Assembly (NCBI GenBank): GCA_016780345.1
Contig: JADHLZ010000001.1
Span: forward strand, 1 to 64,000
Direction: 5' to 3'
Origin: Flavobacteriaceae bacterium
GTDB lineage: Bacteria; Bacteroidota; Bacteroidia; Flavobacteriales; Flavobacteriaceae
Length of the DNA stretch: 64,000 nt
Below are positions 1-64,000 of this stretch, piece by piece (within the stretch, counting starts at the first letter, position 1; every line of letters begins with the position of its first letter). The notes under the pieces were generated by a model, which made no database searches, had not been told where the DNA came from, and saw nothing but the letters and a program-made list of their open reading frames with translations. The translations under genes and the position numbers were made by a program.

Positions 1-2
1 GT

Positions 3-383
3 AATATGCCTTTTGAAGAAAATTCATTTGATTTCATTCTTTGTAATCATGTTCTTGAACATATAATAGATGATACAAAAGCTATGAAAGAATTGTTTAG
101 AGTTTTAAATTTAAATGGTACTGCAATAGTTCAAGTCCCAATAAATCAAAATTCAAAAAAAACTTTTGAAGACAATTCTATCACGTATAAAAAAGAAAGA
201 ATTATAAAATTTGGTCAATATGACCATGTAAGAATTTATGGTTTAGATTTTTTCAATGGTCTAAAATCAGTTGGATTTAATGTTAATCCAATTAAATATT
301 CTAAAACTTTTAGTGACGATGAAATAAATAAGTTTGGATTAATTAAAGAAGAAATTATTCCAGTTTGTAAAAAACTTTCCTAA
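3..383 (+). CDS. SAM-dependent methyltransferase (type 11-like), 5' truncated by window edge
   Basis: FEENSFDFILCNHVLEHIIDDTKAMKELFRVLNLNGTAIVQVPI matches the post-motif/acceptor region of class I methyltransferases; open frame continues off the left edge. Confidence 0.75.
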   Translation, partial: NMPFEENSFDFILCNHVLEHIIDDTKAMKELFRVLNLNGTAIVQVPINQNSKKTFEDNSITYKKERIIKFGQYDHVRIYGLDFFNGLKSVGFNVNPIKYSKTFSDDEINKFGLIKEEIIPVCKKLS

Positions 384-1372
384 AAAAGTAATTTCTCAAA
401 ACCGGGGCTATAAAATGTTTTTACCTCATTTTTTTCATCAACATAAATTATCATTGCTTCGATTTCTGGTTTTGATTGAACGACCATTTTTGATAATTCA
501 AGTGGCATTGCCATAAATGCTGTAGAATAACCATCAGCTGTCATACAATCATCAGCAATTACAGAAGTGGATAAAATATTGGTTTGATTTGCATTACCAT
601 TTTTAGGATTAATAGTGTGAACAATTTTATCTCCAGTTCTTGGGTCAATTAAAAATTTTCTATAGTTTCCTGAACTTGCAATAGCTTTGTTTTCAAGAAA
701 AATTCTATTATTTTTTTTATCTGGATTTAGTGGATCAGTAATACCTACCCTCCAATTAGTATTCTTAACGTTATTAATTTCATTTGCATACATTTCACCA
801 CCAATATCAATAAGAAAATTATTGACTCCATTTTCAATCAGGATTTCAGAAATTAAATCTACAGCATATCCTTTTGCTATTGCATTAAAGTCTAAAAACA
901 TTCCATTTTTCATTTGAATTTGGCTGTTAACTAAATTGACTTTTTCAAAACCTGTATAATTTAAAAGACTATCAATATTGATTGAATAATTTGGAATTTT
1001 ATTTGGTCCTAAACCGTATGCGTTGGTAAGTAAACCAATTGTTGGATCAAAATAACCATCACTATCTTTCCAAATTGATTTAGATTTTTTAAAAACTTTA
1101 ATAAAATAATCATCAACTATTATTGAATTTTCTCCATTATTTATTCTAGAAATATCAGAACTTTGAATGTAAGTAGATAAGGATTTATTGAATTTAGAGA
1201 AAAGAGAGTCAGTTAGTTTTTTAAAATTTTTTAATGGCTTTTCGGAGTTGTACAGAACATTAAAGTTTGTTCCAAGTGCATATCCATTAAATGAATAGGT
1301 ACTAACATTCTTTTCACATGAGTAGATAAAAAAGATTAAAAAAAATAAACTAATTGATTTCTTCAAATCCAT
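380..1372 (-). CDS. apbE: FAD:protein FMN transferase (ApbE), lipoprotein
   Basis: Lipobox-like FIYSC; DFNAIAKGYAVDLI, LIDIGGEMYA and HTINPKNG motifs; located downstream of nqr operon. Confidence 0.93.
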   Translation of the reverse strand: MDLKKSISLFFLIFFIYSCEKNVSTYSFNGYALGTNFNVLYNSEKPLKNFKKLTDSLFSKFNKSLSTYIQSSDISRINNGENSIIVDDYFIKVFKKSKSIWKDSDGYFDPTIGLLTNAYGLGPNKIPNYSINIDSLLNYTGFEKVNLVNSQIQMKNGMFLDFNAIAKGYAVDLISEILIENGVNNFLIDIGGEMYANEINNVKNTNWRVGITDPLNPDKKNNRIFLENKAIASSGNYRKFLIDPRTGDKIVHTINPKNGNANQTNILSTSVIADDCMTADGYSTAFMAMPLELSKMVVQSKPEIEAMIIYVDEKNEVKTFYSPGFEKLLF

Positions 1373-1745
1373 GATAATTTACAACATAACTTGAATTCTT
1401 AAACAAAGGTAATTCATAATCCTCAGAATTTGCCAAACCAACTTTAGCACTAAGCAATTTTGCATCAAATTTTTTAGAATGATCCAATATTTTTTTTAAA
1501 TTTTTAATCTGAAATGTTTTGGGGTTGTTTGGATATAAAACAACCTTAACAATAACAAAATAAAGCTGTTTGTTTTTTGTACATACGAATTGTGGATTTT
1601 TTTTCAGTGAACTGTTGACGGATAAAAACTCAAAACTATTTTTTTCAAGTTCTTTTCCAACTATATTCATAGCTAAACTATGAAGTTCAGAATCATTTAA
1701 AGGAATAGGTAATAAATTATCCTCCAAAATCGTCAAATCTGACAT
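1350..1745 (-). CDS. Small uncharacterised protein between nqrF and apbE
   Basis: Open frame overlapping nqrF end and apbE start; likely start [10 protein letters not shown] at 1745 rather than the longest ORF start at 1784. Confidence 0.65.
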
Positions 1746-3015
1746 TTTCTGGCGGAACTCCAAAGTCATCAGCCATTTTTTCAATAGCTTGATTCATTAA
1801 AGGAGGTCCACAGAAATAAACCTCTATATCCTCTGGGCTATCGTGATGATTTAAATAATTATCTATCACTGTTTGATGAACAAAACCAACAAACCCATCT
1901 CCTTCTCCGTCTAAACCTTCTTTAACTTTCCAGTTGTCTTCTTCAAGAGGTTCTGAAAGTGCGATGTAGAATTTAAAATTCGGGAAATCTCTTTCCAAAG
2001 CTTTGAAGTGTTCTGTATAAAATAATTCTCTTTTAGATCTTCCACCATACCAAAAACTAACTTTTCTACCAGTTTTTAAGGTTCTAAACAAGTGGTATAA
2101 ATGAGATCTCATTGGAGCCATTCCTGCACCACCACCAACGTACAACATTTCAGCTTCTGATTCATTTATAAAAAACTCTCCAAAAGGACCAGAAATTGTT
2201 ACTTTATCTCCAGGTTTTTTTGAAAAAATATAGGAAGAAGCTACTCCAGGGTTAACTTTCATCCAATCGTTAGTATTTCTATCCCAGGGTGGGGTTGCAA
2301 TTCTAACATTTAGCATAATTTCTTTACCCTCTTCAGGATAAGATGCCATAGAGTAAGCTCTTTCAACAGGTTCAGAATTTTTCATTTTTAAATCCCAAAG
2401 TTTAAACTTGTCCCATTCTAACTGAAACTTATTAGGTTCTCCAGGATGTTCATCAGGATGAGATTCAATATTTATATCTTTAAAATCTATTTCACATTTA
2501 GGGATTTCAATTTGTATATAACCTCCTGCTTTGTAACCCATATCTTCAGGGATTTCAACTACAAATTCCTTAATGAAAGATGCAACATTCCAATTTCTAA
2601 CAACTGTTGCTTCAAACTTCTTAATACCAAAAACTTCCTCAGGAACTTGGATTACCATATCCTGTTTAACTTTTACTTGACAACCTAGTCTCCATCCCTC
2701 AGCAATCTCTTTTCTAGAAAAATGTGGTGCTTCAGTTGGAAGTATTTCACCTCCTCCTTCGTTTATTATACACTTACATTGAATACATGTTCCACCTCCA
2801 CCACAAGCAGAAGGTAAGAATATTTTATTATTACTTAATGTAGAAAGCAGAGTGTCTCCTGATGAAACTTCAACTTCATTTTCTCCGTTAACAAGAAGCT
2901 TTACGGGACCGGATGGAACCAATTTAGCTTTCACCCCTAAAAGCATACCTACTAAAAGAAATAATATTCCTAAAAAAACTACAATACTAAATAAAATATA
3001 AGTTGAAACTGTCAT
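1717..3015 (-). CDS. nqrF: Na+-translocating NADH:quinone reductase subunit F
   Basis: 2Fe-2S motif [18 protein letters not shown] reductase motifs [34 protein letters not shown]. Confidence 0.97.
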
Positions 3016-3022
3016 AAAAAAT

Positions 3023-3637
3023 TTAAAGTTTAATTCCCATAAAACTCATGAAACCAATTGCCATTAGTCCAGTTATTATAAATGTTATTCCTAACCCTTT
3101 TAGAGGCGCAGGGACATTTGAATAAGCTATTTTTTCTCTTATAGCTGCAATAGCTACGATAGCTAATAACCATCCAATTCCAGAACCAAAACCATATATA
3201 CCAGATTCTACTATTCCAGAAAAGTCTTTAATTTGCATAAAAAGGGAGCCTCCTAAAATTGCACAGTTAACTGCTATTAAAGGAAGGAATATACCCAAGG
3301 CACCATACAATGCAGGTGAAAATTTTTCAACAATCATTTCTACCAATTGAACCATAGAGGCAATCACGGCAATAAACATTATAAAACTTAAAAAGCTCAA
3401 ATCTAATTCAGAATATTCTGGACCTAACCATGCAAGTGCTCCAGGTTGAAGTAAATATTTGTCAATTAAAAAATTTAAAGGTACTGTTATGGTTAAGACA
3501 AATATTACTGCAAAGCCCATACCTAAAGATGTTTTAACTGTTTTTGAAACAGCTAAATAAGAGCACATTCCCAAAAAGTAGGCGAAAACCATGTTTTCAA
3601 TAAAAATGCTTTTTATAAATAAATTGGCGTAATCCAT
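3023..3637 (-). CDS. nqrE: Na+-NQR subunit E
   Basis: [44 protein letters not shown]; operon position. Confidence 0.96.
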
Positions 3638-3641
3638 AATT

Positions 3642-4262
3642 TTAACCTTTTTCGATTAATTTTCTATTTCTTGACCTTTGAACCCATATAATTAATCCTA
3701 CAGTAATCAATGCCATAGGAGATAATAACATCAGTCCGTTGTTTACATAGCCCATTTCGTATAATGCATCTGGAATAACTTGAATACCTAATAAATTTCC
3801 TGAACCAAAAAGTTCTCTAAAAAAAGCAACAAGTATAAGAATAGCACCATAACCAAAAGCATTTCCAACTCCATCAAGGAACGATCTCCATACTCCATTT
3901 CCTAAAGCAAATGCTTCTAATCTTCCCATAACAATACAGTTAGTAATAATAAGTCCAATAAAAATTGAAAGTTCTTTACTAACATCATATGCATAAGCTC
4001 TTAGAACCTCATCAACTAAAACAACCATAGATGCTACTACAACGAGCTGAACAATGATTCTTATTCTGTTTGGGATTAAATTTCTTAAAATAGATACAAT
4101 TACGTTACTCGCTGCCATAACTGCAACAACTGATAAACTCATCACAATTGCAGCTTTTAATTGAACTGTTATAGCGAGGGCAGAACATATTCCTAAAACT
4201 TGAACAGTAATAGGATTGTTGTCATCAAGCGGGTCAGTTAATAGGACTTTATTTTTAGACAT
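3642..4262 (-). CDS. nqrD: Na+-NQR subunit D
   Basis: [39 protein letters not shown]; operon position. Confidence 0.96.
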
Positions 4263-4263
4263 A

Positions 4264-5040
4264 TTAATTAAGTTTTATTTCATTTTTTGAAATTTCTTGG
4301 ATCGATAATGCTAGTGAGTTACTGGATTCCTTAATAGATTTAAAATAAGGCACATAATGATTAATCCTTTCTTTAATCATATCAGTAACCCCATCACAAG
4401 TAATTGTTGCGCCTGAAATGAAATCAACTTCATGATCAGATTTATCTAAGTTAGACGGATCATTATTAGTCTTGGAAACCTTGATACCCATTAAATTATA
4501 TTCAGAATCGAATAACTTTTCATCAATAAATCTTTCTTTAAACCAGTCTTGGGTGATTTCAGCTCCTAAACCAGCAGTTTCACCAACATGATCAAAAACA
4601 ACTCCCTTAATAGTATTTAAATCTTCTTTTATTGAAATATATCCAAATATTGCGTTCCATAATCCATTTCCTCTTATTGGAATTATATAATATTTTTCGT
4701 TTTCTATTTGAGCTACATATAAAGGAAAATCCTGATCCTCTGCAGGTTTTTTCAATTCTAAAGCTAGATTAACATCTTTAAAAACATTTACTGAATTGTC
4801 GATTGAACCATCACTCTGAACAGCTGATTGTTCAGTAATGTATTTATTAAATAAATTTTCTGCTCCTTCTCTATCTATATTAATTCCTACCGTAGATAAA
4901 ATATTTTGCATTTTTTCTTTTCTGATATTATCATCTTGTAAGTCTTTTAAAGAATGGGCAGTAAAGGCTAAAACTGATGCTACAACTAAAACCATTAGTG
5001 CTGCAAATGTAAATGTGTAAGAATTTGAGTCTCTATTCAT
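4264..5040 (-). CDS. nqrC: Na+-NQR subunit C
   Basis: NGLW..IFGYISI, ETAGLGAEI, and SGATIT flavinylation-type motif. Confidence 0.95.
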   Translation of the reverse strand: MNRDSNSYTFTFAALMVLVVASVLAFTAHSLKDLQDDNIRKEKMQNILSTVGINIDREGAENLFNKYITEQSAVQSDGSIDNSVNVFKDVNLALELKKPAEDQDFPLYVAQIENEKYYIIPIRGNGLWNAIFGYISIKEDLNTIKGVVFDHVGETAGLGAEITQDWFKERFIDEKLFDSEYNLMGIKVSKTNNDPSNLDKSDHEVDFISGATITCDGVTDMIKERINHYVPYFKSIKESSNSLALSIQEISKNEIKLN

Positions 5041-5041
5041 T

Positions 5042-6193
5042 TTAAGCTACATTTAAATTAGTTTTTCTACTTAATCTTTTTTTGATGTTTGCCTCTATAA
5101 CGTAATGATCAATAGTAGGGGCAAAAACGTTCATTAAAAGAATTGCTAACATAACACCTTCTGGATAAGCAGGGTTAAATACTCTGATTAGGATACAAAA
5201 TAATCCAACCAAAATTCCATAAATCCACTTACCTTTAGTAGTTTGAGCTGCTGAAACAGGGTCTGTTGCCATAAATACAATACCAAATGCAAACCCTCCA
5301 ACAATAAGGTGATTAAACCAATTAAAACTCATTAATTCATTAGCTCCCCATAAATTAAATAAAAGTCCTGTAACAGCTGCACCAATTACACTTCCTAACA
5401 TGATTCTCCAACTTCCGACTCCTGTATAAATAAGTAATGCAGCACCAATTAAAACCATGAGAGTAGAAGTTTCGGCGATGGATCCTGGTATTGCGCCATA
5501 AAACATTTGTGAAACATCAAAAGGAATATTAGTTTCTCCAGCAGCTAACATTCCTAAAATAGTTTCTCCTGAAACTCCGTCAACATTTGAAGCTTCTGAA
5601 ACCCAAACCTTATTTCCCGACATGTAAGTTGGATATGCAAAAAATGCAAATGCTCTTGCTGTTAGAGCTGGATTTAATATATTCATTCCAGTACCCCCAA
5701 ATGCTTCTTTACCTATCAAAACAGCAAATGCTACAGATAGACCAACCATCCAAAGTGGAATATCAACAGGCATTATCATTGGAATCAATAAACCTGTTAC
5801 TAAGTAACCTTCATTAACCTCATGACCCCTGAAGATTGCAAATGCAAACTCAATTGTAAGTCCAACTATATATGATACGGCAATCATAGGTACAATTTTA
5901 TATGATCCGTGTATGATTGCTTCCATAGTGGTAAAATCAGAATCTAACTGTGACAGATACTGAAATCCTGTGTTGTATATTCCATAAATAAGAGCAGGTA
6001 ATAATGCGATTATTACGGTAATCATAGTTCTTTTCAAATCAACAGCATCTCTTATGTGAGCACCATGTTTTGTTGTATGATTTGGAACAAATAAAAAAGT
6101 ATCAAATGCATTAACAGCAGGTGCAAATTTTTCAAATTTTTCTCCTTTTTTAAAAGGTTTTTTAATAGTATCTAAAATTTGTCTAATATTCAT
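5042..6193 (-). CDS. nqrB: Na+-NQR subunit B
   Basis: GTGMNILNPALTARAFAFFAYP, MATDPVSAAQT, operon position. Confidence 0.96.
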   Translation of the reverse strand: MNIRQILDTIKKPFKKGEKFEKFAPAVNAFDTFLFVPNHTTKHGAHIRDAVDLKRTMITVIIALLPALIYGIYNTGFQYLSQLDSDFTTMEAIIHGSYKIVPMIAVSYIVGLTIEFAFAIFRGHEVNEGYLVTGLLIPMIMPVDIPLWMVGLSVAFAVLIGKEAFGGTGMNILNPALTARAFAFFAYPTYMSGNKVWVSEASNVDGVSGETILGMLAAGETNIPFDVSQMFYGAIPGSIAETSTLMVLIGAALLIYTGVGSWRIMLGSVIGAAVTGLLFNLWGANELMSFNWFNHLIVGGFAFGIVFMATDPVSAAQTTKGKWIYGILVGLFCILIRVFNPAYPEGVMLAILLMNVFAPTIDHYVIEANIKKRLSRKTNLNVA

Positions 6194-6205
6194 TTAAAAT
6201 TATTT

Positions 6206-7561
6206 TTAACCAACTTCTGAAATCATTAAATCGAGTCCTTCTCTTATTATTTTTTGTGCTTCAATTTTTGATGATGATGAGTAATCAATCAAAGCAAAAT
6301 CTTCAGGTGCTACTTCATAAATACCTAAATTTTCCATTTTTTCAATATTACCAGTCATACATTCCTTAAGTAATTGCATTGGAAAAATATCCATTGGAAA
6401 AACATCTTCCATTTCTCCTGTTACCACAAATGCTCTTTCCTCTCCATTCAAATTGGTGTTTAGGTCATATTTCTTTTTGGGAAATAACCAAGAAAACGAA
6501 GTTTTATATTTACTTGGAACGCTATTATTAATAAAAGGAATCCAACCAAACATTCTGTACTGATTTCCTTCCCTCAAAACAGAAAAAGTATTGTTATAAA
6601 ACCCTAAGTAATTATCTTTTTCAACAGATCTTCCTGTTAAAACATCACCATTAATATATCTTAAATTTTGTGAAGTATCGATTCCAGCATCTTGAATAAT
6701 TTCACTTAGACTAGATCCAGCAATAGTTTTGTAATATTGAGGGTACTTTACCGGAGGACCAGAAACTGCAATGGTTCTTGTAGGGTTATATTCTCCAGTA
6801 ATAAAAAATTTACCAATTAGTGCAACATCCTCAGCACCAACGACCCAAACTCTTTCTCCAATGTTGACTGGATCAATATGATGAATTTGAACACCAACAT
6901 TTCCAGCAGGATGTAAATTATTTATATGATGAACTTTGATTCCTTCAATACTATTTATAAACGAGTTGTGATTTTTTTCAAGACATATGTGTAAATCACC
7001 CTTAGTTAATTTTTTTAATAATGATATTCCAGTTTTAAACTCTTCTTTTTGTTCATTCAAAATTATTTCTATATCAGCTGAAATTGGTGCTGTATTTAAA
7101 GTTGAAACAAAAATGGATTTAGGCACGTCATTTGGATTTGCTATGATATCATAAGGTCTTTGTTTTAAAAAAGGCCAACATCCAGATATAAGCATATTTT
7201 CTTTAATCTTGTCACTTGTGAAATTTGAAAAATTTGAAATTTTGTGCTTTAAAGCTTGTTGCTTTGCATCACAATTAATCACTATCTCTAAAATTCGTCT
7301 TTTAGCTCCACGAGCAATATCTAAAATTTTTCCAGAAACTGGAGAACAGAATTTAATTTCTGGATTATTTTTTGAGAAAAAAACAGCATCGCCTCTTTTG
7401 ACTTTATCACCAACTTTGACTAGCATTTTGGGCGTGATTAAGTGAAAATCTGAGGGATTTAAAGAAACGGATTTTGGGAAAGGAGCTTTTTTTACAATAT
7501 TTTCCGGAGCACCTTTTAAATTAATGGTTAAACCATTTTTAATTTGAATGTCATTTGACAT
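6206..7561 (-). CDS. nqrA: Na+-NQR subunit A
   Basis: IKNGLTINLKGAPE N-terminus, PAGNVGVQIHHIDPVN; first gene of operon. Confidence 0.96.
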   Translation of the reverse strand: MSNDIQIKNGLTINLKGAPENIVKKAPFPKSVSLNPSDFHLITPKMLVKVGDKVKRGDAVFFSKNNPEIKFCSPVSGKILDIARGAKRRILEIVINCDAKQQALKHKISNFSNFTSDKIKENMLISGCWPFLKQRPYDIIANPNDVPKSIFVSTLNTAPISADIEIILNEQKEEFKTGISLLKKLTKGDLHICLEKNHNSFINSIEGIKVHHINNLHPAGNVGVQIHHIDPVNIGERVWVVGAEDVALIGKFFITGEYNPTRTIAVSGPPVKYPQYYKTIAGSSLSEIIQDAGIDTSQNLRYINGDVLTGRSVEKDNYLGFYNNTFSVLREGNQYRMFGWIPFINNSVPSKYKTSFSWLFPKKKYDLNTNLNGEERAFVVTGEMEDVFPMDIFPMQLLKECMTGNIEKMENLGIYEVAPEDFALIDYSSSSKIEAQKIIREGLDLMISEVG

Positions 7562-7713
7562 AATTATATGCTATAAAATAGAGCGCAAATTTATTAATTA
7601 AAACCTAGTTCTAAAAGTTCATTTGACATTAAATCTATTATTTATAATTATTCTAAATAATAAGTTTTTTTTACAATAATTTCGCAAAAAAAACTAGCTT
7701 TAATTATATAATA

Positions 7714-8931
7714 ATGAAAACATTTAAGATTTATTTTTTTTGGATTTTTTTCTTGCTAAATTTTTTTATTGTTTTTAGTCAAAACAAAATTACTCCGACC
7801 AACATATACAGCGTTAACTTTAATAATGAAAAACTAAACTCCTCATATATAGTAGTAAAAAAAAATAATTCATTAACTCTAAATTTTGATGACTTAAATT
7901 TAAAAGATTCAGACTATTACTATCAAATCAATCATTTAAATCATCTTTGGGAAAAATCCAAATTAATTAAATCAGACTATATTGAAGGATATGACGATAA
8001 TCTGATTACAAATTACAGCAATTCGTTTAACACGTTAGTTGATTATAAAAACTTTAAAATTACAATACCAAATGAAAATCTAAAATTAAAAATTTCAGGA
8101 AATTATTCAATTAGTATTCATGATAGTAATGGAAAATTTTTATTTGAAAGAAAGTTTTCCGTCCTTGATGAAAAAGCATTTTTAAATATAGATTTTTTTA
8201 AAAGTAAAAATTTGGAAAATTTTGACTTTTATCAAAATCTTGATGTAACTGTAAATTGTAGTAACTGTAATAGTATGACAGGAAACTCTAGTCAACTAAA
8301 ACTCGTAGTAATTAAAAACAATCAATGGGATAATAAAATAGTATTATCTAGGCCTGATTTTTTCTTTGATAATAAATTAATCTATAAAAACATAGAATTT
8401 AAGGGTGGAGATGAATTTTATTATTTTGATACTTCAAATATTAATTCAACTAATTTAAAAGTATTTAAAACAGAATTAAGTGATATTTATAATTCTTATT
8501 TAAGAAAAGATATTGAAAAAACAAACAAAATATACGAATACAGCCCTGACATAAATGGAAAATATTTAATAAATCAGGAAATTGAAAATTATGAAACTGA
8601 AAATGACTATTCAAGAGTTTTTTTTTCATTTAAACCAGTTAAAGTTTTTGAGGAAGATAAAATTTTTGTAGTTGGTGATTTTAACAACTACGAAATCTCT
8701 GAAAAACACCAACTTCAATTAAACAATGACACTTATTTTGGAAATTTTTTGTTTAAACAAGGATTTTATAATTACAAGTACTTTAAAATAAATTCGTTAG
8801 GGGAATCTAATTTTATTGAGGCTAACTTTTGGCAAACTGAGAATAATTATACTGTTCTATTATATATAAAAAAAAATACAGACAAATATTACAGCTTGAT
8901 TGCTTATAAAGAACAAAAAATGATGTTATAA
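7714..8931 (+). CDS. Type IX secretion system plug-like protein (DUF5103 family)
   Basis: Signal peptide; DSDYYYQINHLNHLWEKSKLIKSDYIEGYDDNLITNYSNSFNTLVDYKNFKITIPN typical of DUF5103. Confidence 0.82.
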   Translation: MKTFKIYFFWIFFLLNFFIVFSQNKITPTNIYSVNFNNEKLNSSYIVVKKNNSLTLNFDDLNLKDSDYYYQINHLNHLWEKSKLIKSDYIEGYDDNLITNYSNSFNTLVDYKNFKITIPNENLKLKISGNYSISIHDSNGKFLFERKFSVLDEKAFLNIDFFKSKNLENFDFYQNLDVTVNCSNCNSMTGNSSQLKLVVIKNNQWDNKIVLSRPDFFFDNKLIYKNIEFKGGDEFYYFDTSNINSTNLKVFKTELSDIYNSYLRKDIEKTNKIYEYSPDINGKYLINQEIENYETENDYSRVFFSFKPVKVFEEDKIFVVGDFNNYEISEKHQLQLNNDTYFGNFLFKQGFYNYKYFKINSLGESNFIEANFWQTENNYTVLLYIKKNTDKYYSLIAYKEQKMML

Positions 8932-8982
8932 ATAATTTAAATAAACAATTATTTTTATAACTAAATATATAACTTAGCTATA

Positions 8983-9369
8983 ATGAACAGTCATATCACA
9001 AAGGGAATAAAAGTTACAGTAAACACGTCGTATGATGGATCTTACTTTAAAAATTATATTTTAAGTTATTCTTTTAGTTATACAATTACTATTTCAAATT
9101 ATGGTAAAAACACAGTACAATTAAAGTCAAGACATTGGAGAATTTTTGATTCTTTGAACAGCGATATAATTATTGATGGCGAAGGTGTTATTGGTGAAAA
9201 TCCTTTAATAAAGCCTGGAGATTCATTCGTTTACTCTTCTGGATGTCTTATTACTTCTCCTGTTGGTGCAATGAGAGGTTTTTACAATATGATTGATATA
9301 AATAACGGAAATAAATTTAGAGCTTATATTCCAACATTTAAACTAAATGCTCCTCAGGCATTAAATTAA
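8983..9369 (+). CDS. apaG: ApaG family protein
   Basis: SRHWRIFDS, GEGVIGENPLIKPGDSFVYSSGCLITSPVGAMRGFY. Confidence 0.93.
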   Translation: MNSHITKGIKVTVNTSYDGSYFKNYILSYSFSYTITISNYGKNTVQLKSRHWRIFDSLNSDIIIDGEGVIGENPLIKPGDSFVYSSGCLITSPVGAMRGFYNMIDINNGNKFRAYIPTFKLNAPQALN

Positions 9370-9383
9370 CATTACATTATCTT

Positions 9384-11009
9384 ATGAAAAATCCAAACTT
9401 TATATTACCACAACTAATTAATGAAGATGTAAAAGATTATAGAAAAGGTTCGATTGAAAGAATAGAAGTACAAGATGTATATGATAAAATGTTTAATGAA
9501 AATATTGAAATTCCATTATACATTGGAAATGAAAAGATATTGACTGAAAAAAGAATAGAAATTAATCCTCCACATGATAATAAAAAAGTTGTGGGAACTT
9601 TCTCATTTTGTAATGAAAAACATGTTCATCTTGCAATTGAAAATTTATTGAAAGTTAAGAATATCTGGACAAATACACCTTGGCAAGATAGAGCTTCTAT
9701 TTTTATGAAAGCAGCAGAACTAATAGCTGGTCCATACAGATCAAAGATTAACGCAGCTACGATGATTGGTCAATCTAAAACAATTTTTCAAGCTGAAATT
9801 GACGCTGCATGTGAACTAATTGATTTTTTAAAGCTTAACATAGTTTATATGAACGAAATATATCAAGAACAGCCTATAAATGTCGATGATGTTTCTAATA
9901 AACTTGAATACAGGCCTTTGGAAGGATTTATTTATGCTATAACTCCTTTTAATTTTACTGCAATTGGTGGCAATCTGTGTGCTAGCCCTGCACTTATGGG
10001 TAATGTTGTTTTATGGAAGCCTAGTGATTATCAAGTATATAGTGCTAAAATCATAATGGATGTCTTTAAAGAGGCTGGGTTACCTGATGGAGTTATAAAT
10101 TTAGTAACTGGAGACCCAATTATGATTACAGACATAGCTCTTAAAAATCCTAATCTATCAGGAATTCATTTTACCGGATCAACTGATGTTTTTAAAAATT
10201 TATGGTCTAAAGTTGGTTTGAACATTAACCTTTACAGAGATTATCCAAGAATTGTTGGAGAAACTGGAGGAAAAGATTTTATTTTTTCACATCCTTCAGC
10301 TGATTCCAAAGTAGTTTCAACTGCTATTATTCGGGGGGGATTTGAATATCAGGGTCAAAAATGCTCAGCAGCTTCAAGAATTTATTTACCAAGTTCAAAA
10401 TCCCATGAAATTCTTGATTATTTAAATGATCAAATAAGCACCATAACAATGGGTTCACCCAGAGATTTTCAACATTTCATGTCTGCTGTGATACATGAAA
10501 AATCATTCGATAAAATTGTAGATTATATAGAAAAAGCCAGAAAATCTAAAGATGCAAAAATTGTTATTGGTGGCGATTATGATAAATCTGTAGGATATTT
10601 TATTTCTCCAACTGTTATCGTAACTACCAATCCAAACTTTTTAACAATGAAAGAAGAAATTTTTGGTCCAGTTGTTACTATATATATTTACGAAGATGAA
10701 AATTGGAAAAATACTTTAGAAATTGTTGATAACACTTCAATTTATGCGTTAACTGGTGCGTTTATTTCCCAAGACAGAGACAGTATCACTTACGCTTTAA
10801 AAAAATTGAGATATAGTGCTGGTAATTTTTATATAAATGACAAACCTTCAGGAGCAGTTGTAGGACAACAACCATTTGGAGGTTCAAGAGGATCTGGGAC
10901 TAACGATAAAGCTGGTTCAAAATTAAACCTACTTAGATGGGTTTCTCCAAGATTAATTAAAGAAAATTTTAACCCTCCAACGAGTTATCCTTACCCATAC
11001 ATGGACTAG
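9384..11009 (+). CDS. pruA: L-glutamate gamma-semialdehyde (1-pyrroline-5-carboxylate) dehydrogenase
   Basis: ALDH motifs GNVVLWKPSDYQVYSA, FTGSTDVFK, GGFEYQGQKCSAASR, QQPFGGSRGSGTNDKAG. Confidence 0.95.
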   Translation: MKNPNFILPQLINEDVKDYRKGSIERIEVQDVYDKMFNENIEIPLYIGNEKILTEKRIEINPPHDNKKVVGTFSFCNEKHVHLAIENLLKVKNIWTNTPWQDRASIFMKAAELIAGPYRSKINAATMIGQSKTIFQAEIDAACELIDFLKLNIVYMNEIYQEQPINVDDVSNKLEYRPLEGFIYAITPFNFTAIGGNLCASPALMGNVVLWKPSDYQVYSAKIIMDVFKEAGLPDGVINLVTGDPIMITDIALKNPNLSGIHFTGSTDVFKNLWSKVGLNINLYRDYPRIVGETGGKDFIFSHPSADSKVVSTAIIRGGFEYQGQKCSAASRIYLPSSKSHEILDYLNDQISTITMGSPRDFQHFMSAVIHEKSFDKIVDYIEKARKSKDAKIVIGGDYDKSVGYFISPTVIVTTNPNFLTMKEEIFGPVVTIYIYEDENWKNTLEIVDNTSIYALTGAFISQDRDSITYALKKLRYSAGNFYINDKPSGAVVGQQPFGGSRGSGTNDKAGSKLNLLRWVSPRLIKENFNPPTSYPYPYMD

Positions 11010-11622
11010 GTATATAAACTATTTTTTTTGTCTGAAAAAAAGGTTCATCAAAATGTTCATTTAGATGATATATATATGGATTATTAAAAGATTTTAATTC
11101 GTTTTCTAGATCTCCTCCTTTTAAACTAATTATTCCATTTTTAATTGAATTACGATTGTTTTTACATGAAATTTTACCACCAACTAAAGAGACTAAATTT
11201 CTCATATTTGTGACCGCTCTATTAACAATAAAATCATAATTGTTTTTTACATTTTCAGATCTTATTTGTTCAGCGTATACATTTTTTAATCCTAAATTAT
11301 TTTTTATTTCATTTACTACTTTGATTTTTTTTCCAATTGAATCTGTTAAATGAAAATTTACTTTAGGAAAGATTATTGCTAAAGGAATACCTGGAAAGCC
11401 ACCGCCAGTACCTACATCAAGAATATTTGTTTTAGGTTTAAATGAAAAAATTTTAGAAATACTTAAAGAGTGGATAAAGTGTCTAACTTCAATTTCATTA
11501 ATGTCTTTTCTTGAAATTAAATTAATCTTTGAATTCCAATAAGTATATAATTTAACTAAAGTTTCAAACTGTGATATTTGAGATGATGTTAATTCAGGAA
11601 AATAATGAATAAGCTTGTTCAA
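10969..11622 (-). CDS. rsmG: 16S rRNA (guanine527-N7)-methyltransferase
   Basis: NILDVGTGGGFPGIPLAIIFP; VNRAVTNMRNLV. Confidence 0.94.
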   Translation of the reverse strand: MNKLIHYFPELTSSQISQFETLVKLYTYWNSKINLISRKDINEIEVRHFIHSLSISKIFSFKPKTNILDVGTGGGFPGIPLAIIFPKVNFHLTDSIGKKIKVVNEIKNNLGLKNVYAEQIRSENVKNNYDFIVNRAVTNMRNLVSLVGGKISCKNNRNSIKNGIISLKGGDLENELKSFNNPYIYHLNEHFDEPFFQTKKIVYIPSPCMGKDNSLEG

Positions 11623-11726
11623 AACTTTTGATTATTTGAGTAAAATTACATCAAATAATTTATCAAAATAAATATCTTTATTGAAATTTTTTTTTAAAAT
11701 ACTTTTCATAAAACCAACTGTTCATA

Positions 11727-12914
11727 ATGAGTAATAATCTGTCTAATAGAATTAATAACCTTCCTGTTTCAGCCACTTTGGCAATGGCAGCAAAAGCTAG
11801 AGAGTTAAAAGAGAATGGAGTCGACATTATAGGCTTAAGTCTTGGAGAACCTGATTTTAATACACCTGATTTTATTAAAAACGCAGCAATTGAGGCTATT
11901 AACGAAAACTATAACTCATATTCCCCTGTTGATGGTTATGTAGATTTAAAACAATCAATTTGTAATAAATTTAAAAGAGATAATGAACTTGACTATAAGA
12001 GCGATCAAATTGTAGTTTCTACAGGTGCAAAACAATCCATTGCTAATGTTGTTCAAGTTTTAGTAAATCCAGGTGAAGATGTTTTATTAGTTGCTCCCTA
12101 TTGGGTTAGTTATTCCGCTATTGTCACATTGGCTGAAGGAAATCCAATTGAAATTAGGTCAGATATAAGCACTGATTTTAAAATCACTCCTCAACAGCTT
12201 GAAAATTCAATTACAAATAAAACAAAGCTAATTATTATAAACTCTCCTAATAATCCTAGCGGATCAGTTTATTCTGAAAGTGAATATGTTGCTTTAGCTA
12301 AAGTTTTAGAGAATTATCCAGATATATATATTCTTTCTGACGAGATATATGAACATATAAATTATGGAGTTGCACATTTTAGTTTTGCAAAAATTCCATC
12401 AATGTATGATAGAACTATAACAGTTAATGGATTAGCAAAAGCATTTGCAATGACAGGTTGGAGAATTGGATATATTGGTGCACCAAGCTGGATCGCTAAA
12501 GCTTGTACCAAAATGCAAGGTCAAATTACTAGCGGAACAAATTGTATAGCACAAAGAGCAGCTATTGCAGCTCTTGATGCTTCAGTTGATAAAATACAAT
12601 ATATGATTGAGGAATTCAGATCAAGAAGAACGTTAATAATTAAAATGTTAAACGAAATCGAGGGTTTCTCTTTAAATAAACCTAAAGGCGCATTTTACGT
12701 TTTTCCTGACATTTCTTATTTTATTGGCAAAACTTTAAAAGGTAAAAAAATAAATAATTCCTCTGATTTTGCAATTTATCTTTTAGAAAATGCTCATGTA
12801 GCAACAGTAAGTGGAGATGCTTTTGGCGCACCTAATAATATTAGAATTTCTTATGCAGCATCAAAAGAAAACATCGTTAGAGCTATTCAAAGAATAAAAG
12901 AAGCTGTAAGTTGA
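11727..12914 (+). CDS. Pyridoxal phosphate-dependent aspartate/aromatic aminotransferase
   Basis: IIGLSLGEPDFNTPDFIKNAA, INSPNNPSGSVY, LSDEIYEHI, NGLAKAFAMTGWRIGY. Confidence 0.93.
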   Translation: MSNNLSNRINNLPVSATLAMAAKARELKENGVDIIGLSLGEPDFNTPDFIKNAAIEAINENYNSYSPVDGYVDLKQSICNKFKRDNELDYKSDQIVVSTGAKQSIANVVQVLVNPGEDVLLVAPYWVSYSAIVTLAEGNPIEIRSDISTDFKITPQQLENSITNKTKLIIINSPNNPSGSVYSESEYVALAKVLENYPDIYILSDEIYEHINYGVAHFSFAKIPSMYDRTITVNGLAKAFAMTGWRIGYIGAPSWIAKACTKMQGQITSGTNCIAQRAAIAALDASVDKIQYMIEEFRSRRTLIIKMLNEIEGFSLNKPKGAFYVFPDISYFIGKTLKGKKINNSSDFAIYLLENAHVATVSGDAFGAPNNIRISYAASKENIVRAIQRIKEAVS

Positions 12915-12916
12915 AA

Positions 12917-14410
12917 TTAACTTTTCCAAAAGTTTGGAGTAAAAAATATCAGAACTGTAAATAGCTCTAATCTTCCAACTAACATAAGAAAGGAGCACCA
13001 GAATTTTCCAATAGATGGAAGACTCTCAAAAGTACTTGTTGGACCCAAAATACCAAGGGCTGGACCAACATTTCCTAATGATGATGCAGCTCCTCCAATT
13101 GAAGATTCAAAATCCAACCCAAGTAAACTTAAAACACCTGCACCAACAATAAACAAAATCAGGTATAAAATAAAGAAAGCTAAAACATGAATAATTATGG
13201 GCTTTTCAACAACATGGTTATTGTGTCTAAGTGGAAATATAGCATTTGGATGCAATGATCTTTTAAATTCTAACAATCCATTTTTAATTAAAATAAGGTG
13301 ACGTAAAACTTTAACACCACCTGATGTTGATCCGGAAGATCCCCCCATAAACATTATTCCAAAAAACAACATTGTTAAAAAAGGAGTCCATGAGGTAAAA
13401 TCTCCAGTAACAAAACCAGTTGTAGTCACAATAGCTACAACTTGAAAAAAAGAATGTCTAAAACTACTTTCAAATTTTCCATAAATTTCTGGATGATTAA
13501 CCGTTGTAGAATTTAAGTCAACGCTAAAAAAAAGTGACAATGTTGTAATTAATACAAAAACTCCAATAAAAGAAAGGTACCATTTAAATTCAGTGTCATT
13601 AATGATTCTTTTAAACTTACCATGAAGCCCAAAATATATAAGAACAAAGTTTGTTCCAGCTAACAACATAAATAATATAATAATATATTGAATAAGAGGG
13701 TTATCGTTCCAAAATCCAATACTTTCATTTTTAGTCGAAAAACCACCGGAAGCTATATTACTCATTGAGTGATTAATAGCATCAAAAAAACTCATGCCAG
13801 CTATTTTCAATAAAATAGCTTCAAGAACAGTTAAACCAACATAAATAAACCATAATCTCTTGGCAGTATCGCTTATTCTTGGATGTATTTTATCTCCTGA
13901 CAAACCGGGGGCTTCAGCTGAAAAAAGCTGCATACCTCCAATACCAAGTAACGGTAGTATTGCAATAGCCAAAACAATAATCCCCATTCCTCCTAACCAG
14001 TGAGTCATACTTCTCCAAAAAATTATACTTTTTGGTAGTGACTCAATATTATTAATTACTGTAGAGCCTGTTGTAGTGTATCCTGACATTGTCTCAAAGA
14101 AAATATTTGGATAAGACTGAATAGAATCAGTTACGATGTAAGGAATTGTTCCTGAGAAAACCATGGTTAACCAACCTGTAAGAACAATAAAATAAGCATC
14201 TTTTTTGTTAATTTTTCTGGAATTTTCCTTTGAAAGCAACATTAAAATCGATCCAAAAATAATAACAAAAACTGCTGAAGTAATTAGTTTAATAAAAACC
14301 CCTTCATTAAACATGTAACTGATTATGGAAGCAAGACACATGGCTAGTCCATTAAACATTAATAATAGTCCTGTAATATGAAATATTAATTTCTTATTTA
14401 GTTTAGACAT
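12917..14410 (-). CDS. trkH: Potassium uptake protein TrkH family
   Basis: SGYTTTGSTVI, RSMTHWLGGMGIIVLAIAILPLLGIGGMQLF, GGSSGSTSGGVKVLR. Confidence 0.94.
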   Translation of the reverse strand: MSKLNKKLIFHITGLLLMFNGLAMCLASIISYMFNEGVFIKLITSAVFVIIFGSILMLLSKENSRKINKKDAYFIVLTGWLTMVFSGTIPYIVTDSIQSYPNIFFETMSGYTTTGSTVINNIESLPKSIIFWRSMTHWLGGMGIIVLAIAILPLLGIGGMQLFSAEAPGLSGDKIHPRISDTAKRLWFIYVGLTVLEAILLKIAGMSFFDAINHSMSNIASGGFSTKNESIGFWNDNPLIQYIIILFMLLAGTNFVLIYFGLHGKFKRIINDTEFKWYLSFIGVFVLITTLSLFFSVDLNSTTVNHPEIYGKFESSFRHSFFQVVAIVTTTGFVTGDFTSWTPFLTMLFFGIMFMGGSSGSTSGGVKVLRHLILIKNGLLEFKRSLHPNAIFPLRHNNHVVEKPIIIHVLAFFILYLILFIVGAGVLSLLGLDFESSIGGAASSLGNVGPALGILGPTSTFESLPSIGKFWCSFLMLVGRLELFTVLIFFTPNFWKS

Positions 14411-14415
14411 GGATT

Positions 14416-15765
14416 TTATAAAAATAAACTTTCAACTTTTTTTATACTCTCAGGCTTAGAGCATACTAAAACTCTATCCCCTAATTGTATCTCAAAGTTT
14501 CCTAGAGCTATAATACCTTTATTTTCTCTGATTATTCCTCCAATAATTGCTGTTAACGGAAAGTCAAGATCAATTATTTTTTTATTTAGAACTTTAGAAT
14601 TTTTATTTACTATAAATTCAACAATCTCAGCATCCATATCATTAAGTTTAGCAAGCTCAACAATATCTCCGTTTCTAACAAATTTAAAAATATCATTTGC
14701 AGCAAGTAATTTTTTGTTAATTAGAGTATCGATTCCTAAAGACTGCGATAAATTAAAATAATCCATATTTTCAACCAAAGCAATGGTCTTCTTTATTTTT
14801 TTGGACTTTGCCATTAAGCATGTCATTATATTTGTTTCCGAATCTCCGGTAGTGGCTATAAAAGCATCCATGCTTTCTAAATTTTCTTCTACTAATAAAT
14901 CAACATTTCTTCCGTCAACATTAATAACCATTAAGTCTTTTAGATCCTCAGCAATATCATTAGCTTTTGCTTGATTGATTTCAATTAATTTAATATTTAA
15001 ACCTTGATCAGATAAATCTTTAGACAATTTAGAACCAACTCTTCCAGCACCCAAGATCATAACGTTTTTAATATTTTTCTTTTTTTCACCCATCAAATTA
15101 TAAAGCTCTTTAAGACCTTTAGAGTTTGTAATAAAATACACAAGGTCAGATTCACAAAAAATTGTATTTCCTCTCGGGATTAAAGTTGAAACACTATTTT
15201 CTCTTTTAAATGCAATTGGCATAAAATGAACTCCAGGAAATACGGATGCAGCTTCCATTACAGTTTTACCTACAAAAGGAGCATTTTTTGTTAGTCTAAC
15301 TGCCATCATTTTTAAAATACCATTATCAAAATCGTGGGTGTTTGTAAAAGCCGAATCGCTAATTATTAATTTTATTTCTTCTGCAGCTAAATTTTCTGGT
15401 GAAATTAATTCATCAATACCAATAGAATTAAAATCTATGTCGTTACAATCTTTTATAAACTCAACGCTAGAAATTCTTGCTATAGTTCTTTTTGCTCCTA
15501 ACTGTTTTGATAAAATACAAGTTATAAAATTTGTTGTTTCAGATGTTGTTAAAGAAACAACTAAGTCGGAGTTTTGAACATTAGCTTCCTTCAATATTGA
15601 TATTGAAGCAGAATTTCCTTCAATAGTTTTTATGTCGAGTTTATTTTCAGCTGTATTTAAATTTGATTTTTGATTATCTATCAGTGTTATGTCATGAGAC
15701 TCAAAAGAAAGCAATTTAGCTAAATGATAACCAACTTCTCCGGCTCCAGCTATAATGATTTTCAT
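14416..15765 (-). CDS. trkA: Trk system potassium transporter TrkA (two RCK domains)
   Basis: MKIIIAGAGEVGYHLAKLLS, second VMILGAGRVGSKLSKDL Rossmann motif; operon with trkH. Confidence 0.94.
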   Translation of the reverse strand: MKIIIAGAGEVGYHLAKLLSFESHDITLIDNQKSNLNTAENKLDIKTIEGNSASISILKEANVQNSDLVVSLTTSETTNFITCILSKQLGAKRTIARISSVEFIKDCNDIDFNSIGIDELISPENLAAEEIKLIISDSAFTNTHDFDNGILKMMAVRLTKNAPFVGKTVMEAASVFPGVHFMPIAFKRENSVSTLIPRGNTIFCESDLVYFITNSKGLKELYNLMGEKKKNIKNVMILGAGRVGSKLSKDLSDQGLNIKLIEINQAKANDIAEDLKDLMVINVDGRNVDLLVEENLESMDAFIATTGDSETNIMTCLMAKSKKIKKTIALVENMDYFNLSQSLGIDTLINKKLLAANDIFKFVRNGDIVELAKLNDMDAEIVEFIVNKNSKVLNKKIIDLDFPLTAIIGGIIRENKGIIALGNFEIQLGDRVLVCSKPESIKKVESLFL

Positions 15766-15845
15766 ATGTAAACCATAGAATTACTAAACAAATATACTTG
15801 ATTTTAGAATAATAAAATTTTAATCTTTCATACATTTGAACAAAA

Positions 15846-16535
15846 ATGAAACTATTTTTAAATATTTTATTGATTTTATTTAGTATAAATTTTACATTTT
15901 CTCAAATAGAAAATTTGCAAAATTTTGATCAACAAAAAATACATTTTGGATATTATATTGGCATAAATCAATACAATTATAAACTAGACTATAAGTCAAA
16001 TCCCAAAAGGAGAACATTAATTGATCAAAAAGCAGGTTTAAATGTAGGTTTAATAGGAGACTTAAGATTGAGAAAAAATTTAAATCTAAGATTTGAGCCA
16101 GGTCTTTACACAAATAAATCAGATGTCATATTTTATGATCGCACTAATTTTGAAAAAAATTCTGATACATTAAGAACAATCAAGTCAACCTATATTCATT
16201 TGCCTTTACTAATTAAATACAGTGCTAATCGTTATAATAACTTTAAACCTTATATTCTCGGAGGCCTTTCTACATCATATAATCTTTCAAGTAATCAAAA
16301 TAGCCCTGAGGATAATTCCAATGGTACATTTAGATTGAAGACTAACTCGTTTTATTATGAATTAGGTTTTGGAATAGATATTTATCTTCACTACTTTAAA
16401 TTTTCACCCTCAATTCGTGGCATTTTTTCTTTAAAAAATGACCTTATTGATGATAATGAGCAAAATAGCAGCTGGACTGGAAATATAGATAGTATGTCAG
16501 CAAGAGGAATATTTATAAATTTATCTTTTCACTAA
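15846..16535 (+). CDS. porT: PorT-like outer membrane beta-barrel protein (T9SS)
   Basis: Signal peptide; NFDQQKIHFGYYIGINQYNYKLDYKS, GLIGDLRLRKNLNLRFEPGLY, STYIHLPLLIKYSANRYNNFKPYILGG; neighbour of TrmH and Omp85 genes. Confidence 0.75.
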   Translation: MKLFLNILLILFSINFTFSQIENLQNFDQQKIHFGYYIGINQYNYKLDYKSNPKRRTLIDQKAGLNVGLIGDLRLRKNLNLRFEPGLYTNKSDVIFYDRTNFEKNSDTLRTIKSTYIHLPLLIKYSANRYNNFKPYILGGLSTSYNLSSNQNSPEDNSNGTFRLKTNSFYYELGFGIDIYLHYFKFSPSIRGIFSLKNDLIDDNEQNSSWTGNIDSMSARGIFINLSFH

Positions 16536-17260
16536 TAACTTTTTAACAACTCTGAGAGAACTATACTAACAGAGCTTGCTAAATTTAGACTTTCTGGATT
16601 TTTAGAATTGTTAAACCTGGGTATTGTATATTTGATATCAAGTTTTTTTTCTATTTCTGGACTAATACCATTGGCTTCATTTCCAAAAACAATAATACCT
16701 TTTGAAAAACTAATTTTATTTAGATAAATTGATTTTCCCTCTAAAAAAGTTCCTGCTTTAGTAAATGATTTTGAATTTAGATATTTATTAAAGTCTAAAT
16801 AATTAATATTTACTCTTGAAAGGGAACCCATTGAGGCTTGAACAACTTTTGAATTATAACAATCAACTGAATTTTTTGAACATATAATGTCTTTTATTCC
16901 AAACCAATCACATATTCTAATAATTGCTCCCAAATTTCCAGGATCACTTATGTTTTCCAATCCTATTATCAATTTATTTTCATCAATCATTTTTGGAACA
17001 GAAATTTTTATAATTGCTAAATGATCATCAGGATTTTTTAAATAAGAAATTTTTTTTAGTTCTAAATACGATAGTTTTACTGAATTTAATTCATATTTAT
17101 CAAAATCATTATTAACAGAAAATAATTTAACAATATGATGTTCAGAATTAAGAAAATCAATAATAGATTTTTTTCCCTCAACAATAAACATTTTATTTAA
17201 AAATCTATATTTTTTTGTTTTAAGACTCTTTATTAGTTTAATATCGTTTTTGGTAAGCAT
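16532..17260 (-). CDS. TrmH/SpoU family RNA 2'-O-methyltransferase
   Basis: GLENISDPGNLGAIIRICDWFGI, IIVFGNEANGISPEIEKK, SLNLASSVSIVLSEL. Confidence 0.92.
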   Translation of the reverse strand: MLTKNDIKLIKSLKTKKYRFLNKMFIVEGKKSIIDFLNSEHHIVKLFSVNNDFDKYELNSVKLSYLELKKISYLKNPDDHLAIIKISVPKMIDENKLIIGLENISDPGNLGAIIRICDWFGIKDIICSKNSVDCYNSKVVQASMGSLSRVNINYLDFNKYLNSKSFTKAGTFLEGKSIYLNKISFSKGIIVFGNEANGISPEIEKKLDIKYTIPRFNNSKNPESLNLASSVSIVLSELLKSY

Positions 17261-17295
17261 TAATATTGATGTATTTTTGAATAATTAAATCTAGG

Positions 17296-19791
17296 GTGAA
17301 AAACATTATCACAAAAATAGTATTATTTATAATTTTAACTTTACTTTCTTTTGGATGTAGTTTGACAAAAAACTTAGATTCAAGAAGTTTAATATTAAAA
17401 TCCAATAAAATTTACATTAATGACAAAAAATCTACAATTGATTCTTTACTGCCACTAATTGTTCAGAAAAAAAACAGTTATATTCTTGGATTTCCAATTT
17501 CAGCAAAACTTTACGAATCATCTGAAGAAAATAGTGATTCTATTTTTGAATTATGGTTATATAAAAGAAAAAAAAGGGAAAAAAAACTAAATTCGTTATT
17601 ATCAGCAAAACAAGTAAATCAGATAAAAAAATACAAAAACGATTTTAATAATTGGAAAAAAAGAAATGGTGAAAAATTAGAAATATTAGACTCAACTAAA
17701 ACATCTATATCAATTGAAAATTTAAAATCTTATTTTAATAACAATGGTTATTTTAATTCTCATGTAACTTCATCAATAAACATCAATCAAACAAATAATA
17801 AATACGCTGAATTAGTTTATAAAGTAACACTTGGAAATCAATATCTTTTAGATTCCATTAAAACAAACATAAAATCAAAGAAACTAGATTCTATATATAA
17901 ATTAAATAATGAAAAATCTTTTTTAAAATATAATGATCCTTTTAATACAAGAAATTTTGAGAAGGAAAGAAATAGAATAGACAAATTATTTAAAAACAAT
18001 GGTATTTATGATTTTCAAATAAATGCTATTTCTTTTAAAATAAGTTTGGATACAATATCGCTTAGCTCAAGAATTCCCGTTGAAATCAATATTGAAGAAA
18101 AAGAAAATGGAAAATATGATACTAATAGAATTAAAGAAGTTAATGTTTACATTAAAAATAATGACATTAACTTAAAGTTTAAAAAAAACATTTTTTATAA
18201 CGGAGTTAATTTTTATTCAAACGACAGTTTTTATTATAAGCCAGAAATTTTATACGATCTAATTTATATCAAAAAAAATGATCTTTATAGTGATGAGCTA
18301 AGAAATAAAACAATAAATTCGTTAAACAACTTTGATAACTTTCAGTACCCATCTATTGATTACAATTATTTAGGTGAATCAAAGAATGAATTAGAAGCTA
18401 GCATTACACTTGTTCCACAAAAAAAATATTCTTTAGGGTTTGGATTGGATTTAAAACATTCAAACATTGAAGATGTTGGAATAGCATTCGAAGCATCAAT
18501 TTTAAATAGAAATTTTTTTAAAGGAGGAGAAAAATTAGAATTTGCTACAAGAGGAACTATAGGAAAATCCGGCAATACTACAATCTCTGAATATGGTTTT
18601 GATTTTAGATTAAGATTTCCGAGATTACTTGCTCCAAAAAAATTAAGAGATATATTGGAATTAAAGAACAACCCTATTTCCTTCATAAATTTGGGAACCT
18701 CTAATCAGAACAATATTGGTCTTGATAGACAAAACTTTAGATTCAATTTTAATTACAAATGGAACGATAATAAAAACAACACAAAAAATCTTAATTTAAT
18801 AAATATTGAACTTGTCAATAATAAAAACATACATAATTACTTTAACATATATTCTAATTCATATAAATCAATAAATAAAATAGCAATTTTTAATAGTGCC
18901 CCCTCAAACTACTTTAACTCCAAAAATGAACTAATAATTCCTGAGGGTATTGACAATTATATAAATGACGTAATTTCCAATCCTAATTTAGTTTCTGAAT
19001 CTGATTTCAAAGACTTAAATTATATTAACGACAAAAGAAAAAGGTTAACAGCTAATAACTTAATAATTGGATCAAGTTACTCATTTCTAAATAGTTCAAG
19101 AAAAAATATTTTTGAAAACCAGTTTTCTGAATTTAAATTTAAAATTGAGGTTGCTGGAAATATTACCAATTTAATTTCAAATATTTTCAATGTTTCAAAA
19201 AATGAATTTGGTAAAAATAAAATCTTGGATTTAGCATATTCTCAGTTTTTTAAAACTGAACTAGGATATATTAAACATTTACAAATAGGACTTAATTCAA
19301 AAATTGCAATTAGATCTTTTTTTGGAATTGCTGTTCCATTTGGAAATTCAAACAATATTCCATTTAGTAAATCCTTTTTTGCAGGTGGATCAAATGATAA
19401 TCGAGCATGGGAAGTTTACAGACTTGGGCCAGGTATTAGTGGTGCAACAAGCGAATTTAATGAAGCTAACATGAAAATTTCTGTCAATGTTGAATATAGA
19501 TTTAAAATTCTTGGAAAATTAGATGGAGCTATTTTTAATGATTTTGGAAATATATGGAACGTGTTTGATGATAGCAATGATTCGAAAAGATCCTTTGATG
19601 GCTTTAAAGATCTTTCGGAAATTGCTATTGGAAGTGGATTTGGATTTAGATATAATCTTGGATATTTTGTTTTAAGACTGGATACTGGTTTTAAAACTTA
19701 CAATCCAGTTTTAGAAAAGAAAAAAAGATGGCTAACTGATTTTAACTTTAAAAAAGCTGTCTATAATATTGGTTTAAATTATCCTTTTTAG
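17296..19791 (+). CDS. BamA/TamA (Omp85) family outer membrane protein; GTG start
   Basis: Lipobox LSFGCS; POTRA-like repeats; SKSFFAGGSNDNRAWEVYRLGPG barrel motif and GSGFGFRYNLGYFVLRLD C-terminus. Confidence 0.9.
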   Translation: MKNIITKIVLFIILTLLSFGCSLTKNLDSRSLILKSNKIYINDKKSTIDSLLPLIVQKKNSYILGFPISAKLYESSEENSDSIFELWLYKRKKREKKLNSLLSAKQVNQIKKYKNDFNNWKKRNGEKLEILDSTKTSISIENLKSYFNNNGYFNSHVTSSININQTNNKYAELVYKVTLGNQYLLDSIKTNIKSKKLDSIYKLNNEKSFLKYNDPFNTRNFEKERNRIDKLFKNNGIYDFQINAISFKISLDTISLSSRIPVEINIEEKENGKYDTNRIKEVNVYIKNNDINLKFKKNIFYNGVNFYSNDSFYYKPEILYDLIYIKKNDLYSDELRNKTINSLNNFDNFQYPSIDYNYLGESKNELEASITLVPQKKYSLGFGLDLKHSNIEDVGIAFEASILNRNFFKGGEKLEFATRGTIGKSGNTTISEYGFDFRLRFPRLLAPKKLRDILELKNNPISFINLGTSNQNNIGLDRQNFRFNFNYKWNDNKNNTKNLNLINIELVNNKNIHNYFNIYSNSYKSINKIAIFNSAPSNYFNSKNELIIPEGIDNYINDVISNPNLVSESDFKDLNYINDKRKRLTANNLIIGSSYSFLNSSRKNIFENQFSEFKFKIEVAGNITNLISNIFNVSKNEFGKNKILDLAYSQFFKTELGYIKHLQIGLNSKIAIRSFFGIAVPFGNSNNIPFSKSFFAGGSNDNRAWEVYRLGPGISGATSEFNEANMKISVNVEYRFKILGKLDGAIFNDFGNIWNVFDDSNDSKRSFDGFKDLSEIAIGSGFGFRYNLGYFVLRLDTGFKTYNPVLEKKKRWLTDFNFKKAVYNIGLNYPF

Positions 19792-19832
19792 GACCGATTT
19801 TTCTTATTATTTTAGCACACTAACTTTAATAA

Positions 19833-20903
19833 ATGAATCATACAATTAAGAGCGGTGTTGCTACCGGAGATGAAGTTCAAAAAATTTTTAAATTAGCAAA
19901 AGCAAAAAAATTTGCATTACCTGCTGTCAATGTAATAGGTTCTAACTCTATAAATAGTGTTTTAGAAACAGCATCGAAACTAAATGCTCCCGTTATCATT
20001 CAATTTTCTAATGGAGGAGCAATTTTCAATGCTGGTAAAAGTCTATCTAATGACAATCAAAATGCTGCTATAAAAGGAGCCATTGCTGGAGCAAAGCATG
20101 TTCATGAGCTTTCCAAAGAATATAACGTTCCAGTTATTTTACATACTGACCATGCTGCAAAAAAACTTTTACCATGGATTGATGGTTTATTGGATGCTAG
20201 CGAAAAACATTTTAAAGAACATGGCAAACCATTATTTAGTTCTCACATGATTGACCTTTCTGAAGAACCGATTGAAGAAAATATTTCAATTTGTAAGGAT
20301 TATCTAAAAAGAATGAGTAAAATCGGAATGACTCTTGAAATAGAACTCGGAATTACTGGAGGTGAGGAAGATGGTGTAGACAATTCCGATGTAGACGATT
20401 CAAAACTTTATACTCAACCTGAAGAAGTTGCATATGCATACGAAGAATTATCTAAGATTAGTGATAAATTTACTATTGCTGCAGCTTTTGGAAATGTTCA
20501 TGGTGTATACAAACCTGGAAACGTAAAACTAACACCAAAAATTTTAAAAAATTCACAAGATTTTATATCAAAAAAATATAATGTTGGACACAACACTATA
20601 AACTTTGTTTTTCATGGTGGATCAGGCTCCTCATTTGAAGAAATAAGAGAAGCCATTGAATATGGTGCAATTAAAATGAATATCGATACAGATATGCAAT
20701 ATGCGTTTATGTCCGGAATTAGAGATTACTTTAAATCGAATAAAGATTATTTAACATCTCAAATTGGAAATCCTGATGGAGATGATGCTCCAAATAAAAA
20801 ATATTATGATCCTAGAGTTTGGTTAAGAAAAGCCGAAGAAAGTTTTGTTTCAAGACTTACCAAAGCCTTTGAAGATCTAAATAACATAAATACACTAAAC
20901 TAA
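19833..20903 (+). CDS. fbaA: Class II fructose-bisphosphate aldolase
   Basis: FALPAVNVIGSNSINSVLETA, PVILHTDHAAKK, LEIELGITGGEEDGVD, FHGGSGS. Confidence 0.96.
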   Translation: MNHTIKSGVATGDEVQKIFKLAKAKKFALPAVNVIGSNSINSVLETASKLNAPVIIQFSNGGAIFNAGKSLSNDNQNAAIKGAIAGAKHVHELSKEYNVPVILHTDHAAKKLLPWIDGLLDASEKHFKEHGKPLFSSHMIDLSEEPIEENISICKDYLKRMSKIGMTLEIELGITGGEEDGVDNSDVDDSKLYTQPEEVAYAYEELSKISDKFTIAAAFGNVHGVYKPGNVKLTPKILKNSQDFISKKYNVGHNTINFVFHGGSGSSFEEIREAIEYGAIKMNIDTDMQYAFMSGIRDYFKSNKDYLTSQIGNPDGDDAPNKKYYDPRVWLRKAEESFVSRLTKAFEDLNNINTLN

Positions 20904-20940
20904 ATTTGGTTTATATATATTTGACTAAATATCGAATCTA

Positions 20941-21798
20941 ATGTCTTGGTTCAAAAGAAAAACAAAAGGGATACAAACTTCAACAGAAGAAAAAAAAGAT
21001 ACTCCTGAAGGTCTTTGGCATAAAACTCCAACTGGAAAAATCATTGATACTGATGAGTTAGAAAAAAATTTCTTTGTTTCCCCTGAAGATGGATTTCATC
21101 TTAGAATTGGAAGTGAAGAATATTTTAAAATTCTTTTTGATAACAAGTACAAAGAAATTGGAAAAAATGTTAAATCTAAAGATCCACTTAAATTTACAGA
21201 TACAAAGTCTTACAAACAAAGGACAAAAGATGCTCAGAAAAAATCAGGATTAAAAGATGCAATAAGAGTTGCTTATGGAAAATCCTATGAAAAAAATGTT
21301 GTAATTGCTTGCATGGATTTTCAATATATTGGAGGTTCAATGGGTTCTGTAGTTGGAGAAAAAATAAGTAGAGCAGTTGATTTAGCGATATTGAAAAAAT
21401 CTCCCCTAATAATTATTTCAAAATCTGGAGGTGCTAGAATGATGGAAGGAGCTTTATCATTAATGCAAATGGCCAAAACATCAGCTAAATTAGCCCAACT
21501 TTCAAATTGTAAACTTCCATATGTGTCTCTTTGTACAGATCCTACAACTGGTGGGACAACTGCATCATTTGCTATGCTTGGAGATATAAATATTTCAGAA
21601 CCTGGTGCTTTAATTGGATTTGCTGGTCCTAGAGTAGTAAAAGATACAACAGGAAAAGATCTTCCTGAAGGATTTCAAACCTCTGAATTTTTGTTAGAAC
21701 ATGGATTCTTAGATTTTATAATCTCTAGAACTGAACTAAAAAAGAAAATAAATTTATATTTTGATCTAGTTTTAAATAGACCATTAAGATCTATTTAA
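20941..21798 (+). CDS. accD: Acetyl-CoA carboxylase carboxyltransferase subunit beta
   Basis: [71 protein letters not shown]. Confidence 0.96.
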
Positions 21799-21823
21799 TA
21801 TTACATTTTAGAAAAAATAATCC

Positions 21824-21831
21824 TATATTTG
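21824..21831 (+). promoter_or_regulatory. Bacteroidota-type -7 element upstream of rpsO
   Basis: TATATTTG matches TAnnTTTG; 45 nt upstream of rpsO ATG. Confidence 0.5.
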
Positions 21832-21876
21832 CCGCGATAATGTAAGTTACATAAGAATCATTTTAATAATATTGGC

Positions 21877-22146
21877 ATGTATTTAACAAAAGAAAACAAA
21901 AAAGAAATTTTCAAAGAACACGGTAAATCTGAATCTGATACCGGGTCAGCTGAAGGACAAATTGCTCTTTTCACCAAAAGAATCAATCATTTAACTGAAC
22001 ATCTTAAAAATAACAGAAAAGATTTTAACACTGAAAGATCTCTTGTTATGATGGTTGGTAAAAGAAAAAGCCTTTTAAGCTATCTAAAAAATAAAGACAT
22101 TAATAGATATCGAGCTATAATCAAAAAACTTAATTTAAGAAAATAA
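21877..22146 (+). CDS. rpsO: 30S ribosomal protein S15
   Basis: [30 protein letters not shown]...[14 protein letters not shown]. Confidence 0.98.
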
Positions 22147-22208
22147 ATAATTATATAGTTTTTCATTGGTATTCTACATTAAGACACAACAAAACTTAAT
22201 TTTATTTA

Positions 22209-24395
22209 ATGAAAAACATGAAAATTAAAACTTATAATGAGACCATTGACTTAGGTGATGGTAGAACAATAACACTTGAAACTGGTAAGCTTGCAAAACA
22301 GGCTCATGGATCAGTAGTTGTACAAATGGGAAAGGCTATGCTACTGTGTACTGTCGTTTCAAATTACGAATCAGGCAATGTAGATTTTCTTCCATTAACT
22401 GTTGACTATAGAGAAAAATTCGCTGCTGCTGGAAGATATCCTGGAGGTTTTTTTAAAAGAGAAGCAAGACCTAGTGATGGAGAAATTCTAACTATGAGGC
22501 TAGTGGATAGAGTGTTACGCCCATTGTTTCCAAAAGATTATCATTCGGAGGTTCAGGTTATGATTCAGTTGATGTCAAATGATGTAGAAGTAATGCCTGA
22601 TGCTCTTGCTGGACTAGCAGCATCTACAGCGATTCAATTAAGTGATTTTCCCTTTGAATGTCCAATATCAGAAGCTAGAGTAGCTAGAATTGATGGTGAA
22701 TTTATTATAAATCCTAGCAGAGCTCAATTAGAAAAATCAGATTTAGACATAATGGTTGGTGCTTCAGCTGATTCTGTAATGATGGTTGAAGGTGAAATGG
22801 ACGAATGCAGTGAAGAAGAAATGGCTGATGCAATAAAATTTGCTCACGAATCAATAAAAATTCAGATTGAAGCCCAATTAAGACTTGCTAAGGCAGTCGG
22901 AAGAAAACAAGTGAGAGATTACGAAAAAGCTTTAGAGGATGAAGAACTTTATAAAAAAATAAATGAAGCAACTTATCAAAAAGCATACGAAATTGCCAAA
23001 AAGGGTACCTCAAAGACTGAGAGAAGCTTGGCTTTTTCAAATTTAAGGAATGAAGTAAAATCTTTATTTTCAAAAGAAGATCTTGAAAAAAATGATAATC
23101 TGATCGATAAATATTACGATAAATCTCAAAAAGAAGCTGTGAGAGAACTTACTCTTAGTGAAGGAATAAGACTTGATGGTAGAAGAACAACCGACATTAG
23201 ACCAATATGGTGTGAAGTTGATTATTTACCTTCTACTCATGGTTCTTCAATCTTTACAAGAGGAGAAACTCAAGCATTAGCAACTGTAACCCTAGGAACT
23301 TCTAGAGAAGCAAATAAAATAGATATGCCTTCATATGAGAGTGAAGAAACATTTTATTTACATTATAATTTCCCTCCATTTTGTACTGGTGAAGCAAGAC
23401 CATTGAGAGGAACATCTAGAAGAGAAGTTGGACATGGAAACTTAGCCCAAAGAGGTTTGAAGGGAATGATTCCTAAGGATTGTCCATATACTGTTAGAGT
23501 AGTTAGTGAAGTTTTAGAATCTAATGGTTCTTCTTCAATGGCGACTGTTTGTTCTGGAACAATGGCTTTGATGGATGCTGGAGTACAAATTACTAGACCT
23601 GTTTCAGGTATAGCAATGGGATTAATTTCAGATGGTAAGCGTTATGCTATACTAAGCGATATTTTAGGAGATGAAGATCATTTGGGTGATATGGACTTTA
23701 AAGTAACAGGAACATCAAAAGGAATTACTGCATGTCAAATGGATATTAAAATTAAAGGTCTTTCATACGAAATATTAGTAAAAGCTTTGAAACAAGCCAG
23801 AGATGGTAGATTACATATCTTAAGTGAGATGAACAAGACTATAGATAAACCAAATGCTGAAGTCAAATCTCATTCTCCTAAAATGATAACAAAAAGAATT
23901 CCTAATGAATTTATTGGACCATTTATTGGACCTGGTGGTAAAGTTATTCAAGAACTTCAAAAAGTAACTGGATGTACAATTGTAATAAATGAAGATCCTG
24001 AAACTGAAGAGGGTATTGTTGAGATTTTAGGTACAGATAAGCAAGGAATTGAAGCTGTGATTTCTAAAATAGAATCTCTTTTATTTAAACCAGAAAAAGG
24101 AAACAATTATAAAGTAAAAGTTATTAAAATACTTGATTTTGGTGCTGTTGTTGAATATTTAAATGCTCCTGGAAATGAAGTTTTATTGCATGTAAGTGAA
24201 ATAGCTTGGGAAAGAACTAATAACGTTAATGATGTTCTTAAATTAGGTGATGAATTTGAGGTAAAATACTTTGGTGTTGATCCGAGAACTAGAAAAGAAA
24301 AAGTTTCTAGAAAAGCTTTATTGGAAAAACCTGAAGGATTTAATGAAAGACCACCAAGACCTCAAAATAAAGATAACAGTAAAAAAGATAAATGA
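22209..24395 (+). CDS. pnp: Polyribonucleotide nucleotidyltransferase
   Basis: [36 protein letters not shown]-terminal KH ([10 protein letters not shown]) and S1 domains. Confidence 0.98.
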
Positions 24396-24466
24396 AATAA
24401 AAAATAGTTTCTACTAATTGTAACTTTTTTACTATTTCATACGTATAATAAGTTTAAAATTCAAAA

Positions 24467-25330
24467 ATGAGACAACTTAAAATTACTAAACAGGTAACTA
24501 ATAGAGAAACAGCTTCATTAGATAAATACTTACAAGAAATTGGAAAGGTAGATCTAATCACTGCTGAAGAAGAAGTAGAATTAGCTCAAAAAATTAGAGA
24601 CGGAGATGAAAATGCTCTTGATAAGTTAACCAAAGCAAATTTAAGGTTTGTAGTTTCTGTAGCTAAACAATATCAAAATCAAGGTTTAACGCTTCCAGAT
24701 TTAATTAATGAAGGAAATCTCGGTTTAATTAAGGCTGCAAGAAGATTTGATGAAACAAGAGGTTTTAAATTTATCTCATATGCTGTTTGGTGGATTAGAC
24801 AATCTATTTTACAAGCTCTCGCTGAACAATCAAGAATTGTCAGACTTCCTCTTAACAAAATTGGTTCTATCAATAAGATTAACAAAATGTATGCTTTTTT
24901 AGAACAAGCAAATGAGAGGGTTCCTTCAGCTGAAGAAATTGCGAAAGAGCTTGACATGACCGTTTCTGATGTTAAAGAATCTATGAAAAATTCTGGACGA
25001 CATGTTTCAATGGATGCTCCATTAGTTGAGGGTGAGGATTCAAATTTATATGATGTTTTAAGAAGTGGTGAGTCACCTAATCCAGACAAAAATTTGTTAC
25101 ACGAATCTCTTAGGACAGAAATAGAAAGAGCTCTTGAAACTTTAACTCCTAGAGAAGCTGATGTAATTAGATTATATTTTGGCCTCGCGGAAAAACATGC
25201 TATGACACTTGAAGAAATTGGTGAAACATTTGATTTAACAAGAGAAAGAGTTAGGCAGATTAAAGAAAAGGCCATTAGAAGATTAAAGCATACATCTAGA
25301 AGCAGAATTTTAAAAACATACTTAGGATAA
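24467..25330 (+). CDS. rpoD: Primary sigma factor (short Bacteroidota type)
   Basis: [41 protein letters not shown]; region 2.4 [20 protein letters not shown]; region 4 [17 protein letters not shown]. Confidence 0.97.
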
Positions 25331-25331
25331 A

Positions 25332-25985
25332 ATGAACATAATAGCACCATCTATACTTGCATGCGATTTCGGAAACCTTAAAAGTGAGATTTCCATGGTC
25401 AATAAAAGTAAAGCTCATTGGTTTCACATAGATATCATGGATGGCATATTTGTTCCTAATATTTCTTTTGGAACACCAATTATGCAAATTTTAAAAGAAA
25501 ATGCTGAAAAAATATTAGACGTACACTTAATGATCATCAACCCTGATAATTATTTAGAAAAATTTTCTAGTTTAGGAGCTAATATTTTAACTGTTCATTA
25601 TGAGGCTTGTACTCACCTTCATAGAACAGTTCAAAAAATAAAAAAATTAAAAATGAAAGCTGGTGTAGCAATTAATCCACATACACCAATATCTTGTTTG
25701 AAATCTATTATTAAAGATTTAGATCTAGTTTGTTTAATGAGTGTAAATCCAGGTTTTGGAGGTCAATCTTTCATCGAAAACACATATGAAAAAGTTAAAG
25801 AACTTAAGTCATTGATAAATGAATCTAATTCAGATGCTCTAATTGAAATTGATGGAGGGGTAAATTCCAATAATGCAAAAAAATTAATTGAATGTGGTGC
25901 TAATGCCTTGGTGGCCGGGAGTTTCGTTTTTAAATCTAAGAATCCATCGAACACTATTTCAGAATTATCTTCAATAATTAATTAG
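25332..25985 (+). CDS. rpe: Ribulose-phosphate 3-epimerase
   Basis: APSILACDFGNL, FHIDIMDGIFVPNISFG, MSVNPGFGGQSFIE, EIDGGVN. Confidence 0.97.
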   Translation: MNIIAPSILACDFGNLKSEISMVNKSKAHWFHIDIMDGIFVPNISFGTPIMQILKENAEKILDVHLMIINPDNYLEKFSSLGANILTVHYEACTHLHRTVQKIKKLKMKAGVAINPHTPISCLKSIIKDLDLVCLMSVNPGFGGQSFIENTYEKVKELKSLINESNSDALIEIDGGVNSNNAKKLIECGANALVAGSFVFKSKNPSNTISELSSIIN

Positions 25986-26024
25986 TTTTTAAGAAATATT
26001 AATAATTTTAGTACATATAATTTT

Positions 26025-27089
26025 ATGTGTTCAAATTACTTATATGTTATTGGAATAATGAGTGGAACTTCAATTGATGGATTAGACCTATGTTTAGTAA
26101 AATTTGATAAGAACATTCACTCAAATTATAAAATAATAAATACTTACACTTATAAATACTCTGAAAGTTGGATCACAAAACTTAGAAACTCAATTTATTT
26201 TAATAAAAAAGAGTTAAAAAAATTAGATATTGAATTTGGAAATTATATAGGAGATAAGGTTAATATATTTGTCAAAAAATGTGGAAATGTAAAAATTGAT
26301 TTAATTTCATCTCACGGGCATACGATTTATCATAAGCCTAACCAAGGAATTACACTGCAAATTGGAAATGGTGAATCAATTTTAAAAAAAACGAAAAGCA
26401 ATGTTGTATGTGATTTTAGAACTCAAGATATCAAACTAGGTGGTCAGGGTGCACCTCTAGTACCTATTGGAGATTTAAATTTATTTGGTGATTATAAATA
26501 TTGTTTAAATATTGGTGGTTTCTGTAATATCTCAATTAAAAAAAATAAAACTATTAATGCTTTTGATATTAGTCCAGCTAATACTGTTTTAAACTATTAC
26601 TCAAATAAATTGGGATATGATTACGATATAGATGGAAAGCTTTCAAAACAGGGAAAAGTTAATTATAAATTATTAAATGATTTAAATAAAATGGATTACT
26701 ATAAAATTTCAGGACCTAAATCTTTAGGAATTGAATACGTAAACGAAAAAGTTATACCATTAATTAAATCTTATTCTATAAATAATTCCGATATACTAAA
26801 AACATATATTGAACATATTTCATATCAAATAAAAAAAACAATAAAGGAAAAAAAAGACGATAAAATTTTAATTACGGGTGGTGGTGTTTTTAACAAAACA
26901 TTAATTCAAAAAATCAAAGACAAAGTTAATTGCAAAATTATCATTCCTAAAAAGGAAATCATAGAACACAAAGAGTCATTAGTTTTTGCTTATTTAGGTC
27001 TTTTGAGATATTTAAATAAAATTAACTGTTTGAGTGATGTAACTGGAGCAAATAAAGACCACTCCTCTGGTTTTATTTATAAATTTTGA
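26025..27089 (+). CDS. anmK: Anhydro-N-acetylmuramic acid kinase
   Basis: GIMSGTSIDGLDLCLV, SSHGHTIYHKP, LNIGGFCNIS, ITGGGVFN. Confidence 0.95.
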   Translation: MCSNYLYVIGIMSGTSIDGLDLCLVKFDKNIHSNYKIINTYTYKYSESWITKLRNSIYFNKKELKKLDIEFGNYIGDKVNIFVKKCGNVKIDLISSHGHTIYHKPNQGITLQIGNGESILKKTKSNVVCDFRTQDIKLGGQGAPLVPIGDLNLFGDYKYCLNIGGFCNISIKKNKTINAFDISPANTVLNYYSNKLGYDYDIDGKLSKQGKVNYKLLNDLNKMDYYKISGPKSLGIEYVNEKVIPLIKSYSINNSDILKTYIEHISYQIKKTIKEKKDDKILITGGGVFNKTLIQKIKDKVNCKIIIPKKEIIEHKESLVFAYLGLLRYLNKINCLSDVTGANKDHSSGFIYKF

Positions 27090-27760
27090 ATTTTAATATT
27101 TCTCCATTTAACTTTAATACCTCCGCCATCATGTATCTGTAAAGCAATTCTTCCATTAGCATTTCCAATTTTTTCATCTGAGTAAGAAACCATTTTTTTT
27201 CCATTAAGCCATGTAGTTACATTACTATCCTCAACTTTAACAGTGAGCTTGTTCCAGTCTCCCATAATTAGAGAAGAATCTTTTCCATGGCTTGGTTTAA
27301 TTAACCAACCTCTACCATAGGATTCATAAATTCCTCCAGTAAACAATCCTGGTGGAGCTACTTCAACTTGCCATCCATTCACTTTTGTTCCTTCAATGTT
27401 AGATCTAAAAAAAACTCCACTATTTCCATTTGCTTCTTGCATAAATTCTAAATTTAAAACAAAATTCTTGTAGTAATCTTCAGTTCCTAAATATCCATAT
27501 TGAGCATCAGGACCACTTTCGCAAACTAAAACTCCATCTTCAACATACCATTTTTCAGTTCCATACACTATCCAACCATTTAAGTCTTTTCCATTAAATA
27601 AATTAATTGTATTTGCTTGATTAACTATAGGTTCATTATTGTTTGAAGTTTCATTATTTGTTGTATAATGATTGTGTGTTTCTGGCGAAAACAAAGAAAG
27701 AGAAGCACACGAATAATTAGAAACTATAAGAAACAAAATAAAAAGATATATATACTTCAT
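27077..27760 (-). CDS. DUF1080 / 3-keto-disaccharide hydrolase domain lipoprotein
   Basis: NLFNGKDLNGWIVYGTEKWYVEDGVLVCESG, NSGVFFRSNIEGTKVNGWQVEV, WNKLTVKVEDSNVTTWLNGKKM. Confidence 0.92.
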   Translation of the reverse strand: MKYIYLFILFLIVSNYSCASLSLFSPETHNHYTTNNETSNNNEPIVNQANTINLFNGKDLNGWIVYGTEKWYVEDGVLVCESGPDAQYGYLGTEDYYKNFVLNLEFMQEANGNSGVFFRSNIEGTKVNGWQVEVAPPGLFTGGIYESYGRGWLIKPSHGKDSSLIMGDWNKLTVKVEDSNVTTWLNGKKMVSYSDEKIGNANGRIALQIHDGGGIKVKWRNIKIQNL

Positions 27761-27917
27761 ATTGATAGTAATTAAAATTGTAAATTTAAGATGTCATAAA
27801 TATAAGAAAATGATTAAAGAGAATTAAAAAATTATTTATCGACTACTCCAATTATTCCCGTTAAATAAAAGAATGTCAATAAAATAATTAATAAATCAAT
27901 TAACTGAACATAATATT

Positions 27918-29045
27918 ATGAAAAAGCATACATGGACTATAATACTAATACTAGCAGTGTTAAATATTAACGCACAAAAAAGAAAAGAATTTTTTAAAAG
28001 TCCTGAGGGAGTATTTTATGTTTCATCGGATTTACATATTCATAGTGTATTTTCAGATGGAGTTGTATGGCCAACTGTTAGGGTAGATGAAGCTTTGAGA
28101 GATAGTATAGATTTAATATCACTGACAGAACATTTAGAATATCAATCTCATTTGTATGATATACCTCACAATAACAGAAATAGATCATTTCAAATTGCTG
28201 ATGAATATGTACAGAAACGTCCATTATCCATAGTTCATGGAACAGAAATTACAAAACCAATGCCACCAGGTCACTTTAACGCTATTTTTATTAAAGACGC
28301 CAATAAATTTTTTGGTAATGATAAAGAGCCATTGAATTTTATTGACGCAATTAATGAGGCAAATAATCAAGGAGCTTTTGTTTTTTGGAATCACCCGATG
28401 TGGGAAGCTAATAGAAGCGATGGAATAGCAAAACTTGATCCTATTCACATTGATGTTATTAATAATAAATTATTGCATGGTATTGAAGTTGTAAACTTTG
28501 ATACATTCTCAGAAGAAGCAATGCAAATTGCAATTGAAAATGAATTAACAATGATGGGAACTAGTGATGTTCATGTATTAATAGAATGGGATTTTAATAT
28601 TGAAAAAGAAAGTTTTCACAGACCAATAACATTTATAATGTCAAAAAACAGAACAATGAAATCTGTAAGAGATGCTTTATTTAATGGAGATACATTTATT
28701 TGGTATAGAGATTTAATTATTGGTAAGTCAAAAAACTTAAAGCAAGTAATAGAAAATAATTTGGAGGTTATTTCTAAAGGATATGAATATAATAATAGAA
28801 AAGTTGAAATTTTACAATTAGAGTTCATAAATAAATCAGTAGCTCCAATTAGTCTAAACTATATTGGAGATTATACATTTCATAATGACTACAAATACAT
28901 TGAGCTTGAACCAAAATCTAGTAAAAATATATTTGTCAAAACAAAAAAAATTGAAAATAAAATTGAATTAGAGTTTGAAGTTTTAAATTACGTGGTAGCA
29001 CCCAAAACAAATCTAAAAACAATAAAAACAATAAACATTCAATAA
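27918..29045 (+). CDS. PHP-domain phosphoesterase (Sb-PDE-like), secreted
   Basis: Signal peptide; SDLHIHSVFSDGVVWPTVRVDEALRDSIDLISLTEHLEY, FWNHPMWE, GTSDVH. Confidence 0.88.
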   Translation: MKKHTWTIILILAVLNINAQKRKEFFKSPEGVFYVSSDLHIHSVFSDGVVWPTVRVDEALRDSIDLISLTEHLEYQSHLYDIPHNNRNRSFQIADEYVQKRPLSIVHGTEITKPMPPGHFNAIFIKDANKFFGNDKEPLNFIDAINEANNQGAFVFWNHPMWEANRSDGIAKLDPIHIDVINNKLLHGIEVVNFDTFSEEAMQIAIENELTMMGTSDVHVLIEWDFNIEKESFHRPITFIMSKNRTMKSVRDALFNGDTFIWYRDLIIGKSKNLKQVIENNLEVISKGYEYNNRKVEILQLEFINKSVAPISLNYIGDYTFHNDYKYIELEPKSSKNIFVKTKKIENKIELEFEVLNYVVAPKTNLKTIKTINIQ

Positions 29046-29091
29046 AAAGATTTTATTTTGATAAAATTTTAGAGTAAATATTAAAATTAGA

Positions 29092-29538
29092 TTACTGTAA
29101 TTCAATATCCAAAACCATTTTTTTATAAAATTTAAAAGAACCTTCACTAAAATTTGGTTTTCTAAATCTTATTTTTTTTTTTGTAGAAAAACCATATTGT
29201 TCAATAGGCATACCAATAAAGTTTTTGTCTAAAATATTATTTGAGTTTTGATCCAATAAAATTGAAATAAAATAAACACCTTTGGGGAGATTAATTGTTT
29301 TAGAAAACTTTTTTTTTTCTACCCATTCTTTAAAGCCATAATCAAAACCCTCTTTTTGACCTAAACTATTAGTAACGTTGCCATTCCAATAAGAAGGATT
29401 TGACCAAACTGCAATCACTAAATTTCCTTCAGATTCTATATTGGATATATTTAATTGTAACTCAAATAATTCTGGATTGTTTTGAGAAAATAATTTGAAA
29501 TATATTGTTAAAATAATGAAAACAAAAATTTTATACAT
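29092..29538 (-). CDS. DUF2141 family secreted protein
   Basis: LELQLNISNIESEGNLVIAVWSNP..., LPKGVYFISILLDQNSNNILDKNFIGMPIEQYGFS. Confidence 0.82.
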   Translation of the reverse strand: MYKIFVFIILTIYFKLFSQNNPELFELQLNISNIESEGNLVIAVWSNPSYWNGNVTNSLGQKEGFDYGFKEWVEKKKFSKTINLPKGVYFISILLDQNSNNILDKNFIGMPIEQYGFSTKKKIRFRKPNFSEGSFKFYKKMVLDIELQ

Positions 29539-29551
29539 AAATCATTTTAAG

Positions 29552-29625
29552 TGACCCAGGGAGGATTCGAACCTCCAACCGTCAGAGCCGAAATCTGATA
29601 TTCTATCCAGTTGAACTACTGGGCC
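29552..29625 (-). tRNA. tRNA-Arg (anticodon TCG)
   Basis: Reverse complement GGCCCAGTAGTTCAACTGGATAGAATATCAGATTTCGGCTCTGACGGTTGGAGGTTCGAATCCTCCCTGGGTCA folds as a cloverleaf; anticodon stem TCAGA/TCTGA, loop TTTCGGC, T-loop GTTCGAATC. Confidence 0.95.
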
Positions 29626-29630
29626 AAAAA

Positions 29631-30080
29631 TTAAGACAACTTTGAACGAACTATATTAGAAATAGTTTTTCCATCGGCTTTTCCAGAAAGCTGGTTAGAT
29701 GCAATTCCCATTACTTTACCCATATCTTTCATTCCATGAGCACCACATTGATCTATTATTTTAGAAATAATTTTTTCAATTTCATCATGATCTAATTGTT
29801 TAGGTAAAAAACTCTCAATTACTTTAGACTGATTGAGTTCTAAATCAGCAAGCTCTAACCTGTTTTGATTAGAATATATTTCAGCACTTTCTTTTCTTTG
29901 TTTAACTAATTTTTTTAATATTTTAATTTCATCAGATTCACTAATTTCTCCACCAGAATTTTTTTGTGTTTTTGCTAGTAAAAGAGCTGATTTAATAGCC
30001 CTTAAAGACTCTAACTCGTCTTTATTCTTATTTTTCATAGCCTTAATAATTGAGCTTGAAATATTTTCTAGTAATCCCAT
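29631..30080 (-). CDS. GatB/YqeY domain-containing protein
   Basis: KDELESLRAIKSALLLAKT, IESFLPKQLDHDEIEKII, MKDMGKVMGIA. Confidence 0.93.
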   Translation of the reverse strand: MGLLENISSSIIKAMKNKNKDELESLRAIKSALLLAKTQKNSGGEISESDEIKILKKLVKQRKESAEIYSNQNRLELADLELNQSKVIESFLPKQLDHDEIEKIISKIIDQCGAHGMKDMGKVMGIASNQLSGKADGKTISNIVRSKLS

Positions 30081-30095
30081 AGTTATTAATTAGAG

Positions 30096-31898
30096 TTAAT
30101 CAACATTATCATGTAAAAATGAATTGTTAGTTCTCAATGTAACTTCACCATTTGAATCCTCAGTTAATGAAGTACGAGAAACATTAACTTTTTCAACATC
30201 ATCTAAAGTTATTCCTGCGCGTTTGAAAGCAGGTTCATTTTCCAACGACTTTAGGTTTTTTAATTTTGAAAAGTTATAATTATATTCTTTTAATTTAATT
30301 TTTCTTTCCTCAATTCTTTTTGCTAATCCATCTGCAATAGAACTGTTCAATGGATTCAGAATTAATTCAGATTCTTTTTTATCTTCATCAACTGTTGAAT
30401 TAAAGGGTTTGGAGTAATCATCACAGCTATATTTATTAAATTTTGATCCATTAAATTCAGTTACAGGAATAATATGAATTGGATTATTGACTTCTATTTC
30501 ATTAATATCCTCTGTAAGTTCATGAATAATTTTATCTGAATCTAAATCCTGTTTTTTAATTGGCATATCAAAATCTAAAGATACTTGATCTTTTGGTCTC
30601 ACTTCTTCAGCAGATAAAACTTCTATTTGATTTATTTTATTAGTGATATCATTAATTTCAATTTGATCTTCATTTATTTCCAAATTTGGATGAACTTCTT
30701 CATATTTAACATCAAAATCATTAATTTGAATTTTAGCTTCATCATCATCAAGGTCTAAATTAGAATTTTTAAAATCAATTGTATCATATTCAAACTTAAA
30801 TTCTAAAGAATTACCCAATGATTGTTTTGAAGATAAATTCTGAATATACCCACCATTTTCATCAAGACTATGAATTATTTTTTTTGGTTCAGAATGAATA
30901 ATTTCTTCCTGTTGATTTGGATCAAATCCAGTTGCTATAACTGTGACTGAAATTGAATTTTCCAAATTCAAATCTTCCCCGACACCCATTATAATATTAG
31001 CACTGTGACCAGCTTTTTCTTGAATGTAATCATTAATTATTCCAATTTCATCAATAGTAATTTCATCTTGTCCTGAAACAATTAATAACAAAACATTTTT
31101 TGCACCTTTAATTCTGTTATCGTTTAGTAATGGAGAATCTAAAGCTGATGAAATGGCTTCAATTGACCTCTTTGATCCTGAAGATTTTGCTGAACCCATT
31201 ATAGCATTTCCACTATTAGATAACACAGTTTTAGCATCTTTTAAATCAATATTTTGAGTATAGTGGTGGGTAATTACTTCAGCAATTCCTTTAGAGGCTG
31301 TTGCAAGAACTTCATCTGCCTTAGCAAAACCTTCTTTAAACCCCAAATTTCCATAAATATCTCTTAATTTATTATTATTAATTACTATTAAAGCATCAAC
31401 TTCATTCTTTAACTTATCTATTCCTTTTTTAGCTTGTTCCTCTCTAATTTTCCCTTCAAATTGAAATGGCATAGTTACAATTCCAACTGTTAAAATATCC
31501 ATCTCTTTTGCTAATTTGGAAATTACTGGTGCTGCTCCTGTTCCAGTTCCTCCACCCATACCTGCTGTTATAAAAACCATTTTAGTATTGGTTTCTAACA
31601 TTTTTTTTAAGTCATCAAAACTTTCAACAGCAGCTTTTTCTCCTATCTCTGGATTAGCACCTGCACCAAGACCTTCGGTTAGAGATATCCCTAATTGAAT
31701 TTTATTTTCTACTCTACTATTTTCTAAAGCTTGTGAGTCAGTGTTACAAACTACAAAATCTACTCCTTTGATTCCTTTAGAGTGCATATAGTTGATAGCG
31801 TTGCTTCCACCACCTCCTACACCAATCACTTTAATTACATTACTCTTATTTTTGGGTAAATCGAAAGGTAAATTGTTAATTTCTGGATTTAGTTGCAT
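30096..31898 (-). CDS. ftsZ: Cell division protein FtsZ
   Basis: IKVIGVGGGGSNAINYM, FITAGMGGGTGTGAAPVIS; long variable linker and C-terminal NSFLHDNVD. Confidence 0.98.
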   Translation of the reverse strand: MQLNPEINNLPFDLPKNKSNVIKVIGVGGGGSNAINYMHSKGIKGVDFVVCNTDSQALENSRVENKIQLGISLTEGLGAGANPEIGEKAAVESFDDLKKMLETNTKMVFITAGMGGGTGTGAAPVISKLAKEMDILTVGIVTMPFQFEGKIREEQAKKGIDKLKNEVDALIVINNNKLRDIYGNLGFKEGFAKADEVLATASKGIAEVITHHYTQNIDLKDAKTVLSNSGNAIMGSAKSSGSKRSIEAISSALDSPLLNDNRIKGAKNVLLLIVSGQDEITIDEIGIINDYIQEKAGHSANIIMGVGEDLNLENSISVTVIATGFDPNQQEEIIHSEPKKIIHSLDENGGYIQNLSSKQSLGNSLEFKFEYDTIDFKNSNLDLDDDEAKIQINDFDVKYEEVHPNLEINEDQIEINDITNKINQIEVLSAEEVRPKDQVSLDFDMPIKKQDLDSDKIIHELTEDINEIEVNNPIHIIPVTEFNGSKFNKYSCDDYSKPFNSTVDEDKKESELILNPLNSSIADGLAKRIEERKIKLKEYNYNFSKLKNLKSLENEPAFKRAGITLDDVEKVNVSRTSLTEDSNGEVTLRTNNSFLHDNVD

Positions 31899-31906
31899 AA
31901 TTATAT

Positions 31907-33208
31907 TTATTCGGCGTTATCTAAAAAGTTTTTTATTTTTTCTGTAAATTGATCAAGGATTGATTTTCTTTGCTTTTCTTTATTAACTTGTTCTTTAAAT
32001 TCTTTTTTTTCAAGAACATTAAAATCTTCTTTATATATGCTATTTTTTCTAATTTTAGTAGAGTTCATAACTAATCCAACAGCTGTTGCATACATTGGAC
32101 TTGAAATATCAATTGAATTATTTCCTGCTAGATGTTCGCTTGGATGACCTAGCCTTGTATCCATTCCAGTAATATACTCAACAAGTTGTTTTAAATGCTT
32201 CAACTGACTTCCTCCTCCTGTTAAAACGATACCAGCTATTAATTTCTTTTTTTGTTCTTCATGTCCATAATTTTTAATTTCAATATAAACTTGTTCAATA
32301 ATTTCTATAACTCTGGCATGAATAATTTTTGATAAATTTTTTAAACTAATTTCTTTAGGGTCTCTTCCTCTTAATCCTGGAATAGATACAATTTCATTCT
32401 CTTTGTTTTCACCAGGCCAAGCTGAACCAAACTTAATTTTGAGTAATTCAGCTTGTTTTTCAATAATAGAACATCCCTCTTTTATATCATCAGTGATGAC
32501 ATTTCCTCCAAAAGGAATTACTGATGTATGTCTTATTATGCCATCTTTAAATATTGCTAAATCAGTGGTTCCTCCACCAATATCTATTAATGCCACTCCA
32601 GCCTCTTTCTCTTCTTGACTTAATACTGCATCAGAGGATGCTATTGGTTCTAAAGTTATTCCTTCAAAATCTATTCCTGCACTTTTAATACATCTTGCAA
32701 TGTTTTTTATAGATGAAACTTGACCAACTACAACATGAAAATTAGCTTCAAGTCTCCCGCCAAACATTCCAATAGGTTCTTTAATCTCAGCTTGGCCATC
32801 AACCTTATAATCTTGCGGAAGAACATGAATTATTTCTTCTCCAGGAAGCATAACTAACTTATGTACCTGATTGATTAATTTATCTAAATCATCATCATTT
32901 ATAACATTGTCAGAGTTTGTTCTAGTTATATAATCACTATGTTGCAAACTTCTAATATGCTGTCCAGCAATACCAACAACTACTTTGTTAATTTTTTCAG
33001 ATGAATTGAGTTCTGCTTCATTAACAGCAGCTTGTATAGACTGTATGGTTTGAGTAATGTTATTTACCACTCCTCTGTGAACCCCTAGACTTTTAGATTT
33101 TCCAATTCCAACTATTTTTAATTTACCATACTCATTTAAGGATCCAATAAGAGCTACAATCTTAGTAGTTCCAATATCTAAACCGACATATATATTTTTA
33201 TAATTCAT
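31907..33208 (-). CDS. ftsA: Cell division protein FtsA
   Basis: VGLDIGTTKIVALIG, ALIDIGGGTTDLAIF, VLTGGGSQLKHL. Confidence 0.97.
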   Translation of the reverse strand: MNYKNIYVGLDIGTTKIVALIGSLNEYGKLKIVGIGKSKSLGVHRGVVNNITQTIQSIQAAVNEAELNSSEKINKVVVGIAGQHIRSLQHSDYITRTNSDNVINDDDLDKLINQVHKLVMLPGEEIIHVLPQDYKVDGQAEIKEPIGMFGGRLEANFHVVVGQVSSIKNIARCIKSAGIDFEGITLEPIASSDAVLSQEEKEAGVALIDIGGGTTDLAIFKDGIIRHTSVIPFGGNVITDDIKEGCSIIEKQAELLKIKFGSAWPGENKENEIVSIPGLRGRDPKEISLKNLSKIIHARVIEIIEQVYIEIKNYGHEEQKKKLIAGIVLTGGGSQLKHLKQLVEYITGMDTRLGHPSEHLAGNNSIDISSPMYATAVGLVMNSTKIRKNSIYKEDFNVLEKKEFKEQVNKEKQRKSILDQFTEKIKNFLDNAE

Positions 33209-33210
33209 AT

Positions 33211-33918
33211 TTAACTTCTTTGAATTATGACCTGATTTTTAAAATTTAAATTAATTATATCAATACTATCTAAAATCCCTGAATTATAAACTTTATTAAA
33301 AAACAATTCATATTTTTTAAACTTTGATTCATAATTATCAAAATCATTAATTAATATTTTATATTTAAAAAAATTTAATCCAAAAATTAAATTATTTTTT
33401 GAAAGTTCAAGTGAGGCAATATGGTTTTTTAGAAATTTATTTTGTTCAATAAATTTACCTAAATCTCCTATTTTCAACATATCAATTGAATCTATTTGAC
33501 TCAAAATTAATGGAACAGATTTAGAAAAATTGTTAGATAAAGGCATCTTTTTTCCATCTTCATCAACATAATACTTTTTACCAAGAACTCTAAACACAGG
33601 GTTTTTCTCTTTAATATTTACTTCAATTTTACCATCAACAGAAATTGAAACATCAGCATTTTTAATGTAATTATTAGATAAAATTGCGAGTTCAATATTT
33701 TTCAAATTTAATTTACTTTTTAAGATTTTATTTGAAAATAAATTGGTTTGTTTTAACAATTTATTAACCGAATCTTTTGATGAAAACTTAAAGTTCGTTT
33801 GATCGAAAAATATGTTCTCATTTAGAACATTTATTTTATTATTTCTTTGAAAACTATAAAGTGTCAATAAAACTAATAAGAATAATAAAGCTGATATTTT
33901 AAAATTATCAAAAGTCAT
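33211..33918 (-). CDS. ftsQ: Cell division protein FtsQ/DivIB
   Basis: N-terminal TM, KNADVSISVDGKIEVNIKEKNPVFRVLGKKYYVDEDGKKMPLS; between murC and ftsA. Confidence 0.88.
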   Translation of the reverse strand: MTFDNFKISALLFLLVLLTLYSFQRNNKINVLNENIFFDQTNFKFSSKDSVNKLLKQTNLFSNKILKSKLNLKNIELAILSNNYIKNADVSISVDGKIEVNIKEKNPVFRVLGKKYYVDEDGKKMPLSNNFSKSVPLILSQIDSIDMLKIGDLGKFIEQNKFLKNHIASLELSKNNLIFGLNFFKYKILINDFDNYESKFKKYELFFNKVYNSGILDSIDIINLNFKNQVIIQRS

Positions 33919-35255
33919 AATAATTCAATTTTTTGTTTTATTGATTGGACTTCATCAGAAATATCACCGGCTCCCATAATAACAAACACATCAGACTTAG
34001 AATTTATTAAACAACTTGAAAGATTTGATTTTTTTGAAATTAATTTGTGCTTATTTTTTATTTTTTTCAATAAAGCTTTAGAATCAATATTATCTATTGG
34101 TTGTTCTCTGGCTGGATAAATATCAGTCAGTATTATTTCGTCAAAATCCGATAAACTTTCTGCAAATTGATCCATAAAATCTCTGGTTCTTGTATATAAG
34201 TGAGGTTGAAAAACAGCAGTAATTTTTTTACCAGGATATATTTCTTTTACGGATTTTTTAACTGCATCAATTTCACTGGGGTGGTGCGCATAATCATCAA
34301 TAATTACTTTTGGAGATTTTAAAACATATGTAAATCTTCTTTTAACTCCCTCAAATGTTGATAATGATTTTTTGATATTTTCACTATCAATACCCAAATT
34401 ATTTCCAATAGCAAAAGCTACTAGAGCATTTAAAGCATTATGTCTTCCAGGCATTTTAAATTGAATACTAATTTTTGAATTTTTAAAATTAATATCAAAT
34501 AAAACTATTTGATTAACAATTCTATAATTAGAAATAAAATAGTCTGATTTTGATTTAAAGCCATAAGTCAATCCATTCATTGAAATTGTATCATTTACAA
34601 AAAGAAAACCATCTTTTTTAATATTATTTTTAAAATGATTAAATGATTTTTTCAAATCCTTTTCATTTTCATAAATATCTAAGTGATCAGGATCTATAGA
34701 TGTTATACAAGCAATATTTGGATTAAGGGTCAAAAAAGATCTGTCAAATTCATCAGCTTCAACTAAAATTATTTCACTTCCATTTTGTATTAAATTAGTA
34801 TTATAGTTTTCAGAAATACCACCTATAAACGATGTAAAATTCAAACCGTTATCAAATAGAATATGCGATAATATTGAAGAGGTTGTAGTTTTTCCGTGAG
34901 TTCCTGCTATTGCAATACAGAATTTATCTTTAGAAATTTCACCTAATAATTCTGATCTTTTTATAATTACAAAACCACGCTCTTTAAAAAAAGTAAATTG
35001 ATTATTACTATGAGGAATTGCTGGTGTATAAACAATTAAAGTATTGTCTTTATTCAAAAATGATTTAGGAATAGTTTTAAATTTATCATCAAAGTTAATT
35101 ATAGCGCCTCCTTTAATTAATGTATCAGTTATTTTAGATTTTACTTTATCATATCCCCCAACTGCTTTATTTTGATTAATTAGATACAAAGCTAGGGATG
35201 ACATTCCTATGCCACCTATTCCTAAAAAATATATGTTTTTATAATTTTCAAGCAT
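33915..35255 (-). CDS. murC: UDP-N-acetylmuramate--L-alanine ligase
   Basis: YFLGIGGIGMSSLALYL, IAGTHGKTTTSSILSHIL, DDYAHHPSEIDAV. Confidence 0.97.
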   Translation of the reverse strand: MLENYKNIYFLGIGGIGMSSLALYLINQNKAVGGYDKVKSKITDTLIKGGAIINFDDKFKTIPKSFLNKDNTLIVYTPAIPHSNNQFTFFKERGFVIIKRSELLGEISKDKFCIAIAGTHGKTTTSSILSHILFDNGLNFTSFIGGISENYNTNLIQNGSEIILVEADEFDRSFLTLNPNIACITSIDPDHLDIYENEKDLKKSFNHFKNNIKKDGFLFVNDTISMNGLTYGFKSKSDYFISNYRIVNQIVLFDINFKNSKISIQFKMPGRHNALNALVAFAIGNNLGIDSENIKKSLSTFEGVKRRFTYVLKSPKVIIDDYAHHPSEIDAVKKSVKEIYPGKKITAVFQPHLYTRTRDFMDQFAESLSDFDEIILTDIYPAREQPIDNIDSKALLKKIKNKHKLISKKSNLSSCLINSKSDVFVIMGAGDISDEVQSIKQKIELL

Positions 35256-36342
35256 AGTTTATTGTTCTTAAAATATAATTAACTATTTCATTCGAAGCGT
35301 TAGGTTTAGCTAATTTTTGAATTGAACTGGCCAATTGATTTGAATATTTTTCATCTAAAAATATTCTATTAAATACTTTAAAAAACTTGCTATTTAATTC
35401 TTTTTCATAAATCATTTCAGCAGATTTTAGCTTTACTAGTGAAAGAGCATTTTTTGTTTGATGATCTTCAGCTACATTTGGTGATGGTATAAAAATTACT
35501 GGCTTTCCTACAATACACAATTCAGAAATTATACTAGCACCAGCTCTAGATATTATTATATCCGAGGCCTTATAAGCATAATCCATTTTATCAATAAAAG
35601 ATTTTACAATTACTTTTTCAGAACATAAATTGGAATACTTTTCATATTCTCTTAATCCACATTGCCAAATAATTTGTGTATCATTACTTAAAACTTTTTT
35701 TAAATTTTCCTTAATAAATTGATTAATTTTTGTAGCTCCAAGGCTTCCGCCCAAAACTAAAATTGTCTTTTTTGATAAACTTAAATTAAAATAATTTATT
35801 GCTTGTTCTTTACTCAAATCATTATTATAAATATTTTTTCTAACTGGATTGCCTGTAAAAATTAAATTTTTATTTGAAAAATACTTTTCCATGTCAGGAT
35901 AAGCCACACATATATATTTTGCATTTGAAGACAAGATTTTATTAGTTAGTCCTGGGTAAGAATTTTGTTCTTGAATAATTGTTGGGATATTTAATTTAGA
36001 TGCAATATATAACAGTGGACCGCTGGCAAAACCGCCTGTACCAATAACACAACTTGGATTAAATTTTTTAATAATAAAATATGATTTAATTAAACTAAAA
36101 ATAATTTTAAAAGGAATTAATAAATTGGAAAGATTTAGACTTCTTTTGAAACCTGATATCCATAAACCCCTTATTCGATATCCATTCTCAGGAACTTTTT
36201 TCATTTCCATTCTATTTTTAGCGCCTACAAATTCAATTTCAATATTTTTAACCCTTAGTGATAATTCATTTGCAATAGAAATTGCTGGATATATATGCCC
36301 ACCTGTTCCTCCACCTGAAAATAAAAACTTATGCTGTTTCAC
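35248..36342 (-). CDS. murG: UDP-N-acetylglucosamine--undecaprenyl-PP-MurNAc-pentapeptide transferase
   Basis: FSGGGTGGHIYPAISIA, IGTGGFASGPLLYIAS, VLGGSLGATKIN, DIIISRAGASIISEL. Confidence 0.97.
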   Translation of the reverse strand: MKQHKFLFSGGGTGGHIYPAISIANELSLRVKNIEIEFVGAKNRMEMKKVPENGYRIRGLWISGFKRSLNLSNLLIPFKIIFSLIKSYFIIKKFNPSCVIGTGGFASGPLLYIASKLNIPTIIQEQNSYPGLTNKILSSNAKYICVAYPDMEKYFSNKNLIFTGNPVRKNIYNNDLSKEQAINYFNLSLSKKTILVLGGSLGATKINQFIKENLKKVLSNDTQIIWQCGLREYEKYSNLCSEKVIVKSFIDKMDYAYKASDIIISRAGASIISELCIVGKPVIFIPSPNVAEDHQTKNALSLVKLKSAEMIYEKELNSKFFKVFNRIFLDEKYSNQLASSIQKLAKPNASNEIVNYILRTINYA

Positions 36343-37504
36343 TTAATATATTTATAGGACTATTAGAATTTACTTCATTATTTTTCTTATTTGAACTTAC
36401 ACTTAAAACTATTCCAAGTGCCAGAAATGTCATCCATATCGATGTTCCACCCGAACTTATTAGAGGAAGTGGCTGTCCAGTTACTGGAAAAAGTTGTACT
36501 GCTACCCCCATATTAATAAAAGCTTGAAAAATTATTGGTAATCCTACACCTAAAACCAATAATTGACCAAAGATTGAATCTGCTTTATATGATACAATTA
36601 TTATTCTAAAAAATAGAAGTAAGTAAAGGAAAAGAATTGAAAATGCTCCAATCGTTCCATATTCTTCAGTTATGATGGCATATATAAAATCTGAGGTGCT
36701 TTGAGGAAGTATATTTTTCATTGTACTCTTTCCAGCACCAACTCCAAAAACCATTCCTGATGCTATAGCAGATTTTGCTCTTAATATTTGATAATTATTT
36801 TCATTATTTTCTGAAGACATAAAGTTTTCTATTCTACTTACCCATGTATCAATCCTGTTAGGAATTAAGTCTGGATAACTTTTAATTGTAAAGAAAAAAA
36901 TAGAAAAAAGTATTAATCCTGAAAAACCAATTCCAAAAAGATATTTAAATGGATATCCACCAATAAATATTAGTGTGACAATCATGAAAAAAATCATAGC
37001 TGCAGTTGAAAAATTTGAAGGCAAAATCAAAAAAACAACTAAAATTATTGGAATCCATAATGGTATTATAGTTTTAGTAAAACTGTTTTTTTTGTTATAA
37101 TTTACTGATAAATATCTAGATATATACACCATTAATACAACTGTAGCAATTGACGATGGTTGAAATGATAAGCCTATTATTGGTAATTTTATCCATCTAC
37201 TTGCGTTAGCTCCATCAATTAAATTTCCCTGTATAGATGTAAAAAACAATAATAAAATTACCAATGGTAAACAAATCATTGATAATCCTTTAAAATATTT
37301 ATATGGAATTAGATGAGTACCATACATTATTACAATTCCAATAAAAACAATGGCAACGTGTTTTATTAAATTTGATAAAATAAATCCATTTCCAAAGTTT
37401 GAACTCGCACTGTAAATGGGTAAAAAAGAAAAAACAGCAAGTATTAAGACTATTGTCCAAATTATTTTATCTCCATTAATTTTTTCAAAAAATGTCTTCA
37501 TCAC
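36329..37504 (-). CDS. ftsW: Peptidoglycan polymerase FtsW (SEDS)
   Basis: SDFIYAIITEEYGTIGA, PVTGQPLPLISSGGTSIW. Confidence 0.94.
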   Translation of the reverse strand: MMKTFFEKINGDKIIWTIVLILAVFSFLPIYSASSNFGNGFILSNLIKHVAIVFIGIVIMYGTHLIPYKYFKGLSMICLPLVILLLFFTSIQGNLIDGANASRWIKLPIIGLSFQPSSIATVVLMVYISRYLSVNYNKKNSFTKTIIPLWIPIILVVFLILPSNFSTAAMIFFMIVTLIFIGGYPFKYLFGIGFSGLILFSIFFFTIKSYPDLIPNRIDTWVSRIENFMSSENNENNYQILRAKSAIASGMVFGVGAGKSTMKNILPQSTSDFIYAIITEEYGTIGAFSILFLYLLLFFRIIIVSYKADSIFGQLLVLGVGLPIIFQAFINMGVAVQLFPVTGQPLPLISSGGTSIWMTFLALGIVLSVSSNKKNNEVNSNSPINILSETA

Positions 37505-38817
37505 AATTTTCTAACTGCATTTTTGAACTGAATTCCTCTGTCTTCGTAATTCTTAAATAAATCAAAACTTGAACAAGCGGGAGAAAGTAAAACACAATTT
37601 TTGGGTTTAGCAACTTTGTAAGCCATTTTTACAGCATCTAGCATATCATTACATTCAATTATTTGATCAACAAATGGACTAAAAGCTTCAATTATTTTAG
37701 TATTATCTATGCCAATACAAATAATAGCTTTAACCTTTTCTCGAACAAGCGGAATCAATTCATTATAATTATTTCCCTTGTCAACTCCACCAGCAATCCA
37801 AATAGTACTTGATTTCATAGAATCTAATGCATAGTAAACAGCATTAACATTTGTAGCTTTTGAATCATTAATATATTTAACTTTTTGAATGGTCAAAACA
37901 TGTTCTAATCTATGTTCTATAGATTTAAAGTTTCCAAGTGATTCTCTTATATTGTTATCACTAATATTTAAAATTTTTGCAACTGTCGCAGCTGCCATAC
38001 TATTTTGAATATTATGATTTCCTTTCAAGGATAAATTTTCAATTGGTATCATAAGTTTACTATTATTTACATTAATATTTATTAATTTATTTTTTACAAG
38101 ATTTTGTGAGAATGAAATTTTTTTTGAAATTATTTGTCTTTGTTCTAACTCATAATTGATAGTTTGATCATCTCCATTATAAATAAAAAAGTCATTTTTA
38201 TTTTGATTTAAAAGAATATTGAATTTTGAATTGATATAATTTTTAAAACTATAATCATATCTTTCCAAATGATCTGGAGATAAATTTGTCAAGACTGAAA
38301 TAAATGATCTAAATCGAGATATATTCTCGAGCTGAAAACTACTTAACTCTAATACTATATAGTCATATTTTTTTTTTGCTATCATAAAAGAAAAACTGTT
38401 GCCAATATTTCCTCCTAGACCAACATTTAAGCCTGAGTTTTTAAGAATATGAAAAATTAAAGAACATGTAGTAGTTTTTCCATTGGATCCAGTCACACTA
38501 ATTATGTTTGAATTAGTAAATCTAAATGCAAATTCTATTTCTGAAATTATAGGTATTTTTTTTAATTTAACTTTATTTAGTAATTCAATATTTTCAGGAA
38601 TACCAGGACTCTTAATAATTTCATTTGCATCCAAAAACTTACTTAATGTATGACCACCTTCCTCATAATCAATTTTATTTTGCTTTAGAATTTTTTTAAA
38701 TTTATTTTCAATAATATTACGTTCAGATAAAAAAACATTTATTCCTTTTTTCTTAGCTAGATAAGCAGCACCAACTCCGCTTTCTCCACCACCAATAACT
38801 ACAATTTGACTATTCAT
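37501..38817 (-). CDS. murD: UDP-N-acetylmuramoylalanine--D-glutamate ligase
   Basis: SVTGSNGKTTTCSLIFHIL, NLSPDHLERY, YINDSKATNVNAVYYAL. Confidence 0.96.
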   Translation of the reverse strand: MNSQIVVIGGGESGVGAAYLAKKKGINVFLSERNIIENKFKKILKQNKIDYEEGGHTLSKFLDANEIIKSPGIPENIELLNKVKLKKIPIISEIEFAFRFTNSNIISVTGSNGKTTTCSLIFHILKNSGLNVGLGGNIGNSFSFMIAKKKYDYIVLELSSFQLENISRFRSFISVLTNLSPDHLERYDYSFKNYINSKFNILLNQNKNDFFIYNGDDQTINYELEQRQIISKKISFSQNLVKNKLININVNNSKLMIPIENLSLKGNHNIQNSMAAATVAKILNISDNNIRESLGNFKSIEHRLEHVLTIQKVKYINDSKATNVNAVYYALDSMKSSTIWIAGGVDKGNNYNELIPLVREKVKAIICIGIDNTKIIEAFSPFVDQIIECNDMLDAVKMAYKVAKPKNCVLLSPACSSFDLFKNYEDRGIQFKNAVRKL

Positions 38818-38819
38818 TA

Positions 38820-40031
38820 TTATCTAATTTTTAAAGTTATTAATGAGAGGATTGCTAACAATATTCCAATTATCCAAAATCTTACCGTAATCTTGCTTTC
38901 GTGAATACCTAATTTTTGATAGTGATGGTGTAATGGAGACATCAAAAAGATTCTTTTACCAACTCCTAAAGTTATTTTAGTATACTTAAAATATCCGACT
39001 TGAATTATAACTGAAAGAGTTTCAACTAAAAAAACTCCACAAATTAATGGCAAAAGAAGTTCTTTTCTTACGATGATTGCTAAAACAGCAATTAATCCAC
39101 CAATAGTCAGACTTCCAGTGTCGCCCATAAAAACTTGAGCAGGATAGCTATTGTACCATAAAAATCCGATTAGTCCTCCAATGAATGCAGAAATAAAAAT
39201 TACTACTTCACCAACCCTTGGGATATACATTATATTTAGGTAATCTGAAAAGATTATATTTCCAGAAACCCAAGCAAAGACACCTAAAGTAATTGTAATT
39301 ATTACCGATGAACCAGCAGCTAAACCATCAATTCCATCTGTTAGATTTGCTCCATTAGAAACAGAAGTTACTATCAATATAACCACTAGTATGAATATAA
39401 TTAGGCTAACAGTATTAGAAAGATCAGGAAAATAGGATGATAAAAAACCGTAATCAAACTCATTATCTTTCACAAAAGGAATAGTTGTAAGAGTTGATTT
39501 ATATTCAAGATTATTTAAAACAAACTCTGATTTTTTTTGTTCAATATCTTGATCTTTAATTGTTACTTCTGGATGGAAAAACAAAGTTAAACTGACAACT
39601 AAACCTAATATAATTTGTCCAATTATTTTGAACTTACCTTTAAGACCATCTTTATTTTTTTTAAATATTTTAATGTAATCATCAATAAAACCTATTAAAC
39701 CCATCCATAGAGTTGTAAAAAGAAGAATTTTTATATAAATATTAGTATAGTTTGAAAATAATAAAACAGGAATTATGGTTGAAATTATAATAATTAAACC
39801 TCCCATTGTTGGAGTACCGACTTTTTTCTTTTGACCATCTAAACCAAGATCTCTAACAGTTTCTCCAATTTGTTTTTTGTTTAAAAAATCAATTAAATAT
39901 TTTCCATATTTAACTGAAATAAAAAGAGAAATTATGAAAGCTAAAGATGATCTAAATGAAATGTATTGAAATAGACTAGCACCTATAAATTGAAAATGAT
40001 TCTCTAAATATTCAAATAAAAAATATAACAT
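38820..40031 (-). CDS. mraY: Phospho-N-acetylmuramoyl-pentapeptide-transferase
   Basis: [57 protein letters not shown]. Confidence 0.97.
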
Positions 40032-40032
40032 A

Positions 40033-41487
40033 CTAATTAATTGATTTTAATGATTTTATTAATATTTCTTTATCATCAAACTCTTTTTTTTGATTTCCTT
40101 CAATTTGATACTTTTCATGACCCTTTCCTGCTACGAGAATTATATCACTAGAACTTAAACAGGCTTTTTGAATTGCTATTTTTCTATTTAGCTCGGTTTC
40201 AACTTTTTGCATATCATTATAACTAACTCCCTCGATCATTTGATTAATTATTTCCAATGGGTCTTCATTTCTAGGATTGTCAGAAGTAAAAATCACTTTA
40301 TCACTTAATGAAGCTGCTATTTTGCCCATAATAGGTCTTTTAGTTTTATCTCTATCTCCACCACAACCTATAACAGTTACTAAGATATTTTTTGATTTTT
40401 TTATATCATTTATAGTTTTCAAAACATTTTTAAGAGAATCTGGACTGTGAGCATAGTCAACTATTCCAATTTTATTTAAATTATTTTTAATAATTTCAAA
40501 CCTTCCATCAATACAATTTAAACTACTCAAGTTTCTCAATATCAAATTATCAGAAAAATTTAAAATTTTAGAAATTGAGTATACCGCAAGAAGATTATAT
40601 GCATTAAATTTTCCTATTAATTTTGTCCAAAACTCATTACGATTGATTAAAATTTTCATTCCATCAAAATCTTTTTCTAAGATTTTCAATGAAAAATCTG
40701 AACTTGAATTAATTGAATATGTAAATGTTTTACTTTTAGTATTTTGTATCATATATGATCCATTTTTGTCATCAACATTTGTTAATGAGTAACTTCCCTT
40801 TTCTAATGAATCAAAGAATATTTTTTTTACATCTCTATAATCCTCAAACGTATTATGGTAATCTAAGTGGTCGTGAGTTAGATTTGAAAAAACTCCTACA
40901 TTAAAATTTAGTCCATAAACTCTATTTTGTGAAATGGCATGTGATGATACTTCCATGAAGCAATATTCAACTTCAGCATCAACCATTTGTTTCATAATTT
41001 GGTTTATTGATAATGGATCTGGGGTTGTTTGTTTTGAAACAATTTTTTTATTATCGATTAAAATAACATTAGTAGAAATTAAGCCAACTTTTTTATTCAG
41101 ATTTTTAAATAATTGATATAATAAAGAAGTGATAGAGGTTTTTCCATTAGTTCCAGTAACTCCAATTAATTTTAATTTTTGAGATGGGTTATTATAATAA
41201 TTTGATGAAATTAATGCAAGGGCCTTTCTAGATTCATCAACAATAATATAAGTTAATTTTTTATCTATAATTTTTGGTAAAATGTCACAAATAATAACAG
41301 TCGCTCCATTTAAAATAGCATGACTTATATATTTATTCCCATCTTTTGAAGTCCCTCTAATAGCAACAAAAAGATCATCCTTATTTATTTTATTTGAATT
41401 AAATTGGATTTTGTTTATTCTAATATTAGTATCTCCAATAACGGATTGAATACTAACTTTATAAAGTATATCTTTTAACAATTTCAT
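40033..41487 (-). CDS. murE: UDP-N-acetylmuramoyl-L-alanyl-D-glutamate--2,6-diaminopimelate ligase
   Basis: [42 protein letters not shown]. Confidence 0.96.
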
Positions 41488-43439
41488 ATTAATTCAACTT
41501 CAATTGACTTTTTAGTTTTATTTAATTTGTAATTTTTTATAACAATACCTCCTCCACTCATTCTAACTTTATAACCTAAGTTTTCTAACATAGGCAATAT
41601 GTTTTTTAAATTCTTTCCTTTGATTTCAGAAAAATTATTATCAACAAGAATTAAGGAATCCACATTCATGATTTCGTTTAAATAATTTTTTTCAACTGAA
41701 ATTGTTTTTTTATTCTTTGGAGTTAAAGAATATATTTTATCTGCTATTTTTTTAAATACTGGAGCTGCTACTGTATTTCCATAATAACCCATTTTTTTAT
41801 TTGGCTTATGTATAACCACTATACAAGAATACATAGGCTTGTCAGCAGGAAAATATCCAACGAAACTTGATATATATTGAATATCATCAGAAGAATAATC
41901 AACCTGACCAGTTCCTGTTTTGCCTGCAATTTTATATATACTAGATTTAATATTTGAACCTGTTCCTCCATCATCATTAACAACATTTTCTAATAAAAAT
42001 TTTGCTTTATTTAAAGTCGATTTTGAAGCAATTGAAGGATTTAAAATTATTTTTTTTGATTTAAATTTATTTTTCTTAACAAAAATTGGTTTAACCATTT
42101 CACCACCATTAGCAACAGCATTATAAAATGTTAAAATTTGTAAAGGAGATAGTAAAACTCCGTATCCATAAACCATCCATGGTAATGAAAGACCGCTCCA
42201 ATCCTTATCTTTTGGATGCGGAATTTTAGGATTAGATTCTCCTAATATTGAAACTCCAAGCTTATCATTTAAACCCATATTATACAATCTGTTTGAAAAC
42301 TTTTCTGGATTATCCTTATATGCATCGTTAATAATTTTAACAATTCCTGTATTTGAAGAATACTTAAAGGCATCTTTTAGAGATATTATACCATAACCAC
42401 CCTCCTTTGAATCTCTAACCTTTGCTCCGTAAAAAGAAAGAATACCGTTTTCGGTATCAACCATTGTGTCAAGGTCCGCTTTACCATCTTCCAAAGCAGC
42501 TATTACTGACATCAGTTTAAAAGTTGATCCAGGCTCATAGTTTTCACCTACTGCATAATTTAAACGTTCGTAATACTTGCCTTCATCGGTTCTACCTAAA
42601 TTTGAAATAGCTTTAATTTCACCAGTTGATGTTTCCATAACTATAGCAGTTCCATGATCAGCTTGAAATTTTTCTAATTGTTCCAAAAGTGAATGATGGG
42701 TAATATCTTGAAAACCTACATTTAAAGTAGTATATAAGTCAGATCCTGACACTGGTTCAATTTGGTTATTTGAATAAATAGGTTTCCACTTACCATTTGA
42801 AATTTTTTGCATTAATTGCATTCCGTCTTTTCCTCTCAAAACTGAACCAAAAGCATGTTCAAGACCTACTCCATTAAATTTATTATCTTTTATTTTTCTC
42901 TCCCATCCAATAGTTCTTTCTGCTATTTTATTAAGCGGATAATCTCTTAAATTTTTCTTTTCAACTATCAAACCTCCACTTACACCACCAAGCTTAAACA
43001 AAGGCATTTTTTTAATTTTATTTAAATGCTCAACTGAAACATTTCTTTGAATTAAATAGTATCTTTTACCGTTTTCTTTAGCATATCTAAGTTTATCGTA
43101 AAAAAAATCATAATCTTTTTCTAAAAGATCTGAAAGATCTTTAGCAAGTGAACTAGAAAATTTTGCAAAGTTTGAATTTGAGACAGTTACTCCATCAAAA
43201 AAAATGTCATAACTAATCGTTGATGCAGCTAGCAAACTTCCATCGTCGGAAAAAATATTTCCCCTTTCAGGACTTATAGTTTTGTTTTGAATTGTATTGT
43301 TTTTTGCAACTAAACGATAATTATTTCCATCAATATATTGAATATGAAAAATCTTATAACCAATTCCTAAGCCTAAAACAATAAGAATACTTGCTACAAA
43401 ATAAAGCCTATATAAAAATTGTTTTTGATTTGTTTCCAT
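41484..43439 (-). CDS. ftsI: Penicillin-binding protein FtsI-type transpeptidase with PASTA domain
   Basis: YEPGSTFKLMSVIAALE, YSSNTGIVKI, AGKTGTGQVDY; C-terminal PASTA-like segment. Confidence 0.95.
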   Translation of the reverse strand: METNQKQFLYRLYFVASILIVLGLGIGYKIFHIQYIDGNNYRLVAKNNTIQNKTISPERGNIFSDDGSLLAASTISYDIFFDGVTVSNSNFAKFSSSLAKDLSDLLEKDYDFFYDKLRYAKENGKRYYLIQRNVSVEHLNKIKKMPLFKLGGVSGGLIVEKKNLRDYPLNKIAERTIGWERKIKDNKFNGVGLEHAFGSVLRGKDGMQLMQKISNGKWKPIYSNNQIEPVSGSDLYTTLNVGFQDITHHSLLEQLEKFQADHGTAIVMETSTGEIKAISNLGRTDEGKYYERLNYAVGENYEPGSTFKLMSVIAALEDGKADLDTMVDTENGILSFYGAKVRDSKEGGYGIISLKDAFKYSSNTGIVKIINDAYKDNPEKFSNRLYNMGLNDKLGVSILGESNPKIPHPKDKDWSGLSLPWMVYGYGVLLSPLQILTFYNAVANGGEMVKPIFVKKNKFKSKKIILNPSIASKSTLNKAKFLLENVVNDDGGTGSNIKSSIYKIAGKTGTGQVDYSSDDIQYISSFVGYFPADKPMYSCIVVIHKPNKKMGYYGNTVAAPVFKKIADKIYSLTPKNKKTISVEKNYLNEIMNVDSLILVDNNFSEIKGKNLKNILPMLENLGYKVRMSGGGIVIKNYKLNKTKKSIEVELI

Positions 43440-43441
43440 AA

Positions 43442-43750
43442 TTAATCAATAATTATTTTTTGAGGTGGTATTGTTGAACTTTTAATTCCTCTTTGTTTCA
43501 TTTGTATTGCAACATTAGATTCCATTTTCAACTTCATAGCTTTTTTTCTGTTTTCAATAAAACTGCTTTGTAAAACTGAAATTTCATTTTTCAATTCACT
43601 TATCTTAATAATTTTACTGTCTACAGAATGTGAAGAATATATCATTACTAAACATATAGAAAAAAGAAAAAAAACATATTTCCATCCTTTTATAGCTCCA
43701 CTATTTATCAAAAAATTTCCAAGTAATATTTTCTTTAAATGACTTTTCAT
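43442..43750 (-). CDS. ftsL: FtsL-like cell division protein
   Basis: Small single-TM coiled-coil protein between rsmH and ftsI. Confidence 0.8.
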   Translation of the reverse strand: MKSHLKKILLGNFLINSGAIKGWKYVFFLFSICLVMIYSSHSVDSKIIKISELKNEISVLQSSFIENRKKAMKLKMESNVAIQMKQRGIKSSTIPPQKIIID

Positions 43751-44643
43751 GTTCTTACAGCTGATCTTAATTTTGCACTTCTAGCTCTTATATTTCTTTT
43801 TATTTCTTCTTTAGATGGAGTTAGAAATTTAAATAATTTCTTGAAAGGCAAATTTGACTTTCCAAATTCATTTTTTTTTGATTCATCATCAAAACATCCA
43901 TTTTGAATAAATCTCTTTACTATTCTGTCTTCAACAGAATGATAAGTAATAAAAGACATTACGCCACCCTTTTTTATCAAATTTGGAAGCTGATTTAAAA
44001 CCTCTTTGAGAGCTTCCATTTCCTGATTAACTTCTATTCTTAGAGCCTGATATATTTTAGCAAGAATCTTATTTTCATACCCCTTAGGCAAAAGAGGTTC
44101 TAATATTAAATTTAATTGACCCGTTTTAAAAATTTTGTTACTTACCCTCGAATTAACAATTAACTTTGCAATATCTTTAGAATTTCTTAAATCTGAATAA
44201 TCATAAAAAATATTTGATAATTTATCTTCGGGATATGTATTTAAAATTTCTTTTGCATTTAAAGAAGAATTAATATTCATTCTCATGTCAATTTCTGTAT
44301 CATACATAAATGAAAAACCTCTTTCTTTACTATCAAGCTGGTGTGAGGAAACTCCTAAATCAGCAAAAACTCCATCAACGAAATCAACAGAATGATATTT
44401 CAAATTTTGTTTTAAAAATTTAAAATTTTGATTGATATACAAAAATCTTGAATCGTTAATCATATTTTTAATTACGTCTTTGTCTTGATCAAATGCTATT
44501 AATCTTCCATTATTTCCTAAATTATCTAGAATTAATTTTGAATGACCACCACCTCCAAATGTCAAATCGACATAAATACCATCTTTGGAAATATTTAAAC
44601 TATTAATAGAATCAAAGAGTAGTACAGGATTATGATACATCAT
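43747..44643 (-). CDS. rsmH: 16S rRNA (cytosine1402-N4)-methyltransferase
   Basis: YHNPVLLFDSINSLNI, YVDLTFGGGGHSKLIL, DGVFADLGVSSHQLDSKERGFSF. Confidence 0.97.
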   Translation of the reverse strand: MMYHNPVLLFDSINSLNISKDGIYVDLTFGGGGHSKLILDNLGNNGRLIAFDQDKDVIKNMINDSRFLYINQNFKFLKQNLKYHSVDFVDGVFADLGVSSHQLDSKERGFSFMYDTEIDMRMNINSSLNAKEILNTYPEDKLSNIFYDYSDLRNSKDIAKLIVNSRVSNKIFKTGQLNLILEPLLPKGYENKILAKIYQALRIEVNQEMEALKEVLNQLPNLIKKGGVMSFITYHSVEDRIVKRFIQNGCFDDESKKNEFGKSNLPFKKLFKFLTPSKEEIKRNIRARSAKLRSAVRT

Positions 44644-45094
44644 TTGACAGATTTCCCATTACACTTTCAGAAAGTTGAGCAAAATCTATTTCAGAATCAT
44701 TAATCACTTTTTCGTATTTAGATTTATCCCAGATTTCAATTATATTAATTGCTGATGTTAAAACAAGTTCATTACTTGAAAAGTATTGTTTAGATAATTC
44801 TTTAGGAATTAATAACCTCCCATTATTGTCAAATTCTATTATTCTAACACCTGCATTATATCTTCGAATAAAATCATTATTTTTCTTTACAAACTTGTTA
44901 AGCTTATTTATTTTCTTCATGGTCAATTTCCATTCAGAAAATGGATGCAACTCTAAGCAGTCTTGAAAAACAGATCTTTTTACTATAAAACTTTGATTGA
45001 TATAATCGCCAAACTGTCTTTTTAAATTAACAGGTAGCATTATTCTGCTTTTTATATCAATTTTACATTCGTATGTACCTATTAGGCTAATCAC
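44630..45094 (-). CDS. mraZ: Transcriptional regulator/division protein MraZ; GTG start
   Basis: GTYECKIDIKSRIMLPVNLKRQF, DNNGRLLIPKELSKQ; first gene of dcw cluster. Confidence 0.95.
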   Translation of the reverse strand: MISLIGTYECKIDIKSRIMLPVNLKRQFGDYINQSFIVKRSVFQDCLELHPFSEWKLTMKKINKLNKFVKKNNDFIRRYNAGVRIIEFDNNGRLLIPKELSKQYFSSNELVLTSAINIIEIWDKSKYEKVINDSEIDFAQLSESVMGNLSNDVS

Positions 45095-45113
45095 TTTACT
45101 TTTGGTTTAATCT

Positions 45114-45121
45114 CAAATTTA
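45114..45121 (-). promoter_or_regulatory. Candidate -7 element for mraZ/dcw operon
   Basis: Minus strand TAAATTTG = TAnnTTTG, 20 nt upstream of the GTG start. Confidence 0.5.
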
Positions 45122-45130
45122 ATGAAATTT

Positions 45131-45160
45131 TACCACTTTTTACCACTTTTTACCACTTTG
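45131..45160 (-). promoter_or_regulatory. Triple 10-bp direct repeat (AAAGTGGTAA), candidate MraZ operator
   Basis: Plus strand taccactttt taccactttt taccactttg; immediately upstream of the mraZ -7 element. Confidence 0.8.
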
Positions 45161-45314
45161 TTAATAATTTTTATATAAAAAATAATTAATACTTTTAATT
45201 ATCTGATTTTTAGTAATTTAACTGTTTTTACATGTGTAATAATAAAAATAAAAACTTTGATTTATTATTGTTTTAAATAATTATCTTTACCGAAAACAAT
45301 AACTTTAAATAAAG

Positions 45315-46082
45315 CTGAACAATTTAGAATACATAAAAACTAAAGAATTTTCATACACATTTGGCGGAAAAGGAGTCCCAATTATTGTTCTACATGGACT
45401 TATGGGGGGCTTAGGAAATTTTAAGGAATTTCTTGAAAATTTTCCAAAATACGGATACCAAGTTTTTATGCCTGAACTTCCCATTTACAACTCCAAACTT
45501 TTAGACACTAATGTTAAATATTTTGCCAAATACATTAATAAATTCATTAACTCTTTGAAATTAAATAAAGTAATTCTTGTAGGAAATTCTCTTGGTGGTC
45601 ATATAGCATTAGTCCATGCAAATATGTTTCCATCTGAAACAAAGGCTATTGTTCTTACTGGCAGCTCAGGATTATATGAAAATTCTATGGGTGATACCTA
45701 CCCTAGAAGAGGTGACTATGAATTCATTAAGAAAAAAACTCAAGATGTTTTTTATTTACCTGAAATTGCTACAAAAGAAGTAGTTGATGAAGTTTTTGAA
45801 TCAGTAAATAACAGAAAAAAAGTTTTAAAAATTCTAGCTGTTGCAAAAAGTGCAATAAGACATAATATGTCCAAAGACTTACCCAAAATAAATATTCCAA
45901 CAGCTATAATATGGGGAAAAGACGATAAAGTAACCCCACCAAATGTCGCTACAGAATTTGATAAATTATTGCCCAATTCTAAATTATTTTGGTTTGATAA
46001 ATGTGGACATGCCCCTATGATGGAACATCCAAAAAAATTTAATAAAACTGTTTATAATTGGCTCAAAGATAATAACCTTTAG
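45315..46082 (+). CDS. Alpha/beta hydrolase; start extended upstream of first ATG
   Basis: In-frame upstream translation ...YTFGGKGVPIIVLHGLMGGLGNF contains the oxyanion HG motif; GNSLGGH nucleophile elbow; CGHAPMMEHP catalytic His. Confidence 0.88.
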   Translation: MNNLEYIKTKEFSYTFGGKGVPIIVLHGLMGGLGNFKEFLENFPKYGYQVFMPELPIYNSKLLDTNVKYFAKYINKFINSLKLNKVILVGNSLGGHIALVHANMFPSETKAIVLTGSSGLYENSMGDTYPRRGDYEFIKKKTQDVFYLPEIATKEVVDEVFESVNNRKKVLKILAVAKSAIRHNMSKDLPKINIPTAIIWGKDDKVTPPNVATEFDKLLPNSKLFWFDKCGHAPMMEHPKKFNKTVYNWLKDNNL

Positions 46083-46085
46083 GAA

Positions 46086-46679
46086 ATGAAGATATTTTCT
46101 TCAATTTTTATTAAAAGTAGCTTAAATGCATCAGAATGTCCAATTGAAAATCTTCCTGAATTTGCATTTATTGGTAGATCAAATGTTGGAAAATCGTCTT
46201 TAATTAATTGCATAACTGGATTAAAAAAATTAGCTAAAATTTCCTCAACACCTGGAAAAACATCACTTATCAATCATTTTTTAATTAATAACAAATGGTA
46301 TTTAGTTGATCTTCCAGGATTTGGATTTGCAAAAAGATCTAAAAAAGAAATTAAAGAAATTGAAAATATTATTTCTGATTACTTTTTAAACAGGAATAAT
46401 ATAACACAAACTTATTTTTTAATAGATATAAGGTTAGAACCCCAAAAAATTGATCTTGAATTTATGCAATGGCTTTCAAATAATAATATTTTTTTTAAAA
46501 TTATATTTACCAAATCTGACAAACTTACAAAAACTCAACTTGAAGATAACCCTCAACTATATTTAGAAAAACTTTTTAAATATTTAAGAATCCAACCTGA
46601 ATATTTTGTCAGTTCATCTAAATCAAAAACAGGAAAAGAATTAATCTTAAGCGATATGCTTTCCCAAGCAATAAATTAG
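46086..46679 (+). CDS. engB: Ribosome biogenesis GTP-binding protein YihA/EngB
   Basis: FIGRSNVGKSSLINCITG, SSTPGKTSLINHFLI, DLPGFGFAK, TKSDK. Confidence 0.96.
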   Translation: MKIFSSIFIKSSLNASECPIENLPEFAFIGRSNVGKSSLINCITGLKKLAKISSTPGKTSLINHFLINNKWYLVDLPGFGFAKRSKKEIKEIENIISDYFLNRNNITQTYFLIDIRLEPQKIDLEFMQWLSNNNIFFKIIFTKSDKLTKTQLEDNPQLYLEKLFKYLRIQPEYFVSSSKSKTGKELILSDMLSQAIN

Positions 46680-47005
46680 TTTTTGTTCAGATTTAGATTT
46701 TTAGCAAAATAATCACAAAATTGTTTAAATGCACCGGTCATTTTTTCATTATCAGTTGATCTTAAAAATGTATCACTCATACTCACAAGAGTTTGATGAA
46801 AAAAGACATTCATCTGATCTATTGGCATATCTTTAGTCCATAAATCAATCTTTAATGTTTCTTGTGCTTCATGATCCCAAACTGAAAGAAACACAGCTTT
46901 TGATTCTTTATTTTTAATCCCTCCATCGTTAGCCGACCAATTAATTTTTTCAGGTATCTTATTATCATCTAATTCAATGTCAAAAGAAATTTGAGTTTTT
47001 TTCAT
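46676..47005 (-). CDS. gldC: Gliding motility protein GldC
   Basis: KKTQISFDIELDDNKIPEKINWSANDGGI, LSVWDHEAQETLKIDLWTKDMPIDQMNVFFHQTL. Confidence 0.95.
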   Translation of the reverse strand: MKKTQISFDIELDDNKIPEKINWSANDGGIKNKESKAVFLSVWDHEAQETLKIDLWTKDMPIDQMNVFFHQTLVSMSDTFLRSTDNEKMTGAFKQFCDYFAKNLNLNKN

Positions 47006-47940
47006 TTTTTTGATGGTTTATATTTTGAATTTTTAAAGATAGTATAATGATCAAGATTAATTAACTCCTCAAGATTTATATTATTTTTTTTTACATATGA
47101 ACTTACAATTTTATAACCTAACCAACCACCAATATTTCCAGGAGATAACATGTCAATATCTAAGTTGAATTTTGAATAAGGAGTTAATGATAAAAATCTA
47201 GACCTTAATTCAATATCAGTATTATAAAACAATTCGTTTTGAATAAAATATGTCCATATTTCTAACTCATTAAGATTTGCCCACTTAATTTTTTTTTCTG
47301 TAGAATTAAAAATTATTGTGTCATTTTCATAAGGATTAAGTATTTTATTTATATAATAAACTTTTCCTTTGTAAATCATTTCAGAAAGCAAAGTTCTATC
47401 CTCATTTTTTTTTACATAACTTTTAGATATTTCGTGAGCTATATCATTAAAAATTTGAGATTTATCCATTTTTTTAGAAATATACTTTGGTAAATAGGGG
47501 TAATAATTACTACCATAATAGTAGTTCAAAGACACCAAAACCATAGAATCAGTATATAATATTTTATCATTATAATCACCTAAAGAAATTAATGAAATTA
47601 ACTTTGGTCTTTGAAAAGAATTAAAATTTTTTTTGGCATTCTTGAAGATCAATTTAAGCTTTGGAGAATTAAATTGAAAATCGTCGAAAACCTCAAGAGA
47701 TTTTTTGTAAATATCAATCTCTGTAGAGTCATTTTTTTTTTCTAGCCAAATTGATTTTGAAAATTGGTTTGGAAAAAGAAATGGATATTTGTTTATTATA
47801 GAATCTAAGTTCTTATCATCAGATTCATAAAATTCTTTTTCAAACCTGATTACTTCAACATCTTCAGAATTATCTACTTTATCACATCTATTAAATAAAA
47901 AAACATATAAAACTAGTACTATAAATTTATTATAATCCAT
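47002..47940 (-). CDS. gldB: Gliding motility lipoprotein GldB
   Basis: Lipobox-like FNRCD; RFEKEFYESDDKNLDSIINKYPFLFPNQF; IGGWLGYKIVSSYVKKNNINLEEL; overlaps gldC. Confidence 0.92.
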   Translation of the reverse strand: MDYNKFIVLVLYVFLFNRCDKVDNSEDVEVIRFEKEFYESDDKNLDSIINKYPFLFPNQFSKSIWLEKKNDSTEIDIYKKSLEVFDDFQFNSPKLKLIFKNAKKNFNSFQRPKLISLISLGDYNDKILYTDSMVLVSLNYYYGSNYYPYLPKYISKKMDKSQIFNDIAHEISKSYVKKNEDRTLLSEMIYKGKVYYINKILNPYENDTIIFNSTEKKIKWANLNELEIWTYFIQNELFYNTDIELRSRFLSLTPYSKFNLDIDMLSPGNIGGWLGYKIVSSYVKKNNINLEELINLDHYTIFKNSKYKPSKK

Positions 47941-47997
47941 TAATTTTGAATTTGGAAATTAATCACAAACTTAAAATAAAGTCTAAACATCTTATTA

Positions 47998-48783
47998 ATG
48001 AAGTATGATTTAATTATCGAGAAAATAAACTTTTGGCTGATTGAATATCTCAAAAAATCAAAATGCAATGGATTCGTTATTGGAGTATCTGGTGGAATTG
48101 ATTCTGCTTTAACCTCAACCTTGTGCGCAAGAACAGGTTATCCAACATTGTGCATCGACATGCCAATATTTCAAAGTAAAAACGAAATAAATAGAGCAAA
48201 AAGACATATTGAGTGGCTTAAAAAAAACTTTAATAATGTATCCCATATTAGTATAAATTTAAACAACACATTTGAATCCTTTAAGTCCTCCGTTGAAAAT
48301 ACAGAAAATCCAAATAACAACTTATCCTTAGCTAATTCAAGATCTAGATTAAGAATGACAACACTATATTATTTTTCTGGAATTCACAATTATTTAGTTG
48401 TTGGAACAGGAAATAAAGTTGAAGACTTTGGAGTAGGTTTTTATACCAAATATGGTGATGGTGGAGTGGACATAAGTCCAATTGCTGATTTAACCAAAAC
48501 TAATGTTTTTGAAATTGCCTCAAAACTTAACATTATTCACGAAATTTTAATAGCAAAACCTACAGACGGACTATGGGATGATGGAAGAACTGATGAAGAT
48601 CAGATTGGTGCGACTTACAGTGAACTTGAGTGGGCTATGATTCAAAAAGACGATAATAAAAAACCTGATGACTTTACAGGCAGAAACAAAAAAGTCCTAG
48701 AAATTCTTTTGAAATTTAATTCACAAAATTCTCACAAAATGGATCCAATTCCAATATTCAAAGTTCCGAAAAATTTAAAATAG
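47998..48783 (+). CDS. nadE: NAD+ synthase (ammonia-dependent type)
   Basis: GVSGGIDSALTSTLCA, GTGNKVEDFGVGFYTKYGDGGVDISPIADLTKT. Confidence 0.96.
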   Translation: MKYDLIIEKINFWLIEYLKKSKCNGFVIGVSGGIDSALTSTLCARTGYPTLCIDMPIFQSKNEINRAKRHIEWLKKNFNNVSHISINLNNTFESFKSSVENTENPNNNLSLANSRSRLRMTTLYYFSGIHNYLVVGTGNKVEDFGVGFYTKYGDGGVDISPIADLTKTNVFEIASKLNIIHEILIAKPTDGLWDDGRTDEDQIGATYSELEWAMIQKDDNKKPDDFTGRNKKVLEILLKFNSQNSHKMDPIPIFKVPKNLK

Positions 48784-48784
48784 A

Positions 48785-50719
48785 TTATAAAACTCTATTT
48801 AACTTTTTATAAAGCAAAGACTTTAATTTGTGATATTCGTTTATTTCCTCTAAAATTTTATCATTATTTTTATTTACTTTTATTTCATCTCTCAAATCGT
48901 TTACTTTCTTATTAATCAAATATGTTCTCAAACTAAGGATTGTTTCAGAAACTAATTGACTAACTGATTGGCTTTTATTTTTAACAAAAATATTTTTTCC
49001 AACCCAGTCATGCAATTCATATTGTTCTTCGTTCATTAAAATTCCAGTTACACTATTAGCTAGTTCATCATCTAATTTATTTAGAAAAACTTCTAAAACA
49101 AGTTTTCCATTATCTTGAAATTCTGAAATAATTTTTTCATAAATTATTTTAAATGATTCATTTGTAAATTCGATTTCATCTTCTTGTAAATCCAGAAAGA
49201 TTTTCTCATAAACTAATGATTTTACGACAGTAGGCTCAAAAATAACATTACCTTCTTTATCATTTTTAATAATTAACTCTTCGAAATGTTCGGTTTTTTC
49301 ACCATAAAGCATTAGGATTTCAATAATTTTTTTTTCAAGTTCAAATAAAAGATCTAAATCTTTATTTGAGACTATTTTATGGACTTTTGAAATTCTTTTT
49401 TTAGAAATAGAGTGAATTTCATTTTTTGTTTTTTGTGCTAAAGCATTAAAAAGAACATCTTCAGAAACGTCCATTATTGTAGAGCAATGTTTTACATATA
49501 TTTCTTGTTTAATCCTATCTGGAATTCTTGCAATTGAATTGATAATCTCATTAACTGTATTAGATTTTAATATTGGATCCTCTTTTGAGGTTTGAGCTAA
49601 AATAGAAGCTTTGTATTGAATGAAATCTTTAGAATTTTTTTCTAAATAACCAATTATTTCTTCTTGAGATTTGCCGCGACAATAACTGTCTGGGTCCTCA
49701 CCAATAGGAAAAGAACATATTTTAACATTTAAACCTGCCGAAAGTATGATATCAACTCCTCTTAAGGTTGCATCAACTCCGGCTTTATCTCCATCAAATA
49801 ACATTGTTATGTTTGAAGTCAATCTTCTAATTAATGTAATTTGATCAATGGTTAATGCCGTCCCTGAAGATGACACAACATTTTTAATTCCCTTTTGATG
49901 TAGTTGAATCACGTCTGTATATCCTTCAACTATGTAACAATTATCGTGCTTTGCTATATCTTGCTTGGCGTAATATATCCCATATAATATTTTGCTTTTG
50001 TTGTATATAAGACTTTCTGGCGAATTTAAATACTTAGAGATTTTTAATTGATTATTTAAGATTCTTGCCCCAAAACCAAGAACTCTCCCAGACATACTGT
50101 GAATCGGAAAAATAACTCTTCCTTTAAATCTATCAAACGGTTTCTCATTCTTAAAAATTGATAAACCAGATTTTTCTAAAAAAACTGGATCGTATCCATT
50201 TTTAATAGCATTTTTAGAAAAATAATCTACATCTTCGGGTAAATAACCTAGATCGTAACTAAAAATTGTTTCGTCATTAAATCCTCTTTCTTTAAAATAT
50301 GAAAGACCAATAGATTTCCCTTCACTAGAATTTATTAAAGTATCTTTAAAAAAAGTTTTTGCATATTCCGAAACTATAAATAAACTTTCTTTTTCTGATG
50401 ATTTTTCTATTTCAAAAGAACTTAATTTAGTTTCTTCAACTTCAATATTATATTTCCTAGCAAGATATTTGATTGCTTCAGGGTAAGTAAAATGCTCATG
50501 TTCCATCAAAAATGCAACAGTATTTCCTCCTTTACCACTACTAAAATCTTTCCATATTTGTTTTACTGGGGAAACTACAAAGCTAGGAGTCTTTTCATTT
50601 GAAAAAGGACTTAGTCCTTTAAAATTAGAACCTGATTTTTTTAATTGAACAAATTCTCCAATAACTTCTTCAACTCTAGACTGTTCAAATACTTTATCAA
50701 TGGTCTCTTTAGAAATCAT
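48785..50719 (-). CDS. dnaG: DNA primase
   Basis: FKGLSPFSNEKTPSFVVSP, FKGRVIFPIHSMSGRVLGFGAR, YIVEGYTDVIQLHQ, LFDGDKAGVDA. Confidence 0.97.
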   Translation of the reverse strand: MISKETIDKVFEQSRVEEVIGEFVQLKKSGSNFKGLSPFSNEKTPSFVVSPVKQIWKDFSSGKGGNTVAFLMEHEHFTYPEAIKYLARKYNIEVEETKLSSFEIEKSSEKESLFIVSEYAKTFFKDTLINSSEGKSIGLSYFKERGFNDETIFSYDLGYLPEDVDYFSKNAIKNGYDPVFLEKSGLSIFKNEKPFDRFKGRVIFPIHSMSGRVLGFGARILNNQLKISKYLNSPESLIYNKSKILYGIYYAKQDIAKHDNCYIVEGYTDVIQLHQKGIKNVVSSSGTALTIDQITLIRRLTSNITMLFDGDKAGVDATLRGVDIILSAGLNVKICSFPIGEDPDSYCRGKSQEEIIGYLEKNSKDFIQYKASILAQTSKEDPILKSNTVNEIINSIARIPDRIKQEIYVKHCSTIMDVSEDVLFNALAQKTKNEIHSISKKRISKVHKIVSNKDLDLLFELEKKIIEILMLYGEKTEHFEELIIKNDKEGNVIFEPTVVKSLVYEKIFLDLQEDEIEFTNESFKIIYEKIISEFQDNGKLVLEVFLNKLDDELANSVTGILMNEEQYELHDWVGKNIFVKNKSQSVSQLVSETILSLRTYLINKKVNDLRDEIKVNKNNDKILEEINEYHKLKSLLYKKLNRVL

Positions 50720-50757
50720 TTTTTTTATTTTTAAAATAATTAAAATTATTATTTAAA

Positions 50758-51741
50758 TCAATAATCTCTTTTAATTACATATTTAATCAATTTTTTTAAA
50801 CTCTCCTTATATTTATTATCCTTAAAACTATTTAGATCATTAAGAGCATACTTATAAAATTTTTTGATTTGATTTTTAGTGTAATCAATTCCTCCAATTT
50901 CTTTCACATACTCAATAACTCTATCCAATTCTTTTTTTTCTCCACTTTTTACAGAATTTATTAACCATTTTCTTTTAGGTTCAGATGAGTTATTTAATGC
51001 GTATATAAGCGGAAGAGTTAATTTTTTTTCTCTTAGGTCAATACCTGTTGGTTTTCCAATTTTCTTTTTCCCATAATCAAATAAATCGTCTTTTAATTGA
51101 AATGCTATTCCTATTTTTTTTCCTAATTGCTCTAACATTTGGATTTCTTTAGTTGAACCATTAGAGGAGGTAGCACCCAATGCACAACAAGAAGATATTA
51201 GAGAGGCAGTTTTTTTTGTTATTATTTCGTAATATGTCTTTTCATCAATATCCAATCTTCTCGCCTTCTCTATTTGTAACAATTCACCTTGACTCATATC
51301 CTTTACTGATTTTGAAATTATTTTCAACAAATCAAAATCATCATTATCAATACAAAGCAACATCCCTTTTGAAAGTAAAAAATCTCCAACCAATACAGCA
51401 ATTTTATTTTTCCATAAAGCATTAATAGAAAAAAAACCTCTTCGTTTACTACTTGAATCTACAATATCATCGTGTATAAGTGTAGCTGTATGAATAAGCT
51501 CAATAATTGATGCAGCTCTGTAAACTTTTTCGGAGACTTTGGTTTGATTTGAAATCATTTTAGCAGTTAAAAAAACAAGCATTGGTCTCATTTGTTTTCC
51601 TTTTCTTTGAACAACATAATGAGTAATTCTATTTAATAAAGGAACTTCAGAAATCATTAACTCTGAGAACTTTTCTTCAAAAAGATCCATTTCTTTTTTT
51701 ATAGGAGATTTTATTTGTTCTATAATCTTCATCTGTATCAC
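50758..51741 (-). CDS. ispB: Polyprenyl synthetase
   Basis: GKQMRPMLVFL, ATLIHDDIVDSSSKRRG, FQLKDDLFDYG. Confidence 0.94.
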   Translation of the reverse strand: MIQMKIIEQIKSPIKKEMDLFEEKFSELMISEVPLLNRITHYVVQRKGKQMRPMLVFLTAKMISNQTKVSEKVYRAASIIELIHTATLIHDDIVDSSSKRRGFFSINALWKNKIAVLVGDFLLSKGMLLCIDNDDFDLLKIISKSVKDMSQGELLQIEKARRLDIDEKTYYEIITKKTASLISSCCALGATSSNGSTKEIQMLEQLGKKIGIAFQLKDDLFDYGKKKIGKPTGIDLREKKLTLPLIYALNNSSEPKRKWLINSVKSGEKKELDRVIEYVKEIGGIDYTKNQIKKFYKYALNDLNSFKDNKYKESLKKLIKYVIKRDY

Positions 51742-52778
51742 TTAATCTTGTTAGCTAATTGCCCACATGCAGCATCAATATCTTTTCCTCTTGATTTTCT
51801 GACAGTTACAGGAATTTTATTTTTTTCCAGCTTTTTAATGTATTTGTTAATATTGTCTCTACTAGCTGAATTATATATACTATTATCAGTTTTATTATAT
51901 TCAATAATATTTACTTTTGAGGGAGAGATTTTACAAAACTTAATAAGTGCATCAAGATGTTCATCATCATCATTTATCCCTTTCCAAACAATGTACTCAT
52001 ATGTTATGATTTTTTTTGTTTTATCATACCAATAACTTACAGCATCCTTTAATTCTTGTAGTGGAAATTTTTTAGTAAAAGGCATAATTTTGTTTCTAGT
52101 ACTTTCGATAGCTGAATGAAGTGAAATCGCTAAATTAAACTTAACATTATCGTCCGCCATTTTTTTTATCATTTTAGAAATTCCTGAAGTGGATACAGTA
52201 ATTCGTTTTGGAGACATCCCAAGACCTTGATCACTTGTAATTTTTTCAATACCGTCTAAAATATTGGAATAATTTAAAAGAGGTTCACCCATTCCCATAA
52301 AAACAATATTAGATAAAGGCCTACCATGAAAATTTAAACTCTGAGAATTTATTGCAACAACTTGATCATATATTTCATCAGAATTTAAGTTTCTAATTCT
52401 ATCCATTTTAGAAGTAGCGCAAAATTCACAATCTAAACTACATCCCACTTGACTTGAAACACAAGCAGTTATTCTGTTTTCAGAGGGTATAAGAACGGAC
52501 TCTACTATTAAATTATCATATAATTTAATGGCATTTTTTATAGTTCCATCTTTACTTTTTTGAAACTTATCAACTTTAATATTGTTTATTACAAATTCAT
52601 TTTTCAATAATTCTCTTAATTCAATAGAAATATTAGTCATTTCATTGAAGGAATAACATGATTTTTTCCATAGCCATTCATAAACTTGTTTGGCTCTATA
52701 TGCTGGATATTTATTTTTTAGAAAAAAAAAAGTTAATTCATCGAGAGACAAAGACCGAATATCATTCTTTTTTCTCAT
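51738..52778 (-). CDS. rlmN: 23S rRNA (adenine2503-C2)-methyltransferase
   Basis: ACVSSQVGCSLDCEFCATSKM radical SAM motif, FMGMGEPLLNY, VRKSRGKDIDAACGQL. Confidence 0.97.
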   Translation of the reverse strand: MRKKNDIRSLSLDELTFFFLKNKYPAYRAKQVYEWLWKKSCYSFNEMTNISIELRELLKNEFVINNIKVDKFQKSKDGTIKNAIKLYDNLIVESVLIPSENRITACVSSQVGCSLDCEFCATSKMDRIRNLNSDEIYDQVVAINSQSLNFHGRPLSNIVFMGMGEPLLNYSNILDGIEKITSDQGLGMSPKRITVSTSGISKMIKKMADDNVKFNLAISLHSAIESTRNKIMPFTKKFPLQELKDAVSYWYDKTKKIITYEYIVWKGINDDDEHLDALIKFCKISPSKVNIIEYNKTDNSIYNSASRDNINKYIKKLEKNKIPVTVRKSRGKDIDAACGQLANKIK

Positions 52779-52786
52779 TTTTAAAA

Positions 52787-53836
52787 TTAAATAATTAACA
52801 TAGCATCTCCATATGAATTGAAATTATATTTCTCTTTAATGGCTATTTCGTACGCAGATTTTATAAAATCAGGACCAGCAAATGCTGAAGCCATCATTAA
52901 TAGAGTTGATTTTGGAGTATGAAAATTAGTAATCATGGAATTAGCTATTCTAAAATCGTAAGGAGGAAAAATGAATTTGTGTGTCCAACCATTAAAAGGA
53001 TTAAGAGTATTAAAAGACGAAACAGATGATTCTAACCCTCTCATTGAAGTTGTTCCAACAGCACATATTCTTTTTTTATTCAACTTTGCTTTGTTTATAA
53101 TATCACATGCATTCTGTTCAATAATTAATTCCTCAGAATCCATTTTATGCTTGGATAAATCTTCAACTTCTACAGGATTAAATGTACCTAATCCTACGTG
53201 CAATGTTAGTTCAGCTATATTTACTCCATTTATTTCTAATCGTTTTAAAAGATGTTTTGAAAAATGCATTCCAGCGGTTGGTGCTGCAACAGCTCCTTCG
53301 TGTTTTGCAAAAATTGTTTGATATCTCTCTCGATCAAAACTTTCTTCCTCTCTTTTAATGTATTTTGGAAGAGGAGTTTGACCTAAATCAAACAAGGCTT
53401 TTCTAAAATCATCATAAGATCCATCATATAAAAACCTAAGTGTTCTTCCTCTTGAAGTAGTATTATCAATAACCTCTGCAACCAAATTATCATCATTCCC
53501 AAAATATAATTTATTTCCTATTCTAATTTTTCTAGCTGGATCTACTAATACATCCCATAGTCTTTGATCGTCACTTAGCTCTCGAAGTAAAAAAACTTCA
53601 ATTCTTGCTCCAGTTTTTTCTTTATTTCCAATTAATCTGGCAGGAAAAACCTTAGTGTTGTTAAAAACAAAAGCATCCCCTTCATCAAAATAATTCACAA
53701 CATCTTTGAAAATTTTGTGTTCAATTAATTGATTTTTTCTGTTCAAAACCATTAATCTTGATTCGTCTCTATTTTCAGATGGATATTGAGAAATTCTGTC
53801 TTTTGGAAGTTCAAAATTAAATTGCGATAGTTTCAT
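52787..53836 (-). CDS. queA: S-adenosylmethionine:tRNA ribosyltransferase-isomerase
   Basis: [30 protein letters not shown] (preferred start), [25 protein letters not shown]. Confidence 0.96.
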
Positions 53837-53907
53837 ATAATTATTTAAAAGTCGCAAATATACATTTATCGATACCCCTGTGTCAAGTTAAATATCAAAT
53901 AATTAAA

Positions 53908-55137
53908 CTATTTTCTAAAGATTTGAAAATTTAATGCGCTTAAATCAGACCAAAAGTTTTTATAGGATTTAGTAACAACTTCAGGATTTTCTATATAAAT
54001 TGGAACTAACAGTGAAAGAGGAGCAAAAGCCATTGCCATTCTGTGATCATTATAAGTTTTAATTGATATATTTTTTTTAATCTCAGAACTTGGATAAAGC
54101 TTAAGACTTTCAATTGTAATTTCAATTTTACCTCCAAGTTTCTCTAATTCATTTTTTAGAGCAAATAATCTATCTGTCTCTTTAATTTTTAGAGTATGTA
54201 AACCTTTAATATTACAGCCTATTCCTAACCCAAAACAAGTTACAGCTATTGTTTGAGCTATATCAGGATTTTCTTTTAAATCAAGATCTAAATTTATAGG
54301 TAATAAATAATCTTCATCTTTTTCTAAAATTATTATATTATCAATAAATTTTGTCTTAACCCCAAGTTTTGAATAGATATCCACAAGTTTTTTGTCTCCT
54401 TGTATTGAATTCTTGAAATAACTTCCTATTTCTAAATGACTTTTTTTTGAAAGAGCAACAATGCTATAATAATAAGAGACAGAACTCCAATCGGACTCAA
54501 CGTTTATAGAAATATCTTTGATTTTTTTACAGGGATGTACTGAAATTGAATTATTTTCAAACTTATTTTTAATTCCCAGTCTTTCTAAAATTGATAAAGT
54601 CATTAAAATATAAGGCCTAGATGTAATTTCTCCTTGTAGATTTATAATTAAACCTTTTTCCAACAATGGAGCAATTAATATCAAGGCTGTTATATACTGA
54701 CTGCTTATTTCAGCATTTAAAAAAACTTCTCCACCCAAAATTTTTTTTCCTTTAATAATTATTGGAGGAAAGCCTATTTTATCCTTGTAAATAATATTGG
54801 CTCCTAAATTTATTAAAGCGTCGACCAAAACTCCGATTGGCCTTTGTTTCATTCTTTCAGATCCAGTAATTTCAAACTTGTTGTTTTCTTTGATTGACAA
54901 TAAAGCAGTTAAAAAACGCATTGCAGTACCTGCATGATGAATATCAATATAATATGATAAATTATCTAAATGTTTTTTTAAAACAATTGAATCATCTGAG
55001 TCAGAAAGATTTTCAATATTTAAATTTTGATATATAGATTTAAGAACTAACAATCTGTTAGATTCACTTTTTGAGCCAGATATTTTAAATGACCTTGAAA
55101 AAAATGAATTATCGTGTTTTAATAACAAACTACTCAT
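53908..55137 (-). CDS. aroA: 3-phosphoshikimate 1-carboxyvinyltransferase
   Basis: SGSKSESNRLLVL, HAGTAMRFLTALL, KETDRLFAL, YNDHRMAMAF. Confidence 0.96.
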   Translation of the reverse strand: MSSLLLKHDNSFFSRSFKISGSKSESNRLLVLKSIYQNLNIENLSDSDDSIVLKKHLDNLSYYIDIHHAGTAMRFLTALLSIKENNKFEITGSERMKQRPIGVLVDALINLGANIIYKDKIGFPPIIIKGKKILGGEVFLNAEISSQYITALILIAPLLEKGLIINLQGEITSRPYILMTLSILERLGIKNKFENNSISVHPCKKIKDISINVESDWSSVSYYYSIVALSKKSHLEIGSYFKNSIQGDKKLVDIYSKLGVKTKFIDNIIILEKDEDYLLPINLDLDLKENPDIAQTIAVTCFGLGIGCNIKGLHTLKIKETDRLFALKNELEKLGGKIEITIESLKLYPSSEIKKNISIKTYNDHRMAMAFAPLSLLVPIYIENPEVVTKSYKNFWSDLSALNFQIFRK

Positions 55138-55140
55138 TAA

Positions 55141-55467
55141 CTAGCTAAGCTTAGGATTGTTTTTATGTCTAAAACTATCTCTTTTGGATTTTAACTCGAG
55201 TTTTTTATTAAATGATTCATCTAAATCTAATCCAGTTTGATTAGCTAAACAAAAAACAACAAAAAGAACATCTGAAAGCTCTTCTCCTAAATCTGCTTTT
55301 TTGTCAGATTCTTTTTCAGATTGTTCCCCATATCTTCTCGAAATAATTCTCGCTACTTCACCAACTTCTTCTGTGAGTTGAGCCATATTGGTCATAGGAT
55401 CGAAATATCTGACTCCGTGATTATTAATCCAATCATCTACCTTACTTTGAATTTTTTTTAATTCCAT
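55141..55467 (-). CDS. MazG-like nucleotide pyrophosphohydrolase
   Basis: MAQLTEEVGEVARIISR, DLGEELSDVLFVVFCLA. Confidence 0.93.
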   Translation of the reverse strand: MELKKIQSKVDDWINNHGVRYFDPMTNMAQLTEEVGEVARIISRRYGEQSEKESDKKADLGEELSDVLFVVFCLANQTGLDLDESFNKKLELKSKRDSFRHKNNPKLS

Positions 55468-55629
55468 TTCTTTAATATTAATTAGATAATTTGTAAGAAA
55501 TTACTAAATCAAATAGTAAAATTAAGTTATTAAGATAAGAATATAAACTTAAAATTTATTAATAAATTATTGAATATCCAATTGGATTTAATCAAGATTA
55601 TTTTAAATATTAGAACATAAATTATTGAA

Positions 55630-55863
55630 TTAATAAGAAGACCAAGAGAAGCATAGCATTCCAGGAGCTGAGTGACCTGGGTTCGGACAATCAGACTTTT
55701 TGTAACTAGAACAGCTTGCACAATCTGAAAGCTTTGAAAAAGCTTTTTTAATAGAATGGTCTCTACATACATTGTTTATCTCAACTGAAAGATCATGCTT
55801 TGAACATTTTAAAGAATCAACTAAATTCTTACAAGTAAGACAACTATTTACAGATTCAATCAT
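55630..55863 (-). CDS. 77-aa protein with two tandem four-Cys modules, function unknown
   Basis: Cys 8/11/20/33 (C-x2-C-x8-C-x12-C) and 48/51/59/71 (C-x2-C-x7-C-x11-C); own upstream palindrome; compact cytosolic protein. Confidence 0.8.
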   Translation of the reverse strand: MIESVNSCLTCKNLVDSLKCSKHDLSVEINNVCRDHSIKKAFSKLSDCASCSSYKKSDCPNPGHSAPGMLCFSWSSY

Positions 55864-55898
55864 AATTTATATTTTACATAAATCTAAAATGATTTACG

Positions 55899-55915
55899 TT
55901 TAGAATGAATTTAAA
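55899..55915. promoter_or_regulatory. Palindromic operator-like site C (TTTAGAATGAATTTAAA)
   Basis: Differs at one position from site B; 36 nt upstream of the 77-aa ORF start, in the gap after fbpC. Confidence 0.6.
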
Positions 55916-55922
55916 TTAGTTT

Positions 55923-56897
55923 TTATTGATTTAAAGTGAAAAAATTTGAGCAAGTAGAGTCAAATTCTAGTAAATCTTTATTATCAAAATTTAGATATAT
56001 TTTTTTGTTTTTTTTGATTGGATAATCATTGTAAAAGGTCCATGTTTCACCATTTACTTTAGCGCTAATTTTATATTCTTTTCCAGCAAATAAACATTTC
56101 TCAACTTCACCTTCAAAATCAGAAAAATCTGTAACCATAATTTTTTCAGGTCTTAAATAATATATCTTATTTTTAATATTAACTTGATTCAAATCCCCTA
56201 AAATCTTTGCGCAATAACAGTTAATAGGATTACAATACATACTCACTGGATTATCATATTGCTGAAGAATACCTGCCTTGAATATTAAAATTTTATCAGA
56301 AATATTAAATGTATCCCTGATATCATGAGTAACTAAAATAGTAGTAGTTTGAGTTTCTTTTACAATTTTATGAATTTCTTCCTGAATACTTAATTTAATG
56401 CTAAAATCTAAGTTACTAAATGGTTCATCAAGTAATAAAAGATCTGGCTCTCTAACTAAAGCTCTAGCCAAACAAGCTCGTTGCTGTTCACCTCCAGAAA
56501 GTTGATCCGGATACCTGTTGCTCAAATTTTGTAGATTTGTTAAGCTGAGGATGTAATCGATCTTAGATAAAAACCTTTTCTCTAGGTTGATTTTTATATT
56601 CTCTATAATGTTTAGATGAGGAAAAAGTGGGTAATCTTGAAAAACAAACCCAATTTTTCTTTCGTTTGGAGTTACAAAAGTATTTTGATCATCTAAAATT
56701 TTTCCATTTAACTCTATTGAACCAGAATTGATTTTTTCTAAACCAGCTAAACATTTTAAAAAAGTAGTTTTACCAGAACCACTTTCACCAATAAAAGAAA
56801 CAATATCACCTTCTTTAACAGAAAAATTTAAATCTCTGATTAAATGCTCATCTTGGCTGTAATATTTTTTTAAATTGTTAACTTTTAAAAACATCAA
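55923..56897 (-). CDS. fbpC: Fe(3+)-type ABC transporter ATP-binding protein
   Basis: GESGSGKTTFLKCLAG Walker A, LSGGEQQRACLARALVREPDLLLLDEPFSNLD; operon with FbpB/FbpA-like genes. Confidence 0.92.
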   Translation of the reverse strand: MMFLKVNNLKKYYSQDEHLIRDLNFSVKEGDIVSFIGESGSGKTTFLKCLAGLEKINSGSIELNGKILDDQNTFVTPNERKIGFVFQDYPLFPHLNIIENIKINLEKRFLSKIDYILSLTNLQNLSNRYPDQLSGGEQQRACLARALVREPDLLLLDEPFSNLDFSIKLSIQEEIHKIVKETQTTTILVTHDIRDTFNISDKILIFKAGILQQYDNPVSMYCNPINCYCAKILGDLNQVNIKNKIYYLRPEKIMVTDFSDFEGEVEKCLFAGKEYKISAKVNGETWTFYNDYPIKKNKKIYLNFDNKDLLEFDSTCSNFFTLNQ

Positions 56898-58491
56898 TCT
56901 GATTATTTACAATTTTTTTCAAAAATATTAACAATACAACTCCCATCATAACAATAATTAAAGAATAAATTGAAGATTTAGGAATCATTTCCTCAACAGC
57001 GTATTCATAGGTTTGTACTGCAAGAGTATCAAAATTAAAAGGTCTCAATATCAATGTTATTGGTAACTCTTTTAAAATATCAACAAATGTTATTAAAAAA
57101 GCTATAGCAATAGCAGATTTATTTATTGGAAAATGTATCGATTTAAATAATTTTAATGAACCCATACCTAAATTTACTGCAGTATCGTCAAATGAGCTTG
57201 GATGTTTTTCAAAACTGGACTTTAATGGAGAAATTCCTACAGCCATATATCTTATTACATAAGCATATATCAAGACAAAAAAAGATCCAATTAAAATTTC
57301 TGATTTAAAAGGAGTTGAAGAAAATAATATTATTAAAGACAAACCAATAACTGCACCTGGCAGAGCATAGGATAATGATATAGCCTCGTTAAAAATTGTC
57401 AATATTTTATTTTTAACTATTCTTCTTAAAAATTGAAAATACACAGATATTGAAATAATTATAAATGTTGCAATTAAAGAAACTAAAATTGTATTTTTAG
57501 ATAAATTAAAGACTTCAACAAATTCTATTCTTTCGAATTCATAAATAACGTTTTCTGAAATAAATAATATTGGAATTACAAAGCCAAAAATAATTGGCAT
57601 TAAACAAAAAAAATGAATTAATAATTTATTTTTAATATTAGGAATTTCCTCTTTAAAATTTTTCGTATTTGGCTTATAACTGTAATTGTATTTTGAATTA
57701 ATAAACCTTTCTAAAACAAAAAATATCAAAACTGTAAAAAATAAAAAAACAGCGAGAAGAGATGCAGTTTCTACATCTTGCATGGAATACCATGATCTAA
57801 AAATGCCACTTGTAAATGTATTAACTCCAAAGTATTTTACGGCACCATATTCATTAAGAACTTCCATTACAACCAAAAAAAGACCAGAAAAAATTGAGAC
57901 TCTTGAAAGGGGTATAACAATTTTAAAAAATGTTTTTGATTTTGACATTCCTAAACTTTTTGACAATTCAATATAGTTTGATCCAATAAGTGAAAAAGAG
58001 AGTCTACAAGCTGTATAAATGTAAGGGTACAAAGCTAAAGCCATTATAATACCTAAAACTTCAATTTGAAGATAATCTTGATTTAGTAGTTCTGAAAAAT
58101 TTGAAAAATACTTTCTTGCATAACTTTGAATTGGTCCTGTGAAACTTAAAATATCACTGTAAGTAAATGCCATGATGTATACCGGGATAGCGAGAGGAAG
58201 ATAAAGTAGAAAATCATAGATATTTTTACCAGTAAATTTATATGAACTCACAAACCAAGCGGGTATTAATCCAAATAATAGGGAAAAAAAAGATGTTATC
58301 ATTACAAGATATACAGTATTGAATGAATAATCGTATAGTAGATTATCCCATAAATATTTAAAATTTGAACCATCAATGTTTATAGTATTAACTATTAAAG
58401 TTAGTATTGGTAAAATGATAATTATAGAAAGAAGAACTGTAAATAATATTAACTTTCTATTGTTTGAATAATATTTTTTCTTTACTTCCAA
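56878..58491 (-). CDS. fbpB: Fe(3+)-type ABC transporter permease (two-module)
   Basis: About 537 aa with two permease halves; GSNYIELSKSLGMSKSKTFFKIVIPLSR and DDTAVNLGMGSLKLFKSIHFPINKSAI EAA loops. Confidence 0.92.
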   Translation of the reverse strand: MEVKKKYYSNNRKLILFTVLLSIIIILPILTLIVNTINIDGSNFKYLWDNLLYDYSFNTVYLVMITSFFSLLFGLIPAWFVSSYKFTGKNIYDFLLYLPLAIPVYIMAFTYSDILSFTGPIQSYARKYFSNFSELLNQDYLQIEVLGIIMALALYPYIYTACRLSFSLIGSNYIELSKSLGMSKSKTFFKIVIPLSRVSIFSGLFLVVMEVLNEYGAVKYFGVNTFTSGIFRSWYSMQDVETASLLAVFLFFTVLIFFVLERFINSKYNYSYKPNTKNFKEEIPNIKNKLLIHFFCLMPIIFGFVIPILFISENVIYEFERIEFVEVFNLSKNTILVSLIATFIIISISVYFQFLRRIVKNKILTIFNEAISLSYALPGAVIGLSLIILFSSTPFKSEILIGSFFVLIYAYVIRYMAVGISPLKSSFEKHPSSFDDTAVNLGMGSLKLFKSIHFPINKSAIAIAFLITFVDILKELPITLILRPFNFDTLAVQTYEYAVEEMIPKSSIYSLIIVMMGVVLLIFLKKIVNNQIDVFKS

Positions 58492-59507
58492 CCTGTTTTA
58501 TCAAAAATACGAATTGCTTCATTTCTCTTAATTCCAAGCATGTTCAAGTCTAAAGGATCTTTTTTAAACTCTCCCCATTTTTGAACAATTTCATCTGGTT
58601 TTACAGACGGATTCACAGAATATTCATAACTATTATTGACATAAGTCTTCTGTGCACTTAAACTTGTTAAATACTTTATTAATTTAATGGCATTCACTTT
58701 ATTAGGAGCATTTTTTGTGATTGCTATTCCTGAGACATTTATGTGTGCTCCTCTTTCATTTTCTCCTTGATTAGGAAAAAAAACAGAAACTGATTTGCCA
58801 GCATTAATTTCTTCTTCTTTTTCGGAAGATAAAAGCAATCCAATATAGTAGGAATTAACAATTGCTATATCCCCTTGTCCAGCTGCAATTGCTTTTACTT
58901 GGTCTCTATCGCTTCCCTTTGGATCTCTGGCAAAATTAGAAACTACTGCTTCCGACCATTTTGAGGTTTCTTCTAAACCTATATTAGCTATAAGTGAAGA
59001 CATCAAAGCCTGATTATATGCATTTGATGAGGATCTAACCAATAATCTATTTTTCCATTTTTCGTTTGCTAAATCTTCATAAGTAGATAATTCGTTTTTA
59101 TTTACTCTTTCATTACTATATACAATTACTCGAGATCTATAAGTCAATGGAACCCAATACTTATTTACGTCCAATAAATTAGGATCAATATTATTAAAAA
59201 TAGAATCATCATTTATTTTTTGAAACAAACCCAAGTCGGTACCTTGCCATAATTTACCAACATCAACAGTAATGAATAGGTCTGCAGGTGAATTTTCACC
59301 TTCATTAATCATTCTTTGAATTAATTCATCAGCATTAGCCTTTGTTACATTAACTTTTATTCCAGTTAATTCTTCAAATTTCTTGTATTGGATTTCATCA
59401 ACTTTATAATGTCTTTGACTATAAATATTAATTTCATTTAATCTTTTATTATCAGAAGAACAACTAGTTAAAAACAAAGCGACAAAAAAACAAATAAATA
59501 ATCTCAT
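58482..59507 (-). CDS. fbpA: Fe(3+)-binding ABC substrate-binding lipoprotein
   Basis: Lipobox LTSCSS; EINIYSQRHYKVDEIQYKKFEELTGIKVNV, PADLFITVDVGKLWQ, GDIAIVNSYYIGLL. Confidence 0.93.
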   Translation of the reverse strand: MRLFICFFVALFLTSCSSDNKRLNEINIYSQRHYKVDEIQYKKFEELTGIKVNVTKANADELIQRMINEGENSPADLFITVDVGKLWQGTDLGLFQKINDDSIFNNIDPNLLDVNKYWVPLTYRSRVIVYSNERVNKNELSTYEDLANEKWKNRLLVRSSSNAYNQALMSSLIANIGLEETSKWSEAVVSNFARDPKGSDRDQVKAIAAGQGDIAIVNSYYIGLLLSSEKEEEINAGKSVSVFFPNQGENERGAHINVSGIAITKNAPNKVNAIKLIKYLTSLSAQKTYVNNSYEYSVNPSVKPDEIVQKWGEFKKDPLDLNMLGIKRNEAIRIFDKTGWK

Positions 59508-59567
59508 TTTGAAAAAATTGGATTGACGAAATTAAATCATTTTTATTTGAAAAAAAAATTATATTTA

Positions 59568-59584
59568 TTTAGACTAATTTTAAA
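59568..59584. promoter_or_regulatory. Palindromic operator-like site A (TTTAGACTAATTTTAAA)
   Basis: Same TTTAGA-N5-TYTAAA layout as sites B and C, in the fbpA/receptor divergent intergenic region. Confidence 0.5.
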
Positions 59585-59592
59585 TAATATAA

Positions 59593-59600
59593 TATATTTG
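59593..59600 (+). promoter_or_regulatory. Candidate -7 element for TonB receptor
   Basis: TATATTTG = TAnnTTTG between sites A and B. Confidence 0.5.
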
Positions 59601-59618
59601 TGATTTATTAATCTTTTA

Positions 59619-59635
59619 TTTAGAATGAATCTAAA
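59619..59635. promoter_or_regulatory. Palindromic operator-like site B (TTTAGAATGAATCTAAA)
   Basis: Perfect 6-5-6 inverted repeat just before the preferred receptor start at 59640. Confidence 0.65.
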
Positions 59636-59639
59636 TAGC

Positions 59640-61871
59640 ATGAAAGAAATTACGTACATAATTCCTCTTTTTATTGTTTTTGTGTTGAATTCTCAAAATA
59701 AAGAGAAATCTAATTATAGTAATCGGGAAAATGAATTTATTAAAGATTCTATAACTGCTCTGGACGAAGTAATTATAAAATCTAATACAATACTTGGAAA
59801 TAAATTTGTAGCAAAAAATAGAACAGGAGCTGCCTACTATTTATCAACAGATGATCTAGCAAAATTTAATTACACCGATATTAATAGAGCATTAAATAAA
59901 ATTTCAGGAATTAATTTTTACGAGGAAGATGGTTTTGGATTACGTCCAAATATTAGCATAAGAGGAACTTCACCAGAGAGAAGTTCAAAAATAGCAATCA
60001 TGGAAGATGGTGTTTTAATTTCACCTGCACCTTACAGTGCATCATCAGCGTATTATTTCCCATCAATCTCGAGAATGCAAGCTGTTGAAGTTTTAAAAGG
60101 GAGTAGTCAAATTCAATATGGACCCTATACAACTGGTGGAGCGATAAATTTTGTTTCAACAGAGATACCAGAATCATTAACTGGAAAAATATCAACCAGT
60201 TTTGGAAGTTTTAGTACTGGTCAAGCACACCTTACATTAGGCGATAGCTTTAATAATTTTGGATACATGATTGAATATTTAAATTTTAATTCTGATGGAT
60301 TTAAATCTTTAGGAAATAATTTAAATACTGGTTTTGATATAAACGAAATAACATCGAAAATTAAATATAAAACTTCTGAAAAATTAAACACTAAACAAAG
60401 TTTAGAACTAAAATTTCATAGTTACGATGAAATATCAAATGAAACTTATTTAGGTTTAACTGAAAACGATTTTAAAATAAATCCTTTTCAAAGATATCTG
60501 GGATCTGTGAAAGATAAAATGGATGCTAAACATATACAATTTTTAATTACTCATGAATTAAATTTTAATGAAAGATTTAAAATTGCAACTAATGCATATC
60601 ACAATGGTTTTAAAAGAAATTGGTACAAATTGAATGATGTTGATTTTGAAGGAAGTTCACAAAAAATTTCAAAAATCATTTCTAATCCTGAAAATTACTC
60701 TGGACACTATTTGATATTGAAAGGACTCTCAAATTCAGAAAATGCTTTAAAAATAAAAGCCAATAATAGAGAATACATTTCAAAAGGAATTCAGACTAAA
60801 ATCGACCATCATTGGTATGGAGATAACAACTCGTTTAATGATATTGAAATTGGAATAAGAGTTCACTACGATGAAGAAGACAGGTTTGAATGGGAAGATA
60901 CTTATTCAATGACTAATGGGGAGATGTCTTTAAATACTTATGGAGAAAAAGGTTCACGTGGCAATAGAATAAGCTATGCAAATTCTTTTGCTTCATACAT
61001 AATGTATAAATACAAGATCAAAGGATTTACTGTTTCACCTGGTTTAAGGTACGAATCGATATTATTAGGTAGAGATGATTTTGGAAAAAACAATTCTGAA
61101 AGAATTTTAATTGATCGTTTTTCCAGTAAAAACAAAGTATCTATACTTATACCTGGAATTGGAATTAATTATACCTTTAATAATAAATTTTCAATATTTG
61201 GAGGCATACATAAAGGATATTCACCTCCAGGCAGCTCAGTTGGTCAAAAGGCTGAGGAGAGTGTAAATTTAGAATTGGGAGGACGATTTTCAATACACAA
61301 GTTAAATGCTGAAATTATTGCGTATCAAAATGATTATAACAACTTACTAGGAAATGATCTTGCAGCAACTGGAGGTTTTGGAGAACTTGATTCATTTAAT
61401 GCTGGAAATGCTTTGGTTAATGGATTAGAAATATTATTGACATCAGATATTGTTGAAAATAAAAAAATTTCTGTTCCATTTTCATTTTCATATACTCTAA
61501 CTAATGCAAAATTCTTAACTGATTTTGGAAGTAATCAAGAAATTTGGGGAGAAGTAAGCAATGGAGATAGAATTCCATACATTCCACAGCATCAATTGAA
61601 TTCAAATATTGGTATTAAAACAAATAAATTTGAGATTAATTTTAATGGAAATTATAACGGAGAATTCTCAACTATAGCTAATGGATCAATTAAAATTCCA
61701 TCCTATTTTATATTTGATGTTTCTTTTAAATTCAAAGCTAGACATGGTATAACATACACATCCAAAATAATCAATTTATTTGACAAAAATTACGCCGTTT
61801 CTAGAGCACCTGCTGGATTAAGACCAGGTCATCCTTTTGGAATTTATGTTGGATTTGATTTCCTGTTATAA
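59640..61871 (+). CDS. FecA-like TonB-dependent receptor
   Basis: EEDGFGLRPNISIRGTSPERSSKIAIMEDGVLISPAPYSASSAYYFPSISRMQAVEVLKGSSQIQYGPYTTGGAINFVST plug; C-terminal barrel; start MKEITYII preferred over MNLNSM at 59625. Confidence 0.93.
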   Translation: MKEITYIIPLFIVFVLNSQNKEKSNYSNRENEFIKDSITALDEVIIKSNTILGNKFVAKNRTGAAYYLSTDDLAKFNYTDINRALNKISGINFYEEDGFGLRPNISIRGTSPERSSKIAIMEDGVLISPAPYSASSAYYFPSISRMQAVEVLKGSSQIQYGPYTTGGAINFVSTEIPESLTGKISTSFGSFSTGQAHLTLGDSFNNFGYMIEYLNFNSDGFKSLGNNLNTGFDINEITSKIKYKTSEKLNTKQSLELKFHSYDEISNETYLGLTENDFKINPFQRYLGSVKDKMDAKHIQFLITHELNFNERFKIATNAYHNGFKRNWYKLNDVDFEGSSQKISKIISNPENYSGHYLILKGLSNSENALKIKANNREYISKGIQTKIDHHWYGDNNSFNDIEIGIRVHYDEEDRFEWEDTYSMTNGEMSLNTYGEKGSRGNRISYANSFASYIMYKYKIKGFTVSPGLRYESILLGRDDFGKNNSERILIDRFSSKNKVSILIPGIGINYTFNNKFSIFGGIHKGYSPPGSSVGQKAEESVNLELGGRFSIHKLNAEIIAYQNDYNNLLGNDLAATGGFGELDSFNAGNALVNGLEILLTSDIVENKKISVPFSFSYTLTNAKFLTDFGSNQEIWGEVSNGDRIPYIPQHQLNSNIGIKTNKFEINFNGNYNGEFSTIANGSIKIPSYFIFDVSFKFKARHGITYTSKIINLFDKNYAVSRAPAGLRPGHPFGIYVGFDFLL

Positions 61872-61877
61872 ATAATA

Positions 61878-61907
61878 ATGGGTTATCTTTTAAAATGAGT
61901 TAACCAT
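61878..61907. terminator. Weak hairpin between convergent receptor and dtd genes
   Basis: ATGGGTTA ... TTAACCAT, 7 bp with one bulged G, flanked by A/T runs. Confidence 0.3.
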
Positions 61908-61910
61908 ATT

Positions 61911-62366
61911 TTAAAAAGATTTATTTTTGGAATCCATAAAAATGGTAACTGGTCCATCGTTTTCTATCTTGACTAGCATGTTAGCACCAAAAATTCCAGC
62001 AAGTGGTTTTTTATTTAATTTATTTTCCATGTGGGTTAAAAACTGATTGTAAATTTTATTAGCATAATTACTTTTAGCAGCCCTAATGTAAGAGGGTCTA
62101 TTCCCCTTTTTTATCAGCGCATGTAGTGTAAATTGACTAATTATTAATATTTGACCATCGATATCAATTAATGATTTATTCATAATCTTATCCTTATCAT
62201 CAAAAATTCTTAACTGAGAAACTTTTTTACAAATCCAATCAATATCGCTAAAATCATCACTGTCCTCAATTCCAATTAACAAAACAATTCCTTGGTTTAT
62301 TTTAGAAACTATTTTATTTTCTACTTCTACACTTCCACTTTTAACTCTTTGAATAAGCGCTCTCAT
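61911..62366 (-). CDS. dtd: D-aminoacyl-tRNA deacylase
   Basis: MRALIQRVKSGSVEV, ILIISQFTLHALIKKGNRPSYIRAA, GIFGANMLVKIENDGPVTIFMDS. Confidence 0.96.
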   Translation of the reverse strand: MRALIQRVKSGSVEVENKIVSKINQGIVLLIGIEDSDDFSDIDWICKKVSQLRIFDDKDKIMNKSLIDIDGQILIISQFTLHALIKKGNRPSYIRAAKSNYANKIYNQFLTHMENKLNKKPLAGIFGANMLVKIENDGPVTIFMDSKNKSF

Positions 62367-62375
62367 TAATATGAC

Positions 62376-63302
62376 CTATCTAAAATTATTTTCATCATTA
62401 TTTAATATACTTAAATAATTCAAGTATCTAGATTCTGAAATTTCATTTGCTTCAAATGCAGATTTTACTGCACAATGAGGTTCATTTGAATGCAAGCAGT
62501 TATTAAACTTACAATGAGCACTTAATTTAGAAATTTCAATAAAGAATCCTCCTATCTCATTTTTTTCAATATCTATTAGTCCAAACCCTTTTATGCCAGG
62601 ACTATCAATTACTTTAGCTCCGTTATTAAAATCAAACATTTCTGCAAAGGTAGTGGTATGCTGTCCCTGTTCGTTTTGTTTTGAAATTATAGAGGTTTTC
62701 AAATTCAAGTTTGAATCTAAAGCATTCATCATACTACTTTTGCCAACACCACTATGACCTGTAAATACTGAAACATTATTTTCCATGTATTTTTTAACTT
62801 TTTCAATATTAATTTTATTTCTAACTGAAATTTTTAAACATTTATAGCCAATGGATGTATACGTATTGAACAAATTTTCAATATAATTAATATCATCTTT
62901 GTCATATGAATCGATTTTATTGAAAAGAATTATTGTATTTATTCCAAAAGATTCAGTTGAAAGAAGAACTCTGTCAATAAAAAGAGATGATGTTACTGGA
63001 TTTGAAGGAGTGACAAAAAGAAAACAGTAATCGATGTTAGATGCTAAAATATGACTCTGTTTAGAAAGATTAACAGATTTTCTAATAATATAATTCTTTC
63101 TGGGCTCAATTTTAGTGATTATCCCTTTCAGTTCTTTTTTATTTATTATTTCAAAAAAAACATAATCACCAACTGCAACAGGATTAGTGCTTTTAATTCC
63201 CAAAGAACGAAATTTTCCTTTTATACTGCATTTATAAACCTCACAAGAATCAGTATGAACTTCATACCAATTTCCTGTTGATTTATAAACTAATCCTTTC
63301 AT
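62376..63302 (-). CDS. rsgA: Ribosome small subunit-dependent GTPase A
   Basis: FTGHSGVGKSSMMNAL, HTTTFAEMFDF, VIDSPGIKGFGL; Zn-binding C...HC..C-type C-terminus. Confidence 0.96.
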   Translation of the reverse strand: MKGLVYKSTGNWYEVHTDSCEVYKCSIKGKFRSLGIKSTNPVAVGDYVFFEIINKKELKGIITKIEPRKNYIIRKSVNLSKQSHILASNIDYCFLFVTPSNPVTSSLFIDRVLLSTESFGINTIILFNKIDSYDKDDINYIENLFNTYTSIGYKCLKISVRNKINIEKVKKYMENNVSVFTGHSGVGKSSMMNALDSNLNLKTSIISKQNEQGQHTTTFAEMFDFNNGAKVIDSPGIKGFGLIDIEKNEIGGFFIEISKLSAHCKFNNCLHSNEPHCAVKSAFEANEISESRYLNYLSILNNDENNFR

Positions 63303-63309
63303 TTTATTG

Positions 63310-63999
63310 TTAACTGTTTATAACTTTATTTTGATTATTAATGGATTCTTGATGAATTGCTTTAAACATTTTTAAAACAAATTCTTCACTTAAACCCTTC
63401 TTTTCACCCTCTAAAATCATATTTCCTAAAATTTCATTCCATCTCTTAGTTTGAAGAACAGCAACATTTTTTTTCTTTTTTAATTCACCAATAGAAACAG
63501 CAACTTTCATTCTCTTTCCTAAAGTTTCAAGCAAACCTTGATCGATTACATCTATTTGTGTTCTTAGAGTATTTAATTGATTTTTATAATCAGCCTCCTC
63601 ACTTGTTAAAGTTCTTATTTTTAAGTCATTCATCATTTTTACAAGATCAGATGGCGTTATTTGTTGAGCAGCATCACTCCAAGCATTATCAGGATCTATA
63701 TGTGTTTCGATCATTAATCCATCAAAATTAAGATCAAGCGCTGTTTGTGAAATGTCTTGTAATATATCACGTCTTCCTGCTATATGTGAGGGATCACAAA
63801 TTAATGGTAAGTCAGGAAATTTATTTTGAAGCTCAATTGGTAATTGCCATTCTGGATTATTTCTATATTTAGATTTTTCGTAAGTTGAAAATCCTCTATG
63901 GATAGCCCCTAGCTTTTTAATATTTGCAGAATATAATCTTTCAATTCCACCTAGCCATAATGAAAGATCAGGATTTACTGGGTTTTTTACCAAAACAAT
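63310..63999 (-). CDS. Bifunctional DAHP synthase / chorismate mutase (type II), N-terminus beyond window
   Basis: VLVKNPVNPDLSLWLGGIERL, CDPSHIAGRRDIL, GLMIETHIDPDNAWSDAAQQITP, then chorismate mutase domain; frame open to right edge (TTG called as start in ORF track is internal). Confidence 0.93.
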   Translation of the reverse strand: MVLVKNPVNPDLSLWLGGIERLYSANIKKLGAIHRGFSTYEKSKYRNNPEWQLPIELQNKFPDLPLICDPSHIAGRRDILQDISQTALDLNFDGLMIETHIDPDNAWSDAAQQITPSDLVKMMNDLKIRTLTSEEADYKNQLNTLRTQIDVIDQGLLETLGKRMKVAVSIGELKKKKNVAVLQTKRWNEILGNMILEGEKKGLSEEFVLKMFKAIHQESINNQNKVINS

Positions 64000-64000
64000 T

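Follow-up and report, generated by a model that had tools for sequence, protein, structure and literature searches.

In large parts of the ocean, growth is limited by iron. Flavobacteria play a major part in degrading algal matter, yet their response to iron shortage beyond uptake is poorly known. The ferric-siderophore reductase FhuF is a Fur-controlled Fe-S protein made in iron starvation. The classical HiPIPs are periplasmic. Bfd is an Fe-S ferredoxin that acts on bacterioferritin and reduces the stored ferric iron (PMC7760384). The smallest known HiPIP, PioC, binds a [4Fe-4S] cluster via Cys22, Cys25, Cys34, and Cys47, and in HiPIPs aromatic residues are conserved at two positions, directly before the last Cys and 2–3 residues after it (PMC7462912). 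Glycyl radical enzymes have HiPIP-like subunits in which the ligand order is likewise C-x2-C-xn-C-xm-C (PMC12358834). As to regulation, the predicted Fur box of Riemerella anatipestifer, a member of the Flavobacteriia, is ATTTAGAATTATTCTAAAT (PMC5609570, Table 5; the abstract prints a different, E. coli-like string), and purified Fur binds Riemerella promoter fragments that carry the box, including that of hmuR, in EMSA (PMC5609570).

The window, that is, the whole stretch of DNA analysed here, comprises 64,000 nucleotides from a Flavobacteriaceae bacterium (GenBank assembly GCA_016780345.1, contig JADHLZ010000001.1, positions 1 to 64,000). An iron-import locus in it contains a gene for a protein of 77 aa, which we call the twin four-Cys protein (Table 1). 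Its translation has Cys at positions 8, 11, 20, 33, 48, 51, 59, and 71, as follows. C8, C11, C20, and C33 form module 1, C-x2-C-x8-C-x12-C, and C48, C51, C59, and C71 form module 2, C-x2-C-x7-C-x11-C. The coordinates and the two modules described in the earlier note are thereby borne out, as is its placement of the gene 59 nt downstream of the end of fbpC on the same strand. Inspection by eye, like that note, reveals no evident signal peptide, and the protein contains no DNA-binding or enzymatic domain. The ORF is a real gene rather than a chance reading frame, since the spacing and the eight Cys columns are conserved across homologs. An overlapping ORF in another frame (55530-55772) was without support. 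At the TonB receptor, the called ATG (59625) falls inside a perfect Fur box, so that the ATG at 59640 is the more likely translation start.

Table 1. Features of the iron-import locus in the window.
Feature	Coordinates	Strand	Basis or remark
Twin four-Cys protein gene	55630..55863	minus	Translation and homologs with invariant Cys
Candidate Bacteroidota -7 promoter element TAGATTTA	55879..55886	minus	Consensus TAnnTTTG, one mismatch; read from sequence
Fur-box operator TTTAGAATGAATTTAAA (minus strand TTTAAATTCATTCTAAA)	55899..55915		Separated from the start codon by a 35-nt spacer
fbpC-like ferric-iron ABC transporter ATPase	55923..56894	minus	Pfam ABC_tran 5.7e-34
fbpB-like permease	56878..58491 (ORF-caller coordinates)	minus	Inferred from gene order and sequence
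fbpA-like iron-binding protein	58482..59507	minus	Pfam SBP_bac_8 9.6e-25, SBP_bac_6 1.1e-15
Fur-box-like dyad before fbpA (minus-strand TTTAAAATTAGTCTAAA)	59568..59584		
Perfect Fur-box dyad TTTAGAATGAATCTAAA before the TonB receptor	59619..59635		
TonB-dependent receptor (FecA-like)	59625..61871	plus	Pfam TonB_dep_Rec_b-barrel 2.2e-29, Plug 8.8e-15

Homologs are concentrated in one family of bacteria. When 100 related genomes were searched, the window's genus proved to carry the gene in 13 of its 22 genomes (the window's own included), and the rest of the family in two. A wider draw of 400 Flavobacteriaceae genomes includes 66 that carry a homolog, and a sample of 395 genomes from the class yielded only 2 with a homolog outside the Flavobacteriaceae. 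A scan of public genomes yielded 33 named loci, among them loci of Aequorivita, Olleya, Pseudozobellia, Nonlabens, Winogradskyella, Maribacter, Aquimarina, and Urechidicola. Poor conservation of the Cys positions had been named beforehand as a finding that would refute the earlier proposal; in 80 distinct two-module homologs, all eight Cys columns are 100% conserved, and 74 of the 80 keep the exact spacing 2, 8, 12, 14, 2, 7, 11. Strong conservation extends to further residues, among them N13 and L14, which follow the second Cys, and H23, V27, P62, M69, and W74. One homolog from Aquimarina (L047:7995) aligns from an Ile codon where the others have the start Met, possibly an unusual start codon or a sequence error.

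Six further homologs of about 40–46 residues, counted from the start nearest the first Cys, carry module 1 alone (L128-L133). No remnant of module 2 is present in any forward frame of the available downstream sequence, L129 ending at the contig end; therefore, module 1 can stand alone. One of these short forms, L128, follows fbpABC, as does the window's gene. The internal duplication proposed in the earlier note is weakly supported by sequence comparison of the two modules: in its favour are a local hhalign match of 14 columns (P = 0.0007) and permutation of the flanks (p = 0.034), whereas the global alignment is not significant (P = 0.17).

The gene has in front of it its own copy of the palindrome that precedes the iron genes, as had been pointed out before, with kin copies ahead of fbpA and the TonB receptor. 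The copy at 55899-55915, one mismatch from a perfect dyad, matches the Riemerella box ATTTAGAATTATTCTAAAT and presents the Fur box ATTTAGAATnATTCTAAAT near the start codon. Taken alone, the dyad is not rare in this AT-rich window, where five matches are found against 2.07 expected and 4 of 100 shuffles reach five. The plain one-mismatch dyad was rejected as evidence by itself, since genome-wide it is not enriched (31 occurrences versus 70 for a reversed-pattern control), and, as the half-sites vary, looking de novo for exact dyads upstream of the genes was not informative. The box stands above chance because it is conserved across species at a near-fixed distance. At nearly every locus of the genus, ATTTAAATTCATTCTAAA is unchanged 52–60 nt before the start codon, while the remaining intergenic DNA diverges. 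An operator weight matrix, built from the window's genus and then applied outside it, finds the operator, or a second copy near -100, at 44 of 68 loci versus 7 of 425 control genes, two of these seven being the Fe-S assembly genes sufE and mrp; scores at the loci and in control upstream regions differ accordingly (Mann-Whitney p = 1.8e-33). The window's genome encodes one Fur-family protein (PF01475), and 14 of 15 genomes of the genus have at least one.

The candidate -7 element sits 12 nt downstream of the Fur box, an arrangement in which the operator would lie over the -33 region. By a loose criterion, TAnnTTTG with no more than one mismatch, such an element occurs within 60 nt in 85 of 94 upstream regions. 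With its own Fur-type promoter, the gene need not depend on read-through from the fbp genes. A conserved box of a published type, together with the repeated linkage to iron genes described below, makes Fur control of the twin four-Cys gene highly probable and gives strong support to the earlier proposal that it is iron-regulated.

Operators of this type are predicted at other genes as well. In the window's genome, Fur-box dyads lie between an AraC-ferrochelatase pair and hemA (G000:C30:42708-42724, L157) and before mrp-nfu (G000:C40:44092-44108, L158); going by these sites, the iron operator seems to be common to haem and Fe-S synthesis. The same motif precedes DUF4856-imelysin operons. A further Fur-box-like dyad, TTTATAATTATTCTAAA, is found in the window at 7641-7657, before nqrA of the sodium-pumping NADH dehydrogenase, which suggests that respiration may be under iron control.

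Within the genus, the gene order is TonB receptor, fbpA, fbpB, fbpC, the twin four-Cys gene, and then often guaB. Elsewhere, the neighbours, identified with Pfam, are a DUF4856-imelysin-HTTM-TonB receptor cluster, imelysin with a di-haem peroxidase, a TonB receptor with HmuY (HmuR/HmuY), fur, flavodoxin, PepSY membrane genes, or, again, fbpABC. The expected linkage to fbpABC is thus a property of the window's genus and a few relatives, other iron partners taking its place elsewhere. Linkage to iron genes as such, the lack of which the earlier note had named as grounds for giving up its proposal, holds. Outside the genus, a strict iron gene lies within 7 kb at 34 of 68 loci, against none of 40 control windows comparable in size and drawn from the same genome group (Fisher p = 3e-9), and, by coordinates, an imelysin gene lies within 10 kb of the twin four-Cys gene in 16 of the 21 genomes that have one, against 0.14 expected; since the loci share ancestry, such probabilities overstate the independent evidence, and the variety of arrangements is the stronger argument for linkage.

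A recognised iron neighbour is missing at nearly half of the loci outside the genus (32 of 68), a count in which neighbours are labelled by similarity to a seed set, partly checked with Pfam, so that unrecognised iron genes would be missed. It could be argued that the gene is a passenger, which lies near iron genes through a shared chromosomal position beside guaB and stands outside the iron response. Indeed, guaB is nearby at 24 of the 68 loci, and the linkage is to that extent inherited position. However, 15 of the 34 loci with a strict iron gene have no guaB near and show several different arrangements, and the Fur box is retained at 19 of the 32 loci that have no recognised iron neighbour, so we consider a passenger very improbable.

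The DUF4856 cluster occurs in 40 of 66 genomes with the gene versus 89 of 334 without it (p = 2e-7, kinship ignored). We rejected a fixed partnership between the gene and the imelysin cluster, as the co-occurrence is significant but partial; with only 40 of the 66 gene-bearing genomes having the cluster, the gene is not strictly tied to any single uptake system. The conserved Fur-boxed operon itself, DUF4856 (PF16148)-imelysin-HTTM/gamma-carboxylase-like-TonB receptor, is seen at L042:1549-7774 and at many other loci, DUF4856 being present in 129 of 400 Flavobacteriaceae genomes. Two other groups of genes were noticed at these loci. DUF6607 (PF20311) genes at L043:3765-4667 and L040:3555-4454 (minus strand) are divergent to HmuR-like TonB receptor genes, and the DNA between the two has a Fur-box-like site. 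A small unnamed family of about 110–130 aa, often paired, lies beside the gene at L047:6850-7233 (minus strand) and also at L039, L086, L090, and L091. It has a C-x-C-E-N-C motif in L047, one member scanned gave no Pfam match, and the Fur-box motif precedes nine of nine copies; judged by these motifs, it is a candidate for a second uncharacterised member of the iron regulon.

The setting of the gene bears on two further alternatives. In the first, the protein would be an iron chaperone whose thiols hold Fe2+ from the importers, or a cluster, and deliver it to Fe-S assembly or haem synthesis. The gene adjoins importers (fbpABC and TonB receptors) and shares its operator type with haem-synthesis and Fe-S assembly genes, as such a role would have it. 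To our knowledge, however, known Fe2+ chaperones use no full four-Cys sites, unlike this protein, and aromatic shielding suits a buried cluster better than a donor site, which leaves a chaperone a distinctly unlikely reading. In the second, the protein would be an iron or Fe-S sensor with unstable clusters, the apo form of which, in starvation, binds a partner such as Fur or an Fe-S assembly protein and tunes the response. Fur control, a position adjoining or near fur at three loci (L040, L046, and L047), and an operator in common with sufE, mrp, and nfu agree with a sensor, yet the domains expected for DNA binding or catalysis are lacking and no partner is constant across genomes. A sensor is unlikely, if somewhat less so than a chaperone.

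Searches against described families gave little. Pfam and NCBIfam scans of the protein and up to 36 homologs returned only sub-threshold, inconsistent matches; the best match among curated zinc ribbon and zinc finger families was likewise sub-threshold (E 0.011). A PDB sequence search with two profiles returned noise only (neuropsin, ribosomal bL21m). PF18671, the HMM of the HPAD small subunit, does not match the gene; for the HiPIP HMM PF01355, 12 genomes gave no match there at E <= 10. The earlier note, which did not recognise the family, was right as far as Pfam, NCBIfam, and PDB sequences go. Its suggested route through AlphaFold and Foldseek led nowhere: AlphaFold2 runs with two alignments (31 and 28 sequences) gave poor models (pLDDT 44.8 and 43.6), which were excluded from the evidence, and Foldseek found no match with either. 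A small cluster-driven fold may explain this failure, as in PioC, whose fold lacks clear secondary structure and is apparently driven by the cluster (PMC7462912). The family is uncharacterised and unnamed, and these searches place it in neither the HiPIP nor any other known family.

The spacing of the Cys residues in module 1, 2/8/12, is identical to that of PioC from Rhodopseudomonas palustris (PDB 6XYV). Module 1 fits the HiPIP criterion C-x2-C-x(8-16)-C-x(12-14)-C, and module 2, at 2/7/11, is one residue shorter in both long gaps. Three positions after the last Cys, Phe is found in 57 of 82 module 1 sequences and Trp in every one of the 74 module 2 sequences; in the window's own protein, module 1 has His instead of Phe; the aromatic residue just before the last Cys is absent in the homologs, which have T/V or L there. 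The residues flanking the four Cys resemble those of HiPIPs more closely than permuted orders do (p = 0.016 and 0.027). In hhalign, the comparison with four HiPIPs gives P = 0.0018, with all four Cys in register, and that with HPAD small subunits P = 0.0028, versus P = 0.04–0.35 for eight other Cys-protein controls. As a yardstick, HiPIP against HPAD, which are proven fold relatives, gives only P = 0.0068. Among the sequences compared, those checked against PDB chains are 1ISU, 1CKU, and PioC. The preference of the profile for HiPIP-fold proteins over the controls is weak, and the resemblance as a whole is a lead of moderate strength and not proof.

The main rival to a cluster is zinc. The modules would then be zinc knuckles, and the protein would act in iron starvation on other proteins or RNA, as a small adaptor or a post-transcriptional helper, at no cost in iron. 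An iron-free protein is economical under iron starvation, the N-terminal module does occur alone as a very small protein, and the nearly invariant H23, placed as C20-x2-H23, gives module 1 a zinc-finger-like C-x2-C-x8-C-x2-H. Yet H23 is replaced by Q in two homologs that retain all Cys; module 2 has neither Cys nor His at the equivalent place and needs C71; and the zinc-protein controls score far worse than the HiPIPs in hhalign. We therefore hold zinc to be unlikely, although the most serious of the alternatives. The metal- or Fe-S-binding character first suggested is well supported by the eight invariant Cys, and the spacing points to a miniature HiPIP-like site; an Fe-S site of this kind in the modules is, on balance, probable.

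The explanation that we favour, as a tentative choice, is that the twin four-Cys protein is a cytosolic, Fur-controlled, miniature HiPIP-like Fe-S protein of iron starvation. When iron is plentiful, Fe-Fur on the promoter-overlapping box would keep the gene off, along with the adjoining iron-import genes; as iron falls, its own promoter would turn the gene on. The four-Cys modules would each hold one [4Fe-4S] cluster in a miniature HiPIP-like fold, and the protein might pass electrons that release or reduce ferric iron inside the starved cell, like Bfd and FhuF. A redox role is the weakest step; among the possible functions of such a protein, electron transfer seems, by analogy, the most likely. 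Up to eight Fe in each molecule of a starvation protein would be costly, a cost for which Bfd and FhuF are precedents.

The protein looks like an unrecognised working part of the response of marine flavobacteria to iron shortage: an uncharacterised family is present in about one sixth of the sampled Flavobacteriaceae, and it carries a conserved Fur box also at loci that lack any recognised iron gene nearby. The operator set, which takes in importers, haem synthesis, Fe-S assembly, and the twin four-Cys gene, constitutes a directly testable Fur regulon. If the protein holds Fe-S clusters, the HiPIP-like fold extends to cytosolic iron homeostasis, and the natural one-module forms of some 40 residues offer a very small model Fe-S protein.

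In control and timing, one counterpart would be FhuF, which is a [2Fe-2S] protein, much larger than the twin four-Cys protein and of unrelated fold. Bfd, too, is a small Cys protein of the cytosol, with a function in releasing iron from storage (PMC7760384, PMC12363616), but it has one [2Fe-2S] cluster and another Cys pattern; there is no Pfam match to it, and hhalign gives no sign of kinship (P = 0.04 over 11 columns). The HPAD small subunit has about 85 aa and two [4Fe-4S] clusters, and the accessory subunits of HPAD, BSS, and MASS (PDB 2Y8N, 2YAJ, 5BWE, 9O8U) have C-x2-C-xn-C-xn-C sites in HiPIP-like folds (PMC12358834). These subunits differ in having longer spacings and in being part of enzymes of anaerobes, the glycyl radical enzymes; the gene maps, in which the neighbours were partly profile-scanned, show none of these next to the gene. 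With the HiPIPs and PioC, the twin four-Cys protein shares a bulky or aromatic residue three positions after the second Cys and a very short chain, and it departs from them in its tandem modules, its Fur control, and the lack of a visible export signal. It is tempting to go one step further, to a possibility that we rate below the explanation given above and as rather unlikely in full: that this is a new family, the smallest cytosolic HiPIP-like Fe-S proteins, built of one or two modules of ~30 residues and controlled by Fur in marine flavobacteria, which would carry electrons for the release or reduction of iron in starvation, a counterpart of Bfd and FhuF on an unrelated fold.
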